Shown one piece after another: positions 1 to 41,587 of a stretch of DNA of 41,587 nt. Positions within the stretch are counted from its first letter, which is position 1, and each line of letters begins with the position of its first letter. Origin of the DNA: Clostridia bacterium. Lineage in GTDB: Bacteria; Bacillota; Clostridia; Monoglobales; Monoglobaceae. The notes beneath the pieces were generated by a model that saw nothing but the letters and a program-made list of their open reading frames with translations, made no database searches and was not told the origin of the DNA. The DNA lies in contig JAFSDN010000078.1 of assembly GCA_017436245.1 (NCBI GenBank), forward strand, positions 1-41,587, given 5' to 3'. Both the position numbers and the translations under genes were made by a program.

Positions 1-612
1 AAGTGTATCACTCTTTGGTATTTTCCCTTTTTTGAAATCTTCTATCTGTTCTTCAAAGGATTTCGTATAATCATAGAGATTTGATACATTTTTTTCAAAT
101 TTTATCGAATACTTCTTCCCCTCACCCAATTTGTCATCCTTAGCGGAGTCGAAGGATCTTTCCGTATGGCTCCCCTTGGGGGGAGCTGTCTGCCTCGCAG
201 ACTGAGAGGGGGCATTTTTCTCCCTCACAACCCTCTCACTCTCAGCAAATGCCGCTCCAAGAAGGTCACGAGCCTTTTCAAGTTCACTCATAGGCATACC
301 AAAGGTATCCCTCGCCGCCTTGTCCTGTGCCTTTTTGTCGCCCTTAAATGCTTTTTTCACATTACTGATAAAATCCTTGATAGCCTGCCACAGCTGTTTA
401 AAAACACCACTATTTTGCTCTGCAGTTTCTCCAAGTCTGCCGTTTTTGAAATCATCAATAAACTGATTCAACGTCTCAGGACTTTTCAGAATATATCCTG
501 TATACTCAATGGGACAAAGACCGGACAACGATAATTGGTTAAACAGAAAGTTTTTAATTAAATATATATCATCGTCAGGATATTTATCTGCATGAAAGAT
601 GTCTTTCTGCAT
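1..612 (-). pseudogene. Truncated mobile-element-type protein fragment (runs off left edge)
   Basis: An open frame runs on the minus strand from an ATG at 612 to beyond the left edge, about 204 residues without a stop. A stop codon sits directly before the ATG and I see no Shine-Dalgarno sequence, so the true N-terminus has probably been lost. The middle (LNQFIDDFKNGRLGE, then WQAIKDFISNVKKAFKGD) resembles the repeated, charged tail regions of the very large polyvalent proteins of phages and integrative elements; this is an impression, not a domain match. The frame also reads through two dispersed DNA repeats (168-213 and 131-160), which encode a Ser/Ala/Pro-rich linker. It lies directly beyond the 3' end of tRNA-Pro, a usual integration site. 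It could be a decayed element remnant or an expressed C-terminal piece. Confidence 0.45.
131..213. repeat. Two dispersed repeat modules inside an open frame
   Basis: Positions 131-160 carry the module (rc) AAGATCCTTCGACTCCGCTA, related to the copies near 4356-4430, 6155-6230, 12843-12909 and 41480-41555. Positions 168-213 carry a GC-rich palindromic module (GGCTCCCCTTGGGGGGAGCT, then CTCGCAGACTGAGAGGGG), of a type I recall as frequent in gut Clostridia. Both are read through in frame by the 1-612 minus-strand ORF. Confidence 0.6.
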
Positions 613-631
613 CTACTGTAAAAACGAAAAG

Positions 632-667
632 AAAAAACGCTCGATGCCTTATGCATCAAGCGTTTTT
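632..667 (-). terminator. Rho-independent terminator of tRNA-Pro
   Basis: On the minus strand directly after the encoded CCA there is an inverted repeat AAAACGCTTGATGC / GCATCGAGCGTTTT with a short loop, followed by a T-rich run. This is a typical intrinsic terminator for a single tRNA transcript. Confidence 0.85.
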
Positions 668-669
668 GG

Positions 670-746
670 TGGTCGGAGTGACTGGATTCGAACCAGCGGC
701 CACTTGAACCCCATTCAAGTACTCTACCAAACTGAGCCACACCCCG
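670..746 (-). tRNA. tRNA-Pro (anticodon GGG)
   Basis: A 77-nt cloverleaf can be drawn. The acceptor stem is CGGGGTG/CACTCCG with one G-U pair. The D arm contains GGCTCAGTTTGGTAGAG. The anticodon stem is CTTGA/TCAAG with loop ATGGGGT, giving anticodon GGG, which reads CCC/CCU proline codons. The T arm carries the TTCGAATC motif. The 3' CCA is encoded. A consensus promoter lies 15 nt upstream and an intrinsic terminator follows at once, so it is a single-gene transcript. Sequence beyond its 3' end holds the truncated mobile-type ORF, so the gene may have served as an integration site. Confidence 0.95.
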
Positions 747-760
747 AAATCACTTGTACA

Positions 761-789
761 AGTATACATCAAAAATCAGTTTTTGTCAA
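761..789 (-). promoter_or_regulatory. Sigma-A promoter of tRNA-Pro
   Basis: Minus strand TTGACA (789-784), 17-bp spacer, TATACT (766-761), with the tRNA starting 15 nt after the -10. The spacing and the perfect -35 fit a strong housekeeping promoter. Confidence 0.8.
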
Positions 790-892
790 TACCTTTTTAA
801 AAGATTTTTTCTTTATTTTTGATTTTGTATATATTGCAAAAAACAGCTTCAACTAATCGACTTTTAGTAGTAAAAATGTACTATCACACAAC

Positions 893-925
893 AAAGCGGA
901 TGGTTTTTTTTGACCAATCCGCTTT
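893..925 (-). terminator. Hairpin after the metallophosphoesterase gene
   Basis: Inverted repeat AAAGCGGATTGG / CCATCCGCTTT just beyond the stop codon at 936. The following tract is only partly T-rich (TTGTTGTG), so this is a weak intrinsic terminator or a hairpin protecting the 3' end. Confidence 0.5.
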
Positions 926-935
926 TCATAATACT

Positions 936-2084
936 CTAATTCAATTTTATACTCACAATTTCGCTTTTCGTCCCAACACGCATGGGCATTCCCCACGTAC
1001 CAAGCCCTGAGGTAACAACAACGTGAGGAGAATCGCTGTTTTTCCGATAATGTCCATAATCAACCGTGTAAATCATATTTGTAATCAAATTCCCCGGGAA
1101 AATCTGTCCCTTGTGGGTATGTCCCGACACAATCAGGTCAACTTCATTGCCGTATTCATCAATATTTGACGGATTGTGATCCATAACAAGAACCGGCAGA
1201 TTTTTGTCAACATCCGCTAAAACATAATCTGCCGTTTTCCGTTCCGCTTCAGGGAAACCTCCAATGGGGTCTCCGTCAACCCGTCCGACCAGAATCAATC
1301 TGTTGTCAATAACCGTATATTCATCAAGAAGAATCTTAACATTACTTTGTTCAAGAAAACTCAGCATTTCATCAACAGTCGTCCCTGCATCATGATTCCC
1401 CAGGCAGGCAAAAACTCCATACCGTGTCCTTATTCCCTTCAAGGCCTCTGCCGCCTTTTCGGGATTTTTCACAGCATAAAAGTCATTGTCAAAAATATCT
1501 CCCGCAATGCAAACCATATCGGGCTTCAGTTCGTTTATTTTTTCAACAGCGTTTATCAGCTTACTCTCCGAACCCAATGCCCCAAGATGCAAATCACTTA
1601 TCAGAACAACATTCATTTCGCCGTCAAGCCTGTTTTCTTCCAAAGGAATATCATAGGAAACAAAACTTATTTGTTTTGCATTGTATATCCCATATACGGT
1701 CAAAAAACCAACAACCAAAACAACCGCAAGTCCCGAATATAAACGCACCTTTTCAGGCAAAGGCGATGGAATAAGCCTTGCAAATTTCCCCAAAAGCAAA
1801 ATACAGTCAGCAAGAAGAAAAAACACCAGAAAGAAAATAAATATTCCCAGCCAGTACATCCCAACAGCACCAACAACGCTTTTTACCGCATCCGGTAGGG
1901 GCAAAAAGGATTTTGCAAATCCAATTACGCTCAGCAGCATCAGCAGAGCCAAAACACCCAAAAAAATGCCTTTATTCAGTTTTGGGAAAACAATATGAAT
2001 ACATTGCCAGATTCTCCGCGCAATATAATAATTCGCACTGCCAAAAACCGCAAAAACAATAATAATGCCAACAATGAATCTCAT
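936..2084 (-). CDS. Membrane-anchored metallophosphoesterase (YkuE/YaeI type)
   Basis: 382 residues. Four hydrophobic segments occupy roughly residues 1-20, 38-60, 75-97 and 115-133, followed by a calcineurin-like phosphoesterase domain. The dinuclear-metal motifs are present in order: SDLHLG (D164, H166), GDIFD (195-199), GNHD (229-232), a further His in MDHNPS (about 303) and GHTH (321-324). The domain should sit at the membrane and hydrolyse a phosphoester; YkuE-type relatives have been linked to lipid or cell-wall phosphates, but the substrate cannot be read here. It starts 30 nt after the phosphoribosyltransferase stop, behind GAAAGG, so it is the third gene of the purine-uptake operon. 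That link to purine metabolism may be only positional. Confidence 0.85.
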   Translation of the reverse strand: MRFIVGIIIVFAVFGSANYYIARRIWQCIHIVFPKLNKGIFLGVLALLMLLSVIGFAKSFLPLPDAVKSVVGAVGMYWLGIFIFFLVFFLLADCILLLGKFARLIPSPLPEKVRLYSGLAVVLVVGFLTVYGIYNAKQISFVSYDIPLEENRLDGEMNVVLISDLHLGALGSESKLINAVEKINELKPDMVCIAGDIFDNDFYAVKNPEKAAEALKGIRTRYGVFACLGNHDAGTTVDEMLSFLEQSNVKILLDEYTVIDNRLILVGRVDGDPIGGFPEAERKTADYVLADVDKNLPVLVMDHNPSNIDEYGNEVDLIVSGHTHKGQIFPGNLITNMIYTVDYGHYRKNSDSPHVVVTSGLGTWGMPMRVGTKSEIVSIKLN

Positions 2085-2114
2085 TACAAACTAAGCCTTT
2101 CTTTTGAATCAAAC

Positions 2115-2672
2115 TCAGATAACATTTCCGTCTGCATCAAACAAAGGAAGGGGCTCAAGATAAGTAATGTCCTCACGGTTCTGTGCATCGCCTTCTGCAA
2201 GAACGGCCATTCTGCCCACAATATTTCCTCCAACCTGATTAATCAATGTTTCCAGAGCCTCAAGAGATTCGCCCGTACTGATAACATCATCAACAACCAA
2301 AACACGCTTGCCCTTCATAGCAGCAGCCTCGGAAGCGCCTATACAAAGAGTCTGAGTGTGTGCCGTGGTGATTGAATCCACATTTGTTGTGACAATATCT
2401 TTCATATAAAGCTTCGGGCCTTTTCGGGCAACAACATAATAATTATTTCCCGATTGACGAGCCATTTCATGAACCAGAGGAATTCCCTTTGATTCAGCAG
2501 TAATGAGAATATCAAATTCAGGAGCTTGCTTCAAAAGAGCCTCCGCCGATTTCACTGTCACTTCCACATCCCCAAACATAATAAATGCCGCAATATACAG
2601 TTTTTCGTTCACCTTACAAAGAGGAAGCTCACGTTCAACCCCTGCAATAGTCATTTTATAACTCATATCCAT
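2115..2672 (-). CDS. Adenine/xanthine-type purine phosphoribosyltransferase
   Basis: I chose the ATG at 2672 (185 residues) because AAGGAG lies 10 nt before it; the upstream in-frame start has no such site. The PRPP-binding motif VLVVDDVISTGES is at residues 124-136, and the fold and length match type I phosphoribosyltransferases, which join a free purine base to PRPP to give the nucleotide. The N-terminal part (LYIAAFIMFGDVEVTVKSAE) and the ESKGIPLVHEMAR segment resemble the adenine phosphoribosyltransferase group; xanthine or guanine cannot be excluded. It lies 78 nt after a purine permease, so uptake and salvage of the same base are probably coupled. Confidence 0.85.
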   Translation of the reverse strand: MDMSYKMTIAGVERELPLCKVNEKLYIAAFIMFGDVEVTVKSAEALLKQAPEFDILITAESKGIPLVHEMARQSGNNYYVVARKGPKLYMKDIVTTNVDSITTAHTQTLCIGASEAAAMKGKRVLVVDDVISTGESLEALETLINQVGGNIVGRMAVLAEGDAQNREDITYLEPLPLFDADGNVI

Positions 2673-2750
2673 AAAAACAATACTCCTTTTCCGCAAAACG
2701 TCCCCCGTCAAAATGACAGGGGACATTCGACTAATTATATTTTATCCTGA

Positions 2751-4121
2751 TTACGCAAGTCCCATAACCTTGAGAACAATATAAATTGCGAACAAAGCAA
2801 CCGAAACCCACATAACTCCGCTAATATCCTTAGCCTTGCCTGTAACAAGCTTCAGAATAACCCAAGCCAGCATACCAAACATAATGCCGTTTGCAATTGA
2901 ATATGTGAAAGGCATCATAATGATTGCAAGGAATGCACCGATTGTATCTGCTGCATCGCCGCCAAAGTCAACCTTTTTAACTGATGAAAGCATCAAAAGA
3001 CCAACATAAAGCATTGCAGGAGTTGTTGCAAATCCCGGAATTGCAAGGAACACCGGTGCAAAAACAATTGCAATAATGAACATAACAGCTGTCGTAACCG
3101 CGGTAAGACCTGTTCTTCCGCCTGCCGCAACGCCGGCACTTGATTCAACATAGCTTGTAACGGTTGATGTACCGAGGCACGCACCAACAACAGTACCAAC
3201 AGCATCAGCCATCAAAGCACCGCCCGCCTTGGGAAGTCTGCCGTCCTTATCAAGAAGGTCACCCTTTTCAGCAACACCGATAAGTGTTCCCACCGTATCA
3301 AAAATATCTGTATAAAGGAAGGTGAATACCACAAGGGCAAAGCCTGCAAAATTATCAACAATAAACTTAAAATCAAATTTAAACAATGCCGGTGCCGCAA
3401 AATTAGCCTTTATTGCAACCCACGAAAGGTTTGGAATCACAGAAAATACTCCATTTTCAGGGTCAACAACATACCAGCCCACAAGTTCTGCCACAATACC
3501 CAGAACCCATGTAATCAAAATACCAAGCAGAATTCCGCCCGGAACCTTGAAATGCTGAAGCACACCGATAACCAAAAGTCCCACGATTGCCAGAGCAACA
3601 CCGGGAGATGCAAGGTTACCCATTGCAACAGTTGTTGCAGGATCTGCCACAACAATCTTGGCATTAAGCAACGCAATAATTGTAATAAACAAACCGATAC
3701 CTGCCGTAATACCAAACTTCAGATTTGCAGGAATTTTGTTTACAAGAGCTTCACGGAATTTGAAAACGGACAGAATCATAAAAATGAAACCTTCAATCAA
3801 AATTGCCGTCAAAGCAACCTCGTAAGAATAGCCCATAGCACCGCAAACCGTAAATGCAAAGAACGCATTAAGTCCCATACCCGAAGCCAGAGCCACAGGA
3901 TAATTTGCAAAAAAAGCCATGCAAAGGGTTGCGATTGCAGCAGAAATTGCCGTTGCCATAAAAATACCTGCACGTGTTGCACCCGGAATGTCACCGAGAT
4001 AATTTGGGTTAACCGCAAGGATATAAGACATTGCAAGGAATGTTGTTATACCGGCGATAATCTCAGTTTTGACATTCGTTTTGTTTTCTTTAAGCTTAAA
4101 CAGCTTTTCCAGTGTGTTCAT
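2751..4121 (-). CDS. NCS2/AzgA-type purine permease (hypoxanthine/guanine/adenine)
   Basis: 456 residues with about 12-14 hydrophobic segments. The N-terminal signature (ITTFLAMSYILAVNPNYLGD), GMGLNAFFAF and the DIFDTVGTLIGVAEKG segment are typical of the AzgA/PbuG/PbuO branch of the NCS2 family, which imports purine bases with protons. GTSTVTSYVESSAGVAAGGRTGLTA is also family-typical. It starts behind GAGGAGTG and leads an operon with a phosphoribosyltransferase. I looked for a purine riboswitch in the leader and found none. The exact base transported is not determinable. Confidence 0.93.
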   Translation of the reverse strand: MNTLEKLFKLKENKTNVKTEIIAGITTFLAMSYILAVNPNYLGDIPGATRAGIFMATAISAAIATLCMAFFANYPVALASGMGLNAFFAFTVCGAMGYSYEVALTAILIEGFIFMILSVFKFREALVNKIPANLKFGITAGIGLFITIIALLNAKIVVADPATTVAMGNLASPGVALAIVGLLVIGVLQHFKVPGGILLGILITWVLGIVAELVGWYVVDPENGVFSVIPNLSWVAIKANFAAPALFKFDFKFIVDNFAGFALVVFTFLYTDIFDTVGTLIGVAEKGDLLDKDGRLPKAGGALMADAVGTVVGACLGTSTVTSYVESSAGVAAGGRTGLTAVTTAVMFIIAIVFAPVFLAIPGFATTPAMLYVGLLMLSSVKKVDFGGDAADTIGAFLAIIMMPFTYSIANGIMFGMLAWVILKLVTGKAKDISGVMWVSVALFAIYIVLKVMGLA

Positions 4122-4158
4122 GAGATTTCACTCCTCATTAAAAATTTTTAACACATAT

Positions 4159-4187
4159 ATTTTATAATATTTTCGCTTTTTTTTCAA
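4159..4187 (-). promoter_or_regulatory. Putative sigma-A promoter of the purine permease operon
   Basis: Minus strand TTGAAA (4187-4182), 17-bp spacer, TAAAAT (4164-4159), about 38 nt before the permease start. The stretch is very AT-rich, which raises the risk of a chance match. Confidence 0.5.
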
Positions 4188-4322
4188 TAAGTTTACGAAA
4201 TTTTCTATATTTTGTCGTTTTAGATAATAAAACACACCATATTTTGTATATTTTGCCACTCATAGACATTTTATGGCGAAGGTTGGCTCTCCTAAGCCAC
4301 CTAAACATCTCCTCAAAAAAAC

Positions 4323-4464
4323 GGTTCTATAACAAATGTTGGGGTAAATGCTTTGTAAAGATTCTTCGCTGCGCTCAGAATAACTAAAGCTTGCCGGTAC
4401 AAGGTCATGTTGAGCGTAGTCGAAATATCTTTTTTTTACTAAACCCCAACATTGGATAAAGAAC
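4323..4464. mobile_element. MITE-like element, copy 1 (about 142 bp)
   Basis: It starts GGTTCTATAACAAATGTTGG and ends with the inverted complement (rc of the end: GTTCTTTATCCAATGTTGGG), so the terminal inverted repeats are about 23 bp. The interior has two facing copies of the AAGATTCTTCG...GCTCAGAAT module. It is flanked on both sides by AAAAAAAC (4315-4322 and 4465-4472), an apparent 8-bp target duplication. No transposase is encoded, so movement would be in trans. A near-identical copy is at 41445-41587. The 8-bp duplication and GGTTCT ends recall the ISL3 family; that is a suggestion from memory only. Confidence 0.75.
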
Positions 4465-4474
4465 AAAAAAACAA

Positions 4475-4503
4475 ACAGGAATTTTCAAAACGAAAATTCC
4501 TGT
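4475..4503 (-). terminator. Rho-independent terminator of gdhA, interrupted by the MITE
   Basis: Minus strand: ACAGGAATTTTC, loop, GAAAATTCCTGT (12-bp perfect stem), then TTGTTTTTTT. The T-run is one arm of the 8-bp target duplication of the MITE at 4323-4464, so the element sits directly after the U-tract and leaves the terminator functional. Confidence 0.85.
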
Positions 4504-4522
4504 TATATTAATCAGCCAAATA

Positions 4523-5866
4523 TTAATAAATACCCTGATCAAGCATTGCGTCCGCAACCTTCATAAATCCAGCAATGTTTGCACCCGAAACAAGGTCATA
4601 ACCAAGACCGTATTCTTCAGCTGCCTCCATTGAAACCTTATGAATGTTAATCATAATGCCCTTGAGCTTTTCATCAACCTCTTCTGCTGTCCAGTTGTAT
4701 CTCATTGAGTTCTGAGCCATTTCAAGAGACGAAACTGCAACACCGCCGGCATTAACAGCCTTTGAAGGACCAATAATTGCCTTGCTTTCCTTGATATATT
4801 CCATTGCATCGTCAGTTGTGGGCATATTTGCAACTTCGATATAATATTTTGTGCCGTTTGCAACAATCTTCTTCGCTTCTTCAAGTGTAACTTCGTTCTG
4901 AGTTGCACAAGGCATACAGATGTCAACCTTAACCTCCCAGGGCTTCTTGCCTGCAAAGAACTGACAACCAAACTTGTCAGCATAATCCTGCGCACGGTCA
5001 CGACCTGATGAACGCATTTCAAGAAGATATGCAATCTTTTCCTTTGTGGTAACACCGTCGGGATCGTAAACATAACCGTCAGGACCCGAAATTGTAACTA
5101 CCTTACCACCAAGATCAGCCACCTTCTGGCAAACACCCCATGCAACATTACCAAAACCTGAAACTGCAACAGTCTTACCTTCAAAAGTATCCTTCTCATG
5201 CTTGAGAACTTCATTTGCATAATATGTAGCACCAAATCCCGTAGCTTCGGGTCTGATGAGTGAACCACCGTAAGAAAGACCCTTACCTGTAAGAACGCCG
5301 TTTTCCCAGCAAGCCTTGATTCTCTTGTACTGACCGAAGAGGAAACCGATTTCTCTGCCGCCAACACCAATATCGCCTGCAGGAACGTCAACGTCAGGGC
5401 CGATATGTCTGTAAAGCTCTGTCATAAACGCCTGACAGAATCTCATAATTTCAGAATCGCTCTTACCTCTGGGGTCAAAGTCAGAACCACCCTTACCGCC
5501 GCCGATTGGAAGACCGGTAAGACTGTTTTTGAAAGTCTGCTCAAAACCAAGGAACTTAATAATGCCGATATAAACCGACGGATGGAAACGAAGACCACCC
5601 TTGTAAGGACCAATTGCACTGTTAAACTGTACACGATAACCTGTGTTTACATGAATCTTGCCGTTGTCATCCTCCCATGCAACTCGAAATGTAATCTGTC
5701 TTTCAGGCTCAGCCATTCTTTCAAGAAGAGCTGCCTTTTCATATTCGGGATGTTTTTCAACAACAGGAGCAAGGCTTGAAAAAACTTCCGTAACAGTCTG
5801 AATAAATTCAGGCTCACCGGCGTGCTTTTTCTTTACATCTTCAATAACTCTTTCAACATATGACAT
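4523..5866 (-). CDS. gdhA: NADP-type glutamate dehydrogenase
   Basis: 447 residues, the usual length of the hexameric NADP-linked enzymes. It interconverts 2-oxoglutarate plus ammonium with glutamate in the cytoplasm and is a main nitrogen-assimilation step. The signature KGGLRFHPSV, the catalytic-lysine region PIGGGKGGSDFDPRGKSD, VPAGDIGVGGREIGFLFGQY, and the Rossmann motif VSGFGNVAWG are all clear, as is the C-terminal ANIAGFMKVADAM. The start is supported by AGGGGG 8-9 nt upstream. It has its own promoter and terminator, so it is monocistronic. Nothing in the coding sequence is unusual. Confidence 0.97.
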   Translation of the reverse strand: MSYVERVIEDVKKKHAGEPEFIQTVTEVFSSLAPVVEKHPEYEKAALLERMAEPERQITFRVAWEDDNGKIHVNTGYRVQFNSAIGPYKGGLRFHPSVYIGIIKFLGFEQTFKNSLTGLPIGGGKGGSDFDPRGKSDSEIMRFCQAFMTELYRHIGPDVDVPAGDIGVGGREIGFLFGQYKRIKACWENGVLTGKGLSYGGSLIRPEATGFGATYYANEVLKHEKDTFEGKTVAVSGFGNVAWGVCQKVADLGGKVVTISGPDGYVYDPDGVTTKEKIAYLLEMRSSGRDRAQDYADKFGCQFFAGKKPWEVKVDICMPCATQNEVTLEEAKKIVANGTKYYIEVANMPTTDDAMEYIKESKAIIGPSKAVNAGGVAVSSLEMAQNSMRYNWTAEEVDEKLKGIMINIHKVSMEAAEEYGLGYDLVSGANIAGFMKVADAMLDQGIY

Positions 5867-5910
5867 ATTGTTTATGCCCCCTATAAATAGATTTTTTAAA
5901 TAACGGAATT

Positions 5911-5939
5911 ATTTTATCACTTTTTGGGTTTTATTGCAA
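5911..5939 (-). promoter_or_regulatory. Sigma-A promoter of gdhA
   Basis: Minus strand TTGCAA (5939-5934), 17-bp spacer, TAAAAT (5916-5911), about 45 nt before the start codon. Confidence 0.6.
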
Positions 5940-6260
5940 TACTTTCACGAAAATTTTCTTGAATTATATGCAAATTTTCCAAGATTGTTTTTTTTGATTT
6001 TTTTCACTATGTAAAAATTTCACTAATTGACAAAACTTTAACACACAAATAAGCCTCTACCTATAATATAATAAAATCATCAGAATTATGCTTTATCTTT
6101 TGTCAGAAAATTTAACACCGGCATGTTCACAAGAACATGCCGCTTCATTTTGTCATTCTGAGGAGCAAAGCGATTCGAAGAATCTTACGATTTTGCGTAG
6201 TTTTAAGGCCCGTCGACTACGCTCAGGGTGACAGCGTGTCGACTTTATCGACACGCCGCC
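5940..6260. repeat. gdhA-trpB intergenic region with hairpins and dispersed repeat modules
   Basis: 5940-6110 is very AT-rich and shows nothing recognisable beyond the gdhA promoter flank. 6119-6142 is a perfect hairpin CGGCATGTTC-ACAA-GAACATGCCG with no T-run. 6155-6230 has facing repeat modules (GTCATTCTGAG ... CTCAGGGTGAC) of the family dispersed in this window. 6234-6256 is a hairpin GCGTGTCGA-CTTTA-TCGACACGC placed 10 bp after the trpB stop. None has a proper U-tract; one of them may still end or stabilise the trpB transcript. Confidence 0.65.
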
Positions 6261-6266
6261 AAATAT

Positions 6267-7511
6267 TTATTCCACATCATAATCCAGCTTGAACTGCTCA
6301 CCACAGCCATACTTTTCGTAAACGTAATCAATATCCTTGTCACCACGACCCGAAAGGCAGGCAAGAATCGAACCTGACCTATGCTCCTTTGCATAACGGA
6401 TTGCATATGCAACAGCATGAGCACTTTCAATAGCAGGAATAATACCCTCATATCTTGAAAGCAGGAAAAACGCCTCCATGGCTTCCTCGTCCGACACCGT
6501 TTCATAATGAACTCTGTTCATATCGCGAAGAAAAGCGTGTTCAGGGCCAACACCGGGATAATCAAGACCGCTGGCAATTGAATACACAGGAAGGGGCTCG
6601 CCCTTTTCGTCCTGAAGAACATAGCTTGAGTAACCGTGAATTATACCCTTTGTTCCATAAGCCATTGTTGCCGCATGGTCACCAACAGCCGCACCTCTTC
6701 CCAAAGGCTCAACTCCGTATATTTCAACAGGGTCGGCAAGGAAAGGTGTGAACATACCCAATGAATTTGATCCACCGCCAACGCAAGCCGCAATGGCATC
6801 GGGCATAATTCCCGTCATTTCAAGGAACTGCTCTCTTGCCTCAATCCCGATAACCGACTGAAAATCACGAACCATTTTAGGGAAAGGATGAGGGCCTGCC
6901 GCAGTACCAATGCAGTAAATTGCATCCTTATATTCATTGAGATACGCCTCGAATGCCGCATCACAGGCTTCCTTCAAGGTTTTCAAGCCCTTTGTCACAG
7001 GAACAACGTTTGCACCAAGCATCTTCATTCTGATTACGTTTGGGTGCTGTTTTGCAATATCAACCTCACCCATATACACGTCACATTCCATACCGAAATA
7101 TGCCGCCGCAGTTGCAATTGCAACACCGTGCTGACCTGCACCGGTTTCTGCAATAATCTTTTTCTTACCCATAAACTTTGCAAGAAGCCCCTCGCCCATG
7201 CAGTGATTGAGCTTGTGAGCACCCGTATGATTAAGGTCTTCACGCTTCAGATAAATCTGACAGTTGCCAAATATCTTTGAAAGCCTTTCACAATGTGTAA
7301 TGGGTGTGGGTCTGCCCTGAAACTCCTTTCGGATTCTGCGAAGCTCGTTAATAAACTGAGCCGAATGACAAATTGCTTCATAAGCATCATCCGCCTCCTT
7401 AAAGGCTTCAATAAGCTCCTCCGCCTGATACGAACCGCCGTATTCGCCAAAAAAGCCGTCAGCCGTTGGATATTCCTTCAAATAGTTATCAAAATCTCTG
7501 TATTTATTCAT
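6267..7511 (-). CDS. trpB: Tryptophan synthase beta chain, stand-alone
   Basis: 414 residues, near the usual TrpB length. It condenses indole with serine to tryptophan using PLP. Visible hallmarks are GEYGGSY near the N-terminus, [13 protein letters not shown] with the PLP lysine at K100, the catalytic-Glu motif AETGAGQHG (E122), the phosphate-binding loop GGGSNS, and [15 protein letters not shown]. The start follows AAGGAG. No trpA, trpC, trpF or trpD lies nearby, so it either pairs with a TrpA encoded elsewhere or salvages indole. After the PLP lysine the usual INN is LNH. A Trp-rich leader peptide (7591-7647) precedes it on the same transcript. Isozyme type (TrpB1 versus stand-alone) should be settled by phylogeny; motifs look TrpB1-like. 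Confidence 0.93.
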
Positions 7512-7590
7512 AATAAAAATCTCCTTTTTAAAAAAATATATTCAAATCAAATCCCTGCAGTTCAACTAACTGCCAAAAAACACCAAGGGC

Positions 7591-7647
7591 TTACGCCCAA
7601 ATGTTGCCTCCCCATTGATTCAAAATATATTTCTTCAAAAAAGTCAT
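7591..7647 (-). CDS. Candidate trp leader peptide (18 aa, two Trp codons)
   Basis: A short ORF, MTFLKKYILNQWGGNIWA, starts at an ATG 8 nt after GGGAG and ends in TAA 79 nt before trpB. Two of its 18 residues are tryptophan (positions 12 and 17), very near the stop, as in classical leader peptides of amino-acid attenuators. The stop overlaps a small GGGC-GTAA-GCCC hairpin followed by TTGGTG and six T; a second hairpin GCAGTT/AACTGC follows. I could not draw a convincing mutually exclusive antiterminator by eye. No T-box is seen. Role as a ribosome-stalling sensor of charged tRNA-Trp is inference. Confidence 0.55.
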   Translation of the reverse strand: MTFLKKYILNQWGGNIWA

Positions 7648-7679
7648 TTTTTTCACTCCCTATTGAAATTATAAATTTT

Positions 7680-7708
7680 ATTTTATCACAACTTTTTCAA
7701 AAAGTCCA
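7680..7708 (-). promoter_or_regulatory. Putative promoter of the trpB leader transcript
   Basis: Minus strand TGGACT (7708-7703), 17-bp spacer, TAAAAT (7685-7680). It places the transcript start about 25 nt before the leader-peptide ATG. The -35 matches only 4 of 6. Confidence 0.4.
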
Positions 7709-7760
7709 TACAAATATAAAAAATTTTAGCAAAATACCGCCAATATCATTTTATCTAAAA

Positions 7761-7801
7761 ATCCGCCCCGATGAAAATCAATGTGTTTCATCGGGGCGGA
7801 T
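7761..7801 (-). terminator. Rho-independent terminator of the tautomerase gene
   Basis: A perfect 16-bp stem ATCCGCCCCGATGAAA / TTTCATCGGGGCGGAT with a 9-nt loop lies 10 bp after the stop at 7811; TTTT follows on the minus strand. Confidence 0.85.
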
Positions 7802-7810
7802 TATTTCATT

Positions 7811-8035
7811 CTAATATTTTTTTTCACCCGAGAGAATCATCATCTTATCCTCATTGGGCATAATTTCCTGTTCTTCAACGGTATGCCAGTTTTCGGGGGC
7901 AACCTCCTCCATCGAAATTGTAATTGCTTCCTGAGGGCATCCCCAAAGTTCAAGAAAAACCTGATTTATTCTTTCTGCAACTTCCTTTTTAATTTTTTCA
8001 TCCTTAGGATAAGCCTTTATTTTTATATACGGCAT
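7811..8035 (-). CDS. 4-oxalocrotonate tautomerase-family protein
   Basis: 74 residues. I start it at the ATG at 8035, since GAGGAGG lies 8 nt before it and this makes the protein begin MPYIKIKAYPK; the family needs Pro at position 2 so that, after Met removal, the N-terminal proline acts as catalytic base. Length (about 60-75) fits. Members tautomerise enol/keto acids; the physiological substrate is unknown here. The C-terminal half (APENWHTVEEQEI) is typical of the family branch found in Firmicutes. It has its own promoter and a strong terminator, so it is monocistronic. Confidence 0.85.
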   Translation of the reverse strand: MPYIKIKAYPKDEKIKKEVAERINQVFLELWGCPQEAITISMEEVAPENWHTVEEQEIMPNEDKMMILSGEKKY

Positions 8036-8065
8036 ACTTCCATCCTCCTCAAACACTTTTTATTC

Positions 8066-8094
8066 AATATACCACCCTGAAAATACAATGTCAA
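8066..8094 (-). promoter_or_regulatory. Sigma-A promoter of the tautomerase gene
   Basis: Minus strand TTGACA (8094-8089), 17-bp spacer, TATATT (8071-8066). The -35 overlaps the last codons of the upstream membrane-protein gene. Confidence 0.65.
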
Positions 8095-8696
8095 GAATAA
8101 TATTTTTTCTTTTCCAGACGCCTTAGCTGTATATTGGCTCTGATAATCATATAAAGCGCCATACTCAGCACAACCGCACAGACGGTTATCCCTGTAATTT
8201 TTCTTGTGAGCACTATTTTCTTAAAATCAGTTTCTTTGCCAAAGATACTGCTCAATGCCGATTCAAGAGAAATCAGCGAAACAACCGCCGAAACAAAGCT
8301 GATTGACTTTGCCGCCGAAAGAATGGGGCTTTCATAACGTCTGTACCGCACAATACTGACAATTGCCCATATTATAGCCGAAAAAGTATAAACCGCCATC
8401 GCCGCAGCATAAACATAGCTGTGTTCAAGCTCCTTACTTTGATGTATAGCATAATACACAATAACAACAAGCGCAAGATTCAAAAACAGCATCATTATTC
8501 CGCAAAGGCGGTATCGCCGATACTCCTGCAAAAGATTTCCGTCCTGCACCTCCGTGGTGTTTTTTAACACAAAAATACGCATCACAATCAGTGTCAGATA
8601 ATATGCCGCCAAAGCATAAAACCAGTATGCTCTGAAAAAAATTCCCGATGTCAGCATGGCAAAAACATACAAAATATTCAGCAAAACCGACCCCAA
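8091..8696 (-). CDS. Hypothetical multi-pass membrane protein, start uncertain
   Basis: At least 201 residues with about five hydrophobic segments (near 5-20, 25-42, 68-85, 93-113 and 175-192) separated by short basic loops. I do not recognise a function. The listed start is a TTG without a good Shine-Dalgarno sequence. The same frame continues upstream for 25 sense codons rich in basic residues (IEKILRNRFIKRLIEDVGRR) to an ATT at 8771, with GAGGAGTG a little further up; this extension looks like real protein and probably belongs to the gene. No ATG, GTG or further TTG is available there, so either a rare ATT start or a frameshift is involved. It lies between an ECF transporter component and a tautomerase with no evident link. 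Confidence 0.7.
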   Translation of the reverse strand: MGSVLLNILYVFAMLTSGIFFRAYWFYALAAYYLTLIVMRIFVLKNTTEVQDGNLLQEYRRYRLCGIMMLFLNLALVVIVYYAIHQSKELEHSYVYAAAMAVYTFSAIIWAIVSIVRYRRYESPILSAAKSISFVSAVVSLISLESALSSIFGKETDFKKIVLTRKITGITVCAVVLSMALYMIIRANIQLRRLEKKKYYS

Positions 8697-8874
8697 AAGC
8701 GAAAGTCTGACTCTGCGTCCAACATCCTCAATGAGTCGTTTTATGAACCTGTTCCTGAGTATTTTCTCAATAATTCCTGCTCACTCCTCTGCTCCACAAT
8801 ACTAACATTTTTCCGCACACACAACATATGTATACATCAGCAAAAACAAAGAAGACAAGCAAATGAGCAAATAA

Positions 8875-9369
8875 TCATTTCATTATTCCGCTTTTATCAA
8901 AAAACTTAGCAAGAATAAGCCCCACAATCATACCAATCACGCCCTGAAGTCCGTTGAATGTAAGGCTGACTGCCGCCGCTGCAAAACCGCCGTATATAAC
9001 AGATTCAAAAACAAAATAACCCAAAACCATTATAACTTCCGCAACCACTGCACCGATTAGTCTTGACGGCAAAATCCCCGTTTTACCTTTCAGACATTTT
9101 GCGAAAAAGAATGCCGTCAGAGCCATAACGCCTTTGATAATAAAGGTTGCAGGTGCATAAACGCCAAACCCCAGAAGCAAATCCGCAAGCATCGAACCGA
9201 TTGCCGCCGCAAAAAAGCCGAACAAGGGTGACAGCATCCACCCTGAAAGCAGAACAATACTGTCACCAAGATTAACATAGCCCTTTGGCGACGGAATCTT
9301 TATTACCATTGTTGCAACACACGCAAGTGCCGCAAACAAAGCAGCCATTATAACTTTTTTTGTTTTCAT
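8875..9369 (-). CDS. ECF transporter S (substrate-binding) component
   Basis: 164 residues with five or six hydrophobic segments. The N-terminal ALFAALACVATMVIKIPSP, then GYVNLGDSIVLLSGWMLSPLFGFFAAAIGSMLADLL and YAPATFIIKG, match the ECF S-component family grouped with the riboflavin-type transporters. Such proteins bind a vitamin or related small molecule and work with a shared EcfT-EcfA-EcfA' energising module, which is not in this window. The start follows AGAGGAGATG. No riboswitch that would name the ligand is seen in its short leader, so substrate stays open. Confidence 0.85.
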   Translation of the reverse strand: MKTKKVIMAALFAALACVATMVIKIPSPKGYVNLGDSIVLLSGWMLSPLFGFFAAAIGSMLADLLLGFGVYAPATFIIKGVMALTAFFFAKCLKGKTGILPSRLIGAVVAEVIMVLGYFVFESVIYGGFAAAAVSLTFNGLQGVIGMIVGLILAKFFDKSGIMK

Positions 9370-9399
9370 AACAAATCATCTCCTCTTATTACACAGGAT

Positions 9400-9428
9400 A
9401 TTATATATCAAACTTCAACATAAATCAA
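9400..9428 (-). promoter_or_regulatory. Sigma-A promoter of the ECF S-component gene
   Basis: Minus strand TTGATT (9428-9423), 17-bp spacer, TATAAT (9405-9400), 31 nt before the start codon. It fires away from the hyd promoter at 9458-9486. Confidence 0.7.
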
Positions 9429-9457
9429 CCATAAAATAAATTTTCAGTAAAAAATTA

Positions 9458-9486
9458 TTGACAAAATACTTACACTTTGATAAAAT
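9458..9486 (+). promoter_or_regulatory. Sigma-A promoter of the hyd leader RNA
   Basis: TTGACA (9458-9463), 17-bp spacer, TAAAAT (9481-9486). Transcription should begin near 9493, leaving a leader of about 225 nt before the first coding region. Confidence 0.75.
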
Positions 9487-9492
9487 ATTAAC

Positions 9493-9677
9493 ATAGGATA
9501 TTTTCTGATGCTGAGGATAAGGGTTCGCCCGAGTCCGGGGCAAAGGTTTTTACGTCTTATCGCCCTCAACCGAAGAGGGTATTGTGATTCCCGTCCAACG
9601 GCAAAGAATCTCAATTTAACTCAAAACAAACCTTTGGCACCCATGCATCAAATTTGCATTGGTGCCTGATTTTTTTT
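9493..9677 (+). ncRNA. Structured leader RNA upstream of the hydE/hydG operon (candidate riboswitch or sRNA)
   Basis: This stretch holds no ORF but many paired segments: GATAAG (9516-9521) with CTTATC (9556-9561); CCCG/CGGG (9528-9539) inside it; CCCTC-AACCGAA-GAGGG (9563-9579); GATTC (9586-9590) with GAATC (9606-9610) enclosing CCGT-CCA-ACGG (9591-9601); and a perfect long-range 9-bp match CAAAGGTTT (9541-9549) with AAACCTTTG (9628-9636). The last overlaps by one G the foot of an intrinsic terminator (9636-9677). It has its own promoter. I compared it from memory with TPP, SAM, FMN, cobalamin, THF, guanidine, Mn, c-di-GMP, T-box, 6S and SRP consensus features and none fits. It could be a cis-acting leader or a free-standing small RNA. 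Confidence 0.65.
9636..9677 (+). terminator. Intrinsic terminator at the end of the hyd leader RNA
   Basis: GGCACC-C-ATGCA, 7-nt loop, TGCAT-T-GGTGCC, then TGA and eight T. The U-tract can also pair with the following A-run (CCTGATTTTTT / AAAAAATCAGG, 9665-9689), an alternative fold that could favour read-through. Confidence 0.85.
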
Positions 9678-9719
9678 AAAAAATCAGGGCATACTACTCT
9701 CAAAAAGGAGTTGAAACAA

Positions 9720-9965
9720 ATGGACACAAGAATTGCAATTATTGGTATAATTGTTGAAAACACAGAATTTGCCGACGACATCAACCAGCTTCTTCACGAA
9801 TACGGCTCATACATTGTTGGCAGAATGGGTATTCCCTACCGTGAAAGAAAAATTTCGGTTATGAGCATTATTATTGATGCATCAACAGACGTCATCGGTG
9901 CACTTTCGGGCAAGCTCGGCATGCTTGAGGGCGTTTCGGTTAAAACAGTTTATTCCAAGGAGTAA
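9720..9965 (+). CDS. TM1266-type iron-only hydrogenase system regulator
   Basis: 81 residues from the ATG at 9720, which has AAGGAG 9 nt upstream; the longer in-frame extension has no start signal and would run back into the terminator. The sequence (RIAIIGIIVENTEFADDINQLLHEYGSYIVGRMGIPYRERKISVMSIIID) matches the small ferredoxin-like/ACT-like TM1266 family, commonly annotated as putative iron-only hydrogenase system regulator and typically next to hydE/hydG. It is the first gene of the maturation operon, 5 nt before hydE. A ligand-sensing role is inferred from the ACT-like fold; no biochemical function can be read. Confidence 0.85.
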   Translation: MDTRIAIIGIIVENTEFADDINQLLHEYGSYIVGRMGIPYRERKISVMSIIIDASTDVIGALSGKLGMLEGVSVKTVYSKE

Positions 9966-9970
9966 AAACA

Positions 9971-11017
9971 ATGACAAACAAACAGCTTATCCAAAAACTG
10001 AATACCAGAGGTGTGCTCACAAAAGATGAGTTTGTTTGTTTACTGTCATCTTACAACAGAACCGATGCGGAATATGCACAAAAACTTGCGCAAAAGATTG
10101 CAAAAGCATATTTCGGCAACAAGATTTTTATACGCGGGCTCATTGAGTTTACAAATATATGCAGGCAAAACTGTTATTATTGCGGACTCCGTGCCGAAAA
10201 CAGCAAAGCCTCACGTTACCGCCTGACCAAGGACGACATTCTGGAGTGTTGCCGTGAGGGCTACCCTCTGGGCTTTCGGACATTTGTTCTTCAGGGCGGT
10301 GAAGACCCCCACTTTGACGATGAGCTTGTGTGTGATATTGTAAAAAGCATAAAAGCAGAATTCCCTGACTGTGCCGTAACCCTTTCAATCGGCGAAAAGT
10401 CAAGGAATACATACCAAAGTTTTTTTGATGCCGGAGCAGACCGCTATCTCCTTCGACACGAAACAGCAAACAGCGAGCATTATTCAAAGCTCCACCCCAA
10501 AACTCTGAGCCTCGAAAACCGTAAAGAATGTCTGTTCAACTTAAAGAAAATCGGCTTTCAGACAGGCTGTGGATTTATGGTTGGCTCGCCACATCAGACC
10601 GTTGAAACCCTTGCCGAGGATTTGCTTTTTATACATGAGCTCCAACCCCAGATGGTTGGCATCGGGCCCTTTTTACCCCACAAGGATACCCCATTTGGAA
10701 GAGAGCCGGCAGGTAGCTTTGAGCTGACGTTATTTTTACTCTCACTGGTACGTATAATGCAAAAAAATGTGTTGCTTCCGTCCACCACCGCTTTGGGCAC
10801 AATTCATCCCCAGGGCAGAGAGATGGGAATTCTGGCAGGAGCAAACGTTGTGATGCCCAATCTGTCACCGGTGTCGGTCAGAAAAAAATATATGCTTTAT
10901 GACGGCAAAATCAGTTCCGACAGCGAATCTGCACAGGGGCTTGAAGAACTGAAAGAAAGATTTAAAAAAATTGGTTATGAAATTTCCGTTTCACGCGGCG
11001 ATTTTCGGAAAGGATGA
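9971..11017 (+). CDS. hydE: [FeFe]-hydrogenase maturase HydE (radical SAM)
   Basis: 348 residues, the family's usual size. The radical-SAM CX3CX2C motif is ICRQNCYYCGLRAEN with C64, C68 and C71. Downstream are GYPLGFRTFVLQGGEDPHF, LRHETANSEHYSKLHP and GFMVGSPHQTVETLAEDL, all characteristic of HydE. HydE acts with HydG and HydF to build the 2Fe subcluster of the H-cluster, contributing to the dithiomethylamine bridge. The start follows the preceding gene's AAGGAGTAAAA. It ends 6 nt before hydG, so the genes are translationally close. BioB- and PylB-type relatives are less likely given the hydG partner. Confidence 0.95.
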   Translation: MTNKQLIQKLNTRGVLTKDEFVCLLSSYNRTDAEYAQKLAQKIAKAYFGNKIFIRGLIEFTNICRQNCYYCGLRAENSKASRYRLTKDDILECCREGYPLGFRTFVLQGGEDPHFDDELVCDIVKSIKAEFPDCAVTLSIGEKSRNTYQSFFDAGADRYLLRHETANSEHYSKLHPKTLSLENRKECLFNLKKIGFQTGCGFMVGSPHQTVETLAEDLLFIHELQPQMVGIGPFLPHKDTPFGREPAGSFELTLFLLSLVRIMQKNVLLPSTTALGTIHPQGREMGILAGANVVMPNLSPVSVRKKYMLYDGKISSDSESAQGLEELKERFKKIGYEISVSRGDFRKG

Positions 11018-11023
11018 TTAATT

Positions 11024-12448
11024 ATGGCAAAATACGATCCCAAATCATTGGTTGCTGAAGAATTCATCAACCACGAAGAAATACTTGACACCATTGAATA
11101 TGCAAAGGCAAACAAGTCAAACAAAGAGCTCATCTTCTCTCTGATTGAACGTGCCGCAGACTGCAAGGGTCTGACACACCGTGAAGCAGCCGTTCTTCTT
11201 GAATGTGACATTCCCGAAGCAATTGATGCAATCAAAGACCTTGCAATAAAAATAAAGGAAAGAATATACGGCAACCGTATTGTTATGTTTGCCCCCCTTT
11301 ACCTTTCCAATTACTGCGTAAACGGCTGTACATACTGCCCATACCATCACGGCAACAAGTGCATCACACGCAAGAAGCTCACTCAGGAAGAAATCAAAAA
11401 CGAGGTTATTGCCCTTCAGGATATGGGTCACAAGCGACTTGCAATCGAGCTTGGTGAAGACCCCGTAAATAACCCCATTGAATATGTTCTTGAAAGCATC
11501 AACACTATCTACGGCATCAAGCACAAAAACGGTGCAATCCGTCGTGTAAACGTAAATATTGCGGCAACAACAGTTGAAAATTACCGCAAGCTCAAGGATG
11601 CAGGCATTGGAACATACATTCTCTTTCAGGAAACATACCACAAGGAAAACTACGAAACACTTCATCCCACAGGCCCCAAGCACAATTATGCATACCACAC
11701 CGAAGCAATGGACAGAGCAATGGACGGCGGAATTGATGACGTGGGCATCGGTGTTCTTTTTGGTCTTGAAATGTACCGCTACGACTTTGTTGGTCTGCTG
11801 ATGCACGCCGAACACCTTGAAGCAGCTAAAGGCGTTGGCCCTCACACAATCAGCGTTCCCAGAATTTGCCCTGCCGAGGGTATTGACAGAGACTCCTTCA
11901 CAAACGCAATTTCTGACGAAATCTTTGAAAAAATTGTTGCAATAATCCGTATTGCCGTACCTTACACGGGTATGATAATCTCAACAAGAGAATCAAAAGC
12001 ATCACGGGAAAGAGTTCTGAGGCTGGGCGTGTCACAAATCAGCGGCGGTTCAAAGACATCTGTTGGAGGATACATCCACGATGAGCCCGAGGAGGAGAAT
12101 TCAGCTCAGTTTGACATCAGCGACACCCGACCCCTTGATGCGGTTGTGAACTGGCTTTTGGAGCTTGGCTATATTCCCAGCTTCTGCACAGCCTGCTACC
12201 GTGAAGGCAGAACAGGCGACCGTTTCATGTCACTTGCCAAATCGGGACAGATTGCAAACTGCTGTCAGCCCAATGCCCTCATAACACTCAAGGAATATCT
12301 GACAGACTACGCATCACCCCAAACCATTGAAAACGGCTTGAAGGTTATCAAAAATGAAGTTGAAAAGGTTCCCAACGAAAAAACACGGGAGCTTGCAAAA
12401 AAATATATTGCTGAAATTGAAAACGGAAAAAGAGACTTCCGATTCTGA
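11024..12448 (+). CDS. hydG: [FeFe]-hydrogenase maturase HydG (radical SAM tyrosine lyase)
   Basis: 474 residues. HydG cleaves tyrosine to p-cresol and makes CO and cyanide ligands as an Fe(CO)2(CN)-cysteine synthon for the H-cluster. The N-terminal radical-SAM motif is YCVNGCTYCPYHH (C98, C102, C105). The C-terminal auxiliary-cluster motif is CX2CX22C (C388, C391, C414), which separates HydG from ThiH. ELGEDPVNNPIEYVLESI and LFQETYHKENYETLHPTGPKHNYAYHTEA are typical. It begins 6 nt after the hydE stop behind GAAAGGATG. HydF is not in this window, nor is a hydrogenase structural gene. Confidence 0.96.
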   Translation: MAKYDPKSLVAEEFINHEEILDTIEYAKANKSNKELIFSLIERAADCKGLTHREAAVLLECDIPEAIDAIKDLAIKIKERIYGNRIVMFAPLYLSNYCVNGCTYCPYHHGNKCITRKKLTQEEIKNEVIALQDMGHKRLAIELGEDPVNNPIEYVLESINTIYGIKHKNGAIRRVNVNIAATTVENYRKLKDAGIGTYILFQETYHKENYETLHPTGPKHNYAYHTEAMDRAMDGGIDDVGIGVLFGLEMYRYDFVGLLMHAEHLEAAKGVGPHTISVPRICPAEGIDRDSFTNAISDEIFEKIVAIIRIAVPYTGMIISTRESKASRERVLRLGVSQISGGSKTSVGGYIHDEPEEENSAQFDISDTRPLDAVVNWLLELGYIPSFCTACYREGRTGDRFMSLAKSGQIANCCQPNALITLKEYLTDYASPQTIENGLKVIKNEVEKVPNEKTRELAKKYIAEIENGKRDFRF

Positions 12449-12477
12449 AAACAAAACATTATAAAGGAGAAAAAACA

Positions 12478-12777
12478 ATGGTTAAACACGTAATTATCTG
12501 GAACTTCAAAGAAGAACTTACCGCAAAAGAAAGAACTGTTGCGGCAGCAAAAATCAAAGAAGGCATTGAGGGTCTTATGGGACAGATTGATGGACTCACA
12601 GACATCAAGGTATACATCAATCCCCTTGCATCATCCAGCGGCGACCTTATCCTTGACAGCACATTTGTTGACGAAGACGCATTAAAAGGCTATCAGGTAC
12701 ACCCTGCACACGTTGCCGTTGCATCATATGTCCGTTCTCAGGTTGGCAGCCGTGCCAGCTTTGATTACGAAGTGTAA
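12478..12777 (+). CDS. Dabb-family (stress-responsive alpha/beta-barrel) protein
   Basis: 99 residues. The start MVKHVIIWNFKEE, the central LMGQIDGLTDIKVYINPL and the end GYQVHPAHVAVASYVRS match the Dabb domain, a dimeric ferredoxin-like barrel. Members include small stress proteins and some enzymes; many have no known role. AAAGGAG precedes the ATG. It lies 29 nt after hydG on the same strand with no terminator between, so it is probably the fourth gene of the hyd operon. Whether it takes part in hydrogenase maturation or merely rides along is unknown. Confidence 0.88.
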   Translation: MVKHVIIWNFKEELTAKERTVAAAKIKEGIEGLMGQIDGLTDIKVYINPLASSSGDLILDSTFVDEDALKGYQVHPAHVAVASYVRSQVGSRASFDYEV

Positions 12778-12793
12778 GTCTCAAAAGTAATTC

Positions 12794-12951
12794 AAAACAG
12801 AGCTGTTGCGCAAAGTAAAGATATATTGCACATTAACAAAAATGTCACCCTGAACAAAGTCGAAGAATCTTAACAAAACAAAGATTCTTCGGTCTTGCTC
12901 AGAATGACAATGGTTTTTTATAACTTTACTTTAACACATCAGCTCTGTTTT
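12794..12951. mobile_element. Inverted-repeat (MITE-like) element between hyd operon and PP2C-like gene
   Basis: The ends AAAACAGAGCTG...AAAGTAAAG (12794-12820) and its inverted copy (12924-12951) form terminal inverted repeats of about 27 bp. Inside, 12843-12871 and 12881-12909 form a second long imperfect stem made from the dispersed CGAAGAATCTT module. It encodes nothing. It sits between two convergent genes and ends 4 bp from the stop of the minus-strand gene, so its transcript hairpins may serve as a bidirectional terminator. The CTGTTGCGC end recalls IS6-like ends and the element at 30903-31040; this assignment is weak. Confidence 0.6.
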
Positions 12952-12954
12952 ATT

Positions 12955-14334
12955 TTAATCAAAATCCAACGGAGTCTCGTTTCCACCCGTTGTGGGAGCA
13001 ACAACACCTTGCGCAGTTGACGGCTCGGCAGGCTGTGCCTGACTTTGTCCGCCGCTCGTCTCACCCAAACCCGAAACCGCCTGAGTTGATGAACCGGGCA
13101 ACTGAACCTGATGACTCGGTGTAGCCGCTGCACTGCCTGATGATTTTCCCGAAGATGCAGAAGCAGGCTCAGACTTCTTTGCAGGAGCTTTATTTGCTCC
13201 GCTATTCTGATTCGATTTTTTTGTTGCAGGAGCAGGAGCCGTCTGCTGATTCTGAGGTTCTGCAGTCGGTTGCACTTCTTCCTCTGTTTGAACAGACTCC
13301 TCAACAATTTCTTCCTGAACCGGTTCTTCTTCCTTGGTTTCTTCCTTTTCACGCTGGTCAAAAGGAACCCACTTCAAATCCTTGGCAGGGCTGACAACTT
13401 CTTCGCTTGATACTTCACTGATGAAGTTTTTTATCTCATTGGAAATTTTCGCAATTCCACGTATTATAGCATTACCGTTGTAACACAAAACAACACAAAG
13501 GCCTGCTGCAACAAGCCACATTCCCATACCCTTCATCTCGGTTTCGGAAATAGCAAGTCCACGGTTAACAACAATGACCTCAACAGTATAATCCCCGTCA
13601 GGATCGTCTTTTATTGCCTTGTCAAGTATCGCCAAAGCCTTGTGCTTATTCTTTATACTCTTATCTTCAAGAACCTTTTTAATATCTTCCTCACTAACTG
13701 CCTCTGCAACCTTTTTGTTACACAAAACAAAAAATGCCTTTTTTGTCAGCCTGAAGGTTTCCGAAGTATATGGAACAACCTCCGTTTCAGGGTCAAGCAT
13801 TCCGATATACGAAACATTTTTCCTTGTAACAGCCATGGTTTTAATCACGCCATGGTCATCAAGATAATCCTTTTCAAGGTGCACCTGTTGCGGCGGGGTT
13901 CCGATAAGATTGCGAATTCTGCCGTTTTCATAGTAAAACACAGGTAAATCACCCATATTATAAACCGTTGCGTCATCACGGTCAATTGAAAGAATTGACA
14001 TATCAAGCTCATAATGCTCGTCGCTTCTTTCAAGAACCTGACTTGTCACCGCCGTATTCAGAACATGAAAAAACTCACGGTTAACACTGTCAAAATCAGC
14101 AACGTGAAAATTCCCGAGAATGTCAACAGCCGTATACGCCAGCTCGTCACCCAGGCTGTCACACTTGGCACCGCTGGCAATGGCATACAAATTACGGCTT
14201 CTGAATTCTTTGTTGCGATCATACAAAAAAGATTCATCAATATTTTCTTTGCAGAAACCGTTGAGGAAAAAATTGTCATTATTAACTTTTTTCGTTTCTC
14301 CTATGTATGTCACAACATAGCCTTTATATCTCAT
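12955..14334 (-). CDS. Degenerate PP2C-like membrane protein with low-complexity tail
   Basis: 459 residues from the ATG at 14334, which has GAGGTG just upstream. Residues about 1-270 look like a PP2C (PPM) fold: KKVNNDNFF for the first motif, MGDLPVFYYENGRIRNL for the GDS region and GDYTVEVIVVN for the last motif. The second metal motif, normally VADGMGG, reads IASGAKCDSLGDE, so the metal-binding Asp is Ser, and the last motif's Asn is Tyr; catalysis is doubtful. One membrane segment (MGMWLVAAGLCVVLCY) follows, then a Glu-rich stretch and a long Pro/Ser/Ala/Thr/Gln tail, probably outside the cell. It may sense or scaffold rather than dephosphorylate. It has its own promoter. Confidence 0.7.
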   Translation of the reverse strand: MRYKGYVVTYIGETKKVNNDNFFLNGFCKENIDESFLYDRNKEFRSRNLYAIASGAKCDSLGDELAYTAVDILGNFHVADFDSVNREFFHVLNTAVTSQVLERSDEHYELDMSILSIDRDDATVYNMGDLPVFYYENGRIRNLIGTPPQQVHLEKDYLDDHGVIKTMAVTRKNVSYIGMLDPETEVVPYTSETFRLTKKAFFVLCNKKVAEAVSEEDIKKVLEDKSIKNKHKALAILDKAIKDDPDGDYTVEVIVVNRGLAISETEMKGMGMWLVAAGLCVVLCYNGNAIIRGIAKISNEIKNFISEVSSEEVVSPAKDLKWVPFDQREKEETKEEEPVQEEIVEESVQTEEEVQPTAEPQNQQTAPAPATKKSNQNSGANKAPAKKSEPASASSGKSSGSAAATPSHQVQLPGSSTQAVSGLGETSGGQSQAQPAEPSTAQGVVAPTTGGNETPLDFD

Positions 14335-14388
14335 ACAACACCTCAAGTTTGGTACAATCCATATCGCATTGCATCATCTAACCAATCA

Positions 14389-14417
14389 ATTTTATCACAG
14401 GAAAGCCAAAACGTCAA
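14389..14417 (-). promoter_or_regulatory. Sigma-A promoter of the PP2C-like gene
   Basis: Minus strand TTGACG (14417-14412), 17-bp spacer, TAAAAT (14394-14389), about 55 nt before the start. Confidence 0.7.
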
Positions 14418-14456
14418 GTGTTGAGCAAAATAAATAATGTTTTTTCAAAAATTTTG

Positions 14457-15197
14457 TTATTTTTTCAGCTTTTCACGCATTATTTCAAGAACCTTTTTCT
14501 CTATTCTTGACACCTGAACCTGAGAAATCCCAATCATTTCCGCAATCTGACTTTGGGTTTTTTGCTTGAAATAACGCAAAATTATTATTTTTCGTGCTCG
14601 CTCATCAACCATTTCAAGCACATCGTGAACAAGCAATTTATTCACAATATCGTTTTCATAATCAACACCGCTCTCAATCTTATCAATCAGCATCTTGCTC
14701 TCTTTTTCATCGCTCACGGGAGTATAAATTGACTCAGGCTTCAAGCCTGCTTCAAGAGCAACTGCAACCTCCTCAGCCGTGACCCCAAGCCGTTTTGCAA
14801 GCTCCGCAACCGACGCTTCACAATTTTCCTTTTTCATAATTTCCTGCATATTCATGGCTTTTATGGCAAGCTCCTTTATGCTTCGGCTGACCTTGATAAT
14901 ACCGTCATCCCGAATGAACCGTTTTATTTCGCCCATAATCATTGGCACGGCATAGGTGGAAAACTTCACATTATACTCGGTATCAAACTTTCTGATTGCT
15001 TTAATCAACCCGATGCATCCGATTTGAAAAAGGTCTTCGGGCTCATGTCCTCTTCCCAGAAATCGCTTAACAACACTCCTTACCAATCCGATATTTTCTT
15101 CAACAATGTAATTTTGAGCAGACAAATCTCCGTTTTTTGCTTTTTCAATCATATAATCAAGGTTTTCATTATAGTTTTTTGCCTGCACAAAATTCAT
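14457..15197 (-). CDS. sigF: RNA polymerase sigma factor SigF (forespore-specific)
   Basis: 246 residues of the sigma-70 family without region 1. Region 2 is clear ([20 protein letters not shown], then [21 protein letters not shown]), region 3 follows, and region 4 ends in the helix-turn-helix [21 protein letters not shown]. Its place as third gene after spoIIAA and spoIIAB identifies it as sigma-F, which turns on the first forespore-specific genes during sporulation; on sequence alone sigma-G would be close. Its ATG overlaps the spoIIAB stop by 4 nt (ATGA), so translation is coupled and stoichiometry with its anti-sigma is kept. Activity is controlled post-translationally by SpoIIAB. Confidence 0.94.
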
Positions 15198-15613
15198 CCC
15201 CTTATCCGCTTCTTCATTTTAACAGTCGTACCCACACCGGGTTCCGATTCCACCGCAAGCTCGTCCATAAAGGTCTGCATCACAGTAAATCCCATTCCGC
15301 TCCGCTCATTTTCCGAGCCTGTGGTAAACAAGGGCTGCATTGCCTGTCCGATATTTTCAATCCCGATTCCGCAATCCGTAACCTCAATTTCAAGGATATT
15401 TTCAATTATTCTGCAGGTAATTTTAACCGTTCCCTTCATATCGGGATAACCGTGAACAATCGAATTTGTCACAGCCTCGGAAACTGCTGTTTTGATGTCT
15501 GCAAGCTCCTCAACGCTCAAATCAAGCTGAACCGAAAAAGCCGCAACTGCGGCACGTGCAAAGGCTTCATTACAGCTTTTCGCAGGAATCTCCAGCTTCA
15601 TATAATTTTCCAT
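15194..15613 (-). CDS. spoIIAB: Anti-sigma F factor / serine kinase SpoIIAB
   Basis: 139 residues from the ATG at 15613, which follows GGGAGTG by about 9 nt; the GTG four codons upstream lies inside that site. It is a GHKL ATPase: N box [16 protein letters not shown]1 box [10 protein letters not shown]2 box RSGMGFTVM. SpoIIAB binds and inhibits sigma-F and, with ATP, phosphorylates SpoIIAA. It lies between its substrate and its target in the usual order. The length is close to the Bacillus protein, and nothing key is missing. Confidence 0.95.
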
Positions 15614-15657
15614 ATGTAAATTCACTCCCTAAAATAAAATTTTTCAGTCACCAATCC

Positions 15658-15966
15658 TCAATGACTGCATTCCATAATTTTTTTCAACCCCGAAATTTCA
15701 AGAATTTTGTCAACCTGCGGCTTTACACGAATTATCATCATTTTTCCGCCCCGTGCCGCAATCTGCTTGTACCGCCCCACAAGAACCCCGATTCCCGAAC
15801 TGTCCATAAATGTCACACCGTCAAAATCCATAACAATATTAACAATATTCTTCATCGCAAGCTCTCGGTCAACGGTCTCACGGAATGTCTGCGCTGAATG
15901 ATGGTCAATTTCGCCGTACATTTTCACAACAAGGGTTGTTCCTATGCTTTCAACTTTGATTTCCAT
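15658..15966 (-). CDS. spoIIAA: Anti-anti-sigma factor SpoIIAA
   Basis: 102 residues, one STAS domain. The phospho-acceptor region is VTFMDSSGIGVLVGRYK, with Ser57 the likely target of SpoIIAB. Unphosphorylated SpoIIAA displaces sigma-F from SpoIIAB; the SpoIIE phosphatase that reactivates it is not in this window (the nearby PP2C-like protein lacks key residues and is not SpoIIE). The start follows AAAGGAGGCGAGC. It is the first gene of the operon. No good sigma-A promoter is seen upstream, in keeping with sigma-H/Spo0A control known in other spore formers. Confidence 0.95.
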   Translation of the reverse strand: MEIKVESIGTTLVVKMYGEIDHHSAQTFRETVDRELAMKNIVNIVMDFDGVTFMDSSGIGVLVGRYKQIAARGGKMMIIRVKPQVDKILEISGLKKIMECSH

Positions 15967-16029
15967 CTGCTCGCCTCCTTTTTATTCTTCCATTCTATAC
16001 CTTCTATTTTTTACATAATTTTCCTTTTT

Positions 16030-16056
16030 TGTTTTTTGTTATCGTATAACAAAAAA
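16030..16056. promoter_or_regulatory. AT-rich perfect palindrome upstream of spoIIAA
   Basis: TTTTTTGTTAT-CGT-ATAACAAAAAA is a perfect 11-bp inverted repeat about 65-90 bp before the spoIIAA start. It could be an operator or a hairpin; it is not a classical terminator on the minus strand because purine-rich sequence follows. Confidence 0.4.
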
Positions 16057-16066
16057 GCACAAAAAA

Positions 16067-16095
16067 ATACAGTCAACAACATTTGTCGACTGTAT
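16067..16095 (-). terminator. Terminator of nadD, with an overlapping Spo0A-box-like sequence
   Basis: Minus strand ATACAGTC ... GACTGTAT then TTTTTT, 24 bp after the nadD stop, a good intrinsic terminator. Plus strand TTTGTCGAC (16082-16090) matches 8 of 9 bases of the Spo0A box TTTGTCGAA, about 115 bp upstream of spoIIAA; this overlap may be chance. Confidence 0.75.
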
Positions 16096-16118
16096 TTGAT
16101 AAAACTTGTTGTTTTCCA

Positions 16119-16742
16119 CTATTTTCTGTGCTTTATAAGCAGCTCCCACACCTTTGGGTGGCACATGTCTTTTGCGCCCTCTTCTCCGGCACGGAGCTTG
16201 TTGCGAATTGCCGAAGAACTGATTCCATCCAAATCCTGCGGTGCAGGAATAATATTAAACCGATTTCTCCGCTCCCAAGCCTCAGGCTTTTCCTTGAGAA
16301 TTGCCATGGGGTCGTCGTCACCACGGGTCACAACGGTGTACGAATATTTATCCGTAAAGGGTATAAACCGATAAGCATTGATATATCCACGCACCCTATC
16401 CGCACCGCCAAGACAGGTGATATGGGCATCGGGATATTTCTCCTGCATATAATTCATGGTCTCTGTGGTATACCAGTTTTCGGGATTTCGACATTCCACA
16501 TCGTCCACCTCCAGCCGTGGGTCATCCTCACACATGGCAGCAAGCATCTTAATCCGCACCCGGTCCGAAAGCGCTTCTTCGGGCATCCCTTTCCGCTCCA
16601 TTTTTGCATATACATAATCATAGGGCGACGGCACAAACACACCTTTATCCGCACCAAGCTGTTCCACAACATAAATAAGCATCTTCTGATGTGCAATTGT
16701 GGGAGGATTAAATGAGCCACCCATTACAACTACTTTTTTCAT
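16119..16742 (-). CDS. nadD: Nicotinate-nucleotide adenylyltransferase (NadD type)
   Basis: 207 residues. The nucleotidyltransferase motif is VVMGGSFNPPTIAHQ, i.e. a T-x-x-H version of the (H/T)xGH signature, and the C-terminal motif DGISSSAIRNKLR corresponds to ISxTxxR. The enzyme joins ATP to nicotinate mononucleotide on the way to NAD. CLGGADRV and the RNRFNIIPAP stretch fit NadD. The start follows AAGGAGTG. It lies 47 nt after a leucine-rich-repeat gene on the same strand, so they may be cotranscribed. The usual neighbours yqeK and obg are absent. Another adenylyltransferase of the family is possible but less likely. Confidence 0.85.
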   Translation of the reverse strand: MKKVVVMGGSFNPPTIAHQKMLIYVVEQLGADKGVFVPSPYDYVYAKMERKGMPEEALSDRVRIKMLAAMCEDDPRLEVDDVECRNPENWYTTETMNYMQEKYPDAHITCLGGADRVRGYINAYRFIPFTDKYSYTVVTRGDDDPMAILKEKPEAWERRNRFNIIPAPQDLDGISSSAIRNKLRAGEEGAKDMCHPKVWELLIKHRK

Positions 16743-16789
16743 AATATTGTCGCACTCCTTTTTTAAAGATGTATATTACAGCTCTGCTC

Positions 16790-17644
16790 TTAGTGCCAGT
16801 TACGTGGACCGTATGGGTCATAGCTTAAATCGTAATCCTTACCGGGCCATTTTTCTCCTCTCTCAATATCACGGGCAGTAGCAATTATCCTGTTTATGTC
16901 AAAGCTGTCATCCTGATTTATACTGTCACATCCCGAAAAAGCTGTTTCTGCTATTTCATTTACATTCCAGACATTCCCGATTCTTTTAAGTTTTTTGCAA
17001 TTTTTAAATGCAGAATCCATTATACAATCAACACCACGCAACAGTTTTACTGATTCAAGATTGCTGCATCCGCAAAATGCGTACTTTCCAATTGTTTTTA
17101 CTCCTTCGGGAATAACAACAGAAGCAATGTCCTTGCGGTTTTCATACTCATAATTCCTTATTTCTGTTGTCCCCTCAGGAATAACCAACTCAATCAGTTT
17201 TTCAGATTGTTTATTTTGGTCATCGGATTCAGGAAAGGGATAACCTATCATGCGCATATGTAAGTCGTCTATTGACGTGGCGTATTCAAGTTTCCATTCC
17301 TTTTCATCTCCGGGATTCGGTTTTGATGCAGGCATCGAAGCCTTTGGCACACAGCTTGTTGCTTTTGTATCTTCCGCAACGCGCCGCCGCTTTGTTGGAT
17401 ATTTTTTCTTTTTGGGTTCAATCTTTTTCGCAGGCATTTCCGTTACATCGGCATTTTTCTTTGCCTTTTTGCTGATGCAAACCAAAGCAACAATACCCGC
17501 CGCCAATCCAACAGGCATAAAAACAAAAAAGGTCAAAACCGAAACAATCCGCCCTGCCGTAGGATTAATCTTTGCAACAAGCATATCAATGCCAAAAAAA
17601 ATCAATCCCATAACAATTATCGTCAGTATTACATCCCACTCCAC
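16790..17644 (-). CDS. Membrane protein with BspA-type leucine-rich repeats
   Basis: 284 residues with a GTG start behind AGAGGTG. Two membrane segments (about 5-23 and 32-57) are followed by a very basic stretch (KKIEPKKKKYPTKRRR) and an unstructured linker. Residues about 145-240 contain BspA/LRR_5 repeats such as LIELVIPEGTTEIRN, VVIPEGVKTIGKYAFCGCSNLESV and DSAFKNCKKLKRIGN. Such repeats form protein-binding surfaces, often in gut Firmicutes; the target here is unknown. The orientation of the repeats relative to the membrane cannot be fixed, though the basic stretch suggests that side is cytoplasmic. It has its own consensus promoter. Confidence 0.75.
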   Translation of the reverse strand: MEWDVILTIIVMGLIFFGIDMLVAKINPTAGRIVSVLTFFVFMPVGLAAGIVALVCISKKAKKNADVTEMPAKKIEPKKKKYPTKRRRVAEDTKATSCVPKASMPASKPNPGDEKEWKLEYATSIDDLHMRMIGYPFPESDDQNKQSEKLIELVIPEGTTEIRNYEYENRKDIASVVIPEGVKTIGKYAFCGCSNLESVKLLRGVDCIMDSAFKNCKKLKRIGNVWNVNEIAETAFSGCDSINQDDSFDINRIIATARDIERGEKWPGKDYDLSYDPYGPRNWH

Positions 17645-17664
17645 AACAAATCACCTCTCGTTTC

Positions 17665-17693
17665 ATAATAACATACGGATCATCATTTGTCAA
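17665..17693 (-). promoter_or_regulatory. Sigma-A promoter of the leucine-rich-repeat gene
   Basis: Minus strand TTGACA (17693-17688), 17-bp spacer, TATTAT (17670-17665), 20 nt before the GTG start. Confidence 0.7.
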
Positions 17694-17716
17694 ACAGCCA
17701 AAAAGCATTAAACAAA

Positions 17717-17738
17717 CGGCACGGTGAACACCGTGCCG
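17717..17738 (-). terminator. Rho-independent terminator of valS
   Basis: CGGCACGGTG-TT-CACCGTGCCG, a perfect 10-bp stem with a 2-nt loop as drawn, followed by TTTGTTTAA on the minus strand, 8 bp after the valS stop. It closes the synthetase operon. Confidence 0.8.
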
Positions 17739-17746
17739 CACATTAA

Positions 17747-20374
17747 TTATTGCATTTTTGCAAGACTTTCAAGAACCTTTTCAAGCATTGCCTTATATTT
17801 TTCGCCCTTTTGGCGTTCTTCTTCAACAACGGCAGCCGGAGCCTTGTCCGTAAAGCCCTTGTTTGAGAGCTTTCCTTCAACACGCTTGATTTCGCCCTCT
17901 AATTTTGCTTTTTCCTTTGTGAGACGTTCAATTTCCTTTTCCTTGTCAACAAGCTCGTCAAGGGGAAGGAGAATTTCAGCCTTGGGGTTAACAACCGAAA
18001 CAACATTTTCAGGAATACCTGCCTTGTGGGCACGAATATCCACCTCGGATGCCGATGCCAGCTTTTCAAGGAATGCTGTTGCCTGTGTGAAAAGACCTTC
18101 TGCCTCGGTCACAACAAAGAGCTTAACCTTTTTTGAGGGAGGAACGTTCATTTCGTTCTTCACGTTTCTGACGCCCTTGATTGCCTCCATTATAACCGTC
18201 ATATCCTGTTCGGCTTCAACATTAACCAATGCTTCATTATACTTTGGCCATTCTGAAATCATGATGCTCTCGCCCTCATGAGGAAGTGCCTGCCAGATTT
18301 CTTCGGTAATGAAAGGCATAAAGGGATGGAGCAGCTTCAATGTGTTTGACAGCACATAGGTGAGAACCTTTTGTGCGGTTTCGTTGCTGTCACCCGTTTC
18401 GCTGAATCTGGGCTTAACAAGCTCAATGTACCAGTCGCAGAATTCATCCCAGATGAAGTCATAGAGCTTTTGAACAGCAATACCAAGCTCATACTTGTCA
18501 AGATTTTCGGTCACTTCACGCACAAGCTCATTATACTTGTGAAGAATCCACTTGTCTTCAATATGGAGCTTTGAAAGGTCAGGAAGCTCGTTTTTGTCGA
18601 TTGAAAGATTCATCATAACAAAACGTGATGCATTCCATATCTTGTTTGCAAAGTTACGGCTTGCTTCAACTCTTTCCATATAGAATCTCATATCATTGCC
18701 GGGTGAGTTACCTGTTGCAAGAGTGAATCTGAGAGCATCTGCACCGTACTGTTCAACAATTTCAAGGGGGTCAATACCGTTACCCAGAGACTTTGACATT
18801 TTTCTGCCCTGACTGTCACGAACAAGACCGTGAATGTAAACATGCTTAAACGGCTCCTTGCCAATATGTTCAAGACCCGAGAAAATCATACGGGCAACCC
18901 AGAAGAAGATTATGTCATAACCCGTAACAAGAACCGATGTGGGATAGAAATAATCCAGGTCCTCGGTTTTTTCAGGCCAACCAAGAGTTGAGAAAGGCCA
19001 GAGAGCAGAGCTGAACCATGTGTCAAGCACATCGTCCTCCTGCTTTACAGCCCCGCCACACTTTGGACAGGTATCAATATCTGTTTTGGAAACTGTCATT
19101 TCGCCACAATCCTGACAATAGAAGGCAGGAATTCTGTGACCCCACCAAAGCTGACGTGAAATACACCAGTCATGAACATTTTCCATCCAGTTCATATATG
19201 TTTTTGAGAATCTTTCAGGGATAAACGAAACATCGCCCTTCTTCACAACCTCAACAGCAGGCTTTGCAAGGGGTTCCATCTTCACAAACCACTGATTTGA
19301 TGTGATTGGTTCAACGGTTGTTCCGCAACGGTAGCACTGACCAACATTGTGCGTATGTTCTTCAATCTTCACAAGAAGACCAAGCTCATCAAGGTCGGCA
19401 ATCATAGCCTTTCGTGCCTCATATCTGTCCATACCCTGATATTTGCCGCCATATGCGTTGATTGTTGCATCATCGTTAAGTACCTTTATCTGTTCAAGAT
19501 TATGTCTGAGACCAACCTCAAAGTCGTTGGGGTCGTGTGCAGGGGTAATCTTCACGCAGCCTGTTCCAAACTCCTTGTCAACATATTCATCGGCAATAAC
19601 AGGAATTTCTCTGCCAACAAGAGGAAGAACAAGTGTTTTGCCAACAAGGTCCTTATATCTCTCGTCCTCGGGATTAACTGCAACTGCAGTATCGCCAAGA
19701 AGTGTTTCAGGACGTGTTGTTGCAATAATCACAAACTGATCGCTGTCCTTCACGGGATACTTGATGTGCCAGAAATTGCCTGCCTGTTCAGCATATTCAA
19801 CTTCGGCATCAGAAAGTGCAGTTGTACAGCAGGGGCACCAGTTGATGATACGGTTACCACGATATATGAGACCCTTGTTATAGAGATTTACAAACACTTC
19901 ACGAACAGCCTTTGAACAGCCCTCGTCCATTGTGAAGCGTTCACGGTCCCAGTCGCAGGAACAACCCAGCTTCTTTATCTGATTAATGATTCTGTTGCCA
20001 AACTTTTCCTTCCAGTCCCAAACCAGCTTCAGGAATTCTTCTCTGCCAAGGTCGTGTCGTGTGAGACCTTTTTCCTTGCGTAGATTTTCCTCAACCTTAA
20101 TCTGAGTTGCAATACCTGCATGGTCGGTACCGGGAAGCCACAAAGCCGCATAGCCCTGCATTCTTTTTGCTCTTATAATAATATCCTGAAAGGTTTCATC
20201 AAGGGCATGACCCATGTGAAGCTGACCCGTTACATTTGGGGGTGGAATTACAATTGTGAACGGTTCCTTGTTTTTGTCCACCTTGGTGTGGAAGTAGCCT
20301 TTGTTAACCCAATTACTGTATATACGATCCTCAACCGCTTTGGGGTCGTATACCTTTGACAATTCTTCTGCCAT
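17747..20374 (-). CDS. valS: Valyl-tRNA synthetase
   Basis: 875 residues from the ATG at 20374, which has AGGAG 8 nt upstream; the GTG nine bases earlier lies within that site. Class I synthetase: [15 protein letters not shown] (HIGH variant HMGH at 53-56), [12 protein letters not shown] (KMSKS), editing-domain region with [19 protein letters not shown], and a C-terminal coiled coil that contacts tRNA. A zinc-knuckle-like [22 protein letters not shown] is present. It charges tRNA-Val and clears mischarged Thr. It lies 15 nt after tyrS and ends the operon. No T-box is seen before it. Confidence 0.97.
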
Positions 20375-20388
20375 TTTTTTCACTCCTT

Positions 20389-21615
20389 TTACGCAATGGT
20401 AATCTTTAGGAATACCTTTTTACCCTTTTTAATAACAATCTTGCCATCATTGAAGATTGATTTTTCAACATTATACATAACATCGCCGATTTTGTTGCCG
20501 TCAATGCTGACACCGCCCTGCTGAACAAGACGTCTTGCCTCACCCTTTGACGGAGCAAGACCGCTCTTCACCATAAGGTCAAGAATGTTTATACCGTTTT
20601 CGCTATCCGCAGCTTCCATTTCATATGTTGGCATATTGCTGTCGTCACTGCCTGCACCAAAAACAGCCTTTGCCGCATCGTCAGCCTTCTTTGCCTCCTC
20701 TTCGCCATGTACCATCTTTGTAACCTCGTATGCAAGACGGCACTTAACAGCGTTCAACTCCTGACCTTCCAGCTTTTCGTACTCATAAATTTCTTCCATC
20801 GGAACAAAGGTAACCAGCTTGAGCAGTCTGATAACATCCTTGTCATCAACGTTTCTCCAGTACTGATAAAAGTCATAAGGCGTAACCTTTTCGGGGTCAA
20901 GCCAGAGGGCACCCTTTTCGGTCTTACCCATCTTTTTGCCTTCCGAGGTTGTGAGAAGGGTAAAGGTCATACCGTAAGCATCCTTACCGTCCTTACGGCG
21001 AATAAGCTCAATACCTCCGATGATGTTTGACCACTGGTCGTCACCGCCAAATTCCATAATACAGCCGTAATCCTTGTGGAGCTTATAAAAGTCATAGCCC
21101 TGCATCAGCATATAGTTGAATTCAAGGAAGGAAAGACCTCTTTCCATTCTTGCCTTGAAGCATTCAGCCGAGAGCATTCTGTTAACCGAGAAGTGAACAC
21201 CAACCTCACGGAGGAAGTCAACATAATTAAGGTCAAGAAGCCAGTCAGCATTGTTAACCATCAGCGCCTTGCCGTCAGAGAAGTCAATAAACTTTGACAT
21301 CTGCTCCTTAAAGCGGTCAGCATTGTACTGAATTGTCTCCTTTGTAATCATGGGACGCATATCGGTCTTGCCCGTGGGGTCGCCAACCATTGTTGTTCCG
21401 CCGCCAAGAAGAATTATGGGGCGGTGTCCGGCATTTTGCATATGCTTCATTACAACAAGCTGCATAAAGTGACCGATGTGAAGGCTGTCAGCCGTGGGGT
21501 CAAATCCGATATAGAAGGTAATCTTTTCTTCCGCAAGGAGCTTTTTTATTTCCTCCTCATGTGTCATCTGGGCAATAAGCCCACGTTCTTTAAGTACATC
21601 AAAAACATTTTTCAT
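20389..21615 (-). CDS. tyrS: Tyrosyl-tRNA synthetase
   Basis: 408 residues. Class I motifs: [19 protein letters not shown] (HIGH at 46-49) and [12 protein letters not shown] (KMSKS equivalent). The [18 protein letters not shown] region and the [18 protein letters not shown] motif are typical of bacterial TyrRS. A C-terminal S4-like RNA-binding domain is visible ([23 protein letters not shown]). It lies 7 nt after the DUF4340 gene and 15 nt before valS. Regulation by a T-box, common for tyrS in Firmicutes, is not apparent. Confidence 0.97.
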
Positions 21616-21622
21616 TTGAGAT

Positions 21623-22990
21623 TTATCCTTTCTCTCCCTTTTTCAAGGGATTTTTACTTGCGGCATCCAGCGCATTAACAAAACTGTCAACCGCAGCTTT
21701 ATCAACAGCAAACTTTGCTGTACCATCTGCAAACATAGCATAATCTTTGTCGGTTGCCGACACAAAAACCAGCCTTTGTCCGGAATAACCGTTTCCGTAG
21801 GTAATATCAATTCTGATTTCGTCAGTATTTTCGGGAACTGTCAAAAGCTCGCCCTTCAGCTTTATTTCATCAAGCATCCGAACCAAATCCGCAAAATTTT
21901 CCTCGGTGGTGGGACTGTCATTTACAAAATACAGATTGTTTTCACCGTCTGCGGCTCTTCTGCTTGAAACTGTATAAGCAACATCCCCCGATGTTACGGT
22001 AATGCTGCTGACCTTTTCGGGCTCTGATACAAGTATTCCCGTATCAAGAATGTAAAAGGGTTCTGTTTTCAAAAAGCCGAGCTTTGCGGCATTAATCATA
22101 AAGATTCCATCTGTATTTTTCAGCATACCGTACACAAGTCCGTTTTCGTTCTTGCCAAGATAAAGCACCTCGGCTCTTGTTCCCCATTTAAAGCTCAGCT
22201 CCGCCCTTGACTCTCTGTCAAGACCGTATACTGAAAGCTCATTTTCCGGATTGCTCACATACTTCTCTGCAAGCAATACCGGAATGTTCACCGCAATTTG
22301 TTGTTCAAACAAATGGTCATCCACATCTTCATTATACGGCTCCACCATAACATACGAGGTTCTTTTGCCCTTTGAAAGTTCATTGGCATCTTTCATTCTT
22401 ACCACGGTTTTTTTCTTGTCATAATCAAGATAACTGTAATAAGTCAGCGCTTCATCACTTTCGGTCAAGCCGTCAAACAGGAATTTGTACCTGAGATTTT
22501 CCAGCTTTGCCACAAGAATGTCACGCAAGGACAAATGCGCAGCAAAAATTTCATCACCGTCCGAAATATTCAGAGCACATTTTTCCTTGTTCAGCACCGC
22601 AAATTCAAATTTGTGTACACTTCCGTCACTTAAAGCAACGGTGACAGTTTGCTTCGGCATCTTCAAAAATTCGGCTTTGCTTATTCCCGAATCAACATCA
22701 AGGACAGAAATCACCGAAACATTTCCAAGAAGCTCCTGCACCTTCTGCTGATTCAAAGCGTTGGTTTTGTCATCCTTTACTTGCCATTCGTCACCCGACT
22801 TTTCAAGGGCAAATCCATTTTCGCCATCTTCCACGGTATATCCCACAATGTCCGAAACACGGCATTCAAACACATCCTTATATGCCACCACCGCGTTTTC
22901 CCGACCGCTCAGAGCAAAGAAAACACACAAACCGCTGACAATTACCAAAATAAGAATTACAGAAAAAATTACAGCCTTACGATTTTTCAT
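21623..22990 (-). CDS. Membrane-anchored DUF4340-domain protein
   Basis: 455 residues from the ATG at 22990, supported by AGGAG 8 nt upstream. One N-terminal membrane anchor ([21 protein letters not shown]), then a mostly beta, extracellular region with DUF4340-like repeats such as [24 protein letters not shown] and [18 protein letters not shown]. Some DUF4340 proteins are linked to gliding-type ABC auxiliary components, but no ABC genes are next to this one. It is embedded between aspS and tyrS on the same strand with gaps of 83 and 7 nt, so it is expressed with the synthetases. Function unknown. Confidence 0.7.
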
Positions 22991-23073
22991 AATATCGTCT
23001 CCTGTCCCGGAAAACAATCCCGTAAAGAAATTATTTTCCGCAAGGTTTATACGCAAATCAATAATGCCAAAAC

Positions 23074-24849
23074 TTATTTTTCCTCAGCAATATCAATTTT
23101 AATGCTTAGTTCTCTGAGCTGAGCTTCGTCAACCACATCGGGCGAATTGGACATAAGCTCGGATGCATTCTGAACCTTGGGAAACGCCACAACATCACGA
23201 AGGCTGTCTGCTCCGCACATAATCATTGCAATTCTGTCAAGGCCGATGCCCATACCGCCGTGAGGTGCCGCACCGTACTTATATGCCTCAACCAAAAATC
23301 CGAATTTTGCCGCAATTTCTTCTTCGCTGAGACCAAGAGCCTTGAACATCTTCTGCTGAAGCTCATAGTCATTAATACGGATTGAACCGCTTGAAAGCTC
23401 CGTGCCGTTGAGAACAAGGTCATACGCCTTTGCCGTAACCTTTTCGGGAGCCGATTCAAGATACTGAATACACTCATCCTGCGGCATTGTAAAGGGGTGA
23501 TGCATGGCAACATAAGTTTTTGAATCTTCATCATATTCAAAGAAGGGGAACTCCGTAACCCAAAGGAAGTTGAAGCCTTCACCGATAATATCAAGTTGTT
23601 TTGCAACCTTGCATCTCAAAGAGCCCAGGGTTGAGAGAGTTGTGCTGTTCTTGTCTGCAACAATAAATACAACATCGCCCTTCTCCGCTCCGCATCTTTC
23701 AATGATTGACTCCAGCTCACCCTCTGCCATAAACTTTCCGAATGAGCAAGTGGGAGTATCTTCAATCCATCTGATATAAGCCAGTCCCTTTGCACCAATA
23801 CCGCGAACATATTCCGTGAGCTTGTCAATTTCTTTTCTTGTGAGTGTTTCAGCCGCATTTTTTGCACAGATTGCACGAACACTTCCACCGTCGGCAATTG
23901 CAGAAGCAAACACACCAAAACCGCTGTCCTTAACAAGGTCTGAAAGGTCGGTGATTTCCATACCAAAACGTGTGTCGGGCTTATCCGAGCCATAGCGTTC
24001 CATAGCTTCCTTATAGGTAAGCCTTGGAAGCGGTGTGGGAATGTCCACATCAAGAACATCCTTGAAGAGTCTCTTCACAAAGCCTTCACCCATTTCAAGA
24101 ATATCCTCCACATCAACAAAGGACATTTCAAGGTCAATCTGAGTAAATTCGGGCTGACGGTCAGCACGGAGGTCCTCGTCACGGAAGCAACGTGCAAGCT
24201 GAATGTATCTGTCAAATCCCGAAATCATAAGAAGCTGTTTGTAAATCTGAGGCGACTGGGGAAGGGCATAGAACTTTCCGCCGTGAATACGTGACGGAAT
24301 GATGTAGTCACGTGCGCCCTCAGGAGTTGACTTTATCATCATAGGTGTTTCAATTTCAATAAAGCCGTTTTCTTCAAAATAATCTCTTGCACTCTTTGCA
24401 ATTTTGCTTCTTTTTATAATATTATCCTGAAGAGGGCCCCGTCTCAAATCAAGATAACGGTACTTGAGGCGAAGCTCTTCGTTTACGTTTGTCTTGTCGG
24501 TGATTTCAAAGGGGGGCGTTTGTGCCTTTGCAAGAATTCTCAGGTCATCAACAAAAATCTCGATATTACCCGTCTTAATTGCATCATTCTTGCTCTCTCT
24601 TTCTCTCACAACACCCTTTGCCATAAGCACATATTCGCTGTGGCAGGATGCGGCTTTTTCAAAAACCTCCTTGTCGGTTGTTTCGTCAAAAGCAAGCTGA
24701 ACAATGCCCGTTCTGTCACGCAGGTCAATAAAAATCAATGTTCCCATATCACGGATTTTCTGAACATAGCCGCCAACAACAACAGTTTTGCCAATGCCTT
24801 CGGTCTCACCGCAATAATTGGTTCTTTTGAGTCCTTTCATTGTATCCAT
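23074..24849 (-). CDS. aspS: Aspartyl-tRNA synthetase (bacterial type)
   Basis: 591 residues, the usual length of bacterial-type AspRS. Order: OB-fold anticodon-binding domain (VVVGGYVQKIRDMGTLIFIDLRDRTG), class II catalytic core with motif 2 (QLARCFRDEDLRADRQPEFTQ), the GAD insertion domain, and motif 3 (YGAAPHGGMGIGLDRIAM). It charges tRNA-Asp; whether it also charges tRNA-Asn for amidation by GatCAB depends on fine residues I did not resolve. The start follows GGAGAGAG. It lies 11 nt after hisS, an arrangement known from many Firmicutes. Confidence 0.97.
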   Translation of the reverse strand: MDTMKGLKRTNYCGETEGIGKTVVVGGYVQKIRDMGTLIFIDLRDRTGIVQLAFDETTDKEVFEKAASCHSEYVLMAKGVVRERESKNDAIKTGNIEIFVDDLRILAKAQTPPFEITDKTNVNEELRLKYRYLDLRRGPLQDNIIKRSKIAKSARDYFEENGFIEIETPMMIKSTPEGARDYIIPSRIHGGKFYALPQSPQIYKQLLMISGFDRYIQLARCFRDEDLRADRQPEFTQIDLEMSFVDVEDILEMGEGFVKRLFKDVLDVDIPTPLPRLTYKEAMERYGSDKPDTRFGMEITDLSDLVKDSGFGVFASAIADGGSVRAICAKNAAETLTRKEIDKLTEYVRGIGAKGLAYIRWIEDTPTCSFGKFMAEGELESIIERCGAEKGDVVFIVADKNSTTLSTLGSLRCKVAKQLDIIGEGFNFLWVTEFPFFEYDEDSKTYVAMHHPFTMPQDECIQYLESAPEKVTAKAYDLVLNGTELSSGSIRINDYELQQKMFKALGLSEEEIAAKFGFLVEAYKYGAAPHGGMGIGLDRIAMIMCGADSLRDVVAFPKVQNASELMSNSPDVVDEAQLRELSIKIDIAEEK

Positions 24850-24860
24850 AAGTCTCTCTC

Positions 24861-26120
24861 CTATCCTTTTATTTTTTCAATCAGTTTATCTGCCAAAAGC
24901 TCTGTTTCAACAGTTTCGCCGTTTTCCATATTTTTGAGATTTCCCTTGTTATTGGCAATTTCATCATCACCGATAACAAGGCTGTACTTTGCCGAGAGCT
25001 TGTCGGCATACTTCATCTGAGCCTTCAGACTTCTGCCGCACAAATCCTGCTCTGCATGAACACCCTTGTTGCGAAGCTCAAAAATCAGCTTCTGTGCCAT
25101 TTTGTCAGCAGCATCACCCATTGCACCAATGAACAAATCAGGGTCATTGTCACCGCCTGCGCGCTCGCCCTGCTGTGCCTTCAGCACAAGGATAAGACGC
25201 TCTAAGCCTGCCGCAAACCCGATTCCGTCTGCAGGCTTGCCGCCAAGCTGTTCAATCAGTCCGCTGTAACGTCCGCCGCCGCAAACCGTTGACTGGGCAC
25301 CGAGGCAATCCGAAACAAACTCAAACACCGTCTTGGTGTAATAATCAAGACCTCTCACAATATCGGGATTAACAGTATATTCAATACCCATATTGTCAAG
25401 TCTTTCCTTTGTTTCTTCAAAATGGCTGTGGCAATCGTCGCAAAGATGGTCAACCATCTTTGGAGCTTTTTCCGCAATCTTACTGCAAATTTCCGACTTG
25501 CAGTCAATAATTCTCATGGGGTTCTTTTCAAGTCTTTCAAGGCAGGTGGGGCAAAGCTCACCCTTGTAATCCTCAAAATATGCTCTCAGCTTTTCGTTGT
25601 AATCCTTCTTGCAAACAGGACAGCCAATACTGTTGAGCTGAAGGCTGATTCCCTTGAGTCCCAGTTTTTCAAGAAACATACTTGCAAGGGATATAACCTC
25701 TGCATCGGTGCTTGGCGTACTTGCACCAAAGCATTCAATTCCAAACTGATGAAATTCACGAAGTCTGCCCGACTGCGGTTTTTCGTATCTGAAACAGGGA
25801 ATTATATAACACAGCTTTGTGGGCTGCGGATTTGCATAAAGTGAATTTTCAATATAGCTTCGTGCCAGAGTTGCCGTTCCTTCGGGTTTCAGCGTGATTG
25901 AACGACCTCCCTTATCCTCAAATGTATACATCTCCTTTTGAACAACATCGGTTGTATCACCAACACCTCGCTGAAAAAGCTCGGTATGCTCAAAAACGGG
26001 AGTTCTGATTTCTTTGTAACCGTACAGGTCACAAACACCTCTTGCGGTGCTCTCTATGTATTGCCACAACTTACTGTCCTTTGGCAATACATCCTCTGTA
26101 CCTCTTGGTTTTGTAATCAT
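24861..26120 (-). CDS. hisS: Histidyl-tRNA synthetase
   Basis: 419 residues from the ATG at 26120 (MITKPRGTEDVLP), with GAAAGGA upstream; the earlier TTG in frame lies inside the spacer. Class II features: RTPVFEHTELFQRGVGDTTD, TLKPEGTATLARSYIE, YRYEKPQSGRLREFHQFGIE-like motif 2 (here FRYEKPQSGRLREF), the histidine loop RGLDYYTKTVFEF and GGGRYSGLIEQLGG. The C-terminal anticodon domain follows. A CX2C...CX2C-like pair (CPVCKKDYN, CPTCLERL) is seen in the insertion. It starts 46 nt after engB on the same strand. Confidence 0.97.
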   Translation of the reverse strand: MITKPRGTEDVLPKDSKLWQYIESTARGVCDLYGYKEIRTPVFEHTELFQRGVGDTTDVVQKEMYTFEDKGGRSITLKPEGTATLARSYIENSLYANPQPTKLCYIIPCFRYEKPQSGRLREFHQFGIECFGASTPSTDAEVISLASMFLEKLGLKGISLQLNSIGCPVCKKDYNEKLRAYFEDYKGELCPTCLERLEKNPMRIIDCKSEICSKIAEKAPKMVDHLCDDCHSHFEETKERLDNMGIEYTVNPDIVRGLDYYTKTVFEFVSDCLGAQSTVCGGGRYSGLIEQLGGKPADGIGFAAGLERLILVLKAQQGERAGGDNDPDLFIGAMGDAADKMAQKLIFELRNKGVHAEQDLCGRSLKAQMKYADKLSAKYSLVIGDDEIANNKGNLKNMENGETVETELLADKLIEKIKG

Positions 26121-26165
26121 TTTTACCAAAATCCTTTCTTTTAAGAATCCAAAGATTCACAAAAT

Positions 26166-26759
26166 CTATTTTTCACCGCCAAGGAGATATTCAAACAGCT
26201 CAAGAACATCTTCTCTGCCCTGACGGGTTTCTGAGGAAAAGGGAATCAGCACCGATTCCTCGGTAAGCTCCAAATCCTCGTATATTGCGGTCAGGTTGCC
26301 CTCAACCTGCGACTTTTTCAATTTGTCCAGCTTGGTAGCAACAACAAGCGGTTCATAGTTATATGTTTTAATCCAGTCAAACATCATTTTGTCATCAGCC
26401 GTGGGCTTATGTCTTGAATCCACAAGCTGAATAACCTGCAAAAGATTGCCCCGCCTTGAAAGATAGCCCTCAATCATTGATGCCCATTTTTCCTTTTCCT
26501 GCTTTGACACCTTTGCATATCCGTACCCCGGAAGGTCAACAATTCTGTATTTTCCCTCAATTTCATAAAAGTTTATGGTTGCGGTTTTTCCCGGTGTACT
26601 GCTTGTTCTTGCAAGGTTTTTGCGGTTTGCAAGACAGTTGATAAGTGAAGACTTTCCAACATTCGAGCGCCCCACAAGTGCAATTTCAGGAAGACTTTCA
26701 TCCGGGTATTGCTCATATTTCACAGCAGTTGTCAAAAACTTAATGTTGACAAATTCCAT
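26166..26759 (-). CDS. engB: Ribosome-biogenesis GTPase EngB (YsxC/YihA)
   Basis: 197 residues. G1 is GRSNVGKSS (30-38), G3 is [11 protein letters not shown]4 is TKLDK, and the Thr-rich switch [15 protein letters not shown] is characteristic of EngB. The protein helps assemble the large ribosomal subunit. Its start codon lies 28 nt inside the end of lon, so the two are transcribed together and probably coupled. The lon-engB order is conserved in Bacillus (lonA-ysxC). Confidence 0.95.
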
Positions 26760-29083
26760 CCGTATCCTCCTTCGCTGAAAGCATTTTCAATAACGGTTTT
26801 TATGCTCTTTGCAAAAACAAATTCCACTTCATTTTTGATTTTATCGGGAAGCTCATCAAAATCCTTTTTATTCTCAAAGGGAATGATTATCTTGCGGATG
26901 CCCATACGGTAAGCCGCAAGTGATTTTTCCTTCAACCCGCCAATGGGAAGAACCCGTCCCCTGAGAGTTATTTCACCGGTCATTGCAACATTGCGGCTAA
27001 CCGAAGCTCCTGTAAGTGCTGAAATAAGTGCTGTTGCCATTGTGATTCCGGCAGAAGGGCCATCCTTTGGAATTGCCCCCTCGGGAACATGAATATGAAT
27101 ATCCTTTTCCTTATAGAAATCACCATCCAGCCCAAATACATCAGCATTGGCACGAATAAAGCTCAACGCCGCACGTGCCGACTCCTTCATAACATCACCA
27201 AGATTGCCCGTAAGCTCCAGCTTTCCGTTGCCTTTCATGATGTTCACTTCAATATAAAGGGTATCACCGCCCGATTGGGTCCAAGCAAGACCCGTTGCCG
27301 CTCCAACAAGATTCTCGTCAGCCATATGCTCATAAAGATAAACTCTGCCGCCAAGATACTGCTTCAAAACCTTTTCGGTGACGGTTACGGAAGTCTTTGA
27401 CTCCTCAACAATTTCCTTTGCCGCCTTACGGCATATTGCCCCAAGTCTGCGTTCAAGAGTTCTCACGCCCGACTCTCTTGTGTAGCCTTCAATCAACAGC
27501 TTCAGCACGCTGTCCGAAATCTTCAGCATCTTTCCGTCAAGTCCGTTCTCCTTCCGTTGCTTTGGCAAAAGATATTTTTTTGCAATATTCAGCTTTTCGT
27601 CCTCGGTGTAACCCGAAATCTCAATTATATCCATTCTGTCATAAAGAGGTGCAGGAATGTTTTCAACCGAGTTGGCGGTTGTCACAAACAGCACTTTTGA
27701 CAAATCAAAGGGAAGCTCAAGAAAATGGTCACGGAAACCGCAGTTCTGTTCAGGGTCAAGTACTTCAAGCATTGCCGCCGTGGGGTCACCCCGAAAATCG
27801 CTGGACATTTTGTCAATCTCGTCAAGAAGCACAAGGGGATTATTACTCTCAGCCTGCTTCATTGCCGCAATAATTCTGCCCGGCATTGAGCCAACATAGG
27901 TCTTTCTGTGCCCTCTGATTTCAGCCTCGTTCTGAATTCCGCCAAGGCTCACCCGAACATACTTTCTGCCAAGTGACTCCGCCAAAGACCTTGCAATTGA
28001 CGTTTTTCCTGTTCCGGGAGGCCCTGCAAGACAAATTATTGAGCCCTTTGGCCCCTCCGACAAGGTTTTCACCGCAAGATATTCAAGGATTCGTTCCTTC
28101 ACCTTTTCAAGCCCGTAATGGTCACGGTCAAGAATCTTTCTTGCCAGCTTTATATCCGAATTTTCTTCTGTTGAAATCTCCCACGGCAAGGCCAGAACCG
28201 TTTCAATATAATTCTGAACAACACCATATTCCTGAGAATGAATTGACAGCCTTGAAAGCTTTGCAAGCTCCTCTTCCAGCTTTTCAACCACCTCTTTCGG
28301 GAGATTTCTTTTTTTGATTTTGTCACGGTATGAATCCGCTTCATACTGTCCCGATTCAAAATCCCCAAGCTCTTCCTGAATTACCTTCATCTGTTCACGA
28401 AGAATATAGTCACGCTGATTTTTGTCAAGGCTGTTTTTCAGCTTTGACATAACCCCCTGCTCAACCTCCATAATGTTGTTTTCATTTTCCATAAGAGCAA
28501 TAAGCTTTTCCATACGTGTTCTCACGTCAAGCTCTTCAAGAATAATCTGCCTTTCGTGAGGCTTGAGCGGAAAGTTGGTTGCTGTTATGTCAGCAAGCTC
28601 TCCTGCATCTTCAATTTCAAGCATGGATGCCGCAATTTCGGGATTCATTTTTTCATAAAGATTGAAATAATCTTCAAGAAGCTTCTGAATCTTTCGCATC
28701 AGAACCTGCTCCTGAATCATATCCTCACAGGGAATATCCCTCTTTTTAACCACCCCTGCGCTGATGAACTTTTCATCATCAATAAAGCTTGTCATACCTG
28801 CTCTGAAAAGTCCCTCAACCAGAACCCTGAGGCTTCCGTCAGGAAGTCTCAGAATCTGCTTCACCTCGGCAACAACGCCGATTTTTGAAACATCTTCTTT
28901 TTTGGGATTCTCGGTCAGTATATCCTTCTGATAGCTGAGAAAAATCAGCTGCTCTGAGGACATTGCATATTCAACAGCCGCAATTGATTTTTTCCGACCC
29001 ACATCAAAGTGCAGAACCATTCCGGGAAATACCGAAATACCCCTGAGCGGAATGAGCGGCAGTATATGTCTTTTGTTCGCCAT
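26732..29083 (-). CDS. lon: ATP-dependent protease Lon (LonA)
   Basis: 783 residues. The N-terminal substrate-binding LON domain ([15 protein letters not shown]...) runs to about 200, a coiled helical region follows, then the AAA+ module with Walker A GPPGTGKT (354-361), and the S16 protease domain with Ser677 in KDGPSAG and Lys720 in GGLKEK as the catalytic dyad. Lon degrades misfolded and regulatory proteins. The start follows GAAAGGATG. It has its own promoter overlapping the end of lonB; no CtsR or CIRCE operator is visible there. Confidence 0.97.
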
Positions 29084-29141
29084 TTGTTTGTTTACATCCT
29101 TTCAGAAGCAAAATAGATATATTTTGCCCATTATCCGTAAT

Positions 29142-29170
29142 ATTATATCAATTCTTTTTGAAAATTTCAA
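29142..29170 (-). promoter_or_regulatory. Sigma-A promoter of lon, inside the lonB 3' end
   Basis: Minus strand TTGAAA (29170-29165), 17-bp spacer, TATAAT (29147-29142). It overlaps the lonB stop codon and is the best promoter for the long lon-engB-hisS-aspS-tyrS-valS run. Confidence 0.7.
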
Positions 29171-30845
29171 CCCCTTCAGCACTAATTATTCCAATATTAT
29201 CTGTTTTTTTTGAAAGAAACACGTCATTTTGGGCATTATCTTCACAAAATACTGCATCAATAACCTCAAAAATATTTGTAACGGGTATAATTTTTGCTTC
29301 CTGCTCGGCAAATCGCTCCTGATAATTATCACGGGGAACAATTATCTTTTTTGCTCCGGCATTAACCCCAACACGAATTTTCAAAGGAACTTCCCCAACA
29401 CCGCAAACCTCACCGCAAACCGAAAGCTCACCTGTCATTGCAACAAGTCCGTCCACCGCAATATTTTTCAGTGCCGAATAAACCGCACAAAAAATTGCAA
29501 TTCCGGCTGATGGTCCGTCAACAGGAATACTGTTGGGAAAGTTGATATGCACATCATAGTTTTTCACCGATATTCCAAGCTCAGACTGCAAAACCGTCAT
29601 AACATTTTTCACCGATGCCGAAATACTGCTTTTCCGTCTGAGCCTTTGCCTGTTGTTTGAAATCTCCTCCTCATCAACAGCGCCCGTCACTGTAACCTGA
29701 CCACAGCCCTTTTCGCATTTTTGCGCAACAGCCTCAATCTCCAGAACACACCCCTGGGAACCACCGTAAACCGCAAGCCCCGAAACCTTTCCCACTCTGC
29801 ACAGGGAGGGGATTCTTTTTTCGTATCGGGGCGAATATTTCCCCGTTTCAATAACCCACTCCACATCCGACCTCCGAACACTTTCGTGATGCTCCAGCCT
29901 TGCAATACTCTCGGCAGTCTGAACAATATTCACGGCATCACGACCGTTATCCGCAAACCGGGCAACAAAATCAAAGATTTCGTCAGCAAATTCCATATCC
30001 GTCTTCGCCGCCGCTTCACGGGCAATCTGCCGAACCTGTTCATAGGACAGATTTTCAAAAAACACTTCAACGCACCTTGACCTGAGCGCTGGAGGAATTT
30101 CGTCGGGGGTTCGGGTTGTTGCGCCAATAAGCCGAAAATCCGCAGGCAATCCGTTTCTGAACATTTCGTGAATATGACCGGGTATCTCCTTGTTTTCCGA
30201 GCTGTAATATGCGCTGTCAAAGTAAACCCGACGGTCCTCCAGAACCTTCAGTAATCTGTTCATCTGCATTGGCGGCAGTTCACCGATTTCATCAACAAAA
30301 AGCACACCGCCGTGGGCTCTTGTAACCGCCCCCTCCTTTGGTTGCGGAACTCCTGCCGGTCCGTAAGCCCCCGCACCCTGATAAATAGGGTCATGCACCG
30401 AACCAATCAGAGGGTCGGCAATGCTCCGTTCATCATACTGCATGGTTGTTGCATCAACCTCAATAAACTTTGAGTATTCCTTAAAGGGCGAATCGGGATT
30501 TTTTCGGGCTTCGTTCAGCACCACTCTTGATGCGGCAGTTTTGCCCACTCCGGGCGGGCCGTATATCAGAACGTGCTGCGGATTTTTTCCGCACAAGGCA
30601 CACCGCAGAGCCTTAACACCATCATCCTGACCCACAATTTCATTGATTTTCTTTGGCCTTGTCATTTCGGTCAGAGGTTCTGTCAATTTAATTCTGTTCA
30701 GCTTTTTCAGCCTTTCAAGCTCCTTAACACTTTCGCTGTGCATGGAGTTTTTTCCCGAATACTGACTTTTGAGCATAACTAAAAAATACAACCCGATGAC
30801 AATGGTAAAACAAAACTGAGTCACCGTCATAACTGTCATTAACAT
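29148..30845 (-). CDS. lonB: ATP-dependent protease LonB (membrane-anchored)
   Basis: 565 residues. One N-terminal membrane segment (about 8-25) replaces the Lon substrate domain. The AAA+ module has Walker A GPPGVGKT (96-103) and Walker B-type GGVLFVDEIGELP; the S16 protease domain has Ser446 in VDGPSAG and Lys489 in VPLK, the same spacing as in LonA. In Bacillus LonB is expressed in the forespore and the gene lies directly before lonA, as here. Start follows AGGAG 10 nt upstream. Forespore control by sigma-F is plausible given the family, but I could not confirm a sigma-F promoter in the short upstream region. Confidence 0.95.
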   Translation of the reverse strand: MLMTVMTVTQFCFTIVIGLYFLVMLKSQYSGKNSMHSESVKELERLKKLNRIKLTEPLTEMTRPKKINEIVGQDDGVKALRCALCGKNPQHVLIYGPPGVGKTAASRVVLNEARKNPDSPFKEYSKFIEVDATTMQYDERSIADPLIGSVHDPIYQGAGAYGPAGVPQPKEGAVTRAHGGVLFVDEIGELPPMQMNRLLKVLEDRRVYFDSAYYSSENKEIPGHIHEMFRNGLPADFRLIGATTRTPDEIPPALRSRCVEVFFENLSYEQVRQIAREAAAKTDMEFADEIFDFVARFADNGRDAVNIVQTAESIARLEHHESVRRSDVEWVIETGKYSPRYEKRIPSLCRVGKVSGLAVYGGSQGCVLEIEAVAQKCEKGCGQVTVTGAVDEEEISNNRQRLRRKSSISASVKNVMTVLQSELGISVKNYDVHINFPNSIPVDGPSAGIAIFCAVYSALKNIAVDGLVAMTGELSVCGEVCGVGEVPLKIRVGVNAGAKKIIVPRDNYQERFAEQEAKIIPVTNIFEVIDAVFCEDNAQNDVFLSKKTDNIGIISAEGVEIFKKN

Positions 30846-30902
30846 AAAAACTTCAACTCCTTTGTTTTTATTATGTGTTATCTGACAAAATTAATACAAA
30901 AA

Positions 30903-31040
30903 GGGCTGTCGCGTTAAACAAAACCAATGCATAAATATTCCTCATGTAGGGGTCATTCAAGAATGACCCGCGGGCGATTCGTGAATCGCCCCTACAATTT
31001 TGAGAATTTATTCATTAAAATTGCTTAACGCAACAGTCCC
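30903..31040. mobile_element. MITE-like element with twin hairpins, between pflA and lonB
   Basis: Terminal inverted repeats of up to about 38 bp: GGGCTGTCGCGTTAA at 30903 and GGGACTGTTGCGTTAA as the reverse complement of 31025-31040, with further matching inward. The centre holds GGGTCATTC-AA-GAATGACCC (30950-30969) and GGGCGATTC-GT-GAATCGCCC (30972-30991), enclosed by TGTAGGGG/CCCCTACA. No ORF. It ends 4 bp from the pflA stop, so it may act as the pflABoperon terminator. The CTGTTGCG ends resemble those at 12794 and, loosely, IS6-like elements. Confidence 0.65.
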
Positions 31041-31044
31041 CTGC

Positions 31045-31761
31045 CTAAATATTCAATTTATTATCAGCAAACTCCTGCAAACGCTTCAGAACATCGTCTT
31101 CAAGCGCCTGCTTTCCCTTAAAGGGATTTTCAACTCCCAGCTTTTCATACTTAAAAAATCCCATTGTGTGAAAACCAAGAAGCTCGTATCTTTTCACACA
31201 GGAAAAACCTTTAATCAGCTCTGTATACCTTTGGATTTCGGCTTCGCTGTCATTAATTCCCGGAACAACCACCGTGCGTATCCATGTATCCTTGCCGATA
31301 CTTTCAAGATGGTTCAATGTTTCCAGAGTGCGTTTTATGCCCACACCTGTATATTTTTCATAGCTCTCATTATCGGCAAATTTAAGGTCAAGAATAACCA
31401 TCTGAGCATTTTCAAGAACCGCTTTCACGTTCTCATCAAGAGCCACAGCCCCGGACGTGTCAATGGCATAATTGATTCCTGCATTTTCAAGAAGCAAAGC
31501 ACATTCCCTTATAAACTCTGCCTGACATAAAGGCTCACCGCCCGAAAAAGTCACGCCGCCGTCCGCTTTGAAATATGGCTTGTATCTTGCAATCTTTTTC
31601 ACCAGCAATTCAGGCTCGGTTTCGACTCCGCCCCTGTTCCATGTGTCGGGATTGTGGCAATAGGCACATCTGAGAGGACATCCCGACAGAAACACAGCAC
31701 ATCTGATTCCCAGTCCGTCAACCGCCGCAAGGCTTTCAAAGGAATGAACATACCCCTTCAT
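31045..31761 (-). CDS. pflA: Pyruvate formate-lyase activating enzyme (radical SAM)
   Basis: 238 residues from the ATG at 31761, preceded by GAGG at 7 nt. The radical-SAM motif CPLRCAYC gives C28, C32, C35. GIRCAVFLSGC and GGVTFSGGEPLCQ are typical, as is TWIRTVVVPGINDS. It uses SAM to place a glycyl radical on PflB under anaerobic conditions. It lies 15 nt after pflB on the same strand and so shares its promoter. Confidence 0.96.
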   Translation of the reverse strand: MKGYVHSFESLAAVDGLGIRCAVFLSGCPLRCAYCHNPDTWNRGGVETEPELLVKKIARYKPYFKADGGVTFSGGEPLCQAEFIRECALLLENAGINYAIDTSGAVALDENVKAVLENAQMVILDLKFADNESYEKYTGVGIKRTLETLNHLESIGKDTWIRTVVVPGINDSEAEIQRYTELIKGFSCVKRYELLGFHTMGFFKYEKLGVENPFKGKQALEDDVLKRLQEFADNKLNI

Positions 31762-31776
31762 GACCACACCTCAGAA

Positions 31777-34002
31777 CTACATTTTTTCATGGAAGGTTCT
31801 TGAAATAACCTCAAGCTGTTTGTCCTTTGTCAGCTTGTTGAAATTAACCGCATAACCGCTGACACGGATTGTCAGCGACGGATAAAGTGCAGGATTGTTC
31901 ATAGCATCAATCAGCTTCTGACGGTTCAGAACATTCACATTCAAATGGTGTGCGTGCTGAACAAAATACCCGTCCAGAACATCAACCAGCTTTTCAACAC
32001 GTTCATCCTCATTATGCCCCAGAGTCTCAGGAGTAATCGAAAATGTATTTGAAATGCCGTCCTGACAGCAATCATAACAAAGCTTTGCAACCGAATTAAG
32101 TGACGCCAGAGCACCCTCGGCATCTCTGCCGTGCATTGGATTTGCACCGGGCGCAAAGGGCTCACCCGCTTTTCTGCCGTCAGGTGTTGAGCCTGTCTTT
32201 TTGCCGTATACCACGTTTGACGTAATTGTCAGAATAGAAAGTGTGTGCTTTGCACCACGATAAGTCTTTGTTTTGCAAAGCTCATCGTAGAAGAATTCTG
32301 TTATCCATTGAGCAATTTCGTCAGCTCTGTCATCATCATTGCCATACTTGGGGAATTCGCCTTCGGTGACAAAATCAACAATCAGACCTCTTTCATCCTT
32401 GACAGGTGTCACCTTTGCATACTTAATTGCGCTGAGGCTGTCTGCAAGAACACTGAGTCCGCTGATACCAAACGCCATAAGCCTCTCAGGCTCAACATCG
32501 TGAAGCGACATCATAAGCCGTTCATAGGCATAACGGTCATGCATATAGTGAATAACATTCATAGTGTTGACATAGAGCTTTGCCATCCATGCAGCATAAG
32601 TCTTGAACCGTTCAAGAACTTCTTCATAAACAAGAGGCTTATCCGCCGCAAAAACCTCACCCTCGGGGGCAATCTGCTCGCCGTAAATCTCGTCCTTGCC
32701 ACCGTTAAGCGTCATAAGGAGAACCTTGGCAAGATTACATCTTGCTCCGAAAAACTGCATCTGCTTTCCTGTTTTCATTGCCGAAACACAGCAGGCAATG
32801 GAATAATCATCACCAAAATCCTTGCGCATAACATCATCATTTTCATACTGAATTGAGTCTGTATCAATCGAAACCTTTGCACAGAACTTCTTAAAGCCTT
32901 CAGGCAAATCCTGCGCCCAGAGAACGGTTATGTTTGGTTCAGCACTGGGGCCAAGATTATAAAGAGTCTGCAAAAATCTGAAGCAGGTTTTTGTAACCAT
33001 GGGCTTTCCATCCTCGGTCATTCCCGCAAGCGAGCAGGTCACCCAAACAGGGTCGCCCGCAAAAAGCTCGTTGTACTCGGGAGTACGCAAATGGCGTACA
33101 AGACGCATCTTTATAATCAAATCATCAACAAGCTCCTGAGCAGAAACCTCGTCAAGATTTCCTTCTTCAATATCCCTTTGAATATAAATATCAATAAATG
33201 CCGAAATTCTTCCGATACTGTTTGCCGCACCGTTCTGCTCCTTCACTGCACCAAGATAACCAAAGTACAACCACTGTATTGCCTCCTGAGCATTGCTTGC
33301 GGGACGTGTTATGTCACATCCGTACTGACCCGCCATAACAACAAGCTGCTTCATAAATTCCAGCTGACGTTCAATATCTTCAAGAAGTCGGATTGTATCT
33401 TCATCCATATCCCTTTCGCCGATTCTCTTTTTGTCAAGCTGACGCTGTTCAATGAGGTAATCCATTCCGTAAAGGGCAATTCTTCTGTAATCACCGATAA
33501 TTCTGCCTCTGGCATAAGCATCGGGCAAGCCCGTGAGGATTCCCACGTGTCTTGCTTTCTTCATAGTGTCGGTATAAACTCTGAAAACACCCGTATTATG
33601 AGTTGTGCGGTATTTGAACTCATTGGTCACGTTCTCACCGATTTCATAACCGTATGCCTTGCAGGCCTGAACAGCATTTCTGTATCCTGCAAAGGGATTA
33701 ACAGCTCTTTTCAAAGGCTCGTCCGTTTGCAGACCAACAATCAAATCTTCTCCCTCAATCACATATCCGGGGCCAAAGGTAAGTAATGACGAAACATGGT
33801 TCGGGTCAACATTGAGAACTCCGCCGTTCTCATTTTCCTTTATAAGAAGCTCCTGCACTCTTTCAAACACCCGTTCCGTCCTCTTTGTTTTTCCTCTGAG
33901 GAATGACGCATCACCGCAATAAGGGGTATAATTGAGCTTTATAAAATCGCTGACGTCAATTGTATTTGTCCAGTTTCCTTTTTTAAATTTTCTCCACTCC
34001 AT
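31777..34002 (-). CDS. pflB: Formate C-acetyltransferase (pyruvate formate-lyase)
   Basis: 741 residues from the ATG at 34002, which has AAAGGAATG upstream; the longer frame would start before the promoter's -10. The active-site pair is C404-C405 in [13 protein letters not shown], and the glycyl-radical residue is G716 in RVSGYAVNF near the C-terminus. It converts pyruvate plus CoA to acetyl-CoA and formate, the central step of mixed-acid fermentation, and is oxygen sensitive. The activase follows directly. A perfect-consensus promoter suggests high expression. Confidence 0.97.
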
Positions 34003-34026
34003 AAAAATCATTCCTTTCTGATTAAT

Positions 34027-34055
34027 ATTATATCTCAATCCCTCACACTTGTCAA
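34027..34055 (-). promoter_or_regulatory. Perfect-consensus sigma-A promoter of pflB
   Basis: Minus strand TTGACA (34055-34050), 17-bp spacer, TATAAT (34032-34027). The predicted start leaves a 5' leader of only about 18 nt. No obvious Rex or other operator half-sites stand out by eye. Confidence 0.85.
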
Positions 34056-34161
34056 ACACATAAGCATACAAAAAATAAATTTTTTGATGCTAAATTTTAT
34101 GGTTTTTGAATATTGTTTTAAAAAGCGGAAAAAATCTATAATGTAAATATTACCAAAACTC

Positions 34162-34190
34162 TTGCAAAAAACCAAAAATTAGTGTATAAT
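34162..34190 (+). promoter_or_regulatory. Sigma-A promoter of the RNase J gene
   Basis: TTGCAA (34162-34167), 17-bp spacer, TATAAT (34185-34190). It gives a leader of about 120 nt. Confidence 0.75.
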
Positions 34191-34317
34191 GTATCGTGGT
34201 TGAATGTGCCGAAGAAACTTTGGCTCATTAAAAGTGCGGTAAAGATACAGAGTTAAGGAGGTATTAAACAATTTTATTATCAAAAATTTCAGAAATAGCC
34301 GAAAGGACGAAATTCAA
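34191..34317 (+). promoter_or_regulatory. RNase J leader with hairpin and an orphan Shine-Dalgarno
   Basis: The leader contains a 7-bp hairpin GCCGAAG-AAA-CTTTGGC (34208-34224 region) and a strong AAGGAGG near 34255-34261 that is not followed by ATG, GTG or TTG at proper distance. The real start uses GAAAGGA nearer the ATG. A 12-codon ORF beginning MCRRNFG near 34205 overlaps the hairpin but has no ribosome site. A role in autoregulation by RNase J is inference. Confidence 0.35.
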
Positions 34318-36042
34318 ATGAGCAAACTATACGAAATTCGGCGTTCCTCTGCTTCAAAGAAAAAAGAGAACAACTCTTTGAAAAAAGACGCAAACATAAA
34401 AATTACCCCTCTCGGAGGACTGCATGAGATCGGAAAAAACATGACAGTCTTTGAATACGGGAACGATATTCTGATTCTTGATGCCGGACTGGCATTCCCC
34501 GATGACGATATGCTGGGAATTGATATGGTTATACCGGATATAACCTATCTGCAAAAGAACAGAAACAAAATCAGAGGTATCGTTCTGACCCACGGTCACG
34601 AAGACCATATAGGGGCAATTCCTTACGTACTCAAGGAATTCAATGTTCCCGTATTCGGAACAAAGCTTACCTTGGGAATACTCAAAAACAAGCTTCAGGA
34701 ACACGGAATATTAAACTCTTCAAAGCTAAACGTTGTAAATCCCGGAGAAAAATTTCTTCTGGGCGAATTCAAGGTTGAATTCATACGTTCAAACCACAGC
34801 ATTGCCGATGCAGTTGCCGTGGCACTTCACACCCCTGCAGGTGTTATCCTCCACACGGGTGACTTCAAGATTGATTCAACTCCCATCGACGGCGAGATGA
34901 TTGACCTTGGCAGAATCGGCGAGCTTGGCAGAAAAGGTGTTCTTCTCCTTATGTCCGACAGCACAAATGCCGAGCGCAAGGGCTATACCATGAGCGAGCG
35001 TACCGTTGGCACAACCTTTGACAACGTGTTTGACAACTGCAACAAACGTATCTTTATTGCCACCTTTGCATCCAACATACATAGGGTGCAGCAAATCATA
35101 AATGCAGCAGTTAAACACGGCAGAAAGGTGGCTGTTTCAGGACGCAGTATGGAAAATGTTCTCACCGCCGCAATCGAGCTTGGGTATATGGACATTCCCA
35201 AAAATACACTAATCAGCCTTGACGAGCTTGGCAAATACACAAAGGAACAAGTTGTAATTGTCACAACAGGCAGTCAGGGTGAAACAATGTCTGCTCTTTC
35301 AAGAATGGCATATTCAGGGCACAAAAAGGTAAACATCGAAGCAGGAGACCTTGTTATAATTTCAGCAAGCCCAATCCCCGGAAACGAAAAATCAATTTCA
35401 AACGTAATCAACGAGCTTCTCAAGCATGGTGCCGAGGTGATTTATGAATCTCTGGCGGATGTTCATGTTTCAGGTCACGCCTGCCAGGAAGAACTGAAAA
35501 TAATCCTTGCCTTGGCAAAGCCAAAATACTTCATGCCGGTTCATGGCGAATTCAAGCACCTGAGCCGACACAAGGCACTGGCACTGCAAATGGGCATGAA
35601 GCCCGAAAACATCTTCCTTATGGAAAACGGTCAGGTTCTTGATGTTTCAAAAAGAGCCGCAAAAATCACCGGTATTGTTCCCTCAGGCAGAGTTCTGGTT
35701 GACGGACTGGGTGTTGGAGATGTTGGTTCAATTGTCCTTCGTGACCGCAAGCATCTGTCCGAAGACGGCTTGATTGTTGTTGTTATGACAATTGACCAGG
35801 CAAGCAAAACAGTTGTTGCAGGTCCCGACATAATCTCCAGAGGCTTTGTCTATGTCCGGGAATCCGAGGACCTTATGGAAAGCATGCGTGAAACCGCAAC
35901 CCAGGTAATTGACGACTGCCTTTCAAACAATACCCTTGACTGGGCAAGTCTCAAATCCCATGTAAAAAACGAGCTTGGCTCATTCATCTTCTCAAAAACA
36001 AAGAGAAAACCAATGATTCTGCCCGTTATTATGGATATTTAA
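34318..36042 (+). CDS. rnj: Ribonuclease J
   Basis: 574 residues. Metallo-beta-lactamase/beta-CASP nuclease: LTHGHEDHIGAIP with H92, H94, D96, H97, then HTGDFKID, GRSMENV in the beta-CASP domain, TTGSQGE and VHVSGHACQEE. The C-terminal domain includes RKHLSEDGLIVVVMTID. It has endonuclease and 5'-3' exonuclease activity on mRNA and rRNA precursors. The N-terminus carries about 25 extra basic residues (SKKKENNSLKKD) before the usual beginning. The start follows AAAGGA. Monocistronic, with its own promoter and a hairpin terminator. Confidence 0.95.
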   Translation: MSKLYEIRRSSASKKKENNSLKKDANIKITPLGGLHEIGKNMTVFEYGNDILILDAGLAFPDDDMLGIDMVIPDITYLQKNRNKIRGIVLTHGHEDHIGAIPYVLKEFNVPVFGTKLTLGILKNKLQEHGILNSSKLNVVNPGEKFLLGEFKVEFIRSNHSIADAVAVALHTPAGVILHTGDFKIDSTPIDGEMIDLGRIGELGRKGVLLLMSDSTNAERKGYTMSERTVGTTFDNVFDNCNKRIFIATFASNIHRVQQIINAAVKHGRKVAVSGRSMENVLTAAIELGYMDIPKNTLISLDELGKYTKEQVVIVTTGSQGETMSALSRMAYSGHKKVNIEAGDLVIISASPIPGNEKSISNVINELLKHGAEVIYESLADVHVSGHACQEELKIILALAKPKYFMPVHGEFKHLSRHKALALQMGMKPENIFLMENGQVLDVSKRAAKITGIVPSGRVLVDGLGVGDVGSIVLRDRKHLSEDGLIVVVMTIDQASKTVVAGPDIISRGFVYVRESEDLMESMRETATQVIDDCLSNNTLDWASLKSHVKNELGSFIFSKTKRKPMILPVIMDI

Positions 36043-36049
36043 TCACAAA

Positions 36050-36085
36050 CAACGCCCTGCAAAGCGATTGCTTTGCAGGGCGTTG
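36050..36085. terminator. Strong hairpin between convergent rnj and kinase genes
   Basis: CAACGCCCTGCAAAGC-GATT-GCTTTGCAGGGCGTTG is a perfect 16-bp stem. Neither side has a long T-run (TTGTTTGTG on the minus strand), but the stability and position between two convergent stops suggest a bidirectional terminator. Confidence 0.7.
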
Positions 36086-36106
36086 CTCAATATCAGCTTA
36101 TTGCCG

Positions 36107-38458
36107 TTAAATGCAACTTTTAAACTTGTCCACATCTAAGTACTGCATTTTTACTATAAGATTTGCATTTTTGTCAATAATTCCCCATAGATCACCTTTT
36201 TTTATTGCGGCAAAGCCATGGGAAAACCCTTCACCGACATCAAACTCATTGGAAAGAGGAATCACAAAATTCTCCTTATTGTCAATATAACCACATTCCC
36301 ACATACTGTTTTTAACCCAAGCCAGTCCCTCGGAAAAGTCACCCACATAAAGATACTCACAAGGAATCACCTCAACACCCTTTTCATTCACAAAGCCCCA
36401 TTTTCCGTTTCTCTTCACCGCTGCCATACCCTCGGAAAATCCTGAAAAGGTTATGTCTTCATAAATAAAATCGCTAAGCTCCTCTCCCTTGTTGTTTATC
36501 ACCCCAAAGAACTGTCCTTTTTTAACCAAAGTCACCTCTCCCGAAAATTCGGGCAACTCATCATATTGAAGCGGCACAACAACCTCACCGTTTTTGTTAA
36601 TATAGCCGCCCTTGCCGTCAATAAACACATTGGCCAATCCGTTATTGAACTGTCCGGCCGTAGAATACTTGCATGGAATTACTTCAGTGCCCGAAGTATT
36701 AATATATCCCCATTTGCCGTTCTTTTTAACCCTTGCAAGCCCCTCACTGAACCATGAAGCATCATCAAAAACAAAACCCGTAATCAAATTACCCTTTGTG
36801 TCTATATAGGCATCTTTTCCGTTTTTCTCCACAACGGCATATCCTTCCGAAAACGAACTGAAGCCGTCATATTCATAGGGTATCATTATATTTCCGGCAG
36901 TATCCATAGCTCCCATTTTTTGGTCTTTTTTCACGACAACAACACCATCTGATACGGTCTGTATAAACTTATACTCAAAGGGTATCACAACATTATTCTT
37001 CATATCAACGCATCCGTAGTTTCCGTTTTTAGCAACGGCTACTATCCCCTCCGCAAAGTCCGGATCCGCCTGATCATACTCACAGGGAATCACTTCATTT
37101 CCTGCAGTATCAATATAGCCGTATTCTCCTTCTTTGTTCCTCACGCGGGCAATAACCCCCTCAAGAGGTGCGGCAGGAACCGCATTTTCATTAAGCACCT
37201 TTTCTTCAAAATCCGTTTGCGCTCCCTCTCCTTCATTCATATCCGACGTCAGATTTCTCACCCGCACACCAATCACCAGCACCGCCAGCACAGCAACAAA
37301 AACAAGGAGCTTCTTTTTCTTCAGAATTCTGTCTATTATCCTTTCGCCGTTATGCACATCATGCCCTTCATCATCATTTTGTTTTTCTTCATACGTAATG
37401 GTGTTTTGCAGGCAACTTTTGCATGTTTTTTCACCAAAAGGTATCTCTTTGCCGCAAAAAGAGCAGTAATTCTTTATGCTTGGTCTCTCAGTTTCGGGGT
37501 TCAGCTCCCCAATGGCGGCTTTCACCTCTGAAACGCTCTGGAATCTTTCGGTATGCTTCACCGCAAGCATCTTTTCAATAATCCTTGCCACACCGTTTGA
37601 AATTCCGTCAAAATCCAGCTTTTCATTCTCGGTTCTTGTCATTGCATCATCAATCAGTCTGCCCGTTATGGAATAATAAAGCGTTGCACCCAAAGCATAA
37701 ATATCCGTCCATGGTCCCTGCGCTCCATGCTTTTGATACTGCTCAAAGGGAGCAAAGCCCTGCTTCAGAATAACCGACAAACTGACCGATGAAGCACCAA
37801 TAACCTGACGTGCCGCACCAAAGTCAATCAGCTTTATGTTCCCGTTATTGCAGATATAAATATTGTCCGGTGAAATATCACGGTGGAGTATTTCCTGCCC
37901 GTGAACAGCTTCAAGGGCATCAAGAACCCTGCAAATTACGTACAGAGCCTCTTTTTCGGTTATCTTACCGCCTTTATTCTTTATATACTGCTTAAAATCC
38001 AGCCCCTCAAGAGCTTCCATAACAAAATAAGCAGTATTGTTTTCATAAAAAAACTCATGCACATTTATAATGTCCGGCCGACCGTTGAATTTTGATACCA
38101 ATGCCGCTTCATCATAAAACTTTCGTGCATAACCCTGAAAAAATTCCGTTTTCTCTGAATCCACCGGAGAAACATAGCCTCTTTCGGTTGTACGGCAAGC
38201 AAAGGAGTCGGGAAAAAACTCTTTTATGGCAACCTTTTTTTCAGCAGTCATGTCATAACAAAGATATGTAACTCCAAATCCACCCTTGCCCAAAACCTTT
38301 CCAACACTGTACTTTCCAAGAAGTATGGTGTCCTCTTTCAAGGCAGTGGGGTATTTATATCTGTTTCCGCGGCCATCACAATTTTCACATCCTTTGCCGG
38401 GATAAATCCGTGAAAAACACAGGGAACACAAAATTTTTCCGTTTACATTCAACGGCAT
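36107..38458 (-). CDS. Zinc-ribbon / Ser-Thr kinase / membrane / WG-repeat protein
   Basis: 783 residues from the ATG at 38458, chosen because AAGG lies 7 nt upstream; earlier ATGs lack a site. Order: a Cys cluster (CSLCFSRIYPGKGCENC, 11-27), a kinase domain with glycine loop GKGGFGVTY (57-65), VAIK (Lys79), HRDISPDN (192-199) and DFG (212-214), a second zinc ribbon (CSFCGKE...CKSC, 332-349), a membrane segment (about 384-400), and ten WG-like repeats of about 37 residues to the end, e.g. KWGYINTSGTEVIPCKY. The kinase is intact and cytoplasmic; the repeats are probably outside, making this a receptor-like kinase. Its target is unknown. It lies 59 nt after the araC-type gene. Confidence 0.85.
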   Translation of the reverse strand: MPLNVNGKILCSLCFSRIYPGKGCENCDGRGNRYKYPTALKEDTILLGKYSVGKVLGKGGFGVTYLCYDMTAEKKVAIKEFFPDSFACRTTERGYVSPVDSEKTEFFQGYARKFYDEAALVSKFNGRPDIINVHEFFYENNTAYFVMEALEGLDFKQYIKNKGGKITEKEALYVICRVLDALEAVHGQEILHRDISPDNIYICNNGNIKLIDFGAARQVIGASSVSLSVILKQGFAPFEQYQKHGAQGPWTDIYALGATLYYSITGRLIDDAMTRTENEKLDFDGISNGVARIIEKMLAVKHTERFQSVSEVKAAIGELNPETERPSIKNYCSFCGKEIPFGEKTCKSCLQNTITYEEKQNDDEGHDVHNGERIIDRILKKKKLLVFVAVLAVLVIGVRVRNLTSDMNEGEGAQTDFEEKVLNENAVPAAPLEGVIARVRNKEGEYGYIDTAGNEVIPCEYDQADPDFAEGIVAVAKNGNYGCVDMKNNVVIPFEYKFIQTVSDGVVVVKKDQKMGAMDTAGNIMIPYEYDGFSSFSEGYAVVEKNGKDAYIDTKGNLITGFVFDDASWFSEGLARVKKNGKWGYINTSGTEVIPCKYSTAGQFNNGLANVFIDGKGGYINKNGEVVVPLQYDELPEFSGEVTLVKKGQFFGVINNKGEELSDFIYEDITFSGFSEGMAAVKRNGKWGFVNEKGVEVIPCEYLYVGDFSEGLAWVKNSMWECGYIDNKENFVIPLSNEFDVGEGFSHGFAAIKKGDLWGIIDKNANLIVKMQYLDVDKFKSCI

Positions 38459-38517
38459 ATCATCACCTTCATCTTTCTTCATTATAAAAATTGTTCCGTA
38501 TAATAACACATTCACAT

Positions 38518-39342
38518 TTATTCTTTGGATTTTGAAGCAGACGGCAATTCACCTATGTATTTTTTATAAGTTCGCGTAAAATAAGAAAGGTTCAAAAAGC
38601 CGCATTGTCTTGCAGTATTAGTAATGGTTTCTCCGTTAATAATCAATTTTTTTGCTTCCGTGCATCTGGTTAAATTAATAAATTCAAAAATTGTCATCTG
38701 AGTTTGTTTTTTAAACATCCTTGTGAGCGAGTATTTGTTTATGTTAATTATTCTTGCCAGAGAATCCAATGTTATTTCCTCAGAAAAATGTTCTTTTATA
38801 TATATCATTGTTTTCTTGGTTAAGTCAAATTTGGTGTTTTGAAAAGGATTGTCCGCAATAAACTTTGTATACTTAGTGTTAAGAAAAAGCAAAAGCTGAA
38901 GAACATTTAACCGAAGTCTTGGAATGTACATAGGCGTTTTTGTATACATCGGATTATCCTCAGCCAATTTCAAGTCGGATATAATATTGTTTAAGATTTC
39001 GGATAATTGTGAATTTCTTATACATTCCTCAAAGTATATATCTTCAGGAAATTTGTTTTCAAGCAAAAAATCAACGTTCAACAGCAGGCAATGGTACTTA
39101 AAATCCTCATCATTTAAAGGGGAGGAATGAATAATATTGGGGTTGATGATAATAATATCATCTTTTTTCATATGAAATGTGGTATTTTCATAAAAAATCT
39201 TACCATATCCGCCTGTGCAATACAAAATTTCTATATTCTCGTGAAAATGAGGTAAAATTAGTTTTTCAGTGTAAACATCCGGAAAATACTTCACCGGCAT
39301 ATAGTTAGCTGAAAAGCCTACTCTTTCATACCCTTTTGGCAA
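38518..39342 (-). CDS. AraC-family transcriptional regulator with cupin sensor
   Basis: About 274 residues if started at the TTG at 39342, which has AGGGTG 7-8 nt upstream; the frame is open to 39381 with another TTG. The N-terminal half has a cupin-like ligand domain (LPHFHENIEILYCTGGYGKIFYEN, HMKKDDIIIINPNIIHSS). The C-terminal half has two helix-turn-helix motifs (ITLDSLARIININKYSLTRMFKKQ and ITNTARQCGFLNLSYFTRTYKKYIGELP), typical of AraC/XylS regulators of carbohydrate genes. It is divergent from the 39472 gene, with overlapping promoters, and so probably regulates that gene and itself. Confidence 0.88.
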   Translation of the reverse strand: MPKGYERVGFSANYMPVKYFPDVYTEKLILPHFHENIEILYCTGGYGKIFYENTTFHMKKDDIIIINPNIIHSSPLNDEDFKYHCLLLNVDFLLENKFPEDIYFEECIRNSQLSEILNNIISDLKLAEDNPMYTKTPMYIPRLRLNVLQLLLFLNTKYTKFIADNPFQNTKFDLTKKTMIYIKEHFSEEITLDSLARIININKYSLTRMFKKQTQMTIFEFINLTRCTEAKKLIINGETITNTARQCGFLNLSYFTRTYKKYIGELPSASKSKE

Positions 39343-39409
39343 AACTTCACACCCTGTCAATATTGTGTTAAATATAATCAATATAAGTTATAGACTATTT
39401 GCAAGTTTT

Positions 39410-39438
39410 ATTATACACTTATCTTGTAGAGTTGTCAA
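39410..39438 (-). promoter_or_regulatory. Perfect-consensus promoter of the AraC-type gene
   Basis: Minus strand TTGACA (39438-39433), 17-bp spacer, TATAAT (39415-39410). Confidence 0.8.
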
Positions 39439-39451
39439 TGATACATATAAA
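39424..39451 (+). promoter_or_regulatory. Putative promoter of the AraC-linked enzyme gene
   Basis: TTGTAG (39424-39429), 16-bp spacer, TATAAA (39446-39451), 20 nt before the start. It overlaps the opposing araC promoter face to face, so polymerase binding at the two is mutually exclusive. Confidence 0.45.
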
Positions 39452-39471
39452 ATGAAAAATGGAGCAGGATT

Positions 39472-41235
39472 ATGAGAAAATTACACATAAATATATTGCA
39501 CAGAATTGAAAATGGCGATACCGGGTCTAATATGTTCAAGGGTCTTATGTGTCAGCAGGAAGCGGCACATAACGCAGGCTTAAAGGTAACATTGCTTTTG
39601 GGAGTCGCTTCACTTTACAGTGAAAAGTGTGTGGAATATGCAAAACAACAGGCCACCGAATTTGGCGATGAATTAGGACTTAACTTGCACTATCCGACCG
39701 ATTGCGGACTTGGAGAAAAATTTGGCATAAAGGATAATATGACTTACCTTATGCCGTTTGATTTAAAAATAAAACTATTGAGATTTGTAATGGATTTGTT
39801 TAAAGAGAAAATAGGATATTATCCAAAATCTATTGTTGCGTATGTATTTGATGCAAGAACTCTTAATTGGTTTCACGAAAATTATCCTTGTGTAATGGCC
39901 GCTGTCACCAATTGCTTTGAAGAAGGCGTAAAGATGTTTTACGGAAATCAGAATCAATGGTATCTGTTTAATGATGGGGGTCCATGGGGTGCATATTATC
40001 CATCAAAGACCAATTCATTAATTATGGCCAAGAATGAGGACGATTATTGCGGAATAGTGGGCTTACCGCATTTAAACAGAGATATGCTTATGGCAATAAC
40101 AAGCCGTGATGATTTGTTTTCATCTCACCCGCATAATGTTCTGAGAGCAAAAGCATATGATTATGAAAACATGACCATGCCGTATATGAATAAATTTGTT
40201 GACCAATGGGTTGAAGAATTAAAATATAATGATTATGTTTATTATAATGTTTTTGTTGGTCCAAATTGGCTTACAGATGATACTATTCTTGAAGAAACAG
40301 GTGACTTTGCAAAAGAATTGTATATTCAGAATATGAATTATCTTGGCGAAAAGGTTTCACAAGATATAGCCACTACATCAACCATGAGTGAGTTTGCAGC
40401 GTGGATGGAAAATAATATCAAAATCGGTGCTCCTGAGGTTAATAAATGGAGAGACATTGTATGTGGGTCTGAAAGAGAAGTATACTGGTATCAAGACCCA
40501 TATTTCAGAGTTACTCTTGATGCTAATATAGGCGGTGCCATATGTGATTTAAGACCGCACGTTGGAAGGCTTGAAAAAAATCTTGGAAATGACACAGAAA
40601 ATTTGCATAATATGAATTATCCTTATGTCATTTCAGCCGAATATAGGGGTGGGGTACACGATGGTTCAATCCATACATATATCCTTGAAGTGAATGGCAA
40701 AAAGACAGACCTTGCCGCAGCAAGAACCAAAGCAACCCCTTATATCAACGAAAACGGAGAAAGATGTGTAGAATTCAGCCCGGCAGTTTTTTGTATTGAC
40801 GGAGTGAGGGTGAGTGTTTTAAGTTCATACACCTTCAAGGGAGAGGGAAAAATCGAGATTTCACGAAAAATCATTGACTGTTCTGACCCTAATGCTGTTG
40901 TTAAAATAACGGAGCATCATTGCGGCTGCTGGGGAGATACAACATATCCTGAAGACATGAGAGGAATAAGTCTTGGAATAATCAAAAACGAAAAGCGAGA
41001 AGAACTTGATTACAACTACCTCGGAAGAGAGCTTGATGAATGTGATGCTGATAGGATTTATGCAAACATACCTCAGTTAAACATTAATGTAAGTATGAAT
41101 TCAACAGATAGCATGGTAAAATATAAAATAACAGAGGGATGGATGTTCAGACCTTTCTACTACATGGAGATAGAAAAAGAATTGAAAAAAGAAGAGGAGT
41201 TGAAAATATGCTTGAAAATCCAACAGGCAGAATGA
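39472..41235 (+). CDS. Unrecognised cytoplasmic protein, possibly a carbohydrate-active enzyme
   Basis: 587 residues; start behind GGAGCAGG. I cannot name the family. The N-terminal 230 residues have a pattern reminiscent of polysaccharide-deacetylase/NodB-like or GH57-like barrels: HINILHRIENGD, then GLKVTLLLGVASLYSEK, then DELGLNLHY, then SIVAYVFDARTLNWFHE. This is resemblance only, and the metal ligands are not certain. From about 330 on, the sequence looks like beta-sandwich (WYQDPYFRVTLDANIGGAICDLRPH). There is no signal peptide, so it should act inside the cell. A divergent AraC regulator suggests sugar-induced expression. Codon use is AT-richer than in the housekeeping genes, hinting at transfer. 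It overlaps the next gene by 28 nt. Confidence 0.5.
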   Translation: MRKLHINILHRIENGDTGSNMFKGLMCQQEAAHNAGLKVTLLLGVASLYSEKCVEYAKQQATEFGDELGLNLHYPTDCGLGEKFGIKDNMTYLMPFDLKIKLLRFVMDLFKEKIGYYPKSIVAYVFDARTLNWFHENYPCVMAAVTNCFEEGVKMFYGNQNQWYLFNDGGPWGAYYPSKTNSLIMAKNEDDYCGIVGLPHLNRDMLMAITSRDDLFSSHPHNVLRAKAYDYENMTMPYMNKFVDQWVEELKYNDYVYYNVFVGPNWLTDDTILEETGDFAKELYIQNMNYLGEKVSQDIATTSTMSEFAAWMENNIKIGAPEVNKWRDIVCGSEREVYWYQDPYFRVTLDANIGGAICDLRPHVGRLEKNLGNDTENLHNMNYPYVISAEYRGGVHDGSIHTYILEVNGKKTDLAAARTKATPYINENGERCVEFSPAVFCIDGVRVSVLSSYTFKGEGKIEISRKIIDCSDPNAVVKITEHHCGCWGDTTYPEDMRGISLGIIKNEKREELDYNYLGRELDECDADRIYANIPQLNINVSMNSTDSMVKYKITEGWMFRPFYYMEIEKELKKEEELKICLKIQQAE

Positions 41236-41399
41236 TTCGTTGTCCTGAATGCTTTGCCAAAGATATTGATGTGTTTTTGCATTATGATGCCGAAAAAAAA
41301 GAGTTCTATTGCTGTAAATGTTGTTTTACGGGAGATATTGAGAGAGTGGACAGAAATATGAAAAATTTCATTTCCGAAAAATATCCCGCAAGATTCTGA
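41208..41399 (+). CDS. Small zinc-ribbon protein
   Basis: 63 residues from the ATG at 41208, which has GAGGAG 8 nt upstream; the longer in-frame extension lies wholly within the preceding gene. Four cysteines in two CX2C pairs (RCPECFAKD and YCCKCCFTG) make a zinc ribbon. The rest is charged (DRNMKNFISEKYPARF). Overlap of 28 nt with the upstream gene implies translational coupling and a shared role. I do not recognise the family; nucleic-acid or protein binding are both possible. Confidence 0.7.
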   Translation: MLENPTGRMIRCPECFAKDIDVFLHYDAEKKEFYCCKCCFTGDIERVDRNMKNFISEKYPARF

Positions 41400-41444
41400 T
41401 TATCCGTGTAGGTTTTACCAAAATAGCCGTTTAGCAAAAATAAT

Positions 41445-41587
41445 GGTTCTATAACAAATGTTGGGGTAAATACTTTGTAAAGATTCTTCGCTGCGCTCAG
41501 AATGACTAAAGCTTGCCGGTACAAGGTCATGTTGAGCGTAGTCGAAACATCTTTTTTGTACTAAACCCCAACATTTGATAAAGAACC
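41445..41587. mobile_element. MITE-like element, copy 2 (reaches the window edge)
   Basis: About 143 bp, starting GGTTCTATAACAAATG and ending with the inverse of GGTTCTTTATCAAATG; the 23-bp terminal repeats differ at two positions. It differs from copy 1 (4323-4464) at only a few bases. The element appears complete at GAACC, and its right flank is outside the window, so its target duplication cannot be checked. Confidence 0.75.

Follow-up and report, generated by a model that had tools for sequence, protein, structure and literature searches.

The leader of the TM1266-hydE-hydG operon in the window (the 41,587-nt stretch of DNA that was analysed) is almost certainly one copy of a widespread cis-regulatory RNA found across many anaerobic bacteria, judging from its conservation and covariation. 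Its design is very probably that of an attenuator, in which a conserved hairpin, once formed, would leave a terminator free, and an antiterminator would compete with the hairpin. We consider the TM1266 protein, with somewhat better than even chances, to be the RNA-binding sensor of this leader, autoregulating the hyd regulon by PyrR-like attenuation; RNA binding, the off direction and the signal are the parts that we infer. The leader RNA family is absent from Rfam 15. The window leader gave nothing at gathering score and irrelevant weak matches only at E values up to 10, and 20 further leaders gave a tRNA elsewhere and sub-threshold irrelevant matches only. Neither the T-box model nor the PyrR-element family matched the window leader or these 20 leaders. 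The earlier note had likewise found no fit to the riboswitch consensuses it considered, and no description of the element was found in the open-access literature searched.

The features of the leader and of the TM1266-hydE-hydG operon lie on the forward strand. A sigma-70/A-type promoter is predicted at 9458-9486 from consensus matches (11 of 12), with TTGACA and TAAAAT separated by 17 nt and a TG before the -10 hexamer (extended -10), as the earlier note had proposed for the region ahead of the hyd genes. The transcript from 9493 to 9682 folds at -57.8 kcal/mol, with a z-score of -3.0 against shuffled sequences and of -1.8 when the terminator is left out. The sequence features described in the note were all confirmed, but the two hairpins in the loop between the antiterminator arms (9562-9580 and 9581-9615) are not conserved. 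When the entire leader was searched by BLAST within the family, the sole good alignment was to a same-genus relative (G023), in which promoter, first hairpin and terminator are retained but the leader middle is missing. The two middle hairpins are therefore species-specific, and the conserved parts of the window leader are the first hairpin and the terminator only. An inverted repeat, CCTGATTTTTT/AAAAAATCAGG, can sequester the terminator U-tract; it is present as claimed but ends one base earlier (9665-9688 rather than 9665-9689), is imperfectly kept in G023 and was seen nowhere else. The Shine-Dalgarno sequence AAAAAGGAG (9702-9710) precedes the gene of the TM1266-family protein, our proposed RNA-binding regulator (9720-9965; PF21699, E 1.5e-34; TIGR03959 above cut-off), which is followed by hydE (9971-11017; NCBIfam TIGR03956 above cut-off) and hydG (11024-12448; NCBIfam TIGR03955 above cut-off). 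A small Dabb-domain (PF07876) protein is encoded directly after hydG (12478-12777), and G023 is arranged alike. On the reverse strand, a divergent gene for an ECF transporter S component of the riboflavin family (8875-9369; PF07155) adjoins the hyd operon.

Leaders of TM1266 genes from the same order share a hairpin, which is also present when hydG or hydF comes next. A first covariance model built from 13 leaders recovered about 70 further copies at TM1266 loci in many Clostridia, Erysipelotrichia and others, and a second model (R2), built from those further copies, was used for whole-genome searches. The sole R2 match at E<=5 in the window's genome is at 9504-9548 (32.5 bits; E 6.5e-4 genome-wide and 1.5e-5 in the window). 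The core is about 45 nt long and contains two helices. P1 pairs UGC with GCA (9509-9511 with 9540-9542), and its 3' half is common to the antiterminator; this longer P1 occurs in this genus only, and elsewhere P1 is mainly a C:G pair. P2 is a covarying helix of 4 bp, GGAU/GUCC (9515-9518 with 9533-9536). The stretches flanking P2 are conserved as well, CUGA (9511-9514) and AAGG (9519-9522) on the 5' strand and CCGA (9529-9532) and GGGG (9537-9540) on the 3' strand. Across 176 non-redundant copies, both strands follow the consensus C-U-R-A-N4-R-A-R-G, and P2 is flanked by two alike internal loops (URA opposite RAR) in a pseudo-two-fold arrangement. In the window version, CUGA-GGAU-AAGG / CCGA-GUCC-GGGG, the RAR positions are GGG, which is rare (3/176 copies). 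Fourteen loci carry the hairpin in tandem, with the copies about 50 nt from each other.

In the seed set, 92% of the P2 cells are paired, and in the second set, which comes from partly new genomes, 96% are; all four pairs vary on both sides, far above shuffled and slid controls. Because both alignments had been fitted to the structure, we used a held-out set of independently chosen leaders, namely 60 other TM1266 leaders picked by protein alone and searched with a model without base pairs (R3). P2 pairing in the held-out leaders was 76%, compared with 47 +/- 4% after shuffling. The covariation score was 0.66 against 0.21 for shuffles, none of 500 shuffles reached it, and slid controls stayed at or below 0.18. 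A fixed-register regular expression for P2 was strongly enriched in leaders, with 39 matches in 138 leaders (<=450 nt) against 14 in 602 kb of background; as it was too strict, the test with the sequence-only model took its place. Model matches in coding regions were counted as false positives (L214, L225, L228, L229, L254, L349, L361, L363, L389 and L391). An Rfam match and a lack of covariation or conservation were both looked for, and neither occurred: the family is conserved and P2 covaries.

At E<=0.01, whole-genome searches found the motif in 70 of 291 genomes of the class and in 37 of 299 genomes of the phylum, nearly all of the latter new. Of 29 loci fetched anew for the phylum, whose genomes form a separate sample, 27 are directly upstream of TM1266, hydE, hydF or hydG; one of the other two lies within a gene and one before an ECF transporter S component. 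The ECF S component under the motif in L274 differs from the one in the window. No match at E<=0.05 was seen in the few genomes sampled outside the phylum, from Lentisphaeria, Spirochaetales and Coriobacteriaceae. In two MAGs labelled Alphaproteobacteria (L105, L131), a Clostridia-like hydG is preceded by both TM1266 and the motif, which means either mislabelling or horizontal transfer. A trans-acting sRNA, which the earlier note had entertained beside an attenuator, was rejected because the copies sit directly upstream of hyd genes.

Almost all copies precede TM1266 or the maturation genes, and for a few the regulon extends further. The aspartate ammonia-lyase gene (aspA) followed by hydF is under the motif in L173 and L245, and aspA is also under it in Acetobacterium bakii (L338). 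Ammonia-lyases are reported to feed the dithiomethylamine ligand, and aspA usually adjoins hydF (PMC11736057), with which the aspA-hydF loci are consistent. A NuoE-NuoF-HydA (bifurcating-hydrogenase) operon is under the motif in L193 and L246, and a HydA-like gene lies further downstream of it in L387. NitT/TauT-like ABC transporters are found under the motif, alone or after TM1266. These loci (L395, L396, L397, L398; L243, L244, L242, L401) encode a substrate-binding protein, mostly with a permease and an ATPase; several are directly 3' of TM1266, and some of the genomes have TM1266 without HydG. FecB-type ABC transporters occur with hydF and TM1266 under the motif and, in two genomes, behind nitrogenase-like genes. 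In these two (L393 and L394; G777 and G752), one operon under the motif encodes a NifH-like protein, two nitrogenase-component-like proteins, a FecB-type ABC transporter, hydF, TM1266 and hydE.

In the window, the intrinsic terminator (9636-9677; -18.2 kcal/mol) has a stem of 9636-9647 with 9655-9666 containing one mismatch (9636-9641/9661-9666 plus 9643-9647/9655-9659) and a U-tract at 9670-9677. The antiterminator would form between 9538-9549 and 9628-9641, of which 9636-9641 doubles as the foot of the 5' arm in the terminator. Its center is the perfect 9-bp match of 9541-9549 with 9628-9636 that had been described as overlapping the terminator foot; this holds, as base 9636 is common to both. 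With bulges, the match extends to 9538-9540/9638-9641, into the terminator foot, and much of the antiterminator helix sits immediately 5' of the terminator stem. Transcripts that end at 9645-9655 have the extended antiterminator as their minimum-energy fold, and at full length the energies of the hairpin-plus-terminator and the antiterminator structures are less than 3 kcal/mol apart. A terminator below -7 kcal/mol is found downstream of 82 of 98 copies. The 3' strand of the hairpin pairs with its own terminator 5' arm at a mean duplex energy of -10.8 kcal/mol; shuffled strands gave -6.9 and those of other loci -8.5 (0 of 200 in either control), and the 5' strand pairs with the same arm at -4.5 kcal/mol. 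In one related genus (L049, L050, L051, L055-L057), long palindromic or repeat-like insertions separate the hairpin from the terminator and are bracketed by an extension of the antiterminator arms of more than 20 bp.

The copies adjoining hydG overlap the Shine-Dalgarno sequence, which lies in the 3' end of the copy (e.g. ...GACCCGAAAGAAAGGA). Taken together, the terminator-linked and the Shine-Dalgarno-overlapping copies suggest that hairpin formation should mean off at both kinds of site. The earlier proposal of a riboswitch-like attenuator of the hyd maturation genes gains support from the covarying hairpin, the hyd regulon and the terminator with its competing antiterminator. A chance-folded leader with an ordinary terminator and no switch would suit the only moderate folding z-scores of the window leader, but it is contradicted by the compensatory changes, the conserved unpaired bases, the held-out genomic context and the locus-specific antiterminator pairing, and we regard it as extremely improbable.

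Motif presence tracks the TM1266 gene and not hydG. In the class, 54 of 144 HydG-positive genomes with TM1266 have the motif, against 2 of 38 HydG-positive genomes without TM1266 (p 5e-5), and 10 of the 11 motif-bearing genomes without HydG have TM1266. Since genome-wide thresholds miss weak copies, we also made matched searches of the 3 kb upstream of hydG, with the first 20 HydG genes in score order for each of the TM1266-positive and TM1266-negative classes. The motif was found in 16 of 20 TM1266-positive cases (19 of 20 including weak matches) and in 2 of 20 TM1266-negative cases. Of these two exceptions, G064 has a contig that stops where sister species have TM1266, and G237 is 93% complete and its sisters are TM1266-positive. 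Both samples together contain 102 genomes with the motif; 98 of them have TM1266, and the assemblies of the remaining four are cut or incomplete. The contrast between TM1266-positive and TM1266-negative genomes was noted within several families; the statistics ignore the tree, and the detection model was trained on TM1266 leaders. The dependence of the motif on the TM1266 gene points to a protein-dependent attenuator. However, the co-occurrence could also stem from the motif and TM1266 both sensing one ligand, or from shared ancestry.

The main rival to such a protein-dependent switch is a new metabolite- or metal-sensing riboswitch, whose hairpin would bind a ligand tied to [FeFe]-hydrogenase biogenesis and, once stabilised, cause termination or block the Shine-Dalgarno sequence. 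The compact, aptamer-like conserved core with its expression platform (terminator/antiterminator or Shine-Dalgarno) over biosynthesis and transport genes resembles the cofactor riboswitches, as do the transporters in the regulon (NitT/TauT-like ABC, FecB-type ABC and one ECF S component), and the tandem copies are in keeping with it too. Yet no Rfam riboswitch class matches, and the motif is nearly absent from HydG-positive genomes without TM1266; a ligand-binding RNA should not need this gene, and such a dependence is not what a pure ligand riboswitch would predict. We therefore hold this explanation, with a small ligand sensed by the leader RNA itself, to be rather unlikely. If the attenuation depended on another trans-acting factor, for instance an RNA-binding protein from a different locus, or on tRNA or ribosome sensing, TM1266 would be merely a frequent neighbour. 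A protein-binding hairpin suits any RNA-binding regulator, and conserved gene order by itself can yield an association. But the motif and TM1266 co-occur even where the motif is at hydG, hydF or aspA, away from TM1266, neither the T-box nor another known leader family matches, and a non-systematic look at the window leader found no evident leader peptide. This reading appears improbable.

The favoured sensor, TM1266, belongs to a family (PF21699, TIGR03959, PDB 2nzc) that is annotated as a putative iron-only hydrogenase system regulator, and the first gene of the window's operon is a clear member, being above the cut-offs of both models. Its predicted fold (mean pLDDT 94) matches Thermotoga maritima TM1266 (2nzc) and the C-terminal regulatory/effector domain of NikR (Z 12-14). 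In NikR, the C-terminal effector domain is joined to a DNA-binding domain; TM1266 has no DNA-binding domain. Five basic positions of the family are near-invariant (4, 35, 43, 65 and 75). Its net charge, near neutral in the family and -3 in the window protein, speaks against RNA binding. The candidate RNA-binding role rests on the co-occurrence, the pseudo-symmetry of the RNA and the conserved basic residues, and the observations behind the model as a whole are conservation, covariation, the regulon, the terminator, the competing pairing and TM1266 co-occurrence. On this evidence, we give about even odds to the fuller proposal that TM1266, a metal- or effector-sensing domain of the NikR type, works as an RNA-binding attenuation protein, recognises the hairpin with its pseudo-two-fold symmetry and controls a regulon for [FeFe]-hydrogenase biogenesis (hydEFG, aspA, hydrogenase and transporters) across anaerobic Bacillota.

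In the proposed mechanism, transcription of the TM1266-hydE-hydG operon would be attenuated at the leader. As the RNA emerges, the hairpin's 3' strand (CURA/RARG hairpin) may pair with the terminator 5' arm as an antiterminator, and the genes would be on; when it pairs with its own 5' strand, the hairpin would form, the terminator would be free and the genes would be off. An oligomer of TM1266 (a NikR-C/ACT-like domain), most likely the sensor and made by the operon's first gene, may stabilise the hairpin by binding both of its alike internal loops; expression of TM1266 and the hydrogenase-biogenesis genes would then fall once the signal is sufficient. This signal may be a metal, an amino acid or an H-cluster intermediate held by TM1266. 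At the hydG-adjoining copies, the same binding would cover the Shine-Dalgarno sequence.

The TM1266/RNA pair would resemble PyrR in its logic and LicT in two-loop recognition. In the pyr operon of Bacillus subtilis, PyrR stabilises an anti-antiterminator hairpin, a strand of which otherwise forms the antiterminator, and transcription then terminates; the gene of the regulator is among the targets, and the regulon has several sites (PMC7430163). Our pairing computation yields the same anti-antiterminator, antiterminator and terminator architecture, and the proposed regulator gene TM1266 is likewise a target among several sites. In contrast, the RNA consensus differs, the PyrR-element family of Rfam does not match, and TM1266 has a NikR-C/ACT-like fold, not that of a PyrR-type protein. 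LicT makes contact with two bulges and with the intervening minor groove (PMC7430163), and the RAT elements of LicT, SacY and GlcT are, like the hairpin here, short with two internal loops flanking a stem. Unlike a RAT, which is itself the antiterminator, this hairpin would free the terminator and compete with the antiterminator, and TM1266 lacks CAT and PRD domains. Identity with a LicT-type RAT antiterminator was rejected since the hairpin does not overlap the terminator.

No RNA component of the regulation of H-cluster assembly in anaerobes was known in the sources searched. TM1266 has hitherto been a putative hydrogenase regulator, and no mechanism for it was found in the open-access literature searched. 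Now that a 45-nt RNA is proposed as its target, with a regulon, a model of the switch and a candidate for the binding protein, the function of TM1266 becomes testable by one binding assay. The transporters and the nitrogenase-like operon of the regulon are clues to the signal or to steps still missing from hydrogenase maturation.
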